From Ramlibacter sp. (GTDB lineage Bacteria > Pseudomonadota > Gammaproteobacteria > Burkholderiales > Burkholderiaceae_C), in NCBI RefSeq assembly GCF_028291745.1, contig NZ_JAQGNQ010000066.1, forward strand, positions 1 to 64,000: a DNA stretch of 64,000 nucleotides, given 5' to 3'. The notes under the pieces are model-generated. The model searched no databases, was not told the DNA's origin, and was given only the letters and a program-made list of their open reading frames with translations. Positions 1 through 64,000 of this stretch are shown here, piece after piece (the first letter of the stretch is position 1; every line of letters begins with the position of its first letter). A program made the translations under genes and the position numbers.

Positions 1-125
1 GTCGTTCCGGGGCGAGAGCAGCGCAAGCTGCGAGCGAACCCGGCACCCCGAGATGGGACGATGAACATCTCTGGGTTCCGGGCCTGCACCAGCCGGCTTC
101 GCCGTCTACCGCATCCCGGAACGAC
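1..125. repeat. Dispersed-type palindromic repeat with 11-bp terminal inverted repeats
   Basis: The first 11 bases (gtcgttccggg) recur as an exact inverted copy at 115-125 (cccggaacgac), enclosing about 100 bp rich in short inverted repeats. No gene fits here. It lies just past the 3' end of the ABC permease gene. The form suggests a small non-coding interspersed repeat or a terminator-like structure. Membership of a repeat family is inferred, because no second copy was seen in this window, and the left end may continue outside it. Confidence 0.5.
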
Positions 126-131
126 AGCGAT

Positions 132-962
132 TCAGTCCCGCCCCGTCGCTACCGGCTTCCACACCAGCAGCCGGCGCTCGGCCAAAGTCACCGCCAGATC
201 GATCAGGATGACGAAGACCGACAGCACGATCATCCCGGCGAACACGCCAGCGACGTCGAAGGTCCCCTCGGCCTGCTGGATCAGGTAGCCCAGCCCTGCC
301 GCGGAGCCGAGATATTCGCCGACCACCGCGCCGACCACCGCAAATCCCACTGCAGTGTGCAGCGAAGAAAACATCCACGACAGCGCCGATGGCCAATAGA
401 CGTGGCGCAGCTGCTGCCGCTCACCCATGCCGAGCATTTTCGCATTGTCGACCAGCGCCCGGCTGGTCTCCTTGACGCCCTGATAGACGTTGAAGAACAC
501 GATGAAGAACACCAGCGTGACGGCGAGTGCCACCTTGCTCCAGATACCCAGCCCGAACCACAGCGCGAAGATCGGCGCCAGGATCACCCGCGGCATCGAG
601 TTCATCGCCTTGATGTAGGGATCGAAGACGGCACTCGCCGTCGGCGCCAGCGCCAACCACAGGCCCACGGCGAGTCCCAGCACGGTGCCGATGGCGAAGG
701 CCAGCACCGTCTCGATCAGCGTCACGCCGAGGTGCCGGTAGATGTCCGCCCGCCCCGGCAAGCCCTCCGGAAAGAAGCGGTTGGCCGCCACGTCGACGGG
801 CACGAACCACGACCAGATGCGGCCTGCGACGCCGACCGGATCGCCGAAGAAGAACGCGCCCTGGTCGGTTCGTGAGACGAGCTCCCAGGCCAGCAGCAGC
901 AGCACCAGCACACCGAACTGCCAGGCGCGCAGGCCACGCCGGCTGAGGCCCCGGGCGCTCAC
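132..962 (-). CDS. ABC transporter permease, NitT/TauT (SsuC-like) family
   Basis: Inner-membrane permease of a binding-protein-dependent importer, 276 aa. Hydrophobic segments lie near residues 15-31, 78-105, 125-160, 200-225 and 240-262. An EAA-loop-like stretch at about 168-192 (residues around NAKMLGMGERQQLRHVYWP) is the expected contact with the ATPase. The GTG start at 962 was chosen because GGAGGG lies 7 nt upstream. The reading frame is open further upstream, but that part overlaps the ATPase gene and is not permease-like. It is the last gene of a binding protein-ATPase-permease operon. The substrate cannot be told from sequence; nitrate, sulfonate, taurine and pyrimidine-precursor importers share this architecture. 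Confidence 0.9.
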   Translation of the reverse strand: MSARGLSRRGLRAWQFGVLVLLLLAWELVSRTDQGAFFFGDPVGVAGRIWSWFVPVDVAANRFFPEGLPGRADIYRHLGVTLIETVLAFAIGTVLGLAVGLWLALAPTASAVFDPYIKAMNSMPRVILAPIFALWFGLGIWSKVALAVTLVFFIVFFNVYQGVKETSRALVDNAKMLGMGERQQLRHVYWPSALSWMFSSLHTAVGFAVVGAVVGEYLGSAAGLGYLIQQAEGTFDVAGVFAGMIVLSVFVILIDLAVTLAERRLLVWKPVATGRD

Positions 963-970
963 TGGACTAC

Positions 971-1023
971 CCTCCGCACTACGCGCTGCGGGACTATTCG
1001 CCTTGGGGCGGCCCGGCGGCTCA
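971..1023 (-). repeat. Intercistronic repeat, copy 1 (ATPase/permease junction)
   Basis: This segment matches the phoB/phoR junction at 26643-26693, sharing blocks such as tattcgccttgg and cggcccggcggctca. Read on the minus strand it begins with the TGA stop of the upstream ATPase gene and ends with the GGAGG that serves as ribosome binding site for the permease. It is almost the entire gap between the two cistrons. Confidence 0.7.
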
Positions 1024-1845
1024 TGCCGCCTTGCCCAGTTGCTGCGCGTAGCCCTTGAGGACTTCGTCGCGCAGCACCGCCCAGATGCGGGCATGCAGTT
1101 CGACGAAGCGCGGGTCGCTGCGCACTTCGGCGACGTCGCGCGGCCGCGGCAGGTCGATGGCGAACTCGCCGATCGGATGCGTGCCCGGCCCGGCGGACAG
1201 CACCACGACACGGTCGCTCATCGCGATGGCTTCGTCGAGATCATGCGTGATGAAGAGCACGGCCTTCTTCTTCGCGGCCCACAGATCCAGCACCTCGTTT
1301 TCCATCAGCTGCCGGGTCTGGACGTCCAGCGCGCTGAAGGGTTCGTCCATGAGGATGATGTCGGGATCGAGCGCCAGCACCTGCGCCAGTGCCGTGCGCT
1401 TGCGCATGCCGCCCGAGAGCTGGTGCGGGTAGCGGTCGCCGAAACCGGAGAGGCCCACGCGCGTGAGCCACGCCTGGGCCTGTTCGCGCGCCTGCGCCTC
1501 GGGCACGCCGCGGTACTGGAGGCCCACCATCACGTTGGCCAGCGCGCTGCGCCAGGGCATCAGCGCCTCGGTCTGGAACATGTAGCCCGCGCGCCGGTTG
1601 ATGCCGCGCAGTGGCTCGCCGAACACCCGCACTTCGCCGGACGAGGGCTCGAGCAGGCCGGCACCGACGTTCAGCAGCGTCGACTTGCCGCAGCCCGTGG
1701 GCCCGACCACGGAGACGAATTCGCCGGCACCGACGGCCAGGCTGGTGTGGGCCACCGCCGTATAGCGCGCCTGCGCGTCGTCGCGCTCGCGGAAGGTGAC
1801 GGCGATGTCGTCGAATTCGAGCGCTGATGACACGGTGCGTGTCAT
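1021..1845 (-). CDS. ABC transporter ATP-binding protein, NitT/TauT family
   Basis: Cytoplasmic ATPase of the importer, 274 aa. Walker A GPTGCGKS is at residues 48-55, the signature LSGGM at 143-147, Walker B ILMDEP at 164-169 and the switch histidine at 201 (ITHD). These match the SsuB/TauB/NrtD group. The sequence after the signature reads RKRTALAQ rather than the commoner RQRVALA. Its ATG overlaps the binding-protein stop by one base (TGATG), so translation is probably coupled. The stop codon lies inside a short intercistronic repeat shared with the pho operon. Confidence 0.95.
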   Translation of the reverse strand: MTRTVSSALEFDDIAVTFRERDDAQARYTAVAHTSLAVGAGEFVSVVGPTGCGKSTLLNVGAGLLEPSSGEVRVFGEPLRGINRRAGYMFQTEALMPWRSALANVMVGLQYRGVPEAQAREQAQAWLTRVGLSGFGDRYPHQLSGGMRKRTALAQVLALDPDIILMDEPFSALDVQTRQLMENEVLDLWAAKKKAVLFITHDLDEAIAMSDRVVVLSAGPGTHPIGEFAIDLPRPRDVAEVRSDPRFVELHARIWAVLRDEVLKGYAQQLGKAA

Positions 1846-2882
1846 CAGGCCTTGTACTTCTCCTTGGCGCGCCGCGCGAAGTCGTTGGTGAACGTCTTCG
1901 CCAGGTCGATGCGCTCGGGTTTGATGGCGGGCTCGAAGCTGGCCAGCGCCTTCAGCGCCGTGCGCGCGCCCTCCTCCGGCATGATCCCGTCGAGCGCGAT
2001 CGCCTCGCGCACCTTGTTGAACGAGGCGAGGTACAGCGCGCGGTCCCCGAGCAGATAACTTTCGGGCACCGTCTTGATGATGTCGCTGGGCCCCGCCGTC
2101 TGCAGCCACTTCAGGCCGCGCACGACCGCATTGGCCAGGCCCTGGCAGGTGTTGGGATTGTTCTTGAGGAACTCCGCGTGCGTGTAGAAGCAGGCCGCCG
2201 GCATGGGCCCGCCGAAGACCTCGTGGGTGCCCTTGAGCGTGCGGGTGTCGCTGATGATGCGCACCTCGCCCTTTTGCTCCAGCATGGTCATCACCGGGTC
2301 GATGTTGCAGATGGCATCGATCTGCCCCGAGCGCATCGCGCTGATCGCACCCGCCGACGTGCCCACGCCGACATAGCTGACGTCGCTGGGCTTCAGGCCG
2401 GCACGCGAGAGCAGCAGGTTGGCCACCATGTTGGTGGACGAGCCCGGCGCGGTGACGCCAATTTTCTTGCCCTTGAGATCGGCGAAACCCTTGTAGTGCG
2501 CGAGCGTCTTGGTCGACACGCCCATCGCTATCTGCGGTGCGCGCCCCATCAGCACGAAGGACTGGATGAACAGGTTCTTCGCCTGCATGTTGATGGTGTG
2601 CTCGTAGGCACCATTCACCACGTCGGCGGAGCCGCCCACCAGCGCCTGCAGCGCCTTGGCGCCGCCCGCGAAGTCGGAGATCTCGACGTCGAGACCTTCG
2701 GCCTTGAAGTAACCCAGTTGCTCGGAGATCGTGAGCGGCAGGTAGTAGAACGAGGCCTTGCCACCGACGGCGATGGCCAGCTTGGTCTTCTCGAGCTTGC
2801 CTTGTGCGTGCAGCGTGGGGGCGGCGATGGCCGCGGCAGCCAGCACGGTGAAACTGCGCCGGTTCAGGGATGGTGCGCTCAT
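1845..2882 (-). CDS. Periplasmic substrate-binding protein of NitT/TauT ABC transporter
   Basis: Binding protein of 345 aa that would deliver the solute to the permease/ATPase pair downstream. The N-terminus has a twin-arginine-like motif (NRRSFTVL, residues 7-14), an alanine-rich hydrophobic stretch and a likely cleavage near LHA-Q, suggesting export, possibly by Tat. The rest resembles the NMT1/THI5-like and SsuA/TauA folds (YYLPLTISEQLGYF, then FAGGAKALQALVGGSADVV). ATG 2882 was preferred over an in-frame ATG at 2975 because it directly begins the signal peptide and has a GAGAGG-type site upstream. The ligand is unknown. Confidence 0.9.
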   Translation of the reverse strand: MSAPSLNRRSFTVLAAAAIAAPTLHAQGKLEKTKLAIAVGGKASFYYLPLTISEQLGYFKAEGLDVEISDFAGGAKALQALVGGSADVVNGAYEHTINMQAKNLFIQSFVLMGRAPQIAMGVSTKTLAHYKGFADLKGKKIGVTAPGSSTNMVANLLLSRAGLKPSDVSYVGVGTSAGAISAMRSGQIDAICNIDPVMTMLEQKGEVRIISDTRTLKGTHEVFGGPMPAACFYTHAEFLKNNPNTCQGLANAVVRGLKWLQTAGPSDIIKTVPESYLLGDRALYLASFNKVREAIALDGIMPEEGARTALKALASFEPAIKPERIDLAKTFTNDFARRAKEKYKA

Positions 2883-3030
2883 GGGAGCCTCTCTTCGCGT
2901 CTTCTTCTGGGGACGCGCGCAGCTTAGAAGCCATGCTGCACAGCCGCATCGGGGCGTACCCGTGCGGGTTTTCACGTAACGCGTTCAGGAGCTCGCGCAG
3001 GCCCGTTTCTCTGCCGCACAGACTGCCATC

Positions 3031-3456
3031 TCAGTGCCAGCCGCTCAGGAAGATGCCGATGTTGACCAGGAAGGCGAGCGCCCAGAAAGCCGAACGCGCC
3101 GTCGCCAGGTCCGCCACGTACATCGCGATGTAGATGATGCGCAGCGTGACGAACAGCACCGCCAGGATGTCGAGGCGCGTCTGCGGGGCGCCGAGCTGGT
3201 GGGCGATGATCACCGCGCCGATGAAGAAGGGCAGCGCCTCGAAGCTGTTGGTCTGCGCCGCGTTGGCGCGCGCGCTGAAGCCCTCCTGCCGCGCCAGCCA
3301 GCCGCGCGGGTCCGCGTTGTCGTAACCGCCTTCACCGCCCCGCTTGCGAAAGCCGTGCGCCTTGGCGATGTACGAGCAGATGTATGGCAGCAGCACCGCG
3401 ATCAGCACGCACCAGTACGCCACGGTGAAGCGGAAGTAGATCGTCGTGGTTGTCAT
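3031..3456 (-). CDS. MAPEG-family membrane protein
   Basis: Small inner-membrane protein of 141 aa with about four hydrophobic segments (near residues 8-30, 70-85, 90-112 and 118-138). The conserved arrangement of [28 protein letters not shown] followed by [12 protein letters not shown] is typical of bacterial MAPEG proteins (relatives of eicosanoid/glutathione enzymes). No catalytic role can be assigned. Its ATG overlaps the recR TGA as ATGA, so it is translationally coupled to recR. Confidence 0.88.
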
Positions 3457-4046
3457 CTTGTTCTCCGATCCACCAGCGCGTGCGCGATGGTGCCCAGGTC
3501 CACGTATTCGAGTTCGCTGCCCGCCGGCACGCCGCGCGCGAGCCGAGTGACCTTCAGGCCTCTTTGCTTCAGGGCTTCGGCGATCACGTGCGCCGTGGCT
3601 TCGCCTTCGGCGGTGAAGTTGGTGGCGAGGATCACCTCCTGCACCTCGCCGTTGGTGGCCCGCTCGAACAGCTTGCCCAGCCCGATCTCCTTGGGGCCGA
3701 TGCCGTCGAGGGGGCTGAGCTTGCCCATGAGGACGAAGTACAGGCCGTCGAAGGCCTGCGTGCGTTCGAGCGCGGCCTGGTCGGCCGGCGTCTCCACCAC
3801 GCACAGCTTGCTGCGATCGCGCTGCGGGCTGCGGCAGGTGGCACAGACCTCGTCCTCGGTGAAGGTGTGGCACTCGCTGCAGTGGCGCACGTGGCTGGCC
3901 GCCTGCTCCAGCGCGCGCGCCAGCACGTGTGCGCCCTCGCGATCGTGCTGCAGCAGGTGGAAGGCCATGCGCGAGGCGGACTTCATGCCCACGCCGGGCA
4001 GGCGCCGCAGCGCCTCGACGAGACCCTGGAGGGAAGGCTCGGCCAA
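3453..4046 (-). CDS. recR: Recombination protein RecR
   Basis: RecR, 197 aa, acts with RecF/RecO in loading RecA at gaps. A helix-hairpin-helix region ([21 protein letters not shown]) is at 13-33. A four-cysteine zinc motif is at C56, C59, C68 and C71, followed by a Toprim domain from about residue 80. Translation most likely begins at TTG 4046: the ybaB stop codon TAA lies in the same frame two codons earlier, so nothing upstream is available. There is no clear ribosome binding site, implying coupling to ybaB. The dnaX-ybaB-recR order is the classic operon. Confidence 0.95.
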
Positions 4047-4049
4047 ATC

Positions 4050-4373
4050 TTAGAACGGCAGCTTCATGCCGGCCGGCAGGCCGGCAGTGAGCTTGCCCAT
4101 CTTCTCCTGCGTGGTCTCTTCGGCCTTGCGCACGGCGGCGTTGAAGGCGGCGGCCACGAGGTCTTCGAGCATGTCCTTGTCTTCGCCCAGCAGGCTGGGG
4201 TCGATAGTGACGCGCTTGACGTCGTGCTTGCATGTCATCACGACCTTCACGAGGCCGGCGCCCGACTCGCCGTTGACCTCGATGAGGGCCAGCTCGTCCT
4301 GCGCCTTCTTCATGTTGTCCTGCATTGCCTGCGCCTGCTTCATCAGGCCGGCCAGCTGTCCCTTGTTGAACAT
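4050..4373 (-). CDS. ybaB: YbaB/EbfC family nucleoid-associated protein
   Basis: Small DNA-binding protein, 107 aa, with the family pattern [25 protein letters not shown] at the N-terminus, a central [21 protein letters not shown] strand region and a glycine/proline-rich end. Members bind DNA as dimers and are usually encoded between dnaX and recR, as here. It lies 11 nt after the dnaX stop and shares its frame with recR, separated only by the stop and one codon. Confidence 0.95.
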
Positions 4374-4384
4374 GGTTTCGCTCT

Positions 4385-6226
4385 CTAGTGTTTGGCTGTG
4401 GGTTTGATGCTGCCAGGGACGATTCTCGCCCCAAACTCGCGCTGCATCCGCTGCACGAAGGGATCGTTGTGGATGATCTCTTCGGCCGCCTGCTGGCGCT
4501 CGTGGGCGGCGACGGCCAGGCGGCGCGCCGGGCTGTCGCTGATGGGGCCGACCTCCACCGAGAGATCGACCGGGTGGCCGGCGGCCTGCAGCGCCGTCTT
4601 CAGGCGCTCGCGGCTCACCGGCTGGTTGAGTGATTCGCGCTCCACGCGCAGCATCCAGTGGCCCTCGTCGCGCGCGACCAGTTGCGCCTGCAGCGCGAGT
4701 TCGCGCACGAGCGCCGTGACCGCCTCGCGCTCGACGAGCTGCTGCACGGTCTGCTGCCAGAAGTCGCCATCGGGCGTGGGGACCACGCTGGGCACGCCGG
4801 TTGCCGTCTCGCGCAGCGGCTCGGGTTGCACGCGCACGGGGACGCCCATGACGTCGCCGGCGGGGCGCTCGGGGGCGGCGGTGCGCGGCGGCGTTTGGCG
4901 CGGTTCGATGACGGGCAGGACGTGGCCGGGAGGGGCGGCGGGGCGTTGGGGTGCAGCGGGGATGGTGGAGTCGCTGCGCGATTCCACCCTGCGTTCGGGG
5001 GCAGATTGCCCGGTGACGGGCGCGGTGGGGTCGCTGCGCGATCCCACCCTACTCTCGGGAACGGGTTGTCGCGTAGGGTGGGATGGCGCAGCCACCCCAC
5101 CGGGATCATTCAGAGTTTTTTTTTCCCCTGAAGGCTTGAACGCCAGCAGCCGCAGCAGCACCATCGTCAGCCCCGCGTATTCGTCGGGGGCGAGGCCCAG
5201 CTCCGCGCGGCCATGCAGGCAGATGCTGTAAAGCAGCTGCGTCTCGTCCGCCGGCATCATGGCGGCCAGGCGGGCGATCGCCGCCGCTTCCTCGTCGCTG
5301 CCAGCGTCCGCCTGCGGCACGGCCTGCAGCACCGCCATGCGCTGCAGCACCATGCTCATTTCCTCGAGCGCGGCGCCGGCGGACAGGCCATGCAGGCGCA
5401 GCGCCTCGGAGGTGTCGATCACCGTCTTGCCGTCGCCCTGCGCCAGCGCCTGGATCAGGCGGAACACGTGGCTGCGGTCGACGCTTCCGAGCATCGTCCG
5501 CACCGCCGCTTCCTGCAGCTGGCCACCGCCAAAGGCAATGGCCTGGTCGGTCAGCGACAGCGCGTCGCGCATCGAGCCGCGGGCGGCGCGCGAGAGCAGT
5601 CGCAGGGCCTGCGCATCGGCGGGCACGGCCTCGGCCTCGAGCACGGATGCAAGGTGTTCCTGCACCGTCTCCGGCGCCATCGGCCGCAGGTTGAACTGCA
5701 GGCAGCGTGACAGCACCGTGACCGGCACCTTCTGCGGATCGGTCGTGGCCAGCACGAACTTCAGGTACTCGGGCGGCTCTTCCAGCGTCTTCAACATCGC
5801 GTTGAACGCATGCCCCGTGAGCATGTGCACCTCGTCGATCATGAAGACCTTGAAGCGCCCTTGCACCGGCTTGTAGACGGCCTGTTCCAGCAGCGACTGC
5901 ACTTCGTCGACGCCGCGGTTGGAGGCCGCATCGAGCTCGGTGTAATCGACGAAGCGGCCGGAATCGATGTCGGTACACGCCTGGCACACGCCGCAGGGCG
6001 CGGCGGTGATGCCGCCCTGCCCGTCCGGCCCCTGGCAGTTGAGCGACTTGGCGAGGATGCGCGAGACGGTGGTCTTGCCGACGCCGCGGGTGCCCGTGAA
6101 GAGGTAAGCATGGTGCAGCCTTTGCTGCTGCAAGGCGTTCGTCAGTGCCTGCACCACGTGCTCCTGGCCCACCATCTGGGTGAAGGTCCGGGGCCGGTAT
6201 TTCCGGGCGAGCACGAGATACGACAT
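4385..6226 (-). CDS. dnaX: DNA polymerase III subunits tau/gamma
   Basis: Clamp-loader ATPase, 613 aa in the zero frame. Walker A GTRGVGKT is at 45-52, zinc-binding cysteines at 64, 78, 81 and 84, Walker B DEVH at 131-134 and the SRC sensor at 173-175. The ATPase core and collar end near residue 365; a Pro/Arg/Ser-rich linker follows, then the tau-specific C-terminal domain. At codons 368-371 an A9 run (minus strand, 5124-5116) could slip; both shifted frames stop within five codons, giving a protein of about 371-373 aa. The linker contains three copies of a palindromic repeat. A -10-like TAGAAT lies only 6 nt before the ATG, and no ribosome binding site is visible. Confidence 0.97.
4964..5101. 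repeat. dnaX: Three REP-like palindromes inside dnaX coding sequence
   Basis: Copies are at 4964-4993, 5024-5052 and, inverted, 5073-5101. The last two share the arms ggtgggg and atcccaccctac and form a head-to-head pair with a 20-nt spacer, like a bacterial interspersed mosaic element. They differ at two positions that change together (C..G to G..C), preserving the hairpin. All three are read in frame in the DnaX linker. Related copies close nnr at 63242-63320. Confidence 0.75.
5116..5124 (-). promoter_or_regulatory. dnaX: A9 slippage site in dnaX (putative tau/gamma switch)
   Basis: On the coding strand GGGG is followed by nine A residues, read in frame as GAA AAA AAA ACT. Gain of one A, or a -1 shift, reads K-N-S-E then TGA (stop at 5108-5106). 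Loss of one A reads L then TGA. The run sits right after the conserved ATPase/collar region, where gamma-type DnaX ends in other bacteria. The location and stops are seen in the sequence; the function is inferred. Confidence 0.65.
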
Positions 6227-6276
6227 GCAGCGATTCTAAAGGTCGCCTCCCCCCGAACTCGGCCTTGCATCGCGGC

Positions 6277-6282
6277 TACAAT
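6277..6282 (+). promoter_or_regulatory. ffs: -10 element of ffs
   Basis: TACAAT lies 8 nt before the first paired base of the SRP RNA (6290), the right distance for a sigma-70 -10 box. No convincing -35 hexamer is visible at the expected spacing. The divergent dnaX start lies about 50 bp away. Confidence 0.55.
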
Positions 6283-6289
6283 GACCCCT

Positions 6290-6383
6290 GACGGGCCTCC
6301 CCGCATGGTGAAGCGGCCAACCGGGTCAGGTGGGGAACCAAGCAGCCCTAACTGTGGAGCCAGTGCCGGGGGTAAGGCTCGTC
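6290..6383 (+). ncRNA. ffs: Signal recognition particle RNA (4.5S type)
   Basis: A hairpin RNA of about 94 nt whose ends pair (GACGGGCCTCCCC with GGGGGTAAGGCTCGTC). It carries the Ffh-binding domain: GTCAGG on one side, a GGAA tetraloop and AGCAGCC on the other. The stem next to the tetraloop reads TGG/CCA instead of the usual TCC/GGA, a compensatory change that keeps pairing. With Ffh and FtsY it targets inner-membrane proteins. It is divergent from dnaX and marks the left edge of the accessory island. End positions are good to a few bases. Confidence 0.93.
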
Positions 6384-6918
6384 AACTTCTTCTTGCAGGT
6401 CCCTTGCGGATCAACCAGTGGCTACGGCACTGTGACGGGTTCGGGAGATTTGTAGCACCTGGGGTGCCACGTACACAACGTGGAGCCTCCGCATGTCGCG
6501 CCTGTCCGGCCCTTTCTCCCGAGACGCGCTACTACCTACGCGCAGTCCAGACTGCTGACGCCCTGCAAAGCCGACATACCGCAACGGGTGCGCGGTGCTG
6601 TCCGTGGGAGGTGCGGCAAGTGCGAGACGATCAGCAAAGGCACGATCCTGCGCGCCGAGCATCCTCTACGTACGTGGCGCTTATGAGTCATGCGGAAGGA
6701 ACGACTACGTGCGAATCTGCGCCATGTCCGAAATAGTGACAAGCATGGTTTCGGACGTGGTCACCGGCTGGGGTCCTTATCCGGTCGGTTTCGTACCGGG
6801 TACATCCGTCCACCCCTCATCGATGAAAGGAAAGCAGCACACAAGCCGCTACCATCAGGCAACGGTAAGTTCGGCTCCAGCCGTGCTTGCTGCCAAAGCT
6901 ACTACAAGGGGTAGAGGT
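6384..6918. other. Non-coding left flank of accessory island
   Basis: About 535 bp between ffs and the NucS-like gene hold no convincing gene; the open frames lack codon bias and recognisable proteins. Small perfect inverted repeats occur: CCACGT/ACGTGG at 6467-6472 and 6478-6483, and GTCCGAAA/TTTCGGAC at 6726-6733 and 6749-6756 (15-nt loop). The second could be an operator or transcript hairpin. GC content falls relative to the flanking core. No duplication of the ffs 3' end, as expected for site-specific integration, was found at the right side of the island. Confidence 0.5.
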
Positions 6919-8625
6919 ATGCAGCGCAATGAGGCTGAAATCCGAGATGCTTTAAGCTCCCGGCTAGAGTTGCTTGAGCCGGGACTTCAACTCGTTGAGA
7001 TAGAGAAGTACCTCCCGAACCCGCAGGGAACCCGTGGATTCATTGACCTATTTGCGCGGGATGCAGCCGGTAGGTTCGTCCTGATCGAGCTAAAGAGAAG
7101 CGACGCGGCAAGCCGCGAGGCACTTCATGAAGTGATGAAGTACCTGGAGGCGGTGAAGGCCGCGCTAAGCGCCCGGGACTCGGAGATCCGCATTCTCGTT
7201 GTCTCGACAGAATGGCGCGAGTTGCTCGTTCCCTTCTCATCATTTGTGAGGCGAGTCACTTGTCAGGTCGAGGGCTTCAGGCTCACGGTAGACGAAAACA
7301 ACATCCCAGTGTCTGCCGAGAAGGTCGCGCCCGTAGACCTCGTCGCCGACCGCCTCTTTGCCCCATGGCACGAGGTGAATCTCTACGAAGACCGTCCGGC
7401 GCTTGACGGCGGCGTTGCGGGATACGAGGCAAGTTGCGCCGCGAAGGGGATCGACAACTACGTCCTCATTGTCATGGAAGCGCAGGCGGGCTTCCATGAA
7501 GCAAGCGCTGCCAGTATCAAAGCGGCGCTTGACGCCATTTGCGGGGACGAAGAACGAAGTGCGCTGGGGATGCGCAACTCTACGGAGATTGTGGAGTGGC
7601 TTCCGGAGCACAGGTTCCTCTTGTATTTTGCAACTCTGCAAATGAGCGAAGAGGATTGTTGGGCCGGCATTCGTGCGGGCGCGGAATCTGAAGACTTAGC
7701 CGAGTTCGAGTCTTACGTTGAGGAGATGACCGGAGAGGAACGGCTATGCACACTGCACGAGAAGCTGTACGAGGTAGAACCGTCACCTCCACGAGACTAC
7801 TATGAGATCGGTTACCCCGCGAAATTCGGCACCAAGTTGCTCGACACTGAAGGGTGGCAGATCTTAGAGGTGCGGCGTTACGGCACCCTTCGCTCGAATT
7901 CGCTTCTGGCCGACGACGCGATCGTCAGCGATCTTCGGGGCACCGACGGGAATAGCGCTCAGAAGTTCTCCCGAGACTTCATGCTGTCGTCGAAGGCTGA
8001 AGTTGCAGAGGTTCGCGCGGGGATCCAACGCTGTTTACGTGACAACGCGCCTTGGCGACTACAACTCCTTCGCATGATTGACGAGCTGTCGGCGAACCGA
8101 CCAGAGTTGCATGCGAGGTTGCGGGTGTTCAATCCAAGCAACTTCTGCCTGACACTCTATTTGGTTGCAAGCCGTCCAGACGGAGAGAGTTACGTCCCTG
8201 ACTACACGCTCGCATTGTTTGAGCCGGGAAGTGAGGAACCCGACGAAATCATTTTCGGCGCGATGCAGCCGAACGACGCCTCGCCATCGTTTACGAAGCT
8301 CCTACATGACTACTATGAAGGGGATGGGTTCAGGTTCCTCTTAAATCTAAATTGGGGAGGCTACGAATCACGGGATCCGGAGATTGCCAGAAGCTTAGGC
8401 ATGAGCTACAAGACGTTCAAACTCGTCACTGCTAATGGGCAGCAGCAATACGTCGAACTGGACGAATTGGGCTGGCAGCCCCGCGGCCAGGTCGTCGATG
8501 GATTTGCGCAGTACTTCGAGAGATTCCCGGACCTCTGCCATGATGTTTGCGAGTACTACGCCACTCATTGGAATGGCGTCATGACTATGCACGATCGAGA
8601 CGAGGAGGGGAATTTTCGGACGTAG
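6919..8625 (+). CDS. NucS-like PD-(D/E)xK nuclease-domain protein with long unknown C-terminus
   Basis: 568 aa. Residues 1-115 match the NucS C-terminal nuclease domain (DUF91 type): EPGLQLVEIEKYLPNPQGTRG leads to D43 in GFIDLFARD and E57/K59 in VLIELKR, the PD-(D/E)xK active-site pattern. About 450 residues follow that I do not recognise; they look soluble, mixed alpha/beta and acidic. ATG 6919 has AGAGG just upstream and begins the conserved domain directly, so earlier in-frame starts are unlikely. Base composition is lower in GC than core genes and codons such as TTA and AGA are frequent, suggesting transfer. It converges on darG. A defence or DNA-repair role is inferred. Confidence 0.75.
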   Translation: MQRNEAEIRDALSSRLELLEPGLQLVEIEKYLPNPQGTRGFIDLFARDAAGRFVLIELKRSDAASREALHEVMKYLEAVKAALSARDSEIRILVVSTEWRELLVPFSSFVRRVTCQVEGFRLTVDENNIPVSAEKVAPVDLVADRLFAPWHEVNLYEDRPALDGGVAGYEASCAAKGIDNYVLIVMEAQAGFHEASAASIKAALDAICGDEERSALGMRNSTEIVEWLPEHRFLLYFATLQMSEEDCWAGIRAGAESEDLAEFESYVEEMTGEERLCTLHEKLYEVEPSPPRDYYEIGYPAKFGTKLLDTEGWQILEVRRYGTLRSNSLLADDAIVSDLRGTDGNSAQKFSRDFMLSSKAEVAEVRAGIQRCLRDNAPWRLQLLRMIDELSANRPELHARLRVFNPSNFCLTLYLVASRPDGESYVPDYTLALFEPGSEEPDEIIFGAMQPNDASPSFTKLLHDYYEGDGFRFLLNLNWGGYESRDPEIARSLGMSYKTFKLVTANGQQQYVELDELGWQPRGQVVDGFAQYFERFPDLCHDVCEYYATHWNGVMTMHDRDEEGNFRT

Positions 8626-8717
8626 CAAGTTAAAGCTACAACCGGCAGCGCCTCTTCTTACATTGGTCGCGGCCCACGACGGCGTGAGACAGCAACCAAT
8701 CACGCTCTAGGGCGCAG

Positions 8718-9788
8718 CTAGTGAATTGCACTGCGGGACTCGTCATCCCAGCGCTGCTCTTTCAGCCGCTCCCAAGCTTTGCGCAAGTGAGGCGCCTTCA
8801 AGAGTTCACTCTTTCTCCCGCTCCAGCGATGTACCGCCGCAATAGCGGCATCGCACGAATACCTTGCCTCAGGATCGTGGCACATCACCCAATGCATTGT
8901 GCTGAGTAGCTCCATGCCATAGGCGTCCTCGTAGCCGTCAATGAGCTTCGCAACCCGCTCCATCTGCTCCTGAACGTCAGGCCGCTTAGCGAGAAAGTCG
9001 TCTGACTCCTCGATCGCATCATTGATCAACAACAGGGGCTTCTTTGGCTGGTCTTCGCCGTCCCCGAACCCTTGCAGGTAGTGCTGCTCCATCCGGATTA
9101 GGACCTGTCGGAGGTTGGTCGCATAAGGCCCGTAGTGATGGGCCTTGTAGCTAAGCTTTAGGTTGAGTCCAGCCTCTTGCATGAAGTACATCAGCTTCTG
9201 CACTTCAAGGAGGCTCACAAAAGGATCGAGCAGTCCACGACGGTACTGGTTCATGAGAGCGATAAGCGTCGCCTGCGCCAAGGTCATCTTGGGCTTTGCC
9301 GTTGCATTCGGCATGTCTGCCGCCGCAGGCGCGTCGCCGGGGGCGTAAAGCAGCACCTTGACCTGTGGCAATGCTTCAAAAGCCTTCAAGATGCGCGGCT
9401 TTACCTCAGCCCAGTCTAAGCCCCCGTTTCCACAACCTAACGGAGGCACCGCGATCGAGCGAATTTGCAGCCGTTGGATGGTCTGTACGAGTGACTTCAG
9501 TCCTTCTTCGATGTCGGCAATCCTGCTCTTGGATCTCCAGTGACCCTTGGTAGGGAAGTTGATGATCCACCGGGGTCCATCACCGATGGCTCCCAAGTCA
9601 TAAACGTGCATCTCTCCCAACATGATCCGGCCGGATTTGCAGGCGTCGAGATAATTCTGGTACATGGCGGGATAGCTGTTGCGAAACTGCAGCGCTATCC
9701 CTTTGCCCATCACGCCCTCGGTGTTGACGGTGTTCACCAATGCGTCAGCCGGAGCTAAAAGCAGGTTTCCCGATGTAGGTTCGATCAT
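8718..9788 (-). CDS. darG: DarG-type antitoxin, macro-domain DNA ADP-ribosylglycohydrolase
   Basis: 356 aa. Residues 1-155 form a macro domain (GNLLLAPADALVNTVNTEG, MGKGIALQF, VPPLGCGNGGLDW). K81 in NFPTKGHW corresponds to the lysine implicated in catalysis in characterised DarG. Residues about 170-356 match the DarG C-terminal region (VQKLMYFMQEAGLNL, HHYGPYATNLRQVL), which binds and neutralises the toxin. It removes ADP-ribose from thymidine in DNA. Its ATG overlaps the darT stop as ATGA, the usual toxin-then-antitoxin order. DarTG systems are known anti-phage abortive-infection modules. Confidence 0.92.
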   Translation of the reverse strand: MIEPTSGNLLLAPADALVNTVNTEGVMGKGIALQFRNSYPAMYQNYLDACKSGRIMLGEMHVYDLGAIGDGPRWIINFPTKGHWRSKSRIADIEEGLKSLVQTIQRLQIRSIAVPPLGCGNGGLDWAEVKPRILKAFEALPQVKVLLYAPGDAPAAADMPNATAKPKMTLAQATLIALMNQYRRGLLDPFVSLLEVQKLMYFMQEAGLNLKLSYKAHHYGPYATNLRQVLIRMEQHYLQGFGDGEDQPKKPLLLINDAIEESDDFLAKRPDVQEQMERVAKLIDGYEDAYGMELLSTMHWVMCHDPEARYSCDAAIAAVHRWSGRKSELLKAPHLRKAWERLKEQRWDDESRSAIH

Positions 9789-10414
9789 CCGTAGTACCAG
9801 TGGCGATTGACAGAGATTGGGGGACGGTGAGCTTGTGTGACAAGCATTTGAGTCACAGCTGCTTGAATCTCGGCGTTATGGCAGCCGATATGCGATATCG
9901 CCGTCCACGGAAAGAAGTCTGCGACCAAGAACTCGGCGGCCTTCTGGTGAGTACGCCCACCCCATGAATTTGCCTCGATAGCGGACCAATCGAGATGCTC
10001 TAAGGCAGAAGGATCAGGGCTAAAAGTCGCGTGAGCGGCACCCGCGTTTCCATCTGAGATGGCCCACGCACGTCCGAGCGAAATGCCGGTCGCTACAGTA
10101 CTAACCAAGTGCACGACGGTCGTTTGGCACCCTTTGGGTAAGCCGGTGTTGCCCATGTTGATCGTGTACAGCATCACAGACCTAGGGCAATAGTAGAAGG
10201 GGACAAACTCTCCCACAAACCGATTTCCGCAACAGTCCACGCGGAGTTGAGTCATTCTTCGCTGCTTGATATGTCCGTAGCCGATCTGCTGCGCCGGCCC
10301 ACCGACTGCTGTCAAGGCAACGTCCGAGTACAAACCTCCGGACTGCAAAATTCGAGGCAAGTTCGCCACGTCCGTGATGTGATAGATCGCAGTATTAGCG
10401 GGCGTTCTTGGCAT
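9785..10414 (-). CDS. darT: DarT-type toxin, ssDNA thymidine ADP-ribosyltransferase
   Basis: 209 aa, DUF4433/DarT family. Visible motifs are YHIT at 11-14 (NAD pocket), VPFYYCPRSVMLY at 71-83 and the catalytic glutamate E161 in KAAEFLV. It transfers ADP-ribose from NAD+ to thymidine in single-stranded DNA, blocking replication. The reaction is family knowledge; the residues are seen here. The whole length is present, with no frameshift, and it is coupled to darG by a 4-bp overlap. Promoter signals in the 82-bp gap upstream are weak (CATTAC-like -10). Confidence 0.92.
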   Translation of the reverse strand: MPRTPANTAIYHITDVANLPRILQSGGLYSDVALTAVGGPAQQIGYGHIKQRRMTQLRVDCCGNRFVGEFVPFYYCPRSVMLYTINMGNTGLPKGCQTTVVHLVSTVATGISLGRAWAISDGNAGAAHATFSPDPSALEHLDWSAIEANSWGGRTHQKAAEFLVADFFPWTAISHIGCHNAEIQAAVTQMLVTQAHRPPISVNRHWYYG

Positions 10415-10496
10415 TTAAGTCGGCATGAGTAATGCACAACCGCGACTTGCGCGTCTGTCTCTGCTGCTCTGGCACCCCTGCAAAAAACGCAAGGGC

Positions 10497-11726
10497 CTAG
10501 GCACGCTTGGGACGTGAGAGTCGGAACGGCACCACCGTACCACTCCCGCCACTCCCGCCACTCCCGTTCCCGGCACTAGGCTCAGTCGGCTGTCGAAGGG
10601 TCGCCATCTGTACGACGTTGTCCTTCCCCTCGAAGTAGCCATCCGGCAGACCAGCCAACATCTGCACATCCAAAGCCGAAAGACCAATCTGACGCGGAAT
10701 AGATTCGAGCGTCAGCACACCCGACTCGATCAGGAGATCGAGAGTGCGCCTTAGAAGACGTGGCTGCTCTGGAGGACGATCGCCATCAAAGGGTTCGGAT
10801 TTCGCTCCCCAACGAGCAGAGCGCCGCTTGAAGAGCACTTGCGCCCCTTCCTCGGAAAGGATCGATAGTGCCCGAAGCCGCATCACGATTGCGCCTACTG
10901 AAACACCCCAGCGACGCTTCAGCAGAAGCAGATCGTCCAAGGTGACGGGCATGCGGATTTCAGATGCGAACGTCTCTGCCGGGAGAAGTAGCGCTCCGGA
11001 GAAGTAGTGAGCCTGCTTCTCTAGCAACTTGTGTCGGTCCCGGTCAGATGGGTCCGTGATGTGCTTGTGAAGAATGAGGTGGCCCAATTCGTGAGCCAGA
11101 TCAAACCTGCTTCTATAGCCGTTGTCTTTGTCGGCAGACAGAAGGATGAATGGGCGACTCATCGCCCCGCTCCAGGCGGACAGGCCTTCGATTTGGGCGA
11201 TACCGGTCTCTTCCCTCAGCAGGATTACGCCTGCCCCTTCAACAGCGAGGGCGAGGTCAGGAACTGCCGTACGGCCAAGACCCCACATGTCTCTACATTC
11301 ACACGCAGCGCGTTCGATCTCCTCCGCCGTGATTTCTTCTGGGTTCCGATGCTCCCGAAAGGGCAGAAGCACGTCAGGATAGTCGACGTACTCCTCTAAC
11401 GCGGCCGCAAGCTCCTGGCCCCAAAGGAGCCTCTGTTCGAGCATCGCGCGTGCTGCGACATGAGCAGACGCATTACTTCTAAAAAGCGGGGGCGATACGG
11501 CGGGCGGTGGGGGCTTCCTGGTAAACCACTCGGGGGTAACGTTCACCACCGTTGCCAATCGCTCAAGGGCGTCTGCTTCCGGGGCCTGCTGGCCCGATCG
11601 CCACTTGCTGATCGTTGCCGGCGACACGCCAACGAGTGACGCAAGCTGCACCTGACTAAGACGACGGGCAGCAAGTGCCTGACTCAAACGAGCCGCCTCG
11701 AAGCCCTGAATACCATTCCTAGCCAT
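10497..11726 (-). CDS. XRE-family regulator fused to ImmA/IrrE metallopeptidase
   Basis: 409 aa. An N-terminal HTH_3/XRE domain is at 11-66 (LSQVQLASLVGVSPATISKW), followed by a proline-rich link and an ImmA/IrrE-type zinc protease domain with HELGH at 212-216. A winged-helix-like stretch follows, then an unusual Gly/Ser tail (GSGGSGGSG) encoded by a tandem 9-bp repeat near 10544-10567. Such proteins repress and then derepress mobile-element or toxin genes by proteolysis. It begins inside the end of the upstream unknown gene (8-bp overlap), so the two form one operon that runs toward darTG. It may control itself or the island; the target is not shown. Confidence 0.9.
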   Translation of the reverse strand: MARNGIQGFEAARLSQALAARRLSQVQLASLVGVSPATISKWRSGQQAPEADALERLATVVNVTPEWFTRKPPPPAVSPPLFRSNASAHVAARAMLEQRLLWGQELAAALEEYVDYPDVLLPFREHRNPEEITAEEIERAACECRDMWGLGRTAVPDLALAVEGAGVILLREETGIAQIEGLSAWSGAMSRPFILLSADKDNGYRSRFDLAHELGHLILHKHITDPSDRDRHKLLEKQAHYFSGALLLPAETFASEIRMPVTLDDLLLLKRRWGVSVGAIVMRLRALSILSEEGAQVLFKRRSARWGAKSEPFDGDRPPEQPRLLRRTLDLLIESGVLTLESIPRQIGLSALDVQMLAGLPDGYFEGKDNVVQMATLRQPTEPSAGNGSGGSGGSGTVVPFRLSRPKRA

Positions 11727-12378
11727 GACCGGTGCCGTCCTGCTCGTTCTTCTTGATAACGTTGGTCTTCAGACGCGGCACAGCGCGATCTTCAGCAGCT
11801 GCACCCGGCACTTGATGCTCGTAATGCTCAAGGAACGCCGACAGCGGTTCACGATAGAGCCAGCCGGTCATCTGCGGATTCGGCACCGCGATCTGGACGG
11901 AAACTGGCCCTTCCGGCTGGACGTGAATGGAACCAGAAAAGCAGGCAACGAAGAATGCGACTGCATCCGAAGCGGGCGAGTAGGTGTGAAACAGGCCCGG
12001 CTGAACCAGAGGCTCGATCGCCCTGTTCGCCAGCGACATTTGGCGTCGCGTCTTGCTGCGCCTTCCGTTGACCCAGAATCCTTCCGGAATGTTGAAACGC
12101 GCCAGCGTCACAACACCGGTTCGCCCGGTCACCACACTGTTACCTCGAAGCGGCGTAGGTTGCGCCTCCGCGACCGCCAGCGCTTGATGGAACGCCTCAT
12201 TCATGTGGAAGTGCCGAAGCTGCCCCACGACGTGCGGCAAATGTCCATCCTGCATGCCTTTCGCCCCGGCATACGCCCGTGCAGCACCTGCGGTCAGGGC
12301 CTCCTCCACAGCGAGGACTAGCGGACGCGGCACATTACGCGCCAGTAGCGACGGAACAGTCTCGATCGGTTTAGCCAC
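11719..12378 (-). CDS. Unknown protein paired with XRE/ImmA regulator
   Basis: 219 aa, not recognised. It has no signal peptide or clear membrane segment. Ala-rich helices occupy the N-terminal 90 residues, with a histidine cluster at about 47-60 (LPHVVGQLRHFHMNEAFH). A mixed strand region follows (RTGVVTLARFNIPEGFWVNGRRSK), and the C-terminus is charged and ends in HG. Its last 8 bp overlap the start of the XRE/ImmA gene, so it is probably the substrate, partner or co-regulator of that protease-regulator. Its start is preceded by a TAAAAT -10-like box (12411-12406) and by repeated GTTTCGT motifs. Composition is island-like. Confidence 0.75.
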   Translation of the reverse strand: MAKPIETVPSLLARNVPRPLVLAVEEALTAGAARAYAGAKGMQDGHLPHVVGQLRHFHMNEAFHQALAVAEAQPTPLRGNSVVTGRTGVVTLARFNIPEGFWVNGRRSKTRRQMSLANRAIEPLVQPGLFHTYSPASDAVAFFVACFSGSIHVQPEGPVSVQIAVPNPQMTGWLYREPLSAFLEHYEHQVPGAAAEDRAVPRLKTNVIKKNEQDGTGHG

Positions 12379-12390
12379 GGCAGCCTCTGA

Positions 12391-12465
12391 GTTTCGTGTT
12401 GGCGGATTTTATGCCTGAAATGTTTCGTTCAGCACTAGGTGTTCAAAAATAGTTTCGTTTTGGCG
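12391..12465. promoter_or_regulatory. Operator-like direct repeats upstream of island regulator operon
   Basis: GTTTCGTGTTGGCG at 12391-12404 and GTTTCGTTTTGGCG at 12452-12465 differ at one base and are 61 bp apart. A partial copy GTTTCGTT is at 12422-12429, midway. The TAAAAT box for the minus-strand operon lies between them. The spacing of about 30 bp (three helical turns) suits cooperative binding on one face of the DNA, plausibly by the XRE protein encoded downstream. Confidence 0.5.
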
Positions 12466-12594
12466 ACACTTCGGTTGCGCGAGGTGTTGGCTGGCTAAGA
12501 TTGCGCGTGGCAGAAAGTGTCTGTCCACATTTTGTCCAACCAAGATGGACAAAGCGGCATCAGAGGCACCACCTCTAGCCTTATGAATCAGCGA

Positions 12595-12645
12595 CTTAGT
12601 GTCGCCCTGCTCACGATCTACGACATGTGCAAGGCCCTGGAGCTC
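12595..12645 (+). pseudogene. moaC-like coding remnant
   Basis: Read in frame, this gives LSVALLTIYDMCKALE, closely matching the conserved MoaC segment containing SVAALTIYDMCKAV. Neither the preceding EMEALTAV part nor the following part of MoaC is present. It is therefore a scrap of a molybdenum-cofactor gene, probably left by the rearrangement that created this edge. A chance match is possible but unlikely for a 10-residue near-identity. Confidence 0.5.
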
Positions 12646-12754
12646 GCGGCGACACGCCCCCTGTCGCCTATTTGCCATCCCCTCCCCCGGCCGATTCCCA
12701 TTCCCCTCCCCCTCCCGTAGAGTCGCCCCCACAATCAAAACGAGAGGGTAGTCG

Positions 12755-13228
12755 GTGAGTCAATCGAGGAGAGATCCAAGCTTGCGCCAGCCCGGGGACG
12801 CGGAGCGCGCGGTGGAGGTCGTCGAGAAGGACACCGACACGGCGTGGGCCCTGTTCGAAGCCCTGCGCCTGCAGCAGCAACACGGCGTCGAGACGACGCG
12901 GCCGGGACACCTGGAACCGGCGCCCCCGGCCAACGAGCCGTCCGCCGGCGTGAGCCTGGATGACGCCTTGCTCGAAGTGCGCCGCAACAACCGCGTATGC
13001 CCCCTGCCCGCCATCTGGAAGCAGGTCTGGGACTATCTTCCGAACAAGAGCAGCACCTTGTCGCCGGTGCCCATGACCGCGGCCGAATGGGCGCAGCTGC
13101 CGGCGCTGCAGCTGCGCAGTCGCCTGCGCGAGCACCTGGTATGGGCCGACGCGCAAGGCGTGCTGCCGCAGGTACTCGGGGCGCTGCGCAAGGTGCCGGA
13201 AAAACGCTGGCACCACATCGGGGCCTGA
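12755..13228 (+). CDS. Hypothetical protein
   Basis: 157 aa beginning at GTG 12755, with GAGAGGG about 7 nt upstream. It is soluble, acidic in the first half and contains a proline-rich link near residues 50-62. The second half (LPAIWKQVWDYLP, then LPALQLRSRLREHLVWADAQGVLPQVLGALRKVPEKRWHHI) looks like a compact helical domain. High-GC codon use fits the core chromosome. No function is recognised. It is the first core-like gene right of the accessory island. Confidence 0.7.
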   Translation: MSQSRRDPSLRQPGDAERAVEVVEKDTDTAWALFEALRLQQQHGVETTRPGHLEPAPPANEPSAGVSLDDALLEVRRNNRVCPLPAIWKQVWDYLPNKSSTLSPVPMTAAEWAQLPALQLRSRLREHLVWADAQGVLPQVLGALRKVPEKRWHHIGA

Positions 13229-13440
13229 CATGTAGGTGCTGTCTGGCGTCGGGCGGGGCAGCAACCATCCATGCGGTTTCCTGCCCAGCGCACGCGAAGG
13301 CGCCACAGCCCCAATCTGGCGCGTGTCCGCCGCCGCCGCTGCCTCTGCCATCCTCCTTCTTACAAGCTACTAACGCAACTTCCCACAAACTTCCCCTTAT
13401 TGCCGCGCCTAGACTGGATCGCATCACTGGGAGGTGAGTC

Positions 13441-14067
13441 ATGGAGAAGGTCGCAGTCACCGGCCACAGCGCCGGGAGTCGTTGCCAGAAACCGCTCGCG
13501 CCTTGCGCCGCATTCGCGCTGGTGGCCCTGGGCATCGGGTGCGGGTCGGTGCAGGCGCAACAACAGAAGACCGCGGATGCGGTGGTGGCCAATGCGCGCG
13601 CCGAGCAGTCGGTGCGCGTGCAGGTGCAGACCAGCGCGCTGCCCCGCCTGGAGGCGCAAGACTCGGGCTTCCAGGCACCCCGCATCGACCTGTCGCTGTT
13701 CCCCACGGCCAGCTCCAATCTCGGCGCCGTCGTCGGGGTCAGCGGCTTCAGCAACCGGTCGCCGCTGCTGGGCCTGCCGCCGCCGCGCACCAGCGTCGAC
13801 TTCGGCCTGCGCTGGAGCCAGCGCGTGCAGAGCAGCCAGATCGACATCACCGCCTGGCGCCGCATGAGCTCCGACGAAGACGCATACACGCTGGCCCAGT
13901 CGCGCGAGCCGGTTTACGGCGCCCGCGTCGAATTGAACCTCTCTCCCAGCAAGGGCCCCCTCAGCCTCGACGGCGGCTTCATCGGCATGCAGCTGGAAAG
14001 CGGCGCCCGCATCTCGGTCAAGCGCAAGGACGGCGGGCCGATGCTTTACTACCGCACCAGCTTCTGA
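13441..14067 (+). CDS. Exported hypothetical protein
   Basis: 208 aa. A signal peptide is likely at 1-39 (hydrophobic 20-36, cleavage after VQA). The mature part is rich in alternating polar/hydrophobic stretches and ends in SVKRKDGGPMLYYRTSF with a C-terminal Phe, suggesting an outer-membrane or surface protein. ATG 13441 has a strong GGGAGGTGAG site. It faces the AddA-like gene tail to tail with only 7 bp between stops. No family is recognised. Confidence 0.75.
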   Translation: MEKVAVTGHSAGSRCQKPLAPCAAFALVALGIGCGSVQAQQQKTADAVVANARAEQSVRVQVQTSALPRLEAQDSGFQAPRIDLSLFPTASSNLGAVVGVSGFSNRSPLLGLPPPRTSVDFGLRWSQRVQSSQIDITAWRRMSSDEDAYTLAQSREPVYGARVELNLSPSKGPLSLDGGFIGMQLESGARISVKRKDGGPMLYYRTSF

Positions 14068-14074
14068 CCACGCT

Positions 14075-17000
14075 TCAGGCCACCGGCACCACGGTGCCCT
14101 GCGCGGTGAGGAAAGCAGTGCGCACCACCGCGCCCGGATTCGCGGCGCTCACCGCCTCGCGGTAGCGCCGCATCTGGTCCAGCAGTTGCGGCTGCCGCTG
14201 CGGCTGTGCTGCCGACTTGAAATCCAGCACCCACCACTCGCCGCTGTCGCGCCGGCGCACCAGCCGGTCCAGCCGCAGCAGTTCGCCGGCGAAGTGCAGT
14301 TCCACCTCGTTGCCGTGCCAGTCCACCTGCGCGCCATCCCAGGCCCAAGCGCCCTCACCCGCACGGATGCGCGTCGCCATCGCCAGCGCCTGCTGCGCCG
14401 CCGCGGCATCCAGGGCAAAGCGGCGCTGCGCATCGCGCAGCTGCGCGGGCGTCGGCTCGCCGCGCGCGGGCCAGGTCTCCAGCAGCCGGTGCATCGCCTC
14501 ACCGAGGCGTGAGGCGCTGCTGTCCTGCGGCGCCGCGGGGCGCAGCCATTCCAGCACGCTGGCCTCGGCGGGCGCCGGGACCACGCGCAGCGCGAACACG
14601 GCCTGGCGGCCGCGATCGTCGCCAGCGGCAACGGCCTCGGGCGCCGCGATCTGCGTCGCGCAAGGCAGCAGGCGCTGCCACCAGGTCGGCGCCGCCGGCG
14701 CGGTGAGGGGCACCACCGAGGAGATCACCAGTTGCCGCTCGGCCCGCGTCATGGCCACGTACAGCGCGTTCAGTTCCTCGCGGCCGCGCGCCGCCTGCTC
14801 CAGCGCCAGGGCATCGACGCTGCAGGCGGGCGGCCGGCTTTCGCTGGCCAGGAAGGCAAAGCGCCACGGCGCCGGCGCTTCCCCCGGCCACTCGCACAGC
14901 GCGCCCATGGTCTCGGGGCGCGAGGGCGCGCTGTCGGTATCGAGCATCACCACGATGGATGCTTCCAGGCCCTTGGCGCCGTGCACCGTCAGCAGGCGCA
15001 CCACATCTTGCGCGGCCACCGCCGGCCCGCGGATGCCGCCGGCCTTGAGCGCGCGCACCAGCGCATAGGGCGTGAGATAGCGGCCGCCACCGACCTGCAG
15101 GGCCGCCCCCAGCAGCGCCTGCAGGTTGGCCAGCACCGAGGCACGCAGCGGCGCCGGCGCGCCACGCGCGAATTTCGCCAGCAGGTCGCCCTGGTCGTAG
15201 ATCGCCTGCAGGGCATCGTGGGGCGGCAGCACCTGCACCCAGCGCTGCCACTGGCGCAAGGTCGCGGCGATCTGCGGCAGCGGCGCGGGCAGCTCCTGCT
15301 CCTGCTGCAGCAGGTCGAACCAGCTGCGCCCGGCGTTCTCCCTGGCCCGCAGCGCCAGTGCGACCAGCGCGTCGTCGCTGCATCCGAACAGGGGCGATTT
15401 CAGCGCGCGCGCCAGCGAGAGGTCGTGGCCCGGCGAGACCAGCACGTCGAGCAGCGCGGCGACGTCCTGCACCTCGGGCGCTTCGCACAGGTCGGTCTTC
15501 TCCGGCTGCTGCGCGGCGATGTGCAGCGTGCGCAGTTCGTCCTCCAGCACCGAGAGGCGCTCGCGCCGGCGGGCCAGCACCATCACGTCGGCGGGCCTTA
15601 TGCCGTGCTGCAACTGACGCGCGATCCAGGCGGCGGCCTGACGGCATTCGAGCGTGACCAGGCGCTCCTCGGGCAGCTCGCGCGGCACCGTCAGGCTGTC
15701 GCGCCAGGCGGGGCCCTGGTCGACCGGCGTCTCCTTGGGCGGGCGCGGGATCGGCGGCAAGGCCAGCACCGATCCGGCATGGTGTGACTGCGTGGTGTGC
15801 GCGCGAAAGCCCGAATAGAGGGCCTCGCGCTCGGCGCCCTGCATCACCGCGTTCACGGCGGCCAGCACCTCCGGCGCGTTGCGATGCGTGTGGTCGCAAC
15901 TGAGGCGGTCGCCGCCCAGGTCGCGGGCGATGAAATCCTGCGCGGCCAGGAAGACCTGCGGCTCCGCGCGACGGAAGCGGTAGATGCTTTGCTTGGGATC
16001 GCCGACGATGAAGATCGCCGGGCCGTCGCCGCCCGCGCCGGCATAGCTGGAGAGCCAGGCATGCAGCGCCTGCCACTGCAGCGCGTTGGTGTCCTGGAAT
16101 TCGTCGATCAGCAGGTGGCGCACGCGCTGGTCCAGCCGCTCCTGCACGAAGCCGGCCAGCACCGGATCCGACAGCAGCACGTGCGCGGTCCGCTCGACGT
16201 CGCTCATGTCCACCCAGCCCTGCTCGCGCTTGAGCGCGGCATAGGCCTGCAACAGCAGGCGGGCCAGGCGCGCGATGCGGCCGTGATGCAGCCAGGCCTC
16301 GTGCTGCGCGCAGGCCGCGCAGAGCTGCTGCAGTTCTTCCTCCGCCTCCTGCGCCGCCGCGAACTTGGCAAGATTGGTCTTGAGCCGGTCCTCCCTGGCC
16401 ACGAACAGCGCCTCGCGCAGCAGGCGCTGGCGCTGCGCCAGGTCCTCGCCCTCGAAGGCCAGCACGATGGCGTCGGCGGCGGCCTGCGGCGTCTTCGCCT
16501 TCTCGGCGCCAAGGGCGCGAGCGCGCTCCAGCCAGCGCCGGCGCGCGCCTTCGCTGGCCAGGCTTTCCTCGGGACGCGCGAGCCCGGCAAACTGCGCAAA
16601 GCGATCGGCAAACGGCCGCACCGAATCGTCCACGACGCCGTGTGCGTCGGCCATCGCGAATTCCACGCGCTTGGACAGTGCCGACTCCAGCGCTTTCAGC
16701 GTGTTGAAGCGACCATGCGCCGCCACCGAGCATTCGTAGTCGGCACGGGCTGCGGAGTCGCGCTCCACCTCCGCATGAAAGCTACGCCAGACGCGGGCCA
16801 CCGCCTCCTTGTCGTCCTCCAGCAGCTCGAAGCGCGTGGGCAGCCCGAGCGACTGCAGCACCGCCACCGGCGCTTCGCGCAGCAGCGAGGCAAACCAGCT
16901 GTGGAAGGTGCGGATCTGCACCGGCCGCCCCGATTGCAGCAGCGATGCATAGAGGGCACGCAGCGATTCGCGCAGGTCGGCATCGGCGTGCGGCACGCCG

Positions 17001-17308
17001 CGGGCGCGCAGGGCCTCGGCGAGTTCGGCATCGGACGCGCCGCTCCACTGCGCCAGCCACTCCTGCAGGCGTTGCCGCATCTCGCCGGCCGCCTTGCGGG
17101 TGAAGGTGATCGCCAGGATCTCGTGCGGCTGCGCGCCGGCCAGCAGCGCGCGCACGATGCGCGACACCAGCATCCAGGTCTTGCCGGCGCCGGCGCAGGC
17201 CTCGACCGCCACGTGGCGGCGCGGGTCGCAGGCGATCGCATAGAACTGCTCGCGCCTGACCGTGCGGCCGTTGTGCTCATAGGCCGGTCCGGCCGGCAGC
17301 GTGCTCAT
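14075..17308 (-). CDS. addA: AddA-type UvrD helicase/exonuclease
   Basis: 1077 aa, large subunit of a two-subunit recombination helicase-nuclease that processes double-strand ends for RecA. Walker A ACAGAGKT is at 37-44, helicase motif Ia ITFTRKAAGEMRQR at 67-80, motif II DEFQDT at 402-407, then GDPKQSIYRFRR, later VHGAKGLEA, and a C-terminal RecB-type nuclease motif DFK at 1029-1031. ATG 17308 lies 1 nt after the AddB-like stop, with GGAG upstream. Naming follows the AddAB architecture, a betaproteobacterial alternative to RecBCD; the family boundary with AdnAB is not certain from sequence alone. Confidence 0.88.
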   Translation of the reverse strand: MSTLPAGPAYEHNGRTVRREQFYAIACDPRRHVAVEACAGAGKTWMLVSRIVRALLAGAQPHEILAITFTRKAAGEMRQRLQEWLAQWSGASDAELAEALRARGVPHADADLRESLRALYASLLQSGRPVQIRTFHSWFASLLREAPVAVLQSLGLPTRFELLEDDKEAVARVWRSFHAEVERDSAARADYECSVAAHGRFNTLKALESALSKRVEFAMADAHGVVDDSVRPFADRFAQFAGLARPEESLASEGARRRWLERARALGAEKAKTPQAAADAIVLAFEGEDLAQRQRLLREALFVAREDRLKTNLAKFAAAQEAEEELQQLCAACAQHEAWLHHGRIARLARLLLQAYAALKREQGWVDMSDVERTAHVLLSDPVLAGFVQERLDQRVRHLLIDEFQDTNALQWQALHAWLSSYAGAGGDGPAIFIVGDPKQSIYRFRRAEPQVFLAAQDFIARDLGGDRLSCDHTHRNAPEVLAAVNAVMQGAEREALYSGFRAHTTQSHHAGSVLALPPIPRPPKETPVDQGPAWRDSLTVPRELPEERLVTLECRQAAAWIARQLQHGIRPADVMVLARRRERLSVLEDELRTLHIAAQQPEKTDLCEAPEVQDVAALLDVLVSPGHDLSLARALKSPLFGCSDDALVALALRARENAGRSWFDLLQQEQELPAPLPQIAATLRQWQRWVQVLPPHDALQAIYDQGDLLAKFARGAPAPLRASVLANLQALLGAALQVGGGRYLTPYALVRALKAGGIRGPAVAAQDVVRLLTVHGAKGLEASIVVMLDTDSAPSRPETMGALCEWPGEAPAPWRFAFLASESRPPACSVDALALEQAARGREELNALYVAMTRAERQLVISSVVPLTAPAAPTWWQRLLPCATQIAAPEAVAAGDDRGRQAVFALRVVPAPAEASVLEWLRPAAPQDSSASRLGEAMHRLLETWPARGEPTPAQLRDAQRRFALDAAAAQQALAMATRIRAGEGAWAWDGAQVDWHGNEVELHFAGELLRLDRLVRRRDSGEWWVLDFKSAAQPQRQPQLLDQMRRYREAVSAANPGAVVRTAFLTAQGTVVPVA

Positions 17309-17309
17309 G

Positions 17310-19835
17310 TCACTCACTCCAGCCATCCCTGCGGCACAGGCCGCGCGCGGCGCAGAAGTCGCACACGCGCCCTTCACCGAGCGCCGGCAGCGGCGCTCCC
17401 TCGTCGATGCGGCGCAGCTCGGAGGTGATGGCCTCCTGCAGCATGTGGGCACCCAGCGCCAGCTGTTCGTGCGGCACGGCCTTCACCTCGCCGCGCTCGC
17501 TGATGTTCAGGTAGGCCGCCTGCAGGTCGGCCTGCGGCAGCAGCGCCGCATAGAAGGCGAGCTGCGTGTCCTCCAGCGGCGTCTTCATGCGGTCGCGCGT
17601 GGCCTGCAGGCTCTCGGTCTTGTAGTCCATCACCAGCGTGCCGCCACCGGCGGTGCGGTCGATGCGGTCGATGCGTCCCTGCAGCGTCACGGCGCCGAGC
17701 TGCGCCTTGTGTTCGCTTTCCGCCGATTCGAATACCGCGCCCGCGGCCTCGTGCTGCGCCAGCCACGCGAGATAGCCCTCGCGCACCGCCGGCCAGCCCG
17801 CGGCAAAAGGCAGGAACTCGCCCTCGCCCAGGCGCTGGCTGGCTATGCCGGCGCGCGCATGCCGATCCAGCATGGCCGCGCGCTCCTCGTGGCCAAGCGC
17901 GCCGCGCTGCTGCAATTCCTCGTGGAAGGACTTGAGCACGCCGTGCAGCCAGGTGCCGAAATCGCGCTTGTCCACCTCGCCCTCGATCTCGTCGGCTTCC
18001 TTCAGGCCCAGCATGCGCAGGGCGAAGAAGCGATAGGGGCAGCGGCGCAAGTCCTCGTAGCTCGTGGCCGAGAGCTGCCTGGGCGCGAGCTGCGCCGCCT
18101 GCACCATGGGCGGTGCCACCGGCACGGCCTGCTCCTCGCGCAGGGCGCGGGGGTCGTCCGCGGGAGCGCCGACGCCTTGCACCACGAGCTGCTGCACCAG
18201 CGGACTGGCCAGCGTGCGCTCGCCGGTGTCGTCGCTCGCGCGCCAGAGGATGTCGACGCTGGGCGCCTGCAATGCGTGCTGCCAGGCCGCGCGCTGCACG
18301 GCTTCGAGGTCCTCGCGCAAGGGCAGCCCCAGCAGCCGGCGCTGCGCCTGCGACCACCCCGCCGCCGGCTCGGGCGACGCAGGGAGGGTGCGCTCGTCGC
18401 ACCCGGGAAGCACCAGCGCGGCGAAGGGATGCCCGAGCAACTGGCTCAGGGGCAGCACCACGACCTGCTCGTCGCCCGCATGCGGCGGCACGAAGCTCAC
18501 GCCCTCCAGCACCTCGTTGACCCAGGCGGTGAACTCGCGCAGGGGCAGGCGGCGCTGCGCCAGGGACCAGCCGCTCCAGTCGGTCGCTGCGCCGTCCTCG
18601 AGGCGCAAAGCCTCGATGATCTTCAGGCCGGCGGCATCGGCGCGCAACAAGTCCCATTGACCGGTCTGCTGCAGCAGCGCGCGCGTGGCGTCCAGCCATT
18701 GCGTGAGCGTGCGGGTGGACTGCAGCAGCTCGCGCCACCCGGCCACGCGCTGCACAGCGCCCAGTGCGGATTCGGAGCCGCCCCAGTCGCCCTCGCGCAG
18801 CATGCGCCATTCGCGCTGGCCGGTGCGGCGCACGCGCCGCTCCACGCCCTGCACGGTGCCGCCCGCCAGAGCAGGCACGTTTTTCAGCCAATCGAGCACG
18901 GCATCCGCCGTTGCATCCCAGGCGCAGGCGCGCAATGCGCCCATCACATGCGCGGAGGCACGCGTGGTGGAAAGTTTCCAGCCGGTTTCGTCGTGCACGC
19001 GCACGCCTCGCGTGAACAGCAGGGCGCCGATGCGGCGCGTGAGCACGCGATCGGTCGCGGCCAGGGCGACCGGCACTTCGCCGGAGTGCAGGCGCTGCAG
19101 CACGCAGGCCGCGGCACGCTCGGCTTCTTCGGTGGCGTCGGCCGCGGCATGCAGCGCGATGGTCCCCACTGGCGCTGGCGCGGGCAGCGGCCAGGCAAGC
19201 GCGCGCTCGCCCAGTTGCTCCACCAGCGCGCGCGGCACCGGCTCGGCCTGGAAACCCTGGAGCACGAGCAGCAGGTCGACCTCGCGCGTCAAGCGGCCAT
19301 CGAGCAGTGCGTCGGTCGCATAACTGGAGGCGGCCGCCCATTCGAAGGCAATGCGCGCGATCGCCGCTTCGGTGGCCAGCGCCGGCGCCTCCATGCCCTG
19401 GGGTAGTTGCGGGCGCAAGCTTTCGGCCCACGCCGCGCGATCGGCGGGCGGCACGGCGCGCGCCGCCTCGGCGGCCTGCCAGGCGGCCTCGACCAGCAGG
19501 CCGGCCAGCGCATCGGCCTGCGCGCGCAAGCCGCCCTGCTCCAGCCAGCCGCGCGCGGCCAGCAGGTCGCGGCCGATCTCGAAGGAGAGATCCAGTTCGC
19601 CCGGCTCCCAGGCGCACTGGCGCGCCCAGTTCATCGTGGTCTCGAAGCGCGGCGCGAAACCGGTGGGCGCAAGCGCGGCCCAGAATTGCCGCGCCACGGG
19701 CATCAGCTGGGCGTACGGCAGCAGCACGACGGTACGCGCGGCATGGGCGCCGCGGGCCGTGATGGCGGCCGCCAGTCGTTGCATGAGTTCGCGCCAGTGG
19801 CGCGCGGATGGATGGGGAACTGCTATCGCATCCAT
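17310..19835 (-). CDS. addB: AddB-type nuclease with Fe-S cluster
   Basis: 841 aa from ATG 19835. The helicase-like N-terminal part lacks a recognisable Walker A, as usual for AddB of proteobacteria. The C-terminal third has a RecB-family nuclease motif (LVMDYKTES) framed by four cysteines: one in RRCPYRFF and three near the end (C825, C828, C834 in CDFCAARGLC). This is the AddB 4Fe-4S arrangement. It stands immediately before addA with a 1-nt gap. The upstream 104 bp are shared with divergent trxA. An in-frame ATG at 19925 also exists but precedes non-conserved residues. Confidence 0.87.
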   Translation of the reverse strand: MDAIAVPHPSARHWRELMQRLAAAITARGAHAARTVVLLPYAQLMPVARQFWAALAPTGFAPRFETTMNWARQCAWEPGELDLSFEIGRDLLAARGWLEQGGLRAQADALAGLLVEAAWQAAEAARAVPPADRAAWAESLRPQLPQGMEAPALATEAAIARIAFEWAAASSYATDALLDGRLTREVDLLLVLQGFQAEPVPRALVEQLGERALAWPLPAPAPVGTIALHAAADATEEAERAAACVLQRLHSGEVPVALAATDRVLTRRIGALLFTRGVRVHDETGWKLSTTRASAHVMGALRACAWDATADAVLDWLKNVPALAGGTVQGVERRVRRTGQREWRMLREGDWGGSESALGAVQRVAGWRELLQSTRTLTQWLDATRALLQQTGQWDLLRADAAGLKIIEALRLEDGAATDWSGWSLAQRRLPLREFTAWVNEVLEGVSFVPPHAGDEQVVVLPLSQLLGHPFAALVLPGCDERTLPASPEPAAGWSQAQRRLLGLPLREDLEAVQRAAWQHALQAPSVDILWRASDDTGERTLASPLVQQLVVQGVGAPADDPRALREEQAVPVAPPMVQAAQLAPRQLSATSYEDLRRCPYRFFALRMLGLKEADEIEGEVDKRDFGTWLHGVLKSFHEELQQRGALGHEERAAMLDRHARAGIASQRLGEGEFLPFAAGWPAVREGYLAWLAQHEAAGAVFESAESEHKAQLGAVTLQGRIDRIDRTAGGGTLVMDYKTESLQATRDRMKTPLEDTQLAFYAALLPQADLQAAYLNISERGEVKAVPHEQLALGAHMLQEAITSELRRIDEGAPLPALGEGRVCDFCAARGLCRRDGWSE

Positions 19836-19939
19836 AGCAAAGGCCCTCAGCTCCGCGCCCGGCGAGGGGACTTGGTTTCTGTCACAATGCCCTGACTGTA
19901 GCCGTAGCGGGCGTGAGTCCCGCACATCGAGAGGAAACC

Positions 19940-20272
19940 ATGGCCAGCGACCTGATCAAGCACATCTCCGACGCCAGCTTCGAGTCCGACGTCCTGCAGG
20001 CCGACAAGCCGGTCCTGGTGGACTACTGGGCGGAGTGGTGCGGTCCCTGCAAGATGATCGCGCCCATCCTGGACGAGGTCTCGCAGTCGTACAAGGACAA
20101 GCTGCAGATCGCCAAGATGAACGTCGACGAGAACCGCGACATCCCGGCCAAGTTCGGCATCCGCGGCATTCCGACGCTCATGCTGTTCAAGGGCGGCCAG
20201 CTGGCCGCGACAAAGGTGGGCGCCATGAGCAAGGCGCAACTGACCGCCTTCATCGACCAGCAGCTCGCGTAA
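19940..20272 (+). CDS. trxA: Thioredoxin
   Basis: 110 aa cytoplasmic disulfide reductase. The active site WCGPC spans residues 33-37 (redox cysteines 34 and 37), and the cis-proline is in [11 protein letters not shown] 19940 is preceded by GAGAGGAAACC. A perfect terminator follows at 20291-20324, so trxA is probably mainly monocistronic before rho, a common trxA-rho pairing. Confidence 0.97.
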
Positions 20273-20290
20273 GGGATTCGCCTGACACGC

Positions 20291-20324
20291 GACGGGGCCG
20301 GCCGGCCCCGTTTTCTTTTTTTTT
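20291..20324 (+). terminator. Intrinsic terminator of trxA
   Basis: GACGGGGCCGGCCGGCCCCG forms a strong hairpin followed by TTTTCTTTTTTTTT. It lies 18 bp after the trxA stop and 130 bp before rho. Confidence 0.9.
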
Positions 20325-20455
20325 GCGGCATAATCCGCACCATCACTGGTCTGCCTACCCAAGCAGGCCAATCGAAACCGGTTCGCAGGGCAGCTCTCGC
20401 CCCGCAACGAACCTCCCCAGACCTTCAAGAACATCTGCCCCGAAGGGGTCATTCC

Positions 20456-21721
20456 ATGCACCTGAACGAACTCAAGGCGCTGCACGTCTCCGAAGTCCTC
20501 AAGCAGGCCGAAGAGCTCGAGATCGAGAACACCGGCCGGATGCGCAAGCAGGAGCTGATGTTCGCCATCATCAAGAAGCGCGCGCGCGCCGGCGAACAGG
20601 TCTTCGCCGATGGCGTGCTGGAGATCCTGCCGGACGGCTTCGGCTTCCTGCGCAGCCCCGACACCAGCTACACGGCAAGCACCGACGACATCTACATCTC
20701 GCCTTCGCAGGTGCGCCGGTTCAACCTGCACACCGGCGACATGATCGAGGGCGAGGTGCGCACGCCGAAGGACGGCGAGCGCTACTTCGCGCTGACCAAG
20801 CTTGACAAGGTCAACGACGGGCTGCCCGAAGACAACAAGCACAAGGTGATGTTCGAGAACCTGACGCCGCTGTTCCCCCGCGAACAGATGCGCCTCGAAC
20901 GCGACAACCTCAAGGGCGAGGAGAACGTCACCGGCCGCGTCATCGACATCATCGCGCCCATCGGCAAGGGCCAGCGCGCGCTGATCGTCGCGCCGCCCAA
21001 GAGCGGCAAGACGGTGATGATGCAGCACATGGCGCACGCCATTGCAGCCAACCACCCGGACGTGCACATGATGGTGCTGCTGGTGGACGAGCGCCCGGAA
21101 GAAGTGACGGACATGCAGCGCTCGGTCAAGGCCGAAGTGATCGCGTCCACCTTCGACGAACCGGCCGCGCGCCACGTGCACGTCGCCGAGATGGTGATCG
21201 AGCGCGCCAAGCGCCTGGTCGAACTGAAGAAGGACGTGGTGATCCTGCTCGACTCGATCACGCGCCTCGCCCGTGCCTACAACAACGTCGTGCCCTCTTC
21301 CGGCAAGGTGCTGACCGGCGGCGTCGACTCCAACGCGCTGCAGCGGCCCAAGCGCTTCCTGGGCGCGGCGCGCAATGTCGAAGAAGGCGGCTCGCTGACC
21401 ATCATCGCCACCGCGCTGATCGACACCGGCTCGCGCATGGACGAAGTGATCTTCGAGGAGTTCAAGGGCACCGGCAACTGCGAACTCCACCTCGATCGCC
21501 GGCTGTACGAAAAGCGCGTATTCCCCTCGATCCAGCTCAATCGCTCGGGCACCCGCCGCGAAGAACTGCTGCTGGCCCCCGAGATCCTGCAGAAGACCCG
21601 CATCCTGCGCCAGTTCATGTACAACATGGACGAGATCGAAGCGATGGAAATGGTCCTGAAGTCGATGAAGGCCACGAAGACGAACGTGGAGTTCTTCGAC
21701 ATGATGCGGCGGGGGGGCTGA
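20456..21721 (+). CDS. rho: Transcription termination factor Rho
   Basis: 421 aa. The N-terminal domain [20 protein letters not shown] and the RNA-binding cold-shock-like region ([22 protein letters not shown]) are at 1-120. Walker A APPKSGKT is at 179-186, followed by [14 protein letters not shown] and [12 protein letters not shown] (Q/R loops). Full family length. The 130-bp leader after the trxA terminator contains a CATAAT-like box near 20329 and the small CCCCGAAGGGG hairpin just before the start; Rho genes are often autoregulated through the leader, but that is inference here. Confidence 0.98.
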
Positions 21722-21738
21722 GCTTTAAAAGCCAATAT

Positions 21739-21846
21739 CCGGACGCAGAAGGCGCAGAAGTAGCGCAGAAGTCGCAGAAAACTCGAATCCTTTTTTGATG
21801 GATTCTTCTGCGGCTTCTGCGTGACTTTCGCGCCTTCTGCGTCCGG
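21739..21846. repeat. Long imperfect palindrome between rho and rpmE2
   Basis: Arms of about 41 nt (starting ccggacgcagaaggcgc and ending gcgccttctgcgtccgg) are near-perfect inverted copies. They continue through GAATCC/GGATTC around a ttttttgat loop. The internal repetition of cgcagaag gives it a dispersed-repeat character. It starts 17 bp after the rho stop and may act as its transcript 3' end. Confidence 0.7.
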
Positions 21847-21880
21847 TTGCTGGTCTTTCAACGGCCTTCCACCACCACGC

Positions 21881-21886
21881 TATAAT
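21881..21886 (+). promoter_or_regulatory. rpmE2: -10 box of rpmE2
   Basis: A perfect TATAAT about 67 bp before the rpmE2 ATG. A weak TTTCAA lies upstream at longer-than-ideal spacing. The leader between it and the gene carries an imperfect inverted motif (gatgtcctggcg / gaggacatc) at about 21911-21951. Confidence 0.55.
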
Positions 21887-21952
21887 TGAAGGCTTCACGG
21901 AAAGTACGCCAGATGTCCTGGCGCGGCTGCCGCAACGACTAGAGGACATCCC

Positions 21953-22210
21953 ATGAAAGACGGCATTCACCCCGGCTACCGCGACGTGTGTTTCCAGGAC
22001 CTGTCGAACGGTTTCAAGTTCGTCACGCGTTCCTGCGTTTCGGCGCGCGACAAGATCACCATGGAAGACGGCCGTGAACTGCCGCTCTTCAAGCTGGACA
22101 CTTCCAGCGAATCGCACCCGTTCTACACGGGCACCCAGAAGTCCGTGAACGACATGGGCGGCCGGGTCGACAAGTTCTTCAAGAAGTTCGGCAAGCCCGC
22201 CGCCAAGTAA
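21953..22210 (+). CDS. rpmE2: 50S ribosomal protein L31 type B
   Basis: 85 aa, start [20 protein letters not shown]. It lacks the CxxC zinc pairs of the standard L31, which defines the type B (zinc-independent) paralog, often induced when zinc is scarce. A clear terminator follows at 22235-22255. Confidence 0.96.
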
Positions 22211-22234
22211 GAAGAACGGCTCACCCCGTCGAAA

Positions 22235-22255
22235 GGCAGCTCCGGCTGCCTTTTT
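22235..22255 (+). terminator. Intrinsic terminator of rpmE2
   Basis: GGCAGC-tccg-GCTGCC hairpin followed by five T residues, 24 bp after the rpmE2 stop. Confidence 0.9.
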
Positions 22256-22297
22256 CATTGGCGCGGCGCCCCACGGCGCTGTGACAAACTCCCGCGC

Positions 22298-23986
22298 GTG
22301 AACCAGCCCACCCCCGCCATCGTCGCCCAGAGCGCAGTGCGCCGCCTGCCCCGACCAGCCCTGCTGCTGTTCTGCGCGGCCTACGTGCTGACTGGCTTCA
22401 TCGGCCGCGAGCCCTGGAAGAACCAGGACATGATGACGCTGGGCTACATGTTCGAGCTGGCGACCGGCCATAGCGCCTGGCTGCACCCCTCCCTGCTGGG
22501 GCAGCCGCCCGAGTTCGAAGCCCTGCTGCCTTACTGGCTTGGCGCCTGGTCGATGCGGCTCGCGCCCGCGTGGCTGGCCGTCGACTTCGCCGGGCGCATT
22601 CCCTTCATCGCCTTGCTGGTGGTCACGCTGCTGGCCACTTGGTACGGCGTGTACTACCTGGCGCGCACGCCCCGCGCGCAGCCCGTGCCGTTTGCCTTCG
22701 GCGGCGAAGCGCATCCGCCCGACTACGCACGCGCGATGGCCGACGGCGGCCTGCTGGCGCTGATCGCCTGCCTCGGCCTGATGCAGCTGTCGCACGAGAC
22801 CACGCCGGCGCTCGCGCAACTGGGATTCACCGCCCTCACCTTCTACGGCCTCGCGGCACTGCCTTACCGGCTCGCGTGGCCCACGGCCAGCCTGGCGCTG
22901 GGCTTGATCGGCCTGGGGCTGAGCGGTGCGCCCACCATGGCTGCCCTGTTCGCCATCGGCGGCGCCGTGGTGCACACGGCCGACAGCCCCGACGACGCGA
23001 GCAGCGGGCTGCGCGGCTGGCGCGGCACCGCGGTGATCGTCGTGGTCGCAGCGGTCGCTGCCTTGATCGCCGCCCTGCTGGACATGTGGCAGTGGCGCCT
23101 CGATCCGCTGCCCTTCGACACCGCGCACGATGCGGCTTCCATCCTCCGCCTGCTCGCGTGGTTCACCTGGCCCGCGTGGCCGCTGGCCCTGTGGACCATC
23201 TGGCGCTGGCGCCGGCAACTGGGGCGCCGCCACGTCGCACTGCCGCTGTGGTTCGCGGTGGTCAGCCTGTTCACCGCGGTGCTGGCCCCGAACTCCGACC
23301 GCGCCCTGCTGCTCAGCCTGCCGGCCCTGGCCGCACTGGCGGCGTTCGCGCTGCCCACCCTGGAGCGCAGCGTGTCCGCCCTGATCGACTGGTTCACGCT
23401 GCTGTTCTTCAGCGGCTGCGCGCTGGTGATCTGGGTGATCTGGATTTCCCTGCAGACCGGCGTGCCGCCCAAGCCCGCGGCCAACGTCGCCAAGCTGGCG
23501 CCCGGCTTCACGCCCAGCTTCTCGCTGCTGCCTTTCCTGGTGGCGCTGGCAGCCACCATCGCCTGGGTCGCGCTGGTCCGTTGGCGCACCAAGCGCAATC
23601 GCCATGCGATCTGGAAGAGCCTCGTGTTGCCGGCGGGCGGCGCTGCCCTCGCCTGGTTGCTGGTGATGACGCTGTGGCTCCCGGTACTGGATTACGCCCG
23701 CAGCTATGCCGCCGTGGTGCACCGCGTGGCCACGCGCATCGACACTCCCGGATGCGTCGAGGTGTTCGGCCTCACGCGCGCGCAGATCGCCGCGCTGCGC
23801 TACCACGGGCGCCTGGACCTGCGCATGGCGGGCGAGCCGGAAACCTGCCCCTGGCTGGTGGTGGCCGAGGACCTGGAAAAGTCGGTGCCGATGGCCTTGA
23901 ACAGCCACCGATGGCGGCTGGTCGCCAAGTTTCCGCGTCCCACCGACAAGAGCGAAAACCTGCTGCTGTACCAGAAGAAGCCTTGA
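22298..23986 (+). CDS. ArnT-like/GT39-family membrane glycosyltransferase
   Basis: 562 aa with about 10-12 hydrophobic segments. The N-terminal GREPWKNQD near residues 35-43 resembles the acidic catalytic loop of GT-C (ArnT/PMT) enzymes, followed by LHPSLLGQPPEFEALLPYW. Such enzymes transfer sugars from polyprenyl-phosphate donors to lipid A or proteins in the periplasm. Start is GTG 22298; no strong ribosome binding site is seen. It overlaps the next gene, a MATE transporter, by 4 bp (TTGA). The specific substrate is unknown. Confidence 0.8.
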   Translation: MNQPTPAIVAQSAVRRLPRPALLLFCAAYVLTGFIGREPWKNQDMMTLGYMFELATGHSAWLHPSLLGQPPEFEALLPYWLGAWSMRLAPAWLAVDFAGRIPFIALLVVTLLATWYGVYYLARTPRAQPVPFAFGGEAHPPDYARAMADGGLLALIACLGLMQLSHETTPALAQLGFTALTFYGLAALPYRLAWPTASLALGLIGLGLSGAPTMAALFAIGGAVVHTADSPDDASSGLRGWRGTAVIVVVAAVAALIAALLDMWQWRLDPLPFDTAHDAASILRLLAWFTWPAWPLALWTIWRWRRQLGRRHVALPLWFAVVSLFTAVLAPNSDRALLLSLPALAALAAFALPTLERSVSALIDWFTLLFFSGCALVIWVIWISLQTGVPPKPAANVAKLAPGFTPSFSLLPFLVALAATIAWVALVRWRTKRNRHAIWKSLVLPAGGAALAWLLVMTLWLPVLDYARSYAAVVHRVATRIDTPGCVEVFGLTRAQIAALRYHGRLDLRMAGEPETCPWLVVAEDLEKSVPMALNSHRWRLVAKFPRPTDKSENLLLYQKKP

Positions 23987-25326
23987 GCGAACGCGGAATC
24001 ATCGCGCGCCACGCCGGCACCGTGCTGGCCGGGCAGCTGGCCACCATGGCCTTCGGCATCACCGACACGATCGTCGCGGGGCGCTACTCGCAGCAGGCGC
24101 TGGCCGCGCTGTCGGTCGGCTCTGCCGTCTACATCACGGTGTTCGTCGCGCTGATGGGCGTGTTGCAGGCGCTGCTGCCCACGTGGGCCGAACTGCACGG
24201 TGCCGGCCGCCGGCTGGACGTCGGCCGCTCCGTGCGGCAGGCGCTCTATCTCGCCGTGCTCGCCGCCGTCGCCGGTGTCTTCGGCCTGCTGTTCCCCAAT
24301 GCATTGCTGCAAGGCACGCAGGTGCCGGCCGCCTTGCAGAGCGACGTGCGGCACTACCTCGGCGTGCTGGCGCTTGCGCTGCCGCCGGCGCTGCTGTTTC
24401 GCATGTACAGCACGCTGAACCAGAGCCTGGGCAAGCCGCAGCTGGTGACCTGGCTGCAGCTCGGCTCGCTGGCCTGCAAGGTGCCGCTGACGATCTGGTT
24501 CGCCTTCGGCGGCGCCGGGCTGCCGGCACTGGGTGCCGTGGGCTGCGCGTGGGCCACCGTGGTGGTGAACTACGTCTTCCTCGGCATCGCGTTGTGGATG
24601 GTGCGCACCGATGGCCTCTATGCGCCGTACGCCATCTGGCGGCGCATGGAACGCCCGCACTGGCCGACCATCGCGCAGTTCGCGCGCCTGGGCATTCCCG
24701 CGGGCCTCTCGATCGTGGTGGAGGTCACCTCGTTCACGCTGATGTCGCTGTTCATCGCGCGGCAAGGCACCTTGTCGTCCGCCGCCCACCAGATCGCCGC
24801 CAACGTGACCGCCGTGATGTACATGGTGCCGCTGTCGATCGCCATCGCGACCAGCGCGCGCGTGAGTTTCTGGCTGGGCGCCGGCGAGCTGAAGCGGGCC
24901 CGCGGCAGCATCCGCACCGGCTTTCGCATGGGGCTGTCGCTGGCGCTGCTGCTCTCCGGCGTGGTGCTGGCCAGCCGCCATGGCATCGCGGCGCTCTACT
25001 CCGCCGATCCGCACGTGGCGGCCGTTGCCGCCGGCCTGCTGGCGCTGGTGGCGGCCTACCACTGCGGCGATGCCACCCAGGCGCTGTGCGTCTTCGTGCT
25101 GCGCTCCTATCGCGTGGCGGTGGCGCCCCTCATGGCCTATTGCCTCCTGCTGTGGGGCGTGGGCGTGATCGGCGGCTACCAGCTCGCCTATCGCGGCATC
25201 GGCTGCTGGCCGGCGCTGCGCAGCCCTTCGGCCTTCTGGATCGCCAGCAGCGTGGGGCTGGCGCTGCTCGCCGTCATCCTGCCGTTGATCCTGTGGCGGG
25301 CAGTGCGGCGCTTTCGGCCGGCGTGA
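23983..25326 (+). CDS. MATE-family efflux transporter
   Basis: 447 aa, about 12 transmembrane helices, with MATE motifs such as GITDTIVAGRYSQQALAALSVGSAVY at 18-43 and the duplicated half containing RLGIPAGLSIVVEVTSFTLMSLFIA. These use a Na+ or H+ gradient to export drugs or metabolites. The start is TTG 23983 (TTGAGC), overlapping the TGA of the upstream glycosyltransferase; sequence before it in this frame lacks membrane character. Its last 53 bp overlap the 3' end of convergent phoR. Confidence 0.9.
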   Translation: MSERGIIARHAGTVLAGQLATMAFGITDTIVAGRYSQQALAALSVGSAVYITVFVALMGVLQALLPTWAELHGAGRRLDVGRSVRQALYLAVLAAVAGVFGLLFPNALLQGTQVPAALQSDVRHYLGVLALALPPALLFRMYSTLNQSLGKPQLVTWLQLGSLACKVPLTIWFAFGGAGLPALGAVGCAWATVVVNYVFLGIALWMVRTDGLYAPYAIWRRMERPHWPTIAQFARLGIPAGLSIVVEVTSFTLMSLFIARQGTLSSAAHQIAANVTAVMYMVPLSIAIATSARVSFWLGAGELKRARGSIRTGFRMGLSLALLLSGVVLASRHGIAALYSADPHVAAVAAGLLALVAAYHCGDATQALCVFVLRSYRVAVAPLMAYCLLLWGVGVIGGYQLAYRGIGCWPALRSPSAFWIASSVGLALLAVILPLILWRAVRRFRPA

Positions 25327-26635
25327 GCGACTGCGCGCGCACGCGCGCTGCCGGCAGCACGATGGTGAAGGTGGATCCCGCGCCCGGCGTGCTCTCGATC
25401 TTCAGCTCGCCGCCGTGCCGTTGCACCACGTGCTTGACGATCGCCAGCCCGAGCCCGGTGCCGCCCGTCTCGCGCGAGCGGCTGCGATCGACGCGGTAGA
25501 AACGCTCGGTCAGCCGCGGCAGGTGCTCCGCGGCAATCCCGGGACCGGTGTCGTGCACAGCCACGGAATAGCGCCCCGCGTCGCCCGGCCGCACCTGCAC
25601 ATCGACCGAACCACCCGCCGGCGTGTAGCGCACCGCATTGCTCACCAGGTTGGAGAGCGCGCTTTGCCACTCGGTGCCGTTGCCACTGAGCGCCAGCGCG
25701 GGCGCCGGCGCGATGACGATCCGCATGGGCTTGCCCAGGCTCGCGGCCAGCGCACGCCCGTCCTGCTCGCATTGCGCCAGCAGGCTCGCCAGCGGCGTCC
25801 ACTCGCCCTCACCGGGTGGCGGACTGCCCTCGAGCCGCGACAGGGTCAGCAGGTCGCTGACCAGCGTCTGCATGCGCTGCGATTGCTGCGCCATCAGTTG
25901 GAGGTAGCGCGCCCGCTCCTCGCGCGAGAGGTCCAGGGTCTGCAGCGTCTCGACGAAACCCGCCAGCACCGTCAGCGGCGTGCGGATCTCGTGCGACACG
26001 TTGGCGACGAAATCGCGCCGCATCCCTTCGGCCTGTTCCACCGCCGTGACGTCGCGCGAGAGCAGCAGGCGCCGTCCCTCGCCATAGGGATGCAGGTGCA
26101 GCGAGAGCTTGCGCGGGCGGCTGGCGGCGCTGCCGGGGGCGGTGACCGTCACGTCCTGCGCATAGTTGCCGCCATGGTAGAAGGCCGAGAAGCCGGGGTC
26201 GCGCAGCAGGTGCACGATCTGCTGCTTGAGGTCGCGTTCGGGGTCGAGCCCCAGGTGCACGGCGGCGGTCTGGTTGCACCACTCGATACGGGCCTGCGGA
26301 TCCAGCAGCACCACGCCGTTGGGCGAACCGCGGATGGCGTCGAGAAAGGCGTCGAGCCGACGCTCGGCGTCCTGAACCTGCTGCTCGCGCGCGGCCAGGG
26401 CGCGACGGGCGCGATCCGCGGCCTCGCCCCACCAGCCGCCGTGGATCGGCGCGCCGCGCAATTGCGCCGTGCGCAGCCAGCGCAGCACCCGCGCGGCGCG
26501 AAAGGTATCGATCGCAAACCAGAGTGCGGCGCCCGCTGCGATGCCGACGACAGCCCCCCGCTCTCCCTGCAGCAGCGCCCCCGCCACCAGGCCCGCAAGG
26601 AGCGCCAGCGCGAACAGCAGGACGCGTCCCGTCAT
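25274..26635 (-). CDS. phoR: Phosphate regulon sensor histidine kinase
   Basis: 453 aa. Two membrane segments lie at about 5-22 and 27-44, a PAS domain at about 92-200, the HisKA phosphoacceptor H215 in VSHEIRTPL, and HATPase_c motifs (NLVSNAVRYTP, DTGPGI, GGTGLGLAIVKHV). It senses phosphate sufficiency through PstSCAB/PhoU and phosphorylates PhoB. Last gene of the pst/pho operon. Its ribosome binding site GAAGG lies in the intercistronic repeat at 26643-26693. The 3' end overlaps the convergent MATE gene by 53 bp. Confidence 0.96.
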   Translation of the reverse strand: MTGRVLLFALALLAGLVAGALLQGERGAVVGIAAGAALWFAIDTFRAARVLRWLRTAQLRGAPIHGGWWGEAADRARRALAAREQQVQDAERRLDAFLDAIRGSPNGVVLLDPQARIEWCNQTAAVHLGLDPERDLKQQIVHLLRDPGFSAFYHGGNYAQDVTVTAPGSAASRPRKLSLHLHPYGEGRRLLLSRDVTAVEQAEGMRRDFVANVSHEIRTPLTVLAGFVETLQTLDLSREERARYLQLMAQQSQRMQTLVSDLLTLSRLEGSPPPGEGEWTPLASLLAQCEQDGRALAASLGKPMRIVIAPAPALALSGNGTEWQSALSNLVSNAVRYTPAGGSVDVQVRPGDAGRYSVAVHDTGPGIAAEHLPRLTERFYRVDRSRSRETGGTGLGLAIVKHVVQRHGGELKIESTPGAGSTFTIVLPAARVRAQSLTPAESAALPATGSTAG

Positions 26636-26642
26636 TCGGAAG

Positions 26643-26693
26643 CCTTCGTGCTACGAACTGCGGTATTCGCCTTGGCAGCGGCCCGGCGGCTCA
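26643..26693 (-). repeat. Intercistronic repeat, copy 2 (phoB/phoR junction)
   Basis: Second copy of the element at 971-1023. On the minus strand it starts with the phoB stop TGA and GCCGCCGGGCCGCTGCCAAG and ends with CTACGAAGG, the GAAGG standing 7 nt before the phoR ATG. Relative to copy 1 it has small indels and substitutions but the same end-to-end placement. Confidence 0.7.
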
Positions 26694-27383
26694 TCGGGTC
26701 TCGGCCGTGATGCGATAGCCCGCACCGCGCACGGTTTCCACCAGCACCCCCGCGGTGCCGAGCGCCTCGCGCAGGCGCTTGACGTGCACGTCCACCGTGC
26801 GCTCCTCGATGAAGACGTGGTCGCCCCACACGCGATCCAGCAGCTGCGCGCGGCTGTGCACGCGCTCGGGATTCTTCATCAGGTAGTGCAGCAGCTTGAA
26901 CTCGGTGGGGCCCAGCTTCAGCGGCTCGCCGCGCCAGCTCACGCGATGCGTGCCGGGGTCCAGCAGCAGCTGGCCCACCTGCACGGCTTCGTCGGTCTTC
27001 TCGGGGGCGCGCCGGCGCAGCACGGCGCGGATGCGCGCCAGCAGTTCCTGGGTGGAGAACGGCTTGGTGATGTAGTCGTCGGCGCCGGCGTCCAGGCCGG
27101 CCACCTTGTCGGGCTCGTCGCCGCGGGCGGTGAGCATCAGGATGGGAACGGCGCGCGTGCGGGCATCGCCCCGCCAGCGGCGCGCCAGCTCCAGGCCGCT
27201 GCGCCCGGGCAGCATCCAGTCCAGGAGGATCAGGTCCGGCAGCATGGCGTCGATCTCGCGCTGCGCGGCCTCGCCGTCGTCCACCCACACCGGCGTGAAG
27301 CCGTTGTGGCGCAGGTTGACGCACACCAGTTCGGCGATGGCGGGCTCGTCCTCGACGACCAGCACGCGGGGCAGGTGCTTCAT
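26691..27383 (-). CDS. phoB: Phosphate regulon response regulator
   Basis: 230 aa OmpR-type regulator. Phosphoacceptor D55 (LILLDWMLPG), conserved K108 (YITKPFS), acidic pocket ED at 11-12, and a C-terminal winged helix (LGPTEFKLLHYLMKNPERVHSRAQLLDRVWG). It binds Pho boxes such as the one before pstC at 30874-30891. ATG 27383 lies 11 nt after phoU. Its stop codon is inside the intercistronic repeat. Confidence 0.97.
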   Translation of the reverse strand: MKHLPRVLVVEDEPAIAELVCVNLRHNGFTPVWVDDGEAAQREIDAMLPDLILLDWMLPGRSGLELARRWRGDARTRAVPILMLTARGDEPDKVAGLDAGADDYITKPFSTQELLARIRAVLRRRAPEKTDEAVQVGQLLLDPGTHRVSWRGEPLKLGPTEFKLLHYLMKNPERVHSRAQLLDRVWGDHVFIEERTVDVHVKRLREALGTAGVLVETVRGAGYRITAETR

Positions 27384-27393
27384 GGTGCGCCCC

Positions 27394-28098
27394 TTACCGG
27401 ATCGCGGATTCGATGTGCTCCATCGAGCTGTGGCGCACGTCCGCGCCCTTGACCACGTAGATGATGAACTCCGCGATGTTGGTGGCATGGTCGCCGATGC
27501 GCTCGATGGCCTTGGCCACGAACAGCAGGTCGAGGCTGCTGGAAATGGTACGCGGGTCTTCCATCATGTAGGTGATCAGCTTGCGCACGAAACCGTCGAA
27601 CTCGCGATCGAGCAGGTCGTCCTCCTTCATGATCGCCACGGCGGCGGCGGTGTCGAGCCGGGCGAACGCATCCAGCACCTTACGCAATTGCGCCGAGGCC
27701 AGGTCGGCGGCCACGCCCAGCTCGCTGGCCGGCAGGTTGCGCACCATGCCGCTCTTCTCCAGGATCGACTGCACCATGCGGGCGATGCGCCGCGCCTCGT
27801 CGCCCACGCGCTCGAGGTTCGCCGTCGTCTTGGAAATGGCCATCAACAGGCGCAGGTCGCGCGCGGTCGGCTGGCGCCGCGCGATCACGCTGGACAGCTC
27901 GCGGTCGATCTCCACTTCCATCTGGTTGACGCGGTCCTCGGTGGCGATCACCTGGCGCGCCACCTCGCCGTCGAAGTGCGACAGGGCCAGGATCGCCTGC
28001 CGGATCTGCGACTCCACCAGCCCGCCCATCTGCATGACGCGGGCGGAGAGCGCATTGAGTTCGCTGTCGAACTGGGTTGAAAGATGCTTGTCTGCCAT
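27394..28098 (-). CDS. phoU: Phosphate signalling protein PhoU
   Basis: 234 aa, two PhoU three-helix repeats with acidic metal-binding motifs (EDRVNQMEVEIDRELSSVI and the later ERIGDHATNIAEFIIYVVKG). It dampens PhoR signalling and Pst transport when phosphate is plentiful. It lies 10 nt after pstB in the operon. Confidence 0.97.
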   Translation of the reverse strand: MADKHLSTQFDSELNALSARVMQMGGLVESQIRQAILALSHFDGEVARQVIATEDRVNQMEVEIDRELSSVIARRQPTARDLRLLMAISKTTANLERVGDEARRIARMVQSILEKSGMVRNLPASELGVAADLASAQLRKVLDAFARLDTAAAVAIMKEDDLLDREFDGFVRKLITYMMEDPRTISSSLDLLFVAKAIERIGDHATNIAEFIIYVVKGADVRHSSMEHIESAIR

Positions 28099-28108
28099 CG
28101 CGAATTCC

Positions 28109-28891
28109 TCAGCCGAAACGGCCCGTGATGTAGTCCTCGGTCTCCTGGCGCCGCGGCTTGAAGAAGATCTGCTCGGTCTCCCCCACCTCGATCAGATCGC
28201 CCAGGTACATGTAGGCGGTGTAGTCGGACACGCGCGCCGCCTGCTGCATGTTGTGGGTGACGATCACCACCGTGACGTCCTTCTTCAGCTCGATGATCAG
28301 CTCCTCGATCTTGCCGGTGGAAATCGGGTCGAGCGCGGAACAGGGTTCGTCGAGCAGCAGCACCTCGGGCTTGATCGCGATGCCGCGGGCGATGCACAGG
28401 CGCTGCTGCTGGCCCCCGGAAAGCCCGGCGCCGCTCTGGCGCAACTTGTCCTTGACCTCGTCCCAGAGGGCTGCCTTGCCCAGCGCCCATTCGACGCGTT
28501 CGTCCATGTCGGCGTCACCGAGCTTCTCGAACAGGCGCACGCCGAAGGCGATGTTGTCGTAGATCGACATCGGAAAGGGCGTGGGCTTCTGGAACACCAT
28601 GCCCACCTTGGCGCGGATCAGGGCGACGTCCTTCTTCGAGCTCAGCAGGTCCTCGCCATCGAGGACGATCCGGCCCTCGGCCCGCTGGTCGGGGTACAGC
28701 TCGTACATGCGGTTGAAGGTGCGCAGCAGCGTCGACTTGCCGCAGCCGGACGGGCCGATGAAGGCCGTGACCTTGTGCTCGGGGATGTCGAGGTCGATGT
28801 TCTTCAGCGCGTGGAACTTGCCGTAGTAGAAGTTCAGGTCGCGCACCGCCAGCTTGGCAGCCGCGGCTTGGGGAACGGAGGTGGCTTGCAT
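28109..28891 (-). CDS. pstB: Phosphate ABC transporter ATPase
   Basis: 260 aa from ATG 28891 (a TTG codon directly before it is a less likely start). Walker A GPSGCGKS is at 46-53, the signature LSGGQ at 157-161 and Walker B with D-loop [11 protein letters not shown] at 178-188. The PstB-specific [15 protein letters not shown] follows Walker A. It lies 8 nt after pstA. Confidence 0.97.
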
Positions 28892-28899
28892 CAAGGCGT

Positions 28900-29793
28900 T
28901 CAGAGCTTGCTGCGCGTGAACACGCGCGCCGCGATGTTGAGGCCGAGGACGGCCAGGGTGATGAGGAACACGCCGGCCCAGGCCAGCTGCTGCCAGTTCT
29001 CGTAGGGGCTCATGGCGAACTTGAAGATGGTGACCGGCAGGCTGGCCATGGGCTGGCCCAGGTCGGAGGTGAAGAACTGGTTGTTCAGGGCGGTGAACAG
29101 CAGCGGCGCGGTTTCACCGGCGATCCGCGCCACGGCCAGCAGCACGCCGGTGACCACGCCGGCGCGGGCCGAGCGCAGCGTGATCTTCAGGATGACCTTC
29201 CACTTGGGGGCGCCCAGCGCATAAGCCGCTTCGCGCAGGCCGGAGGGCACCAGCAGCAGCATGTTCTCGGTGATGCGGATCACGATGGGAATCACGATCA
29301 GCGCCAGCGCGATCGCACCGGCCCAGGCCGAGAACTGGTGGAAGCGCGCGACCAGCACCGCGTAGACGAACAGGCCGATCACGATCGAGGGCGCCGACAG
29401 CAGGATGTCGTTGACGAAGCGCGTGCTGTTGCCCAGCCAGCCCTTGGCGTCGTACTCGGCGAGGTAGATGCCGGCCATCACGCCGATGGGCGTGCCGACG
29501 AAGGTGGCCAGCAGCACCATCAGCAGCGAACCCCAGATGGCATTGAGCAGGCCGCCGGCGTCATTGGGCGCCGGGGTCGACTGGCTCAGGGTCGCCCAGG
29601 TCAGGCCGGCGAAGCCCAGTCGCACCGTGTCCCACAAGATCCAGACCAGCCAGAACACGCCGAAGGCCATGGCGCCGAGCGACAGCGTCAGGGCGATGCG
29701 GTTGACGCGCTTGCGGCGCAGGTACATGCGCTCCTGCTGCTGCGCGCGGTCGGCAGCGCGCAGCAGGCCTTGCGACGTACTGGTGATGGTCAT
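28900..29793 (-). CDS. pstA: Phosphate ABC transporter permease PstA
   Basis: 297 aa, six membrane helices, with the permease EAA-like loop ([20 protein letters not shown]) near 195-215. It pairs with PstC to form the phosphate channel. ATG 29793 overlaps the pstC stop as ATGA. Confidence 0.96.
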
Positions 29794-30809
29794 GACCGTG
29801 CGCCCTCGTTGCGGCGCAGGCGCGCCAGCAGCAGCTTGGACAGCGACAGCACGACGAAGGTGATGAAGAACAGCACCAGGCCCAGGTAGATCAGCGCCGC
29901 CTGGTGCATGCCCTCGCCCGCTTCGGCGAATTCGTTGGCGAGCGCCGAGGTGATGCTGTTGGCGGGCGCGAACAGGCTGAAGGGTTGGAGCTGGTTGAAA
30001 TTGCCGATCACGAAGGTGACCGCCATGGTCTCGCCCAGTGCGCGGCCCAGGCCCAGCATGATCCCGCCGATGACGCCGCCCTTGGTATAGGGCAGCACCA
30101 CCCGCGACACGACCTCCCAGGTCGTCGATCCCAGTGCGTACGCGGACTCCTTCAGCATCGGCGGGGTGACGTCGAACACGTCGCGCATCACCGCGGAAAT
30201 GAAGGGAATGATCATGATCGCCAGGATGATTCCGGCGCACAGCATGCCGATGCCCACCGGCGGGCCCGAAAACAGCGCCCCGAGCACGGGCACCTTGCCG
30301 AAAGCCGATTGCAGCGGCTGTTGCACCCAGCTGGCCAGCACCGGCCCGAACACCAGCAGGCCCCACATGCCGTAGACGATGGAGGGCACGGCGGCCAGCA
30401 GCTCGATCGCGGTGCCGAGCGGGCGCTTCAGCCACGAGGGTGACAGCTCGGTGAGGAACACCGCGATGCCGAAGCTGACCGGCACGGCGATCACCAGGGC
30501 GATCAGCGATGTGACGAGCGTGCCGACGATCATCACGCCGCCGCCGAAGTTTTCGCTGACCGGGTCCCACACGCTGTTCGTGAGGAAGCTCAGGCCGTAC
30601 TTCTCGATGGCGGGCCACGCGCCGATGAACAGCGAGACCAGGATGCCGGCCAGCAAGGCCAGCGTGAGCAGCGCCGCGGCGCATGCGGCCCAGCCGAACA
30701 GGCGGTCGACGAACGCGCTGACGCCAGCGCGCAGGTTCTGCGCGATGGAGGGGCCGACACGCGTCGGGGTCGACAGGCTGCGCTGGCCTGCGGGGGCTGT
30801 GGAGGACAC
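29790..30809 (-). CDS. pstC: Phosphate ABC transporter permease PstC
   Basis: 339 aa, about six helices, with the EAA loop [21 protein letters not shown] and [18 protein letters not shown]. Start GTG 30809 ([10 protein letters not shown]) has only a weak purine stretch upstream. It is the first gene of the operon and lies just behind a Pho box. pstS, usually immediately upstream, is not here; a small exported protein is found instead. Confidence 0.96.
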
Positions 30810-30873
30810 TCGCTCGCTTTCGTCGATTGCGCGGCGTCGGGCCGCGCGGCAAGCGTCACTCTATGGCGGTGGG

Positions 30874-30891
30874 ATGACAGTTCTGTGACAC
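30874..30891 (-). promoter_or_regulatory. Pho box of the pst-pho operon
   Basis: On the minus strand GTGTCAC-AGAA-CTGTCAT gives two 7-bp repeats with the 4-bp spacing of PhoB sites. CATAGA at 30865-30860 is a plausible -10 box 8 nt downstream. PhoB~P activation of pstC from here is expected from family knowledge. Confidence 0.8.
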
Positions 30892-30938
30892 TGTCATCGA
30901 TTCGCGCGGCAGCCAGGGCCAGCGCCCGTGAACGGGCC

Positions 30939-31418
30939 CTAGAAGCGCACCCCGGCCGAGAAGCGCAGGCTGTCGTGGGCGCCGGGGCTGCGCATCGGCT
31001 GCTCGTACGACAGCCGCAGGAAACTGCTGTGCAGGTCGTAGCGCAGTGCCAGCCCCAGGCGTTCCTGCCCGAGCTGGCGGGTGAAGTGCATGGACAGCGC
31101 ATTGCCGTCACCGAAGCGGTAGCCGCCCCCGAGACTCATGACGTCGTTGTCCAGGCTGCGGCCGATGCCGCCGCGGGCGAACCACCGCTCGCCCGCTTCC
31201 AGCGACAGGCCGCTGCCGCTGAAGGAACTGGCCGTGGCCAGGCGCATGCCGCCCCAGGCCAGCAGCGGCGCAGCGGGCGTCAGCTCGGGCTCGCCCCGCC
31301 AGGCGGGCGCGGTGAGCGTGTAGTTGGCCGGGGCCAGTTGCGCGAATGCGGCGCCCGCGCCCAGCAGCAGGCCGGCCCAGAAGACCGGCATGAGGAGGCG
31401 GGAGTGAAGGCGGCGCAT
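30939..31418 (-). CDS. Small exported, outer-membrane-like protein
   Basis: 159 aa with a signal peptide at 1-26 (cleavage after AFA). The mature part shows repeated amphipathic strands separated by turns (GGGYRFGDGNALSMHFTRQ, LGLALRYDLHSSFLRLSYEQP) and ends in VRF, fitting a small beta-barrel. No named family is recognised. It lies upstream of and codirectional with pstC, with the Pho box between them, so it is probably a separate transcript. Confidence 0.75.
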   Translation of the reverse strand: MRRLHSRLLMPVFWAGLLLGAGAAFAQLAPANYTLTAPAWRGEPELTPAAPLLAWGGMRLATASSFSGSGLSLEAGERWFARGGIGRSLDNDVMSLGGGYRFGDGNALSMHFTRQLGQERLGLALRYDLHSSFLRLSYEQPMRSPGAHDSLRFSAGVRF

Positions 31419-31504
31419 GGATTCACTCTAGACGCAGCCCGGGAATTGCGCATCTCCACTTGGTGCTTTTGTGGTGGCTGCGCGACGGGTCGGGACTGGC
31501 TCCT

Positions 31505-31586
31505 TCCCCCTTTGGGGGAGGGTTGGGGTGGGGGCGCTCGGGGAGTCGCCCTCACCCCAGCCCTCTCCCGCAAGCGGGAGAGGGAG
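31505..31586. repeat. Interspersed palindromic element before glmM 3' end
   Basis: Two small hairpins, TCCCCC-ttt-GGGGGA (31505-31519) and CTCTCCCGC-AA-GCGGGAGAG (around 31563-31583), flank arms gagggttggggtg and ccctcaccccagccctc that also pair with each other. It lies between glmM and the small exported gene. The ccctctcccgcaagcgggagag core is of a kind commonly dispersed in proteobacterial genomes; it could also end the glmM transcript. Confidence 0.65.
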
Positions 31587-31606
31587 CAAGTCCATGCAAG
31601 AAAGGC

Positions 31607-32941
31607 TCAGCCGGCGCGCACGGCCTCGACCAGGCGTTCGGCGCTGCGCTGCGCGACGGCTGCCTCGCTGGCTTCGACCATCACCCGCAGCACCGGCTCG
31701 GTGCCGCTGGCGCGGATCAGGATGCGGCCGGAGCCGGCCAGTTCCTTTTGCAGGCGATCGCACTCGGCGGCGAGCCGGTCGTTCTTCTTCCAGTCCTGCC
31801 CGGGCGCCAGGCGCACGTTGATCAGCGTCTGCGGGAACAGGGTCACGCCCTCGAGCAGTTGCGCCAGCGACTTGCCGCTGCGCACGCACGCCTGCAGCAC
31901 CTGCAAGGCGCTGATCAGGCCGTCGCCCGTGGTGTGCTTGTCCAGGCAAAGCAGGTGGCCGGAGCCCTCGCCGCCCAGCAGCCAGCGGCGCTTCTCGAGT
32001 TCTTCCAGCACGTAGCGGTCACCCACCTTGGCGCGCACGAACTCCACGTCGCGCTGCTTGAGCGCGAGCTCCACCGCCATGTTGGTCATGAGCGTGCCGA
32101 CCGCCCCCGGCACCCGCTCGCCGCGCTGCAGCCGGTCGATCACCATCAGGAACAGCAGTTCGTCACCGTTGAACAGGCGCCCCTGCGCATCGACCACCTG
32201 CAGCCGGTCGGCGTCGCCGTCCAGGGCGATGCCGAAGTCGGCGCGATTGGCACGCACCGCGCTGACCAGTGCCTCGGGGTGGGTGGCGCCGACGCGGTCG
32301 TTGATGTTCAGGCCGTCGGGCGAACAGCCGATGCAGAACACCTCGGCGCCCAGCTCGTGGAAGACCTTGGGCGCGATGTGATACGCGGCGCCATGCGCCG
32401 AATCCACCGCGATCTTCATGCCCTTGAGGGTGAGATCGTGGGCGAAGGTGCTCTTGCAGAATTCGATGTAGCGGCCCGCCGCATCGTCCAGGCGGCGCGT
32501 CTTGCCCAGGTTGCCGGAGTTCGCCCACTGCGGCGGCTCCAGGAGCGCGGCCTCGACGTCGATCTCCCACTGGTCCGGCAGCTTGGTGCCTTGCTCGCTG
32601 AAAAACTTGATGCCGTTGTCCGGATACGGGTTGTGGCTGGCGCTGATCACCACGCCCAGGCTCGCCCGTTGCGCCCGCGTGAGATAGGCCACGCCCGGGG
32701 TCGGCAGCGGCCCGAGCAACACCACGTCGACGCCGGCGGAGTTGAAGCCCGACTCCAGCGCGCTTTCCAGCATGTAGCCGGAGATCCGCGTGTCCTTGCC
32801 GATCAGGACGGTGGGGCGCTCCTCGGTGCGTTTGAGCACGCGGCCGACGGCGTGCGCCAGGCGCAGCACGAAATCCGGAGTGATGGGTGCTTCGCCGACC
32901 GTGCCACGGATGCCGTCGGTGCCGAAAAACTTTCTGGTCAT
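31607..32941 (-). CDS. glmM: Phosphoglucosamine mutase
   Basis: 444 aa. It converts glucosamine-6-P to glucosamine-1-P for UDP-GlcNAc synthesis. The catalytic phosphoserine loop is VISASHNP with S102; the metal-binding DGDADR and a C-terminal phosphate-binding loop [14 protein letters not shown] are present. Its ATG overlaps the folP stop (ATGA), in the conserved ftsH-folP-glmM order. Confidence 0.97.
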
Positions 32942-33792
32942 GTCCTGCCTTCTGCCGGCCCGGCCAGGGCCTCCTGCGTCGCGCTCCATACCTTGAGCGC
33001 GGCCGCTGTCTCGCGCACATCGTGCACCCGCACGATGCGCGCTCCCTTTTCGACGGCCAGCACCGCCGCCGCCACGCTCGCCGCCATGCGGTGCTGCACC
33101 GACTCGCCCGTGATCGTTCCGAGCGAGGACTTGCGCGACCAGCCCGCCAGCAGCGGATAGCCCTCGTGCAGCAGCTCGCGCTGGCGCGCCAGCAGCGCGA
33201 AGTTCTGTTCGACCGTCTTGCCGAAGCCGATGCCCGGGTCCCAGGCGATGCGCCCCACCGAGACCCCGCGCAGCCGCAGGGCCGCGCTGCGCTCGCGCAG
33301 GAACTCGCGCACCTGCGGCACGGCATCGCCCAGCATCGGCGAGCGTTGCATGGTCTGCGGCTCGCCGTGCATGTGCATCAGGCAGATGCCGCAGGAGGCA
33401 TGGACAGCGATCGCATCCAGCGCGCCCGGCCGCTGCAGCGCCCAGATGTCGTTGATGATGTCGGCGCCCAGATCCAGCGCATCGCGCATCAGCTCCGGCT
33501 TGTAGGTGTCCACCGAGATCGGCACCTGCAGGCGCACCGCCTCGCGCAGCACCGGCAGCACCCGCGCGCGCTCTTCCTCGAGCGTCACCGGCGCCACGCC
33601 GGGCCGGCTCGATTCGCCGCCGATGTCCAGGATGTGCGCGCCTTCGCGCAGCAACTGCTCGCAGTGGTCCAGCGCCGTGCGCGTGCTCACGAAGCAGCCG
33701 CCGTCGGAGAACGAATCCGGCGTGACGTTGACGATCCCCATCACCAGCGGACCGGACAGGTCGAGGGCGAAACGGGTGGTCTGCCACTGCAT
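32938..33792 (-). CDS. folP: Dihydropteroate synthase
   Basis: 284 aa folate enzyme joining pABA and the pterin diphosphate; target of sulfonamides. The signatures are [14 protein letters not shown] near 19-32, [10 protein letters not shown] near 56-65, and DPGIGFGK with GWSRKS in the C-terminal half. ATG 33792. A hairpin (33823-33843) separates it from ftsH. Confidence 0.97.
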
Positions 33793-33822
33793 GGCCGGAT
33801 TGTGCGTCAGCAAGGAAAGCGA

Positions 33823-33843
33823 AAGGGCCCGCGAGGGGCCCTT
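33823..33843 (-). terminator. Hairpin between ftsH and folP
   Basis: AAGGGCCC/GGGCCCTT, an 8-bp perfect stem, lies 20 bp after the ftsH stop. It is followed on the minus strand by TCGCTTTCC rather than a solid T run, so it is a partial terminator or RNA-processing structure. Confidence 0.5.
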
Positions 33844-33863
33844 ATGCACGGATCGCGGAAGTT

Positions 33864-35771
33864 TTACGCCGCGTTCGGCGCGGGGTCGGCGGTGACCGAA
33901 GGACCGCCCGTGCCGCCGGAATTGCCGGCGCGCGGCGTGAAGTCCTTGGGCGGGCGCGGCTCCTTGCCGGCCATGATGTCGTCGATCTGCTCGGCGTCGA
34001 TGGTTTCCCACTCCAGCAGAGCCTGCGCCATGCGGTGCATCTTCTCGCTGTTGTCCTCGATCAGCTTGCGCGCCAGGGCGTACTGCTCGTCGATGATGCG
34101 CCGCACTTCGCCGTCGACCTTCTGCATGGTCTGCTCGGAGATGTTGGTGGTCTTGGTGATCGAGCGGCCGAGGAAGACCTCGCCCTCGTTTTCCGCGTAG
34201 ACCATCGGGCCCAGCGCATCGGTCATGCCGTAGCGCATCACCATGTCGCGCGCCAGGTGGGTGGCCCGCTCGAAGTCGTTGGAAGCGCCGGTGGTCATCT
34301 GGTGCATGAACACTTCTTCGGCGATCCGGCCGCCGAACAGCATGCTGATCTGGTTCAGCATGTAGTCGCGGTCGTAGCTGTAGCGGTCCTTCTCGGGCAG
34401 GCTCATGGTCACGCCCAGGGCGCGGCCGCGCGGGATGATGGTGACCTTGTGCACCGGGTCGCACTTGGGCAGCAGCTTGCCGATGATGGCGTGGCCGGAC
34501 TCGTGGTAGGCCGTGTTGCGCCGCTCTTCTTCCGGCATCACCATGGACTTGCGCTCCGGGCCCATGATGATCTTGTCCTTGGCCTTCTCGAAGTCCTGCA
34601 TCTCCACCACGCGCGCGGTGCGGCGGGCGGCCATGAGGGCGGCCTCGTTGCACAGGTTGGCGAGGTCGGCGCCGGACATGCCGGGCGTGCCGCGGGCGAT
34701 GATGCCGGGGTTGACGTCCTGCCCGATCGGGATCTTGCGCATGTGCACGTTCAGGATCTGCTCGCGGCCGCGGATGTCCGGCAGCGTCACGTAGACCTGG
34801 CGGTCGAAGCGGCCCGGGCGCAGCAGCGCGGCATCGAGGATGTCCGGTCGGTTGGTCGCGGCGATCACGATCACGCCCAGGTTGGTCTCGAAGCCGTCCA
34901 TCTCGACCAGCATCTGGTTCAGGGTCTGCTCGCGCTCGTCGTTGCCGCCGCCGAGACCGGCGCCACGCTGGCGGCCGACCGCGTCGATTTCGTCGACGAA
35001 GATGATGCAGGGGGCGTTCTTCTTGGCGTTCTCGAACATGTCGCGCACGCGGGCCGCGCCCACGCCGACGAACATCTCGACGAAGTCGGAGCCGGAAATC
35101 GAGAAGAACGGCACCTTGGCTTCGCCGGCGATGGCCTTGGCCAGCAGCGTCTTGCCGGTGCCCGGAGGACCGACCAGCAGCAGGCCGCGCGGGATGCGGC
35201 CACCCAGCTTCTGGAATTTCTGCGGGTCCTTGAGGAAGTCGACGACTTCCTTGGTTTCTTCCTTGGCCTCGTCGCAGCCGGCGACGTCGCTGAAGGTGAT
35301 CTGGTTGCTGCTCTCGTCGAGCATGCGCGCCTTGCTCTTGCCGAAGCTGAAGGCGCCGCCCTTGCCGCCGCCCTGCATCTGCCGCATGAAGTAGATCCAC
35401 ACGCCTATGAGCAGGAGCATCGGCCCCCAGCTCACGAGCAGCGTCATGAGGAGCGAGCCCTCTTCGCGCGGCTTGACGTCGAACTTGACGCCGTTGTTGA
35501 TCAGATCGCCGACCAGGCCGCGATCGAGGTAGGTGGCAGTGGTGCGCACCTTGCGGTCATCGGTGGTGACGGCCACGATCTCGGTGCCGCCCTGGCCCTC
35601 CTGGATGACGGCGTTCTTGATCTGCTTGTTGCGGACCTGTTCGAGGAAATCCGAGTAGCCGACGACGGAAGCTCCGGCACCGCCACGCGTATCGAATTGC
35701 TTGAATACGGTGAATAGCACCAGTGCGATCACCAGCCAGACGGCGATCTTGGAAAACCACTGATTGTTCAA
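33864..35771 (-). CDS. ftsH: ATP-dependent zinc metalloprotease FtsH
   Basis: 635 aa membrane AAA+ protease. TM segments are at about 8-24 and 108-129, Walker A GPPGTGKT at 201-208, Walker B IIFVDEID at 256-263 and the zinc motif HESGH at 423-427. Its substrates in well-studied bacteria include LpxC and SecY. TTG 35771 is the start: GGAG lies 8 nt upstream and [12 protein letters not shown] begins the conserved N-terminus. The frame runs open to 35837 but without conservation. It follows rlmE, the usual pair. Confidence 0.97.
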
Positions 35772-35918
35772 ACTGAGTCTCCGAGGGCGATATGGCCCAT
35801 CTCTAGCGGCAAGTGACGCCCATTCTAGGGGTTTCAAGCAGGCGGCCGGTCTATTTTTGGCCGGCGCTCCATAGGAAGAAACGCGCGCGTGATGCCGGAC
35901 AAGACGCCGCGTGACGAA

Positions 35919-36605
35919 TTATTCCGGGTTCGCGGCCTGGTCGGCTTTGGCGGGCTTCAAACCCATGCCGACCAGGAAGGTCTCCGAGGACTTGTCGCGC
36001 GACGCCTTGGGCTTGATCGGCTTGGCCATGCGGAACCGGTCCTTGAAGGCCTTCACCAGCTGACTGTAGCCGCTGCCGTGAAAAACCTTGCACACCAGGG
36101 CACCCTCCGGCTTCAGGTGCGCGCCGGCGAAGTCGAGCGCCAGTTCGACCAGGTGCGCGATGCGCGCCGAATCCGAGGACGGGATGCCTGAGAGATTGGG
36201 CGCCATGTCCGAGACCACCACGTCGGCCTTGCGGCCGGCAAGCAGCTTCTCGAGTTCCGCCGCGGGCCCGGGCTCCCCGAAGTCGCCCAGCACGAAGGTC
36301 ACGCCTTCCACCGGTTCCATCGGCAGGATGTCGACGGCCAGGATCTGTCCGGCCAGCACGCCCGCGGCGGCCCCCTGGGGCGCCAGCTTGCGCCGCACGT
36401 ACTGGCTCCAGGCGCCCGGCGCGGAGCCGAGATCGACCACCAGGTACCCGGGCTTGATCAGGCCGAGCGTCTCGTCGATCTCCTTGAGCTTGTAGGCGGC
36501 ACGGGCGCGGTAGCCCTCTTTCTGGGCGAGCTGGACGTAGGGGTCGCGGACGTGGTCGTTCAACCACGCCTTGTTGACCTTCTTGCTCTTGGTTTTGACT
36601 TTCAT
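35919..36605 (-). CDS. rlmE: 23S rRNA 2'-O-methyltransferase (U2552)
   Basis: 228 aa. It methylates the A-loop of 23S rRNA in the large subunit. The SAM-binding motif [13 protein letters not shown] is near 53-65, DMAPNLSG carries the catalytic aspartate, and the K-D-K-E type residues are preserved (K in RAAYKLKEI). Basic N-terminus [14 protein letters not shown]. It is upstream of ftsH in the same direction with a 147-bp gap, and divergent from the YhbY-like gene. Confidence 0.96.
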
Positions 36606-36637
36606 GTTCGTGTGCGCCGGAAGCCGATAATACGGGC

Positions 36638-37111
36638 ATGCCAGCAATCCAATTGAGTGTGGCCGAGCGCAAGGCGCATCGGGCCGAAGCCCATCACCTG
36701 GTCCCCGTGGTGATGATCGGCAATGACGGTCTCACCGCCGCCGTGAAGAAGGAGACCGACGCCGCCCTCAGTGCCCATGGCCTGATCAAGGTGCGGGTGC
36801 TCGGCGACGACCGCGAACAGCGCGAAGCCATCTACCAGCAACTGTGCGACGGTCTCAACGCCGCCCCGATCCAGCATATCGGCAAGCTGCTGGTCCTGTG
36901 GCGCCCGAAACCGGTGAAGACCAAGGCCGAGGACGAAGACCGCAAGGCGGGTCCGCGCGAATTCAAGGTCGTGAAGAACTCCAGCCGCGGCGGCCAGCGC
37001 CCCGAGGTGAAGCGCGTGCGCGTGCTGGGCAACCAGCGGCTGACCAGCGGCGGCAACGTGCGCAAGGCCAAGCCCAAGCAGAAGTCGGTCAAGAAGACAC
37101 GGGCCGGGTAA
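36638..37111 (+). CDS. YhbY-family (CRM-domain) RNA-binding protein
   Basis: 157 aa. The CRM domain spans residues 5-95 ([28 protein letters not shown], with the GNDG loop, and LVLWRP at the end). A highly basic tail of about 60 residues follows. Family members associate with pre-50S particles. GATAAT lies 6 nt before the ATG and no ribosome binding site is visible, so the mRNA may be leaderless. Its 3' end overlaps the opposite DUF4149 gene by 23 bp. Confidence 0.92.
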
Positions 37112-37520
37112 GGCCGCTCAGGCGCCAGAGCACCACCAGCGCGCACAGCCACTGCACCGCGTACAGCACGGTGCCGGCACCGTGCCAGAAAGCCAGGTCC
37201 TGGCGCGCGACGATGCGCGGCGCCACTGCGAATTCCTGCAGCAGGGCGGCCAGCATGCCGAGCAGCACATAGGCGATGGCGCCCCCGGCCCAGTGCATGC
37301 TGGGCTGGCCCTCGTCGTCACGCGCGGTGGCCAGCAGCAGCAATCCGCAGACGATCCCGACCCAGGTCTCGCCGCGGAACAGGTGCGCCGCCAGGCCGCC
37401 GGCCACCGCCGGCGACGAGGCGTTCGCGAACAGCAAGGGCACGGCCAGGAAGCCGATCGCACCCAGGCTGCCCCACCAGAGGGCGGCCGCCAGCAAGGTC
37501 AGTCGCGCCTTCCAGTGCAT
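37089..37520 (-). CDS. DUF4149-type membrane protein
   Basis: 143 aa with four membrane segments (about 8-30, 42-64, 76-96 and 112-134). It resembles small DUF4149 membrane proteins found near greA in betaproteobacteria; function unknown. It starts 5 nt after the greA stop, so it is cotranscribed with greA, and ends within the opposite YhbY-like gene. Confidence 0.8.
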   Translation of the reverse strand: MHWKARLTLLAAALWWGSLGAIGFLAVPLLFANASSPAVAGGLAAHLFRGETWVGIVCGLLLLATARDDEGQPSMHWAGGAIAYVLLGMLAALLQEFAVAPRIVARQDLAFWHGAGTVLYAVQWLCALVVLWRLSGLTRPVSS

Positions 37521-37525
37521 CGATG

Positions 37526-38002
37526 TCAGAGGTAGTGGACGGCCACGATTTCGTAGCGCTTGGTGCCGCCGGGCGCCTGCACTTCGGCCGTGTCGCCCTC
37601 TTCCTTGCCGATCAGGGCCCGGGCGATCGGGCTGGACACGTTGATCAGGCCCTGCTTCAGGTCGGCCTCGTCCTCGCCCACGATCTGGTACTTCACGGTC
37701 TCGCCGGAGGTCACTTCCTCCAGCTCGACGGTGGCGCCGAACACGACCTTGCCACCGGCGTCGAGCGACGACGGGTCGATGATCTGGGCGGCAGCCAGCT
37801 TGCTTTCGACTTCGCGAATGCGCCCTTCGATGAAGCCCTGGCGGTCCTTGGCGGCATCGTATTCGGCGTTTTCCGACAGGTCGCCCTGGGCGCGCGCTTC
37901 GGCGATCGCCTGGATCACGCCCGGGCGATCGACGGTCTTCAGGCGGTGCAGCTCGGTCTTGAGCTTTTCCGCGCCGCGCTTGGTGATGGGAATGGTGGCC
38001 AT
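37526..38002 (-). CDS. greA: Transcription elongation factor GreA
   Basis: 158 aa. An N-terminal coiled coil with the acidic tip ([23 protein letters not shown]) is at about 31-53, followed by an FKBP-like C-terminal domain ending [16 protein letters not shown]. It stimulates cleavage of backtracked RNA in RNA polymerase. A terminator-like hairpin sits only 27 bp before its start. Confidence 0.97.
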
Positions 38003-38020
38003 CGAAAGTCTCCGGATCCA

Positions 38021-38054
38021 AAATGAAAACCGCCGAACGAGGACGCCCGGCGGT
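38021..38054 (-). terminator. greA: Terminator/attenuator hairpin in greA leader
   Basis: On the minus strand ACCGCCG...CGGCGGT (arms 38054-38048 and 38035-38029, 12-nt loop) is followed by TTTTCATTTT. A CATAAT box lies just upstream (38067-38062 region), and CCCGCG/CGCGGG forms another hairpin next to the kdoO stop. There is no room for a promoter between the T run and greA. Either read-through or an attenuated leader RNA feeds greA. Confidence 0.65.
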
Positions 38055-38093
38055 GATGCAGGGAATTATGCCCGCGAAAGCCGCGGGGCCCCC

Positions 38094-38963
38094 TCAGATG
38101 AGCGGATGCCCTGCCAGCCGGGTCAGGATCGCCAGCGGGCTGGCCGCCGGCGCGTACTGCCGCTCGACCGGCAGGTGGAAAGTCTGCTCCAGCATGTGCT
38201 GGCCGGACATCGCCGCATGCACGGTGTGATCCGAAAAACAGATCCAGGTGCTGCCCGACGGGAAGGCGACGGTCTGCTGCGGCGACTCGCGCTGATAGCC
38301 CTCGTCGGCCTTCATGCGGTCGTGCATCTGCAGCATCAGGTGGTCGTACTCGCTACGCAGGCTCTTGGTGACGTGCAGCGAGCGCAGCAGCTTCGCCTGC
38401 CAGGGCGAATACGCAGTGGCCTGCGGGAGGTAGCGCTTCGCCACGTCCTCGAAGGGCTCGCCCACGCGCCAGATGCGCGGCTGCCCCTGCGGGTTGATGT
38501 TGCTGAAGACCCGCAGGATGCGCTCGCCGCGATTCGGCCGCGAAGGAAAGGCATCGACGTGCAGGCGACGGTCGTCGGCCCGCACCGACTGCTTGCGCGT
38601 GGAGACATCGGTCGGTCGCAGGCTGGTGGGTGCCGGCCGCAGGTGCGCGTCGTAGGCCGGGAACAGGCCGTGGATGAGCGCGCGCGCCTGGCCAGCGAAG
38701 CGACCCATCATGCCGCTCACCCGGGCGCGCGCTGCCTCGTCGCCGGCGACGCCCTTGAGCGCGCCGCGCGCATCCAGGCTGATGTTGCGCGCATCCTGGG
38801 CCAGCAGCGCCGGGGACAGCAAGGCCGTCTCGGCCGGCTCCATGCGGAAGGCCAGGCCCGGGAAGAACAGCACCCGCCCGGCCTCGACCGCCTCGACCCA
38901 GCCGGGCTCGCTGACCGCGCCCGACCACTCGGTCAGGGGCACGGTGACGATGGCCTCGGTCAT
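38094..38963 (-). CDS. kdoO: Kdo 3-hydroxylase (Fe(II)/2-oxoglutarate dioxygenase)
   Basis: 289 aa, Kdo_hydroxy family. It hydroxylates the Kdo sugar of Kdo2-lipid A, as known in Burkholderia and Yersinia. Likely iron ligands are H135 and D137 (RLHVDAF) and a distal histidine at H246 or H249 (SDHTVHA); an arginine-rich segment for 2-oxoglutarate lies between. It starts 4 bp after the carB stop, so it is inserted between carB and greA in the car operon. Confidence 0.88.
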   Translation of the reverse strand: MTEAIVTVPLTEWSGAVSEPGWVEAVEAGRVLFFPGLAFRMEPAETALLSPALLAQDARNISLDARGALKGVAGDEAARARVSGMMGRFAGQARALIHGLFPAYDAHLRPAPTSLRPTDVSTRKQSVRADDRRLHVDAFPSRPNRGERILRVFSNINPQGQPRIWRVGEPFEDVAKRYLPQATAYSPWQAKLLRSLHVTKSLRSEYDHLMLQMHDRMKADEGYQRESPQQTVAFPSGSTWICFSDHTVHAAMSGQHMLEQTFHLPVERQYAPAASPLAILTRLAGHPLI

Positions 38964-38967
38964 TGGC

Positions 38968-42237
<3,270 letters not shown>

Positions 42238-42239
42238 GA

Positions 42240-43409
42240 TTACTTCTTCTTCGCGTCCATCAGGCCGGTGAAGCGGTCGAACAGGTAGCCGATATCGTGC
42301 GGGCCGGGGGATGCTTCCGGGTGACCCTGAAAGCAGAACGCGGGCTGGTCCGTGCGGGCCAGGCCCTGCAGCGTGCCGTCGAACAGGCTGATGTGCGTGG
42401 CCCGCAGGTTCCCGGGCAGCGTCTTCTCGTCCACCGCAAAGCCGTGGTTCTGGCTGGTGATGCTCACGCGGCCAGAGTCGAGATCCTTCACCGGATGGTT
42501 GGCACCGTGGTGGCCGAACTTCATCTTGAAGGTCTTGGCGCCGGAGGCCAGCGCCATGATCTGGTGGCCCAGGCAGATGCCGAAGGTGGGATAGCCCGCG
42601 TCGATCAGTTCACGGGTGGCGGCGATCGCGTAGTCGCAAGGCTCCGGGTCGCCGGGGCCGTTGGAGAGGAACACGCCATCCGGGTTGAGCTTGCGCACCT
42701 CGGCCGCCGGCGTCTGCGCCGGCACCACGGTCACCTTGCAGCCGCGTTCGGCCAGCATGCGCAGGATGTTCTTCTTCACGCCGTAGTCGAAGGCGACGAC
42801 GTGGTATTTCGCGTTTTCCAGCCGGCCGTAGCCGGTGCCGAGTTGCCACTCGGTCTGGTCCCAGCCGTAGCTTTTGGCGACCGATACTTCCCGGGCCAGG
42901 TCGAGGCCGGCCATCGACTTCTCGGCGCGGGCCCTGGCGATGGCTTGGTCGATCCGTGCGGGGGTGACCTCCTGCCCCTTGGCCAGCGCGACGATGCAGC
43001 CGTTCTGCGCGCCCTTGCTGCGCAGGATGCGGGTGAGCTTGCGGGTGTCGATGTCGGCGATGCCGACGGTGTTCTCGCGCTGCAGGTATTGCTGCAGGGT
43101 CATGTCGGCGCGGAAGCTGGAGGCGATCAGCGGCAGGTCGCGGATGATCAGGCCGGCGGCGTGCACCTTGCCGGCTTCGACATCTTCGGCGTTGACGCCG
43201 TAGTTGCCGATGTGCGGATAGGTGAGCGTGACGATCTGGTGCGCGTAGCTCGGGTCCGTCAGGATTTCCTGGTAGCCGGTGAGCGCCGTGTTGAACACGA
43301 CCTCCCCGGTGCTGGAACCGGCGGCGCCGATGGAGCTGCCGACAAAGACGGTGCCGTCTGCGAGCGCCAGGATGGCGGGCGGGAAAGCTCCCTGAAGCGA
43401 CGAAAGCAC
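42240..43409 (-). CDS. carA: Carbamoyl-phosphate synthase small subunit
   Basis: 389 aa glutamine amidotransferase subunit. Class-I GATase nucleophile C279 in GICLGHQ, with the His/Glu pair in [11 protein letters not shown]. The N-terminal [15 protein letters not shown] is characteristic. GTG 43409 was chosen because GGAG lies 8 nt upstream; the open frame further up crosses repeats and is not conserved. Confidence 0.97.
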
Positions 43410-43532
43410 TGGGTTCTCCGGATGATTACGGTACGCCCAGAAACGCGACCAAGAGCGGAACTCTCGATGTTGCTTTTTTTCGGGGGAGAGGCTGGATGCG
43501 CTACGGGCGTAGGGTTGGGGGAAAAGCCTCTG

Positions 43533-43538
43533 ATTATA
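43533..43538 (-). promoter_or_regulatory. carA: -10 box of carA
   Basis: Perfect TATAAT on the minus strand, 124 bp before the carA GTG. No convincing -35 hexamer is seen 17 bp further up. Confidence 0.55.
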
Positions 43539-43583
43539 GCGCGAGGAGGGGTTTTCCCTCGGGCGTGGTCGGGTTGGCCGATT

Positions 43584-43691
43584 CGGGGCTCGGGGCTCGG
43601 GGCTCGGGGCTTCGTAGGCTGGGCTTCGCGCAGCGAACCCCAGCAACGGAGCATCGCTGGGGTGCGGCTTCGCCGCAGCCCAGCCTACGAA
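43584..43691. repeat. Tandem heptamer plus large palindrome upstream of carA
   Basis: Four exact copies of CGGGGCT (43584-43611) abut a palindrome whose outer arms, TTCGTAGGCTGGGCT at 43611-43625 and AGCCCAGCCTACGAA at 43677-43691, match over 15 bp. Each half folds again (GCGGCTTCGCCGC on the right; a similar arm on the left). The form is that of a paired REP/BIME-like element, different in sequence from the dnaX/nnr family. Confidence 0.7.
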
Positions 43692-43713
43692 TGGCGCGAA
43701 TGCGGCGCCCGGG

Positions 43714-44493
43714 TCACGGCGCCCGCCCCGCCGCACTGGCGTGCAGGCAAATCGCCGCCGCCGCGCCGACATTGAGCGACTCCTCGCCCCCGGGCTGCAC
43801 GATGCGCACGAACCGCGTTGCCCGCTCGGCCAGCGCCGCGCTCACGCCCTGCCCTTCATGCCCCAGCACCCACGCGCAGGGCCAGGGCAGCGCCGCGCGG
43901 TGCAGGTACTCGCCCTGATGTGAACTGGTCGCGAGCAATGGCACTTGCAAGCCGGAAAGCGCTTCCAGCGTGAGCCCCTCGATGAGGCACAGCCCGAAAT
44001 GTGCGCCCATCCCCGCGCGCAGCACTTTCGGACTCCACAGCGCCGCGGTGCCCTTCATGGCCAGCACCTGGCGGAACCCGAAGGCCCCGGCGCTGCGCAG
44101 GATCGTGCCGACGTTGCCGGCATCCTGCAGGCCGTCGAGGATCACGCTCGCCACATCGCCCTGCACTTGCGGCTGCGAAGGCAGCGGCAGCACGAAGCCC
44201 ATGGGCGCCGGCGACTCCAGTCCGCTGACCGTCGCGAACAGCGCGTCGTCGACAACCACCACCTTGCCACCGGCAGCCACCCACTGGTGGCCGGCGAGGT
44301 CGAAATAGGAAGCCTGGAACACCGCATGCGAGGGCTGCAGCCCCCGCTGCAAGGCGGCACGGCACAGATGCTCGCCCTCGAGCCAGACCCGCTCCTGCTT
44401 GCGGTAAGCCGTGCTGTCCTGGGCCAGCCGCCGCAGCTCTTTCAGCAGCGCGTTGTCGCGCGAGGCGATGTGCTGCGGACCCGTGGAGGTCAC
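43714..44493 (-). CDS. TrmH/SpoU-family RNA methyltransferase
   Basis: 259 aa SPOUT enzyme for 2'-O-methylation of rRNA or tRNA ribose. Motifs: [32 protein letters not shown] and the knot motif [20 protein letters not shown]. An N-terminal substrate-binding domain is present (residues 1-95). GTG 44493 overlaps the rnhB stop as GTGA. The precise target is not decided; it resembles the RlmB/TsnR-like group. Confidence 0.9.
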
Positions 44494-45200
44494 GAGAGCT
44501 GGACGGAGACCGTCACGCCCTCGCGGGTGGCGAACTGCGCCGCCACCGGTGCGAAGTGGCGGCGATGGTGCACGCACGGGCCGTGCTTGCGCAGCGCCTC
44601 GAGGTGTTCCGGCGTGCTGTAGCCCTTGTGGGCCGCGAAGCCGTATTGCGGGAACTGCTGGTGCAGTTCCACCAGCATGCGGTCGCGCGTGACCTTGGCG
44701 ATGATGGAAGCAGCGGAGATCGACTTGATCTTGGCATCGCCATCGACGATGGCCTCGGAGAGGATCTCCCACTTGGGCAGGCGATTGCCATCGACCAGCA
44801 CCTTGACAGGTTTGAGCCGCAGCCCTTCGACGGCGCGTTTCATGGCCAGCATGGTCGCGTGGAAGATGTTGATCTCGTCGATCTCCAGCACGCTGGCCAT
44901 GCCCACCGAGCAGCACAGGGCCTTCTCGCGGATCTTGTCGTACAGCCGGTCGCGTTGCAGCGGCGTCAAGACCTTGGAGTCGTTGACGCCCAGGATGCGT
45001 TTCTTGTCATCCAGGATCACCGCGGCGGCCACCACCGGGCCGGCCAAGGGGCCGCGGCCCGCTTCGTCCACGCCCGCGATCAGCCCGATCGGGTCGGGAA
45101 AGAGCAGCGGCTTCTGCACCGCCTTGGCCTGCTTCGTCCGGATCGTCGAGGTGACGATGGGCCGCACCGGCTCAGGAGGCGAGGACTTTTTCGATGGCAT
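44490..45200 (-). CDS. rnhB: Ribonuclease HII
   Basis: 236 aa as drawn. It removes ribonucleotides from DNA. Catalytic D45 and E46 ([21 protein letters not shown]), with later DGN and [10 protein letters not shown] motifs. The start is uncertain: ATG 45200 overlaps lpxB by 29 bp, while GTG 45167 would begin 5 bp after the lpxB stop; neither has a good ribosome binding site, and the extra 11 residues are not conserved in the family. Confidence 0.93.
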
Positions 45201-46311
45201 CGGTGGCGAGAGTGGCGGTGTCGCGCTTCAGGTCGGCATGCAGGGCGCGAAATTTCTCCTGCACGGAGCGCATTCTGTCAGGGCTCGCCAGCCACTCGCC
45301 GAGCGCCCGGGCCAGCAAGTCGGGTTTTGCGTTGGACTGCAGCAACTCGGGCACCACGAAATCCCGGCACAGGATGTTGGGCAGGCCCACCCAGGGCAGC
45401 AGGTGGCGCGGCTTCATCAGCGCGTACGTGAGCCAGCTGGTGCGGTAGGAGATCACCATCGGCCGCTTGAACAGCGCCGTCTCCAGGGTCGCGGTGCCGC
45501 TGGCCACCAGCGCCACGTCGCAGGCGGCCAGCGCCGCATGCGACTGGCCGGTGACGATGGTCAGGTGCCGCGGCGCCGGTCCGCGTCGCGCGATCTCGCC
45601 GATGCGCGCCTGCAGCGCCGGCACCGCCGGCAGCACGAACCAGGTGTCGCCACGCTGCTTCTCCAGCATCGCCGCGGCCTTGAGGAAGCGGGCGGTGTGC
45701 GCCTCGATCTCCGAGGCGCGACTGCCCGGTAGCACCGCAACCACCTTGGCATCGGCGGGCAGCCCCAGCTTGCGGCGCGCGCCCGCCTGGTCGGGCTCCA
45801 TGGGGATCACGCTGGCCAGCGGATGGCCGACATAGGTCGAAGCCACGCCATGGCGCGCCAGCAGTTCCGGCTCGAACGGGAAGATGCACAGCACGTGGTC
45901 GCAGGCGCGCTTCAGCTTTTCCACGCGCTTCATGCGCCAGGCCCAGATCGAGGGGCACACGAAGTGCACGGTCTTGATGCCGGCGGCACGCAGCTGGGAT
46001 TCCAGGCCCAGGTTGAAGTCGGGTGCGTCGACGCCGATGAAGACATCGGGGCGGTCGGCCAGCAGGCGGTGGCGCAGGTCGTCGCGGATGCGCAGGATCT
46101 CGCGCAGGTGCCTGAGCACTTCCGCATAGCCGCTGACGGCGAGCTTCTCCGCGGGCCACCAGGACAGGAAGTGGCGCGCGTCCATCTGCGCGCCGCCGAT
46201 GCCGCCGGCGCCCAGCTCCGGCCAGCGCGCGCGCATGGCGTCCAGGACGTGGCCGGCCAGCAAGTCGCCGGAGGCCTCACCGGCGACCATCGCGAAGCGT
46301 GGATGTGGCAT
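45172..46311 (-). CDS. lpxB: Lipid A disaccharide synthase
   Basis: 379 aa, GT19. It joins UDP-diacylglucosamine and lipid X to form the lipid A disaccharide at the inner membrane. Motifs: [46 protein letters not shown] and [17 protein letters not shown]. It begins immediately after the lpxA stop with no gap. Confidence 0.97.
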
Positions 46312-47112
46312 CTAGCGGGCAATGCCGCGGGTGGCACCCGCGAGGAATTCACTCATGAGCGCTACTTCGCCCGCCGCCTGCGGCATCGGCCCGGCGAGCG
46401 CCGCGATGGCCGCCATCGCATCCTGCAGCGTGCGCCCTTCGCGATAGAGCAGCTTGTGCATCTGCTTGACCGCGGCGATTCGCCCCTCGCTGAAGTCACG
46501 CCGCCGCAGGCCCACGGTGTTGACGCCGCGCACCGCCAGCGGATTGCCGTCGACCAGCATGAAGGGCGGGACGTCCTGCGAGACCGCGCTGGCGAAGCCC
46601 ACCATGGCATGCGCGCCGACCTTCACGAACTGGTGGATGCCGGTGAGGCCGCCCACCGTCACCCAGTCGCCCAGCTCGACGTGGCCGCCCAGCGTGGTGT
46701 TGTTGGCCAGGGTCGTGCGGTTGCCCACCACGCAATCGTGCGCGATGTGCGTGTACGCCATGATCCAGTTGTCGTCGCCGATGCGCGTGACGCCCTTGTC
46801 CTGCACCGTGCCGATGTGCAGCGTGGCGAATTCGCGGATCGTGTTGCGCTCGCCGATCACCAGCTCGCAGGGCTCGCCCTGGTACTTCTTGTCCTGGTTG
46901 ATCGCGCCGACCGAGCAGAACTGGAAGATCCGGTTGTCACGACCGATCGTGGTGTGGCCCTCGACCACCACGTGCGGTCCCACCGTGGTGCCGGCAGCGA
47001 TCTTCACGTGCGGGCCGATCACCGTGTACGGGCCGACCGTGACGCCCGCATCCAGCTGCGCCTTGGGATCGATGATGGCGGTGGGATGGATGCCGGGCAT
47101 CGCTGCGTTCAC
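46312..47112 (-). CDS. lpxA: UDP-GlcNAc acyltransferase
   Basis: 266 aa, first step of lipid A synthesis. It has a left-handed beta-helix of hexapeptide repeats, catalytic His in [12 protein letters not shown], and the C-terminal helical domain. The start is GTG 47112 or ATG 47100 (four residues shorter); neither has a clear ribosome binding site. It lies 7 bp after fabZ. Confidence 0.96.
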
Positions 47113-47119
47113 GGCTTGC

Positions 47120-47569
47120 TCAGGCGATGCTGCGCATCGTGCACATCAGCTCGGCCTCGCAGGCGACCTCGTCGCCCACGCGCGCCGTGCCCTTGAACTT
47201 GTAGATGCCGGCCCGGGCGCGCTCGAGCGTCACGTCCATGATCAGCTGGTCGCCCGGCTCCACCGGCCGCTTGAAGCGCGCACCGTCGATCCCGGCGAAG
47301 TAGATGACCGAGTTGCTGTCGGGCGCCGCGCCTTCGTTGGCGAAGGCCAGCAGGGCCGCGGACTGCGCCATCGCCTCGAGGATCAGCACGCCCGGCATCA
47401 CCGGCCGATGCGGGAAGTGGCCGGCGAAGAACGGCTCGTTGATCGTGACGTTCTTCAGGGCCTTGATGCTCTTGCCGCCATCGACGGCCAGCACACGGTC
47501 CACCAGCAGGATCGGATAACGGTGCGGCAGTTTCTTCAGGATCTGGTGGATGTCGAGCGTGGTGGTCAT
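47120..47569 (-). CDS. fabZ: 3-hydroxyacyl-ACP dehydratase
   Basis: 149 aa hot-dog-fold enzyme of fatty acid elongation. Catalytic H51 and E65 ([19 protein letters not shown]). It shares the 3-hydroxyacyl-ACP pool with LpxA and LpxD, which flank it. Confidence 0.97.
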
Positions 47570-47600
47570 GATTGAGTTGCCGCCGGGCCGAGCGTGGGCC

Positions 47601-48572
47601 TCAGGTTCTTTTTTCCAGGGCCTTGATCCGGTCGCGCAGCGTGTGCAGCTGCTTGAGCGTGGCGGCGTTCTTTTCCCAGGCCGCATTGTCGTCGATGGGG
47701 AAGATGCCGGTGTACAGCCCGGGCTTCGCGATCGAGCGTGCGACGAAAGAACCGGCGGAGATGTGCACGCCGTCCGCGATCGTGAGGTGGCCCAGGATCA
47801 TCGCGGCGCCCCCGATCATGCAGTGCGCGCCGATGGTGGCGCTGCCGGCAATGCCGGTGCAGCCGGAGACGACGGTGTGGCGGCCGATGCGGCAGTTGTG
47901 GCCCACCTGGATCTGGTTGTCGAGCTTGACGCCGTCCTCGATCACCGTGTCGGCCAGCGCGCCGCGGTCGATGCAGGTGTTGGCGCCGATCTCGACGTCG
48001 TCGCCGATGCGCACCGCCCCCAGCTGCTCGATCTTCTCGTAGCGGCCGCCCGGCGCCGGCGCGAAGCCGAAGCCGTCGGCGCCGATCACCACGCCCGGAT
48101 GCACGATGCAGCGCGCGCCCAGCACGCAGTCCTCGCTGATGGTCACGCGCGACTTCAGCACCGTGCCCTCACCGATGCGCGCGCCCCGCTCCACCACGCA
48201 ATGCGCGCCTATGCGCACGCCCGCGCCGATCACCGCGTCGGCATCGATCACCGCCGTCGGATGGATCGCCGGGCCGCTGGCGCGCGCATGGCTGCGCTTC
48301 CACAGCTGGGTCAGGCGCGCGAAATAGAGGTAGGGGTCGTCGGCGACGATGCAGGCGCCGCGCACCAGCGCCGGCTCGCGCATAGCCGGGCCGACGATGA
48401 CGCAGCCGGCGCGCGAGGCGTCCAGCTGCTGGCGGTACTTCGGGTTGCTCAGGAAGGAGAGCTGGTCGGGCTGTGCCGACTCCAGCGGCGCGACGCCGGC
48501 CATGCGCAGTTGTGGGTCGCCGTGCAGTTCGCCCCCGAGGGCGGCAACGATCTCACCAAGCTGCAAGGACAC
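47601..48572 (-). CDS. lpxD: UDP-3-O-acylglucosamine N-acyltransferase
   Basis: 323 aa. Residues 1-100 form the uridine-binding domain ([12 protein letters not shown]), followed by hexapeptide beta-helix repeats and a catalytic His in [14 protein letters not shown]. Start GTG 48572. It adds the N-linked acyl chain in lipid A synthesis. It lies 15 bp after skp. Confidence 0.96.
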
Positions 48573-48587
48573 GGAACGCGCCTCGCC

Positions 48588-49100
48588 TTACTTGGTGGAG
48601 TTCAGCGCCTTGATCACCTTGTCGGTGATGTCGTGCTTGGGATTGATGTAGACCGCTTCCTGCAGGATCAGGTCGTACTTCTCCTGCTCGGCCACCTGCT
48701 TGACCACGCGGTTGGCGCGATCGAGCACGGCCTGCAGTTCCTCGTTCTTGCGCGCGTTCAGGTCTTCCTGGAACTCGCGGCGCTTGCGCTGGAACTCGCG
48801 GTCCTGGTCGATCAGGCCCTTCTGCCGCTGCGAGCGCTGCGCCTCGGTGAGCGTGGGGGCCTCGCGCTCGAACTTGTCCGAGGCGGCCTTGAGCGAGGCG
48901 CCGAGGTCGTTCAGGTCCTTTTCGCGGCGGGCGAATTCCTGCTCCAGCTTGATCTGGGCGACCTTGGCGGAATTCGCCTCGCGGAACACGCGGTCGGTGT
49001 TGACGAAGCCCACGCGGAAATCCTCTGCCTGCGCCCGGGCGACCAGCGCCAGCACGCCCAGCAGCAAAGCCAGGCAGAAACGTGGGAGGGTCTGCTGCAT
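48588..49100 (-). CDS. skp: Periplasmic chaperone Skp/OmpH
   Basis: 170 aa. Signal peptide 1-25 (cleavage after AQA), then long charged helices (residues about 45-150) that form the jellyfish tentacles holding unfolded outer-membrane proteins for BamA. Its ATG overlaps the bamA stop by one base (TGATG). Confidence 0.96.
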   Translation of the reverse strand: MQQTLPRFCLALLLGVLALVARAQAEDFRVGFVNTDRVFREANSAKVAQIKLEQEFARREKDLNDLGASLKAASDKFEREAPTLTEAQRSQRQKGLIDQDREFQRKRREFQEDLNARKNEELQAVLDRANRVVKQVAEQEKYDLILQEAVYINPKHDITDKVIKALNSTK

Positions 49101-51394
49101 CAGAAGGAGGTTCCGATCTGGAATTGGACTCGCTGGATTCTATCCCCAGGCTCCTTGCGGATCGCCTGGGCGATGGCAATGCGCAGCGGCCCGATGGGCG
49201 ACAGCCAGGACAGGCCGAAGCCGGTCGAGGCGCGCAGCGTGGAGAAGGTGATCGGCTCGTTTGCGCCGTACACGTTGCCCACGTCGAAGAAGCCGAACAG
49301 GCGCAGCGTGCGGTCGTTGCCGGCGCCCGGGAAGGGCGTGATGGCTTCGGCGTTGAAGGTGATCTTGCGCGGGCCGCCGATGGAGGCGCCGGTCACGTCG
49401 CGCGGGCCCAGCGTGCCCTGCTGGAAACCGCGCACCGAACCCAGGCCGCCGGAGAAGAAGTTCTTGAACACCGGGTAGGGTTGGCCCTGCAGGCCCTCGC
49501 CCCAGCCCAGTTCGCCGTTGAAGGCCAGGGTGTACTGCTTGTTCAGCGGCACGTACTGCTGGTACTGGTAGTTGGCGCGCAGGTAGCGGGCGTCGCCGGC
49601 CACCCCCCACTCGCCCGAGAAGCGCTGGAAGCGGCCGTGCGTGGGCGTCAGCGCGCTGTCGCGGTCGTCGCGCGACCAGCCTATCGTCAGCGGCACCGAC
49701 GTGCTGGTGAAGCCGAACTGCTCGGCATACGCCAGGTAGGCGGCCGGGATCGCGGTGCCCGGCTTGATCTGGGTGCGCTCGAGGCCGGCGCCGAAGAACA
49801 CGGTGTCGGTCTCGCTGAAGGGCACGCCGAAGCGCAGGCCCACCCCCGAAGTCACCAGCGAGTAATTGCCGCCCTGGTCGTCGTAGGGACGCGAGGTGCG
49901 GTGGTAGACGTCGATGGTGCGCGAGATGCCGTCGGCCGTGAAATACGGGTTGACCGAGTTGAAGGCGATCGTGCGGTTGAACTTGCTGGTGTTCACCTCC
50001 ACGCCCAGGAAGTTGCCGGTCCCGAACGCGTTCTCCTGCTTGATGGAGAAGGACAGCGCCAGCCTTTCCGCGCTGGAGAAGCCAGCACCGAGTTGCAGGC
50101 TGCCGGTGGGACGCTCGGTCACCGTGAGGTTCAGGTCGACCTGGTCGGGCGCGCCCGGCACGTCGCTGGTCTCGACGTTCACTTCCTTGAAGTAGCCCAG
50201 GCGGTCGAGGCGGTCGCGCGAGAGCTTGATCTTGTCGGCGTCGTACCAGCTCGATTCGAACTGGCGGAACTCGCGGCGGATCACTTCGTCGCGCGTGCGG
50301 TTGTTGCCCGCGATGTTGATGCGGCGCACGTAGGCGCGGCGCGAGGGCTCGGCCACCAACCTGAAGTACACCCGGTTGTTCGCGCGGTCGATGTCCGGCC
50401 GCGCCTCGACCTGCGCGAACGCATAGCCGAAGTTGCCGAAATAGTCGGTGAAGGCCTTGGTGGTCTCGGTCACCTGGTCGGCGTTGTACGGTTCGCCGGC
50501 CTTGATCTTGATCAGGGTCTTGAACTCTTCTTCCTTGCCCAGGTAGTCGCCTTCCAGCTTCACGCCGGACACCACGTAGCGCTCGCCTTCCGTGATGTTG
50601 ATCGTGATGCTGATGTCCTGCTTGTCCGGCGAGATCGCCACCTGCGTGGAGTCGATGCGGAACTCGAGGTAGCCGCGCTGCAGGTAGTACGACTTCAGCG
50701 CTTCCAGGTCGGCATTGAGCTTGGTGCGCGAATAGCGGTCGTTCTTGCTGTACCAGGAGAGCCAGCCGCCGGTGTCCAGCTCCATCAGGCCCTTGAGCGT
50801 GCCCTCGTCGAACGCGTGGTTGCCGACGATGTGCATCTCGCGGATGCGCGTGGGCGAGCCCTCGGTCACCGTGAAGGTGAGGTTCACGCGGTTGCGCTCG
50901 ATCGGCGTCACGGTGGTCACCACCTCGGCCCCATACAGGCTGTGGTTGATGTACTGGCGCTTGAGCTCCTGCTCGGCGCGGTCGGCCAGGGCCTGGTCGT
51001 AGGGGCGGCCCTCGGTCAGGCCGATGTCGCGCAGCGCCTTCTTCAGCGTGTCCTTGTCGAATTCGTGCGTCCCGACGAAATCGACGTCGGCCACGCTGGG
51101 CCGCTCTTCGACCACCACGACCAGCACGTCGCCCTGGGTCTCGAGGCGCACGTCCTTGAACAGGCCGAGGGCGAACAGCGCGCGAATCGCGGCCGAGCCC
51201 TTGTCGTCGTTGTAGGTGTCGCCGACACGAAAGGGCAGCGAGCCGAACACCGTGCCGGGCTCGATGCGCTGCAGGCCTTCGACGCGGATGTCGCGCACCG
51301 TGAAAGGCTCGACCGCCCAGGTGTTCGCCGCGAAGGCGAGGCCGCAAACGGCCGTAACGGTACGCACGCGAAAGCGCTTGAAATGTTTCTTCAT
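49100..51394 (-). CDS. bamA: Outer membrane protein assembly factor BamA
   Basis: 764 aa, with a signal peptide at about 1-27 (cleavage near TWA-V). Five POTRA domains follow from FTVRDIRVEGLQRIEPGTVF, then a 16-strand barrel. The conserved VRGF-type motif appears as SVRGFQQG, and the protein ends in QFQIGTSF with the terminal Phe of outer-membrane proteins. ATG 51394 begins the signal peptide; an earlier in-frame ATG at 51427 is less likely. Confidence 0.98.
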   Translation of the reverse strand: MKKHFKRFRVRTVTAVCGLAFAANTWAVEPFTVRDIRVEGLQRIEPGTVFGSLPFRVGDTYNDDKGSAAIRALFALGLFKDVRLETQGDVLVVVVEERPSVADVDFVGTHEFDKDTLKKALRDIGLTEGRPYDQALADRAEQELKRQYINHSLYGAEVVTTVTPIERNRVNLTFTVTEGSPTRIREMHIVGNHAFDEGTLKGLMELDTGGWLSWYSKNDRYSRTKLNADLEALKSYYLQRGYLEFRIDSTQVAISPDKQDISITINITEGERYVVSGVKLEGDYLGKEEEFKTLIKIKAGEPYNADQVTETTKAFTDYFGNFGYAFAQVEARPDIDRANNRVYFRLVAEPSRRAYVRRINIAGNNRTRDEVIRREFRQFESSWYDADKIKLSRDRLDRLGYFKEVNVETSDVPGAPDQVDLNLTVTERPTGSLQLGAGFSSAERLALSFSIKQENAFGTGNFLGVEVNTSKFNRTIAFNSVNPYFTADGISRTIDVYHRTSRPYDDQGGNYSLVTSGVGLRFGVPFSETDTVFFGAGLERTQIKPGTAIPAAYLAYAEQFGFTSTSVPLTIGWSRDDRDSALTPTHGRFQRFSGEWGVAGDARYLRANYQYQQYVPLNKQYTLAFNGELGWGEGLQGQPYPVFKNFFSGGLGSVRGFQQGTLGPRDVTGASIGGPRKITFNAEAITPFPGAGNDRTLRLFGFFDVGNVYGANEPITFSTLRASTGFGLSWLSPIGPLRIAIAQAIRKEPGDRIQRVQFQIGTSF

Positions 51395-51457
51395 TGGATC
51401 TGGAAAGGCGCCGGCGGGGACCTGCAAGGCCCCCTTGGCGGCAGCTGCAACGTTGTT

Positions 51458-52834
51458 CTATCCAAAGAGCCGGGCGACGTCGTTGAAGAGTGCAATCGAC
51501 ATCATCACCAGCAGCACCGCCACGCCACCGCGCTGCAGGCGCTCCATCCAGGCGTCGGAGACGCTCCTGCCCGTGACGGCCTCCCAAAGATAATACATCA
51601 GGTGCCCACCGTCCAAGACAGGCAGCGGCAGCAGGTTCAGCACCCCGAGGCTCACCGAAATGAGGGCCAGGAACAGCAGGTACTGAGTGAGGCCGAGGCT
51701 TGCGGACTTGCCGGCATAGTCGGCAATCGTGAGCGGACCGGAGAGGTTTTTTACCGAAGCTTCACCAACGACCATCCGGCCCATCATGCGCAGCGTGAGC
51801 GAGGAGACGTCCCAGGTGCGGGTGACGCCGTTCCACAGACCCTCCACGGGGCCGCGGCGCACCGTCAGCATCGCCGGCGGCGCGCCGACGTAGGCCGAGA
51901 TGCGCGCCACCTGCTGGCCGGCCGCCTCCTTGACCAGGTCGGGGGTCACGGCCACCTGCACGGAACGGCCCTGGCGATCGAGCTCCCAGGTGGACGACAC
52001 CGCCTGCTTGTCCTTGACCTGCGCGCGAATCAGGTCGCGCAGCTGCTGCGCGTCGCCGACGGGCTGGCCGGCCACGCGCTTGACCGTATCGCCCTTGCGC
52101 AGGCCGGCGCGCTCGGCGGCACCGCCGGGCATCACCTCGCCCAGCACCGGCGGGCTCCAGGGCATGAGGACGCCGATCTTGCGCAGCAGTTGCGCATCGG
52201 CGTCGCGCGAGTTCAGGCCGGAGAGCGGCAGCAGCACCTCGCGCTTGCCGCCGGCGCCTTCGGGCGCGAGCACCAGGCGCAGGTCGCGGCCGTCGAGCGC
52301 GCCGCGCGTGAGCAGCCAGCGCAGGTCTTCGAAGGAACGCACCGGCGCGACCTCGTCGCCCTCCAGCGCGGCGCGCTCGACCCGCTCGCCGCCATGCAGG
52401 CCGGCATCGGCCGCCAGCGAACCGGCCACCGGGCTGCCCAGGATGGCTTGCGGCTCCTGCACGCCCATCCAGTTGACCAGCGTATAGAGCACCACGGCCA
52501 GCAGCAGGTTGGCGATCGGGCCGGCGGCGACGATCGCCGCGCGCGCAGGCAGGGGCTGGACGTTGAAGGCGCGATGGCGTTCGGCCGGCTCCACCGGTCC
52601 CTCGCGCTCGTCCAGCATCTTCACGTAGCCGCCCAGGGGAAACATGCCGATCACGAATTCGGTGTCCTGGCCCGGTCGCGGCTTGCGGGGCTTCCAGGTA
52701 AAGATCGTCTTGCCAAAGCCGATCGAGAAGCGCAGCACCTTCACGTTGCACGCGACGGCCACGCGGTAGTGGCCGAATTCGTGCACGGCGATCAGGAGCC
52801 CGAGGGCGACGAGGAAGGCAAGGACGGTCAGCAT
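51458..52834 (-). CDS. rseP: Intramembrane zinc protease RseP
   Basis: 458 aa site-2 protease. Zinc motif HEFGH at 18-22 in the first membrane helix, PDZ region in the middle (PPVLGEVMPGGAAERAGLRKGDTV) and the second metal motif LDGGH near residue 407. It cleaves anti-sigma factor RseA in the envelope stress pathway of model species and sits next to bamA, as usual. Confidence 0.97.
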   Translation of the reverse strand: MLTVLAFLVALGLLIAVHEFGHYRVAVACNVKVLRFSIGFGKTIFTWKPRKPRPGQDTEFVIGMFPLGGYVKMLDEREGPVEPAERHRAFNVQPLPARAAIVAAGPIANLLLAVVLYTLVNWMGVQEPQAILGSPVAGSLAADAGLHGGERVERAALEGDEVAPVRSFEDLRWLLTRGALDGRDLRLVLAPEGAGGKREVLLPLSGLNSRDADAQLLRKIGVLMPWSPPVLGEVMPGGAAERAGLRKGDTVKRVAGQPVGDAQQLRDLIRAQVKDKQAVSSTWELDRQGRSVQVAVTPDLVKEAAGQQVARISAYVGAPPAMLTVRRGPVEGLWNGVTRTWDVSSLTLRMMGRMVVGEASVKNLSGPLTIADYAGKSASLGLTQYLLFLALISVSLGVLNLLPLPVLDGGHLMYYLWEAVTGRSVSDAWMERLQRGGVAVLLVMMSIALFNDVARLFG

Positions 52835-52847
52835 GGTGCGTGCTCCG

Positions 52848-54038
52848 TCAGGACCCCAGGCTCCGGATGGCGTCGTGCGCGCCGCGGCGCGCACGTGCAT
52901 CCAGGTCCAGCAGGTCCTGCAGGGTTGCGGGATTGGAGGGCGTCACCCGCTCCAGAGTTGCCAGGTTTACCGAATGGATCTGGTCGAAGCGGATCCGCTG
53001 CTCCAGGAACGCGGAGACGGCGACCTCGTTGGCGGCATTGAGCACCGCCGGCGTGCCGGGCGCGGCGGCCAGGCTGTCCCAGGCAAGCTGCAGGCCGGGG
53101 AAGCGCTGGCGATGGCCGCGCGTCTCCAGCGACTCGAAGCTCATGTCCGCCAATGCGCCAAAGTCGAGCGCCTGGGCGCCGGAGGTCACGCGGTCCGGCC
53201 ATGCAAGGCCGTAGGCGATGGGCACGCGCATGTCGGGCGTGCCCAGTTGCGCCACCACCGAGGTGTCGCGGTACTGCACCATCGAGTGGATCACGCTTTG
53301 CGGGTGGATCACCACCTGCAGGCGCTCGGGCGCCAGGCCGAACAGGTAGCGGGCCTCGATCACCTCGAGCGCCTTGTTCATCATGGTCGCCGAGTCGACC
53401 GAGATCTTGCGGCCCATCACCCAGTTGGGATGGGCGCAGGCCTGGTCCGGCGTCACGTCGCGCAGGCTTGCGGGTTCACGCGTGCGAAACGGCCCGCCCG
53501 ATGCGGTGAGGATGATCTTCTCGACCCGCGCCGACCAGGTCGCGGCGTCTTCGGGCAAGGACTGGAAGATCGCCGAATGCTCGCTGTCGATCGGCAGCAG
53601 CGTGGCGCCGCCGCGCCGGACCGCCGCCATGAAGAAGTCGCCGCCGACCACCAGGGCTTCCTTGTTGGCCAGCAGCAGTTTCTTGCCCGCCCGTGCCGCG
53701 GCGATGCAGGAGGAGAGACCCGCGGCGCCAACGATGGCGGCCATCACCGTGTCGACCTGTTCGTGCGCGGCGACGGCATCGAGCGCCTGCGCGCCCCACG
53801 CCACGCGCGTGGCCAGGCCGCTGGATTCCATGCGGGCGGCGAGCGCGCGCCCCGCCTCTTCGTGCGCCATCACGGCGATCGCCGGGCGGAACCGCAGGCA
53901 TTGCTGCAGCATCAGGTCGACCTGCGTGGCGGCGCTCAGCGCGAACACCTCGAAGCGGTCCGGATGCCGCGCGATCACGGCGAGCGTGTTCGCACCGATG
54001 GAACCGGTGGAGCCGAGGACGGCGATGCGCTGTTTCAT
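52848..54038 (-). CDS. dxr: 1-deoxy-D-xylulose-5-phosphate reductoisomerase
   Basis: 396 aa, second step of the MEP isoprenoid pathway. NADPH motif GSTGSIGANTL near 9-19, metal and substrate motifs (ILTASGGPFR and KISVDSATMMNKALEVIEA), C-terminal helical domain. It feeds UppS made two genes away. It follows a 161-bp intergenic region with an inverted repeat. Confidence 0.97.
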   Translation of the reverse strand: MKQRIAVLGSTGSIGANTLAVIARHPDRFEVFALSAATQVDLMLQQCLRFRPAIAVMAHEEAGRALAARMESSGLATRVAWGAQALDAVAAHEQVDTVMAAIVGAAGLSSCIAAARAGKKLLLANKEALVVGGDFFMAAVRRGGATLLPIDSEHSAIFQSLPEDAATWSARVEKIILTASGGPFRTREPASLRDVTPDQACAHPNWVMGRKISVDSATMMNKALEVIEARYLFGLAPERLQVVIHPQSVIHSMVQYRDTSVVAQLGTPDMRVPIAYGLAWPDRVTSGAQALDFGALADMSFESLETRGHRQRFPGLQLAWDSLAAAPGTPAVLNAANEVAVSAFLEQRIRFDQIHSVNLATLERVTPSNPATLQDLLDLDARARRGAHDAIRSLGS

Positions 54039-54049
54039 CGTTGGGCCAG

Positions 54050-54207
54050 CCCGCTGAATGACTGGAAGGGCGCCCGAGGGGCGCCCGAGACGGGATGCGA
54101 TGCAAGGCGCAAAGCACAGCGATGCCCATTGGCATCGCGAGCATTTGCAACGCGGCAGCGCGCCCGTATCGGGTGAACAGCGGGTGTCATTTCAGTCATT
54201 CAGCGGG
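54050..54207. repeat. Inverted-repeat element between cdsA and dxr
   Basis: CCCGCTGAATGACTG at 54050-54064 is an exact inverse of CAGTCATTCAGCGGG at 54193-54207. The right copy contains the cdsA stop codon. Inside lie a tandem gggcgcccgag pair (near 54068-54089) and a GCGATGCC/GGCATCGC hairpin (54119-54138). The structure fits an inserted repeat or a folded RNA between two cotranscribed genes. Confidence 0.6.
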
Positions 54208-55054
54208 CCAATGTCGCCAGCATCATGGCCAGGGGCAGTGTCGGCAGGAGCGCATCGACGCGATCGAGCACGCCGCCGTGCCCCGGCAGCAACTGGCTGG
54301 AATCCTTCATGCCGACACTACGCTTGACGAGGGACTCCGACAAGTCACCGACCACGCTCATGGCCGCGAGAAAAATCACGGCCAGCACCTGCACGGCCCA
54401 GCCGAAGGACGTGGCCAGCCGGGCGTAGAGGCTCGGCACCTGGGCCTGCGTCGCGCCATCGGCCAGGGTCCAGGCGATGGCCAGGACGATCACGCCCAGC
54501 ATGCCGCCCCACACGCCTTCCCAGCTCTTCTTGGGGCTGATCGTGGCCGCCAGCTTGCGTTGCGTGATCTTGCCGCCCATCGCCCGGCCGGTGAAATAAG
54601 CGAACACGTCGGCCACCCACACCAGCACCAGGATCGACAGCAGGAAATTGACGCCGATCACGCGCGCCTGCGCCATGGCCAGCCACGCCAATGCCAGGGC
54701 CAGCACACCGGCCGGCACGCGCAGCGCGCGCGGAATCTTCGGCCAGCCGGCCACGCCGCCACGCACGAGGGCAAACCCGGCGAGCACCCACACCCCGCCG
54801 ACGATGGTCCACAGCAGCGACGAGGGCCGCTGCGGCCATCCCAGCGCCCAGGCCGCGGCGCACAGCACGAGCGTGACCCCGCCCAGTGCGAGGCTCGCGC
54901 CCGCGGGCAAGGCATTGAGGCGGCCCCACTCCCAGCCGCCGGCGGCAATCAGCAGCAGCGTGATGGCAAGGAACGGTTCCGGCGTATGCCAGAACAGGGC
55001 CGGCAACAGGATCGCCAGCAGGACGACGGCGGTGATGACGCGCTGCTTCAGCAT
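54200..55054 (-). CDS. cdsA: Phosphatidate cytidylyltransferase
   Basis: 284 aa polytopic membrane enzyme making CDP-diacylglycerol. C-terminal signature KRSVGMKDSSQLLPGHGGVLDRVDAL and the earlier SPKKSWEGVWGGMLG. About eight hydrophobic segments. It lies 31 bp after uppS. Confidence 0.96.
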   Translation of the reverse strand: MLKQRVITAVVLLAILLPALFWHTPEPFLAITLLLIAAGGWEWGRLNALPAGASLALGGVTLVLCAAAWALGWPQRPSSLLWTIVGGVWVLAGFALVRGGVAGWPKIPRALRVPAGVLALALAWLAMAQARVIGVNFLLSILVLVWVADVFAYFTGRAMGGKITQRKLAATISPKKSWEGVWGGMLGVIVLAIAWTLADGATQAQVPSLYARLATSFGWAVQVLAVIFLAAMSVVGDLSESLVKRSVGMKDSSQLLPGHGGVLDRVDALLPTLPLAMMLATLAR

Positions 55055-55085
55055 CGCGGGACCGGCAAGGCTGAAGAGCCCCCGC

Positions 55086-55820
55086 TCATGCCGCCTTCCT
55101 GCGCGCGCGCAGCGGGGACGGCGTGAGCTGCTCGGAAGTGCGGCCGAAGCGGCGCTCGCGCCCGGCGTAGTCGGCGATCGCCGCGTCGATGGCCGCGGCG
55201 TCGAATTCGGGCCACAGCTTGTCGGTGAAATAGAGCTCGCTGTACGCCCCCTGCCAGAGCAGGAAGTTGCTGATGCGCTGCTCGCCGCCGGTGCGGATCA
55301 GCAGGTCCGGATCCGGCACGTGCGCCAGCGCCATGGCGCGGTCGAGACTGGCCTCGGTGATCGCTTCGCCGCGCGCGGCCAGCTGTGCCGCCGCCTGCGC
55401 GATGTCCCAGCGGCCACCGTAGTTGAAGCAGATGTTGAAGACCAGGCGCGTGTTGCCGGCCGTCATGGACTCGGCCTGCGTCAGGCCGTTGCGCACCTTG
55501 TCCGACAGCTTGGAGCGGTCGCCGATGAAATGGATGCGCACGCCCTCGGCCTGCAACTGCGGCACCTCGCGCGTGAGCGCCATGGCCAGCAGTTCCATCA
55601 GCCCCGAGACCTCGTCGGGCGGCCGGTTCCAGTTCTCCGAGGAGAAGGCGAACACGGTCAGCACCTTCACGCCGATGTCGCCGCAATAACGGACGCAGGC
55701 ACGCAGGGCATCGACGCCCTTCTTGTGCCCCGCCACCCGCGGCAGGAAGCGCTTGGTGGCCCAACGCCCGTTGCCATCCATGACGATGGCGATGTGGTTC
55801 GGAACGACGCGCTGCGTCAT
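55086..55820 (-). CDS. uppS: Undecaprenyl diphosphate synthase
   Basis: 244 aa cis-prenyltransferase supplying the lipid carrier for cell wall and LPS. Catalytic D15 in IVMDGNGRWAT, FAFSSENWNRP, and the C-terminal DLLIRTGGEQRISNFLLWQ. ATG 55820 with GAGC upstream; it lies 16 bp after frr. Confidence 0.97.
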   Translation of the reverse strand: MTQRVVPNHIAIVMDGNGRWATKRFLPRVAGHKKGVDALRACVRYCGDIGVKVLTVFAFSSENWNRPPDEVSGLMELLAMALTREVPQLQAEGVRIHFIGDRSKLSDKVRNGLTQAESMTAGNTRLVFNICFNYGGRWDIAQAAAQLAARGEAITEASLDRAMALAHVPDPDLLIRTGGEQRISNFLLWQGAYSELYFTDKLWPEFDAAAIDAAIADYAGRERRFGRTSEQLTPSPLRARRKAA

Positions 55821-55836
55821 GCGCTCATGGTGGTCC

Positions 55837-56400
55837 TCAGACCTCCATGATCTCCTTTTCCTTCGAGGCGACCAGCTGGTCGATCTCGGCGATGTGCTTG
55901 TCGGTGACCTTCTGCACATCGGCCTCGGCGCGCTTGTGTTCGTCCTCGGTCGCGATCTTGTCCTTCACCAGCTTCTTCACGTGCTCGTTGGCATCGCGGC
56001 GCAGGTTGCGGATGGCGATCTTGGCGTTCTCGGCCTCGGTGCGGACCAGCTTGGTCATTTCGCGGCGGCGCTCTTCCGACATCGGCGGCATCGGCACGCG
56101 GATCAGGTCGCCCATCGAGGCGGGGTTCAGGCCCAGGTCGCTTTCGCGGATGGCCTTCTCGATCTTGGCGCCCATGCCCTTTTCCCAGGGCTGCACGCTG
56201 ATCGTGCGGGCGTCCAGCAGCGACACGTTGGCCACCTGCGAGAGCGGCACGGAACTGCCGTAGTAGTCGACGTGCACCGTGTCCAGCAGGCCGGGGCTGG
56301 CGCGGCCGGTGCGGATCTTGGTCAGCGTGTTCTTGAAGGCGGCGATGGAGGAATCCATCTTGCCTTGCGTGGTCTGCTTGATTTCAGCGATCGTTGTCAT
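55837..56400 (-). CDS. frr: Ribosome recycling factor
   Basis: 187 aa. It splits post-termination ribosomes with EF-G. Typical [28 protein letters not shown]-terminus and the [25 protein letters not shown] helix. AAGGGAGT ribosome binding site. It follows pyrH by 15 bp. Confidence 0.97.
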
Positions 56401-56415
56401 CGGGGACTCCCTTGG

Positions 56416-57135
56416 TCAGGCGTACACCAGGGTACCTTCGTCCTCGCCCAGCACCACGCGCTTCAAGGCGTTGTGCTTGAGGATCGAGAACACCTTGATC
56501 GGCAGCTTCTGGTCGCGGCACAGCGCGAACGCCGTGGCATCCATGATGCCCAGGTTCTGGGCCATGGCCTCGTCGAAGCTGATGCGCGAATAGCGCTTGG
56601 CGTCGGGAAACTTGGCGGGGTCGGCGGAATACACACCGTCGACCTTGGTGGCCTTGAGCACCACCTCGGCGCCGATCTCGGCGCCCCGCAGCGCGGCGGC
56701 GGTGTCGGTGGTGAAGAAGGGGTTGCCGGTGCCGGCCGCGAAGATCACGACCTTGCCCTCTTCCAGGTACTGCAGCGCCTTGGGCCGCACGTAGGGCTCG
56801 ACCACCTGCTCGATGGCGATGGCCGACATGACCCGCGGCACCAGGCCCTGCTTGGTCATGGCGTCGGACAGCGCCAGCGCGTTCATCACGGTGGCCAGCA
56901 TGCCCATGTAGTCGGCGGTGGCGCGGTCCATGCCGACCGAGCCGCCGGCCACGCCGCGGAAGATGTTGCCGCCACCGATGACGACGGCGACCTGCACGCC
57001 CAGGTTCACGACCTCGGCCACCTCCTGCACCATCCGCACGATGGTGGCGCGGTTGATGCCGAAGGCGTCGTCTCCCATCAAGGCCTCGCCCGACAGCTTG
57101 AGCAGGATGCGCTTGTGGGCTGGCGTGGCGGGCAT
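56416..57135 (-). CDS. pyrH: UMP kinase
   Basis: 239 aa amino-acid-kinase fold. [12 protein letters not shown] near 10-21, [10 protein letters not shown] near 52-61, and the nucleotide loop [19 protein letters not shown]. It phosphorylates UMP for pyrimidine nucleotide supply. The 78-bp gap after tsf holds a hairpin and a TAAACT box, so it may have its own promoter. Confidence 0.97.
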
Positions 57136-57188
57136 ATTACGGGTTCTCCTGGGGTGGCGTTGGGTCGAGTTTAGCGGTCCGGGCTGTT

Positions 57189-57207
57189 GGCCGGCTGTCA
57201 GCCGGCC
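57189..57207 (-). terminator. Hairpin after tsf
   Basis: GGCCGGCT/AGCCGGCC, an 8-bp stem with a 3-nt loop, lies 7 bp beyond the tsf stop. No T run follows on the minus strand, so it is more likely a stabilising or pausing structure than a full terminator. Confidence 0.4.
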
Positions 57208-57213
57208 CGGCCC

Positions 57214-58137
57214 TCAGGCAGCCTGCCTGGCGGCGGCGACCTGCGCAGCCACTTCGGCGGCGAAGTCGTCGGTCTTCTTTTCGATGCCCTCGCCCACCAC
57301 GTACAGCGTGAAGCTCTTCACCTGGGTGTTGGCGGCCTTGAGCATCTGCTCCACGGTCTGCTTGTCGTTCTTCACGAACGACTGGTTCAGCAGGGAGACT
57401 TCCTTCAGGTACTTCTGCACGCCGCCCTCGATGCGCTTGGCAACGATCTCGGCGGACTGCACCGGCTTGCCGGCGGCTTCGGCGGTCTTGCGGTCTTCCT
57501 CGGCCTTGCCGGTGGCAACCGCGCGTTCCTTGGCGATCAGCTCCTCGGGCACGTCGCTGCTGGCCAGGGAGACCGGCTTCATCGCGGCCACGTGCATGGC
57601 GACATCCTTGGCGGCGACCTCGTCACCGGTGTACTCGACGATCACGCCGATGCGCGTGCCATGCAGGTAGCTCACCAGCTTGTTGGAGCCATCGAAGCGC
57701 TTGAAGCGGCGAAAGCTCATGTTCTCGCCGATCTTGCCGATCAGGCCCCTGCGCACGTCTTCCAGGGTGGGGCCGAAGCCGTCCTGGCTGTACGGCAGCG
57801 CGCCCAGGGCGGCAACGTCGGCGGGATTGTTCTTCGCGATCAGTTCGGCAGCGGCGCGCGCCAGTTGCAGGAAGCTGTCGTTCTTGGTGACGAAGTCGGT
57901 CTCGCAGTTCACTTCCAGCAGCGCACCCGTGGTGCCTGCGATGGAAGCGGCGACCACGCCTTCGGCGGTCACGCGCGAGGCGGCCTTGCCGGCCTTGTTG
58001 CCCAGCTTGACGCGCAACAGCTCCTCGGCCTTCTCCATGTTGCCTTCGGCCTCGGTCAGGGCCTTCTTGCATTCCATCATGGGCGCGTCGGTCTTCGCCC
58101 GCAGTTCGCCGACCATGCTTGCGGTGATTGCAGCCAT
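57214..58137 (-). CDS. tsf: Elongation factor Ts
   Basis: 307 aa, nucleotide exchange factor for EF-Tu. N-terminal UBA-like signature [21 protein letters not shown] and the second motif [13 protein letters not shown]. It follows rpsB across an 87-bp gap with an attenuator-like hairpin. Confidence 0.97.
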
Positions 58138-58182
58138 CTTGTCCTCTATTCGGTTCTGTTCAGTTCGATCGTGGTGTGCAAA

Positions 58183-58200
58183 GGGGGCTCAAGAGCCCCC
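58183..58200 (-). terminator. Attenuator-like hairpin between rpsB and tsf
   Basis: GGGGGCT-CTTG-AGCCCCC on the minus strand followed by TTTGC, 24 bp after the rpsB stop. The short T run suggests partial termination, which would lower tsf relative to rpsB output. Confidence 0.6.
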
Positions 58201-58224
58201 TTCCTTGTGACATGGGGCCGGGCT

Positions 58225-58977
58225 TTACGCCGCGGCGCCTTCCTTCACTTCCACGAACTCGTCGCTGCCTTCGGCGACGGCGCGCTGCACGTCACCCGCC
58301 GGGTTGTTCTTGCCCTCGAGGATGGAGTCGGCCATCTCGCGGACATACAGCGTCACGGCCTTGGCCGAGTCGTCGTTGCCGGGGATCACGTAGTCGATGC
58401 CTTCGGGCGAGTGGTTGGAGTCCACCACCGCGATGATCGGGATGCCCAGCTTCTGCGCTTCGGCGACGGCGATCTTGTGATAGCCGACGTCGACGATGAA
58501 CAGCGCGTCCGGCAGGGTGTTCATGTCCTGGATGCCGCCGATGTCCTTCTCGAGCTTGTCGAGCTCGCGCTGGAACATCAGCTGTTCCTTCTTGGACATG
58601 GCCTCCAGGCCGCCTTCCTGCTGCGCCTTCATTTCCTTCAGCCGCTTGAGCGAGGTCTTGACGGTCTTGAAGTTGGTCAGCATGCCGCCCAGCCAGCGCT
58701 GGTTCACGAAAGGCATGCCGGCACGGACGGCCTCGCTGGCGACCAGTTCGCGCGCCTGGCGCTTGGTGCCCACCAACAGGATCGTGCCGCGGTTGGCGGC
58801 CAGCTGCCGGGCGAACTTGGTCGCCTCCTGGAACATCGGCAGCGTCTTTTCCAGGTTGATGATGTGGATCTTGTTGCGGTGCCCGAAGATGAAGGGGGCC
58901 ATCTTGGGGTTCCAGAAGCGGGTCTGGTGTCCGAAATGGACACCGGCTTCCAGCATTTCACGCATGGATACGGTCAT
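58225..58977 (-). CDS. rpsB: 30S ribosomal protein S2
   Basis: 250 aa. Conserved [22 protein letters not shown] at the start, [34 protein letters not shown] in the C-terminal half, and an Ala/Glu-rich end. ATG 58977 with GGAG 8 nt upstream. First gene of the large cluster; the leader folds into a strong hairpin. Confidence 0.98.
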
Positions 58978-59016
58978 GTAAGAGCTCCGAAGGTTGGGTC
59001 TAGAATCCGTCCGAAA

Positions 59017-59053
59017 TCGCAACAGTGGCCTTCAGGGAAGGCCTGGGTTGCGA
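59017..59053 (-). promoter_or_regulatory. rpsB: Structured leader RNA of rpsB
   Basis: A perfectly nested hairpin: outer 7-bp stem TCGCAAC/GTTGCGA, symmetric 3x3 internal loop, inner 7-bp stem GGCCTTC/GAAGGCC and a 3-nt loop. It lies 40 bp before the rpsB ATG, a position suited to autoregulation by S2. An extended -10 (TGCTAGAAT) lies upstream at 59146-59138. Confidence 0.6.
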
Positions 59054-59137
59054 CACCTCGAGGGGGGCGGGATTCGCGATTGGTCTTGCCGACCTGCGAA
59101 CGCACACCTTGTGCGTGTCACCCGGCAAAACCGCGAG

Positions 59138-59146
59138 ATTCTAGCA
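59138..59146 (-). promoter_or_regulatory. rpsB: Extended -10 promoter of rpsB
   Basis: On the minus strand TGCTAGAAT fits TGnTATAAT except for one base. TTGGGA lies 14 bp upstream, short for a -35, but extended -10 promoters need little. It lies about 160 bp before the gene. Confidence 0.5.
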
Positions 59147-59178
59147 CAGGCCCCCTTTCCCAACCCCTTGCCTCACCC

Positions 59179-60522
59179 ATGCCCCGCCCCGACCTCCACA
59201 CCACCCGAGAGCGCCTGCAGCAGGGCCGGTCCACCGCCAGCGACGAACTGGCGGCCGCTCGCGCCGCCGCCGATTCGCCCGCCGCGGCCCACGTGTTCCT
59301 GAAGACCCGCTTCGCGGCGGCCGAGGGCGAGGCCAGGCGCGTGCCGGCCGATGCGCCGCTCGCCGGCCTGCCGGTCTCGGTCAAGGACCTGTTCGACTGC
59401 GAGGGCGAGGTGACCACCGCCGGCTCGCTGGCGCTGGCCGATGCGGCGCCCGCGACCCGCGATGCCCTGGCGGTCGCGCGCTTGCGCGCCGCCGGCGGGG
59501 TGGTGGTGGGCCGCACCAACATGAGCGAGTTCGCCTTCTCCGGCGTGGGCATCAACCCGCACCACGGCACCCCGGCCAATCCCTGCGATCCCGGCACGGC
59601 CCGCATCCCGGGCGGTTCCTCCTCCGGGGCGGCGGTGTCGGTGGCCAACGGCAGCGCCTTCATCGGCCTGGGCTCGGACACCGGCGGCTCCATCCGCATC
59701 CCGGCGGCGCTGTGCGGCATCGTCGGCTTCAAGAACACCGCGCGCCTGACGCCGCTGGCGGGCGCCTATCCGCTCTCAGGCACGCTCGACACGGTGTCCG
59801 CGCTGACGCGCAGCGTGCGCGACGCGATCCTGGCGCACGAGATCCTCGCCGACTGCCAGGTGGAGCGCAGCGGCAAACCGCTGGCGCACTACCGACTGGC
59901 AGTCGCACAAACGCAGATGCTCGATGGCCTCGACGCTGCCGTCACACGCGGCTTCGAGCGCACCCTGCAACGGCTGCGCGCCGCCGGTGTGCGCATCGAC
60001 GAGATCCCGCTCGCGCAGATCCAGAATCTGGGCAGCATCCAGTCGACCGGCGGCTTCGCGGCCGCGGAGAGCTATGCCGATCACCGCCTGCGGCTGGCAC
60101 GCGCAGGCGAGCGCTACGACCCGCGGGTGCGCGCACGCATCGAGCGCGGCGCCGGCATGAAGGCGTGGGAGTACCTCGATTTGCACCGCGCACGCGCCGC
60201 CTGGATCGCCGAGGTCGGCCAGGCGCTCGCCGGCTACGACGCGGTGCTCTCGCCGACGGTCCCCCTGGTCGCTCCGGCGATTGCCGACCTCGCCCCGGGC
60301 GCGGAGCGCGACGAAGCCTTCTTCCGCGTCAACGCCCTGCTCCTGCGCAATACCAGCGTGGTGAACATGCTCGATGGCTGCGCGCTCTCGCTGCCCTGTC
60401 AGGACCCCGGCGAACTGCCGGTGGGCCTGATGGTCTGGCACGAGGGCCTGCACGACGACGCGATCCTGAGCCTTTCGCTGCAGATCGAAGCTCTGCTTGC
60501 CTCCTCCACCCCGGTCCGCTGA
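59179..60522 (+). CDS. Amidase (amidase-signature family)
   Basis: 447 aa amidohydrolase. Catalytic triad Ser-cisSer-Lys: K69 (SVKDLFD), S147 in GGSSSGAAVS and nucleophile S171 in SDTGGSIR, with the 24-residue spacing of the family. Substrate unknown. ATG 59179; no ribosome binding site is apparent. The next gene, a D-amino-acid dehydrogenase-like oxidase, begins directly at its stop, suggesting a joint role in amide or amino-acid catabolism (inference). It is divergent from rpsB. Confidence 0.92.
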   Translation: MPRPDLHTTRERLQQGRSTASDELAAARAAADSPAAAHVFLKTRFAAAEGEARRVPADAPLAGLPVSVKDLFDCEGEVTTAGSLALADAAPATRDALAVARLRAAGGVVVGRTNMSEFAFSGVGINPHHGTPANPCDPGTARIPGGSSSGAAVSVANGSAFIGLGSDTGGSIRIPAALCGIVGFKNTARLTPLAGAYPLSGTLDTVSALTRSVRDAILAHEILADCQVERSGKPLAHYRLAVAQTQMLDGLDAAVTRGFERTLQRLRAAGVRIDEIPLAQIQNLGSIQSTGGFAAAESYADHRLRLARAGERYDPRVRARIERGAGMKAWEYLDLHRARAAWIAEVGQALAGYDAVLSPTVPLVAPAIADLAPGAERDEAFFRVNALLLRNTSVVNMLDGCALSLPCQDPGELPVGLMVWHEGLHDDAILSLSLQIEALLASSTPVR

Positions 60523-61797
60523 ATGAAAGTTGCCATCGTGGGCGCCGGCATCATCGGCGTGACCACAGCGTACGAACTGGCTGCCGACGGCCATGAAGTG
60601 ACCGTGTTCGAGCGCCACGGCGCCGCCGCGCTCGGGACCAGCTTCGCCAATGCCGGCGTCGCCGGCCCTGGCTACGTCACGCCCTGGGCGGCGCCCGGCA
60701 TGGCGGGCAAGCTCGCCCGCTCCCTGTTCAGCCGCCATGCGCCGCTGCGCGTGTGCTGGCCGCTGGCCGCGCACGAGGTGCGCTGGATGATGCGCTGGCG
60801 GCACGCGTGCGAGCTGGAAAGCTATCTGGCCAACCGCACGCGCCTGCAGCGTCTTGCCTTCTACAGCGCGCACCGGCAGCGCCAGCTCGAGGAAGACCTG
60901 CAGCTCGAATACGACCGCAGCAGCGGCTACCTGATGCTGCTGCGCTCCGAGAAGGACCGCCGCATGGCGCAGCCCGGCCTGCAGGTGCTGCGCGAGACCG
61001 GCGTGCGTTTCGCCGAGGTGGACGCCGACCAGGCACGCGCGCTGGAGCCCGCGCTGAATGCCGACACGGTCTTTGCCGGCGGCGTGCACCTGCCGGACGA
61101 CGAGGTCGGCAATTGCCGCCAGTTCGCGCTGCTGCTGAAGAACCAGGCGCAGGCGCTGGGCGCGCGCTTCGAATTCAACTGCACCGTGGCGCCGCTGGAT
61201 CCGGCGCAGCCGGCCTTGCTGCGCATCACCCGCCACAGCGATGCGGCCCCCCTGGCCACACGCTTCGATGCCGTGGTCATGTGCGGCGGCCTGGCCTCTT
61301 CGACCTTGCTGCGGCCGGTGGGCCTGCGCGTCCCGCTGGCAGCGGTGCACGGCTACTCGATCAGCGCGCCGATCCGCGAGCCGCTCAACGCACCGCGCAG
61401 CGGCGTGATGGACGAGCGCTACAAAGTCGCGATCTCGCGCCTGGGCAACCGGGTGCGCGTGTCCGGCAGCGCCGAGATCGGCGGCGCGCCCGATCGCAAG
61501 CGGCCCTCGGCGATCCAGACCCTGTACAAGGTGCTGCACGACTGGTTTCCCGGCGCCGCGCAACTGGCCAACACGGGCGCCGCCGTGCAGGAGTGGAAAG
61601 GCGCGCGGCCCATGCTGCCCGACGGCCCGCCCGTGCTCGGCGCCACCGGCGTGCCGGGCGTGTGGATCAACATCGGCCACGGTGCCAGCGGCTGGGCCCT
61701 GTCGTGCGGCAGTGCGCGGGTGGTGGCCGACCTGATGTCGGGGCGGGCGCCGGAGGTGGACATCGAAGGCCTGGGCGTGGAACGTCTCGCGCCCTAG
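60523..61797 (+). CDS. dadA: D-amino-acid dehydrogenase-like FAD oxidoreductase
   Basis: 424 aa DAO-family flavoprotein. FAD-binding VAIVGAGIIGVTTAYELAADGHEVTVFER at 3-31 and DadA-type GTSFANAGVAGPGYVTPWAAPG, plus the C-terminal GHGASGWALSCGSARVVADL. It oxidises D-amino acids to 2-oxo acids with electrons passing to the respiratory chain in known members. The ATG abuts the amidase stop with no gap. The gene symbol is given by resemblance; substrate choice is unproven. Confidence 0.85.
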   Translation: MKVAIVGAGIIGVTTAYELAADGHEVTVFERHGAAALGTSFANAGVAGPGYVTPWAAPGMAGKLARSLFSRHAPLRVCWPLAAHEVRWMMRWRHACELESYLANRTRLQRLAFYSAHRQRQLEEDLQLEYDRSSGYLMLLRSEKDRRMAQPGLQVLRETGVRFAEVDADQARALEPALNADTVFAGGVHLPDDEVGNCRQFALLLKNQAQALGARFEFNCTVAPLDPAQPALLRITRHSDAAPLATRFDAVVMCGGLASSTLLRPVGLRVPLAAVHGYSISAPIREPLNAPRSGVMDERYKVAISRLGNRVRVSGSAEIGGAPDRKRPSAIQTLYKVLHDWFPGAAQLANTGAAVQEWKGARPMLPDGPPVLGATGVPGVWINIGHGASGWALSCGSARVVADLMSGRAPEVDIEGLGVERLAP

Positions 61798-61808
61798 GAA
61801 TCCCCCGC

Positions 61809-63293
61809 ATGCAGCGCGTCACCCCCGACCGGCCCTGGTCCCTCCTCGATGTCGCGGCAACCCGCCGGCTGGAACAAGGGGCCGCGGCCGTCCTGCCCCC
61901 GCACACGCTGATGCAGCGCGCCGGCCTGGCCGTCGCCCGTCTCGCATTGGCCGTCGCGCCGCATGCGCACACGATCTGGATCGCCTGCGGGCCCGGCAAC
62001 AACGGCGGCGACGGCTTCGAGGCGGCCCTGCACCTCAAGCGCTGGGGCAAGCAGCCGGTGCTCACCTGGCTGGGCGAACCGGCGCGCACGCCGGCGGATG
62101 CGCACGCTGCGCGCGAGCGCGCCCTGGCCGCAGGCGTGAGCATCGCCGCCGCGCCACCGGCCCAATGGGACCTGGCGATCGACGCACTGCTCGGGATCGG
62201 CAGCACGCGGGCGCCCGAAGGCGCCCTGCTCGCGCAGATCGAGGCGCTGAATGCATCGCCGGCGCCCGTGCTGGCGATCGACCTGCCCTCCGGATTGAAT
62301 GCCGACACCGGCCACGCCGATGCCGTCGTACGTGCAAGTCATACGCTTGCGCTGCTCGCGCTGAAGCCGGGCCTCTTCACCGCGCAGGGCCGCGACGCGG
62401 CCGGCGCCGTTTGGTTCGACCACCTGCAGGTCGATGCCAGCGGTGAGACGCCCGTCGCCACCCTCTTGGCGCCACCCGCTGCCGCGCGCCGGCTGCACGC
62501 GAGCCACAAGGGCAGCTACGGCGATGTGGCGATTGTCGGCGGCGCCGCCGGCATGACGGGCGCGGCGCTGCTGGCCGGGCGGGCGGCGCTCGCGCATGGA
62601 GCCGGGCGCGTGCTGGTCGGCTTCCTCGCTCCGGACGCGCCGACTCTTGATTTGCAACAGCCCGACCTGATGGTGCGTCCCTGGGACAGCCTGGACCTGC
62701 CGCGCATCACCGTGGCCTGTGGCTGCGGCGGTGGCGAGGCGGTGCAAGAGGCCTTGCGCCGCGTGCTCGATGCGCGGGCGCTGGTGCTCGATGCCGATGC
62801 GCTCAATGCGATCGCCGGGGACCTGCAATTGCAATCGCTGCTGCAGGCGCGGGCCTGGCGCGGCGCCGCCACGGTGCTCACGCCGCATCCGCTGGAAGCG
62901 GCCCGCCTGCTGGGGCAGGACACCACGGCCGTCCAGGCCGACCGCCTCGCCGCCGCGCGCGAACTCGCCCGGCGCTTCGAGTGTGTCGTGGTGCTGAAAG
63001 GATCAGGGACGGTGATCGCCGCGCCCGACGGCCAGCTGCGGATCAATCCGACCGGCAATGCGCGCCTGGCCATCGCCGGCACCGGCGACGTGCTGGCCGG
63101 CATGGTCGCCGCGCGGCTGGCCAACAAGGAAGACGCGTTTGCAGCGGCATGCGATGCGGTGTATCTGCATGGCCTCGCAGCGGATCGGTGGCCGCGGGAC
63201 GTGCCACTCACGGCGAGCGCGTTGGCCTCGGGGTCGGACACGGTGGGTTGCGCTACGCGCAACCCACCCTACGACGAACGAGTGGCCCCGTAG
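61809..63293 (+). CDS. nnr: Bifunctional NAD(P)H-hydrate epimerase / ADP-dependent dehydratase
   Basis: 494 aa repair enzyme for hydrated NAD(P)H. The N-terminal YjeF epimerase domain (about 1-215) has ACGPGNNGGDGFEAALHL and AIDLPSGLNADTG. The C-terminal carbohydrate-kinase-like dehydratase domain has HKGSYGDVAIVGGAAGMTGA and NPTGNARLAIAGTGDVLAG. It lies 11 bp after the dadA-like gene. The last about 18 residues (from GSDTVGCATRNPPY) and the stop codon are encoded by a palindromic repeat, a likely foreign C-terminal extension. Confidence 0.94.
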   Translation: MQRVTPDRPWSLLDVAATRRLEQGAAAVLPPHTLMQRAGLAVARLALAVAPHAHTIWIACGPGNNGGDGFEAALHLKRWGKQPVLTWLGEPARTPADAHAARERALAAGVSIAAAPPAQWDLAIDALLGIGSTRAPEGALLAQIEALNASPAPVLAIDLPSGLNADTGHADAVVRASHTLALLALKPGLFTAQGRDAAGAVWFDHLQVDASGETPVATLLAPPAAARRLHASHKGSYGDVAIVGGAAGMTGAALLAGRAALAHGAGRVLVGFLAPDAPTLDLQQPDLMVRPWDSLDLPRITVACGCGGGEAVQEALRRVLDARALVLDADALNAIAGDLQLQSLLQARAWRGAATVLTPHPLEAARLLGQDTTAVQADRLAAARELARRFECVVVLKGSGTVIAAPDGQLRINPTGNARLAIAGTGDVLAGMVAARLANKEDAFAAACDAVYLHGLAADRWPRDVPLTASALASGSDTVGCATRNPPYDERVAP

Positions 63294-63320
63294 GGTGGGA
63301 TGCCCGCAGGGCACCCCACC
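63242..63320. repeat. REP/BIME-like palindrome pair at nnr 3' end
   Basis: Copy 63242-63272 (ggtgggttgcgc...cccaccctac) and inverted copy 63290-63320 (gtagggtggg...caccccacc) face each other across 17 bp. Arms match the dnaX family (ggtggg / cccaccctac). The first half and the start of the second are translated as the end of Nnr; the rest separates nnr from the convergent SDR gene and could serve as a two-way terminator. Confidence 0.75.
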
Positions 63321-63329
63321 ACACCCCGA

Positions 63330-64000
63330 TCACCCCCGCCCCACGAACGGCATCTTCGTGGCCATCACGGTGTGGAACAGCACGTTGGCCTCCAGCGGCA
63401 GGCTGGCCATGTAGAGGATGGACTGGCCGACGATGTCGACGTCCATCAGCGGCTCCACGGCGATCTCGCCGTTGGCCTGCGGCACGCCCTTGGCCATGCG
63501 CGCGGCCAGGTCGGTCATGGCATTGCCGATGTCGATCTGCCCCACCGCGATGTCGTAGCGGCGGCCGTCGAGCGCGGCGGTCTTGGTCAGCCCGGTCACC
63601 GCGTGCTTGGTCGCGGTGTAGGCGATCGAATGCGGGCGCGGCGCATGCGCCGAGATCGAGCCGTTGTTGATGATGCGCCCACCCATCGGGCTCTGCGCCT
63701 TCATCACGCGAAACGCATTCTGGATGCCGTAGAACACGCCCGACAGGTTGGTGTTGACCACGCGCTGCCAGTCGGCCGGATTCATGTCTTCCAGCGGCTG
63801 CACCGGCAAGCCCGTGCCGGCGTTGTTGAACACCAGGTCGACCCGGCCGAAGGCCTGCACGGTGGCATCGAACAACGCCCGCACGGAGTCGGGATTGGTG
63901 ATGTCCGTCGGCACAGCGAGAGCGCGCTCGCCGAACTGGCCCGCTACCTCCTGCAGCGGCTCCGCGCGGCGGCCCGCGACGGCGACGCGCCAGCCGGCCT
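63330..64000 (-). CDS. Short-chain dehydrogenase/reductase (5' end outside window)
   Basis: At least 223 residues; the N-terminus lies beyond base 64000. Classical SDR features are NNAGTG after DLVF, a catalytic serine in NGSISAHAP, and the YTATK pair (Y-x3-K). Just before the window edge the frame reads [10 protein letters not shown], placing the Rossmann glycine motif slightly outside. Substrate unknown. It converges on nnr. Confidence 0.9.

What the first reader, a model, noticed from the sequence alone, without database searches (positions are those of the whole stretch)
5103..5127. Programmed-slippage signature in dnaX: A9 run with stops in both shifted frames
Seen directly: nine A residues on the coding strand at codons 368-371, just after the conserved ATPase/collar part. 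Gain of an A (or a -1 shift) leads to K-N-S-E-stop, loss of an A to L-stop. Family knowledge: E. coli makes gamma by -1 frameshifting, and Thermus thermophilus dnaX uses an A9 run and transcriptional slippage. Here a gamma-like protein of about 371-373 aa would result. No E. coli-type A AAA AAG motif is present, so polymerase slippage is the simpler idea.
Basis: partly seen in the sequence, partly recalled or inferred. Interest (0 to 1): 0.75.

Follow-up and report, generated by a model that had tools for sequence, protein, structure and literature searches.

The report
Slippery A9 site in dnaX
A run of nine A's in the gene for the DNA-polymerase clamp loader looks like a deliberate slip site that lets one gene make a long and a short protein, and it is kept across a bacterial family although the DNA around it changes freely.

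Summary
In detail: dnaX (4385-6226, minus) carries A9 at 5116-5124; one extra A gives KKNSE-stop, one lost A gives KKL-stop. On a tree not selected for the run, 111 of 113 informative members of one clade (Comamonadaceae and relatives) keep a run of 8 or more; the slip lysines are AAA in 109 of 109 and 108 of 109 rows, other conserved lysines in 2-46%. In 114 genes with a run, both shifted frames stop within 12 codons in 111; synonymous redraws predict 18.8. The conserved +1-frame TGA has no use in a minus-1 ribosomal shift but fits two-way RNA-polymerase slippage. The two clade members without the run, with seven congeners, carry the E. coli-type signal instead (A_AAA_AAG, a Shine-Dalgarno-like stretch, fixed minus-1 stop), and their +1 stop wanders. 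Best reading: Thermus-type transcriptional slippage makes gamma (371-373 aa) beside tau (613 aa), and two lineages exchanged it for ribosomal frameshifting. Known mechanism, new site; no print report in my searches. No expression data; a ribosomal share on A_AAA_AAA is not excluded.

The parts
4385..6226 (-). dnaX, full-length tau, 613 aa
   Evidence: ORF; TIGR02397 402 bits, cut-off 250; Pfam domains
5116..5124 (-). A9 slip run
   Evidence: conserved in the clade
5117..5123 (-). A_AAA_AAA heptamer in the phase of a minus-1 ribosomal slip (rival mechanism)
   Evidence: read
5110..5112 (-). TGA stop reached when one A is lost (A8 or +1 frame): gamma of 371 aa
   Evidence: the same three bases are conserved across relatives
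5106..5108 (-). TGA stop reached when one A is gained or after a minus-1 shift: gamma of 373 aa
   Evidence: a minus-1 stop within 12 codons in 112 of 114 relatives
5141..5515 (-). domain III (PF12169, residues 238-362), kept in gamma
4409..4765 (-). tau domain V, alpha-binding (PF12170, residues 488-606), lost in gamma
5023..5102 (-). inverted pair of REP-like palindromes in the linker, 13 nt 3' of A9; lineage-specific, not a general part of the signal

Best explanation
The A9 run is a programmed slip site. RNA polymerase realigns on it during transcription and makes dnaX mRNAs with 8, 9, 10 or more A's. A9 (and A12) mRNAs are translated to tau. The other lengths put ribosomes into a shifted frame and onto a stop within a few codons, giving gamma (371-373 aa here): the ATPase and collar parts without the linker and the alpha-binding domain V. 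Shown here: the run, both stops, and selection on them at nucleotide level across a clade. Inferred: that slippage occurs, that the polymerase rather than the ribosome is the main actor, and that gamma is made and used.
For: Clade defined by a tree, not by the run: 111 of 113 informative rows have a run of 8 or more. The two slip lysines are AAA in 109 of 109 and 108 of 109 rows; the nine other conserved lysine columns use AAA in 2-46%; of 227 nearly invariant columns 7 have one codon in at least 97% of rows, and only these two end in A. In 114 genes chosen for a run of at least 7: nine or more A's in 113 (exactly nine in 112) and stops within 12 codons in both frames in 111, against 5.7 and 18.8 when synonymous codons are redrawn; other positions of the same linkers give 6.6%. 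The base completing the +1-frame TGA is A in 92 of 97 although the residue it starts is N, K, T, I or S, and information falls off right after that stop. SD-like motifs: 5 of 114, control 4.3%. Internal contrast: in genera g222 and g166, 9 of 9 genomes have A_AAA_AAG with GGGAG, AGGAG or GGGGGG about 15 nt upstream and a fixed minus-1 stop, but a +1 stop at index 4 or less in only 1 of 9, against 105 of 115 A-run rows. The window's genome encodes both tRNA-Lys(CUU) and tRNA-Lys(UUU), as PMC5009743 section 21 says of Thermus.
Against: No RNA or protein evidence. A_AAA_AAA lies in phase. Downstream RNA is slightly more structured than control (mean z -0.63 against -0.08; upstream -0.34), and very strongly in the window itself. 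The tRNA argument is not general: g222 has both lysine tRNAs yet carries A_AAA_AAG, and one A9 genome (G371) showed only tRNA-Lys(UUU). In families f7 and f49 the +1 stop is more variable, which fits a ribosomal shift as well. Rows share ancestry, so counts are not independent events.
Confidence: 0.8

Rival explanations
1. Gamma is made mainly by a minus-1 ribosomal shift on A_AAA_AAA, as in E. coli but on the all-A heptamer, helped by downstream structure.
For: The run is in the phase that gives A_AAA_AAA in 114 of 115 run-bearing rows; minus-1 stop within 12 codons in 112 of 114; weak downstream structure tendency; strong stem in the window; minus-1 stop next to the run in f7 and f49, though the search pattern demanded it.
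Against: Does not explain the conserved +1 TGA or why the run is 9 rather than 7. Ser after KK is written AGC or AGT in 11 of 11, never TCN. No conserved SD. The window's stem starts 13 nt after A9. Where relatives do have a ribosomal-type signal, the +1 stop is not kept. [quoted passage not shown] coli, yet AAG follows the run in 1 of 114.
Confidence: 0.14
2. The conserved thing is the peptide E/Q-K-K-T/S-L, kept for a protein reason such as a binding or cleavage site (Caulobacter makes gamma by proteolysis).
For: The peptide is conserved while the rest of the linker is not.
Against: The two AAA codons are near-invariant unlike other lysine columns, in rows not chosen for the run; synonymous redraw; stops in two unused frames have no protein meaning.
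Confidence: 0.02
3. The run is a DNA contingency locus: replication slippage switches tau on and off in the population.
For: Two deposited assemblies carry A7 (L069) or A10 (L092) with a broken frame.
Against: tau is expected to be essential (recalled); run length is 9 in 112 of 115 rows; L069 shows a second frame change further on, so assembly error is likely.
Confidence: 0.02
4. Ribosomes slide on the lysine A-run without a programmed signal.
For: PMC4363877 reports sliding in several frames on poly(A) (passages).
Against: The same paper reports robust truncated product at A11 but little at A9 or A10.
Confidence: 0.02

Closest known systems
Thermus thermophilus dnaX transcriptional slippage (Larsen 2000, not held; described in PMC1088944 and PMC5009743)
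   Same: A9 in one tau ORF, stops near in both shifted frames; both lysine tRNAs in the window's genome
   Different: Unrelated phylum; slippage not measured here; [quoted passage not shown]
E. coli dnaX minus-1 ribosomal frameshift
   Same: Same two products; short tail after the slip
   Different: E. coli has A_AAA_AAG and an upstream AGGGAG (read); here an all-A run, no conserved SD, +1 stop conserved. Genera g222 and g166 of the same clade do look like E. coli
Two-ORF dnaX with A7 to A10 runs (Antonov 2013, PMC3711429)
   Same: Poly-A slip in dnaX, slippage proposed
   Different: There recoding makes tau; here tau is zero-frame and slippage makes gamma
Caulobacter gamma by proteolysis (PMC5009743)
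   Same: Short DnaX beside tau
   Different: No slip site involved

Membership tests
Thermus-type dnaX transcriptional slippage | A run of 9 A's inside a single tau frame | tested here: met
   clade
Thermus-type dnaX transcriptional slippage | Nearby stops in both shifted frames | tested here: met
   window; 111 of 114 within 12 codons, expectation 18.8
Thermus-type dnaX transcriptional slippage | Separate tRNAs for AAA and AAG (an associated, not strictly defining, feature) | tested here: met
   window's genome: L320 ctt and L335 ttt; not general, G371 has A9 and only ttt was found
Thermus-type dnaX transcriptional slippage | Heterogeneous mRNA with A8, A10 or longer runs | not testable with these tools
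   no RNA data held
Thermus-type dnaX transcriptional slippage | Short gamma protein in cells | not testable with these tools
   no proteomic data held
E. coli-type dnaX minus-1 ribosomal frameshift | A_AAA_AAG heptamer | tested here: not met
   window has A_AAA_AAA then ACT; AAG follows in 1 of 114. Met in g222 and g166
E. coli-type dnaX minus-1 ribosomal frameshift | Shine-Dalgarno-like stimulator about 10 nt upstream | tested here: not met
   5 of 114 against 4.3% control. The window has AGGGG directly at the run; E. coli has GGGAG 10 nt upstream
E. coli-type dnaX minus-1 ribosomal frameshift | Stimulatory stem-loop a few nt downstream | tested here: inconclusive
   weak mean tendency; strong in the window but 13 nt away and made of a dispersed repeat

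The most novel reading that the evidence does not exclude
Inside one bacterial clade dnaX has exchanged the machine that makes gamma at least twice: from RNA-polymerase slippage (A9 with stops in both frames) to minus-1 ribosomal frameshifting (Shine-Dalgarno-like stretch, A_AAA_AAG, one fixed stop). The short product is what selection keeps; the level of decoding is interchangeable. In one of the two lineages (g166) only tRNA-Lys(UUU) was found, as expected if the tRNA set permits the exchange; in the other (g222) both lysine tRNAs remain, so that link is open.
Probability: 0.55. Interest if true: 0.76.

Novelty: new member of a known kind. Interest (0 to 1): 0.66.

Why it matters
How far gamma exists outside E. 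coli and its kin is unsettled; a 2012 review says most bacteria lack a dnaX frameshift signature (PMC3290774, passages). A clade-wide site held by selection on two unused frames, and its replacement by the other mechanism in two genera, argue that these Betaproteobacteria need gamma, and give an easily tested pair of models for polymerase and ribosome slippage. PMC1088944 called slippage that yields truncated products difficult to assess by comparison (passage); the two-frame stop test with synonymous redraws is a way round that.

Tried and rejected
Terminator or antisense role of T9: the plus-strand palindrome is separated from T9 by 13 nt and is lineage-specific. Conserved downstream hairpin as a general stimulator: only a weak tendency. 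A first GC-only correction gave a larger effect up- and downstream; dinucleotide shuffles reduced it. Peptide-only conservation: rejected. (3 of 158 invariant-residue columns with an invariant codon) used rows chosen for the run and is biased; one search repeats it on the tree clade. A rule that the lysine-tRNA set decides the mechanism: fits g166, not g222 or G371. The pattern undercounts (176 of 397 genomes, 63 of 126 genera): it misses the window's own genome because it demands a G or C at a set offset; 15 of 66 readable loci from handles without a match carry a run of 8-10 A's. Rows dropped before the 114 count: L197 (other family, other phase), L045 and L121 (contig ends), L069 and L092 (frame broken); still counted L197 (115 rows). 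11 rows could not be parsed for the tree and 2 more. Paper searches: 9 ran; neither their listings nor the passages of the five papers opened show a report of this site.

Full report
WHAT IS THERE. dnaX is 4385-6226 minus and matches TIGR02397. A9 is at 5116-5124. The slip codons are GAA AAA AAA ACT (368-371). Gain of an A gives ..EKKNSE stop, loss gives ..EKKL stop (read; tails also computed). Pfam places domain III at 238-362 and the alpha-binding tau domain V at 488-606, so a slip removes the linker and domain V.

MORE THAN CHANCE. A9 is expected 0.04 times per shuffled window. The genome holds 7 distinct A or T runs of 9 or more. The other six, read with 1 kb flanks, look non-coding by eye, several beside GC hairpins. 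This was judged from ORFs, not from annotation.

CONSERVATION. The search for related loci kept the best 80 of 585 candidates, named among others Ramlibacter, Acidovorax, Rhodoferax, Variovorax, Comamonas, Delftia, Polaromonas, Extensimonas, Caenimonas, Xenophilus and Xylophilus. 77 of 80 carry A9; L069 has A7 and L092 A10, both with a broken frame, and L115 ends before the site. 30 of 30 same-genus loci fetched carry A9; some are the same contigs as in the first set. After removing duplicates, and with further f1 loci, 114 genes with a run of at least 7 A's were analysed (this choice favours the run; the stops are not favoured by it). The run is exactly nine in 112, ten in one and eight in one (minus L197). 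The residues before and after vary in kind and number, while the run and the following CT-CTG-A are far better kept.

NUCLEOTIDE-LEVEL SELECTION. Redrawing synonymous codons from each gene's own usage while keeping its protein predicts nine or more A's in 5.7 of 114 (113 seen), a minus-1 stop within 12 codons in 29.5 (112 seen), a +1 stop in 75.9 (113 seen) and both in 18.8 (111 seen). At other positions of the same linkers both stops occur within 12 codons in 6.6%. As a control free of the run-based choice, the 114 rows of the tree clade were taken and 112 aligned. In the two slip-site lysine columns AAA stands in 109 of 109 and 108 of 109 rows (L115, L223 and L235 are not aligned there). The nine other columns with at least 90% lysine use AAA in 2-46%. 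Of 227 nearly invariant columns other than M and W, 7 have one codon in at least 97% of rows; five of these end in C or G, and two are the slip lysines.

WHICH MACHINE SLIPS. The +1-frame stop is as well kept as the minus-1 stop. At the codon after CTG, CTA or TTG the first base is A in 92 of 97 (linker background 12%) while the residue is N 33, K 24, T 17, I 12 or S 6; this A completes TGA (or TAA) in the +1 frame, and conservation drops at the next base. A minus-1 ribosomal shift has no use for it. Codons before the run are GAA or CAA in all 114 and the codon after begins with A in 113, giving nine A's where a ribosomal heptamer needs seven. SD-like 5-mers occur in 5 of 114 against 4.3% in control, while E. 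coli dnaX shows AGGGAG upstream of its A_AAA_AAG. Downstream structure has mean z -0.63 against -0.08 in 456 control windows (p 6e-6, not corrected for kinship; 11% against 5% below -2); this is the main evidence for a ribosomal share. PMC4363877 (passages) reports robust ribosome sliding at A11 and little at A9 or A10.

THE CONTRAST. The two clade members without a run, L213 (genus g222) and L235 (g166), carry A_AAA_AAG in phase; of 48 unique loci without a run they are the only two with an in-phase A_AAA_AAA or A_AAA_AAG. All nine genomes of these genera that were sampled (5 and 4) show it. Seven have GGGAG or AGGAG and two have GGGGGG, about 15 nt upstream (my count; E. coli: 10 nt). The minus-1 stop is fixed (index 3 in g222, 1 in g166); the +1 stop lies at index 8, 5, 10, 40, 24, 41, 10, 4 and 19. 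In the A-run genes the +1 stop lies at index 4 or less in 105 of 115. So the +1 stop is kept with A9 and not with the ribosomal heptamer, as expected if different machines slip. L217, a neighbour of L235 on the tree, has GAA AAA AAA AAG, which holds both signals. Downstream stretches in these nine were folded but not tested against shuffles.

LYSINE tRNAs. The window's genome has anticodons ctt and ttt, the situation that PMC5009743 section 21 (read whole) gives for Thermus as a possible reason for polymerase slippage. A search of 12 genomes with the ctt gene, 27 of 30 loci scanned by ARAGORN, gives: g166 ttt only in 3 of 3; g222 both in 3 of 3; A-run genomes G378, G377 and G437 both, G371 ttt only; no-run G304 and G407 both. 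The tRNA set therefore does not decide the signal by itself.

HISTORY. On a FastTree of 145 DnaX N-termini one clade of 114 rows in the window's family (local support 96) contains 111 with a run of 8 or more; the others are L115 (no data), L213 and L235, which sit apart, so two exchanges are the simplest reading (direction by parsimony, not tested). The 12 remaining family rows on the tree lack a run; at least 6 changes are needed over the tree. In an order-wide sample 89 linkers were read: 9 of 10 in family f1 and 6 of 79 elsewhere have a run of 9 or more in the dnaX tail. In family f49, 7 of 8 genomes hold C-A9-CTRA and 7 of 7 loci are in dnaX at about codon 374-388. In f7, 55 of 116 genomes hold [GC]-A9-CTRA, with scattered hits of the reversed control too; of 30 loci read, 20 lie in ORFs recognised as dnaX, usually 465 or more codons in (a minimum, since loci are cut at 1.5 kb), in L291 about 60 residues before domain V. 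The minus-1 stop there is part of the search pattern and proves nothing by itself. The tool does not name f7, f49, g166 or g222. Whether these sites share one origin is open.

COMPARISON. The anatomy matches the Thermus thermophilus site as described in PMC1088944 (passages) and PMC5009743 (section 21). The primary paper was not held. The window fails two features of the E. coli signal, the A_AAA_AAG heptamer and a Shine-Dalgarno at distance. PMC3711429 (passages) describes two-ORF dnaX genes with poly-A where recoding would make tau, and a ribosomal logo from nine genera including Neisseria and none of Comamonadaceae. In E. coli reporters of another gene it measured 40% frame change on nine A's, a guide to possible efficiency.

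VERDICT. Programmed slip site: very likely. Polymerase slippage as main route: likely, 0.80. Gamma's function here: untested.

Noticed in passing
L213, L391-L394 (genus g222); L235, L395-L397 (genus g166): E. coli-type signal (A_AAA_AAG, SD-like stretch, fixed minus-1 stop) in place of A9, in 9 of 9 genomes.
   Followed up: yes
window 5023-5102: Inverted pair of REP-like palindromes inserted in the dnaX linker; 22 near-copies (up to 3 mismatches, these included) in the genome, 0 for the reversed control. As RNA 5015-5115 folds at -63 kcal/mol, z -7.6. Similar palindromes by regular expression in 8 of 118 loci.
   Followed up: partly
L065, L093 about 60-110 nt after the run: A different palindrome (CTGAGCTTGTCGAA / TTCGACAAGCTCAG) lies downstream of the slip site.
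   Followed up: no
window 20316-20324: T9 behind a GGGGCCGGCCGGCCCC hairpin, upstream of a long ORF that looks like rho (name recalled); looks like an intrinsic terminator.
   Followed up: partly
L069, L092: Deposited Ramlibacter montanisoli and an uncultured bin carry A7 and A10 with a broken dnaX frame; assembly error or real polymorphism.
   Followed up: no
codon after the slip lysines, 114 relatives: ACT in 85 of 114 against 5.8% of threonine codons elsewhere, and ACC in 1 against 50%. Not needed for the stops; unexplained. ACC would put proline at or near the end of the short product.
   Followed up: partly
L217: A10 in frame as GAA AAA AAA AAG, which contains A_AAA_AAG in phase: a possible intermediate of the two signal types.
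   Followed up: no
L139, L152, L153, L181: Other Burkholderiales dnaX tails with runs of 8-10 A's in varied phase.
   Followed up: no
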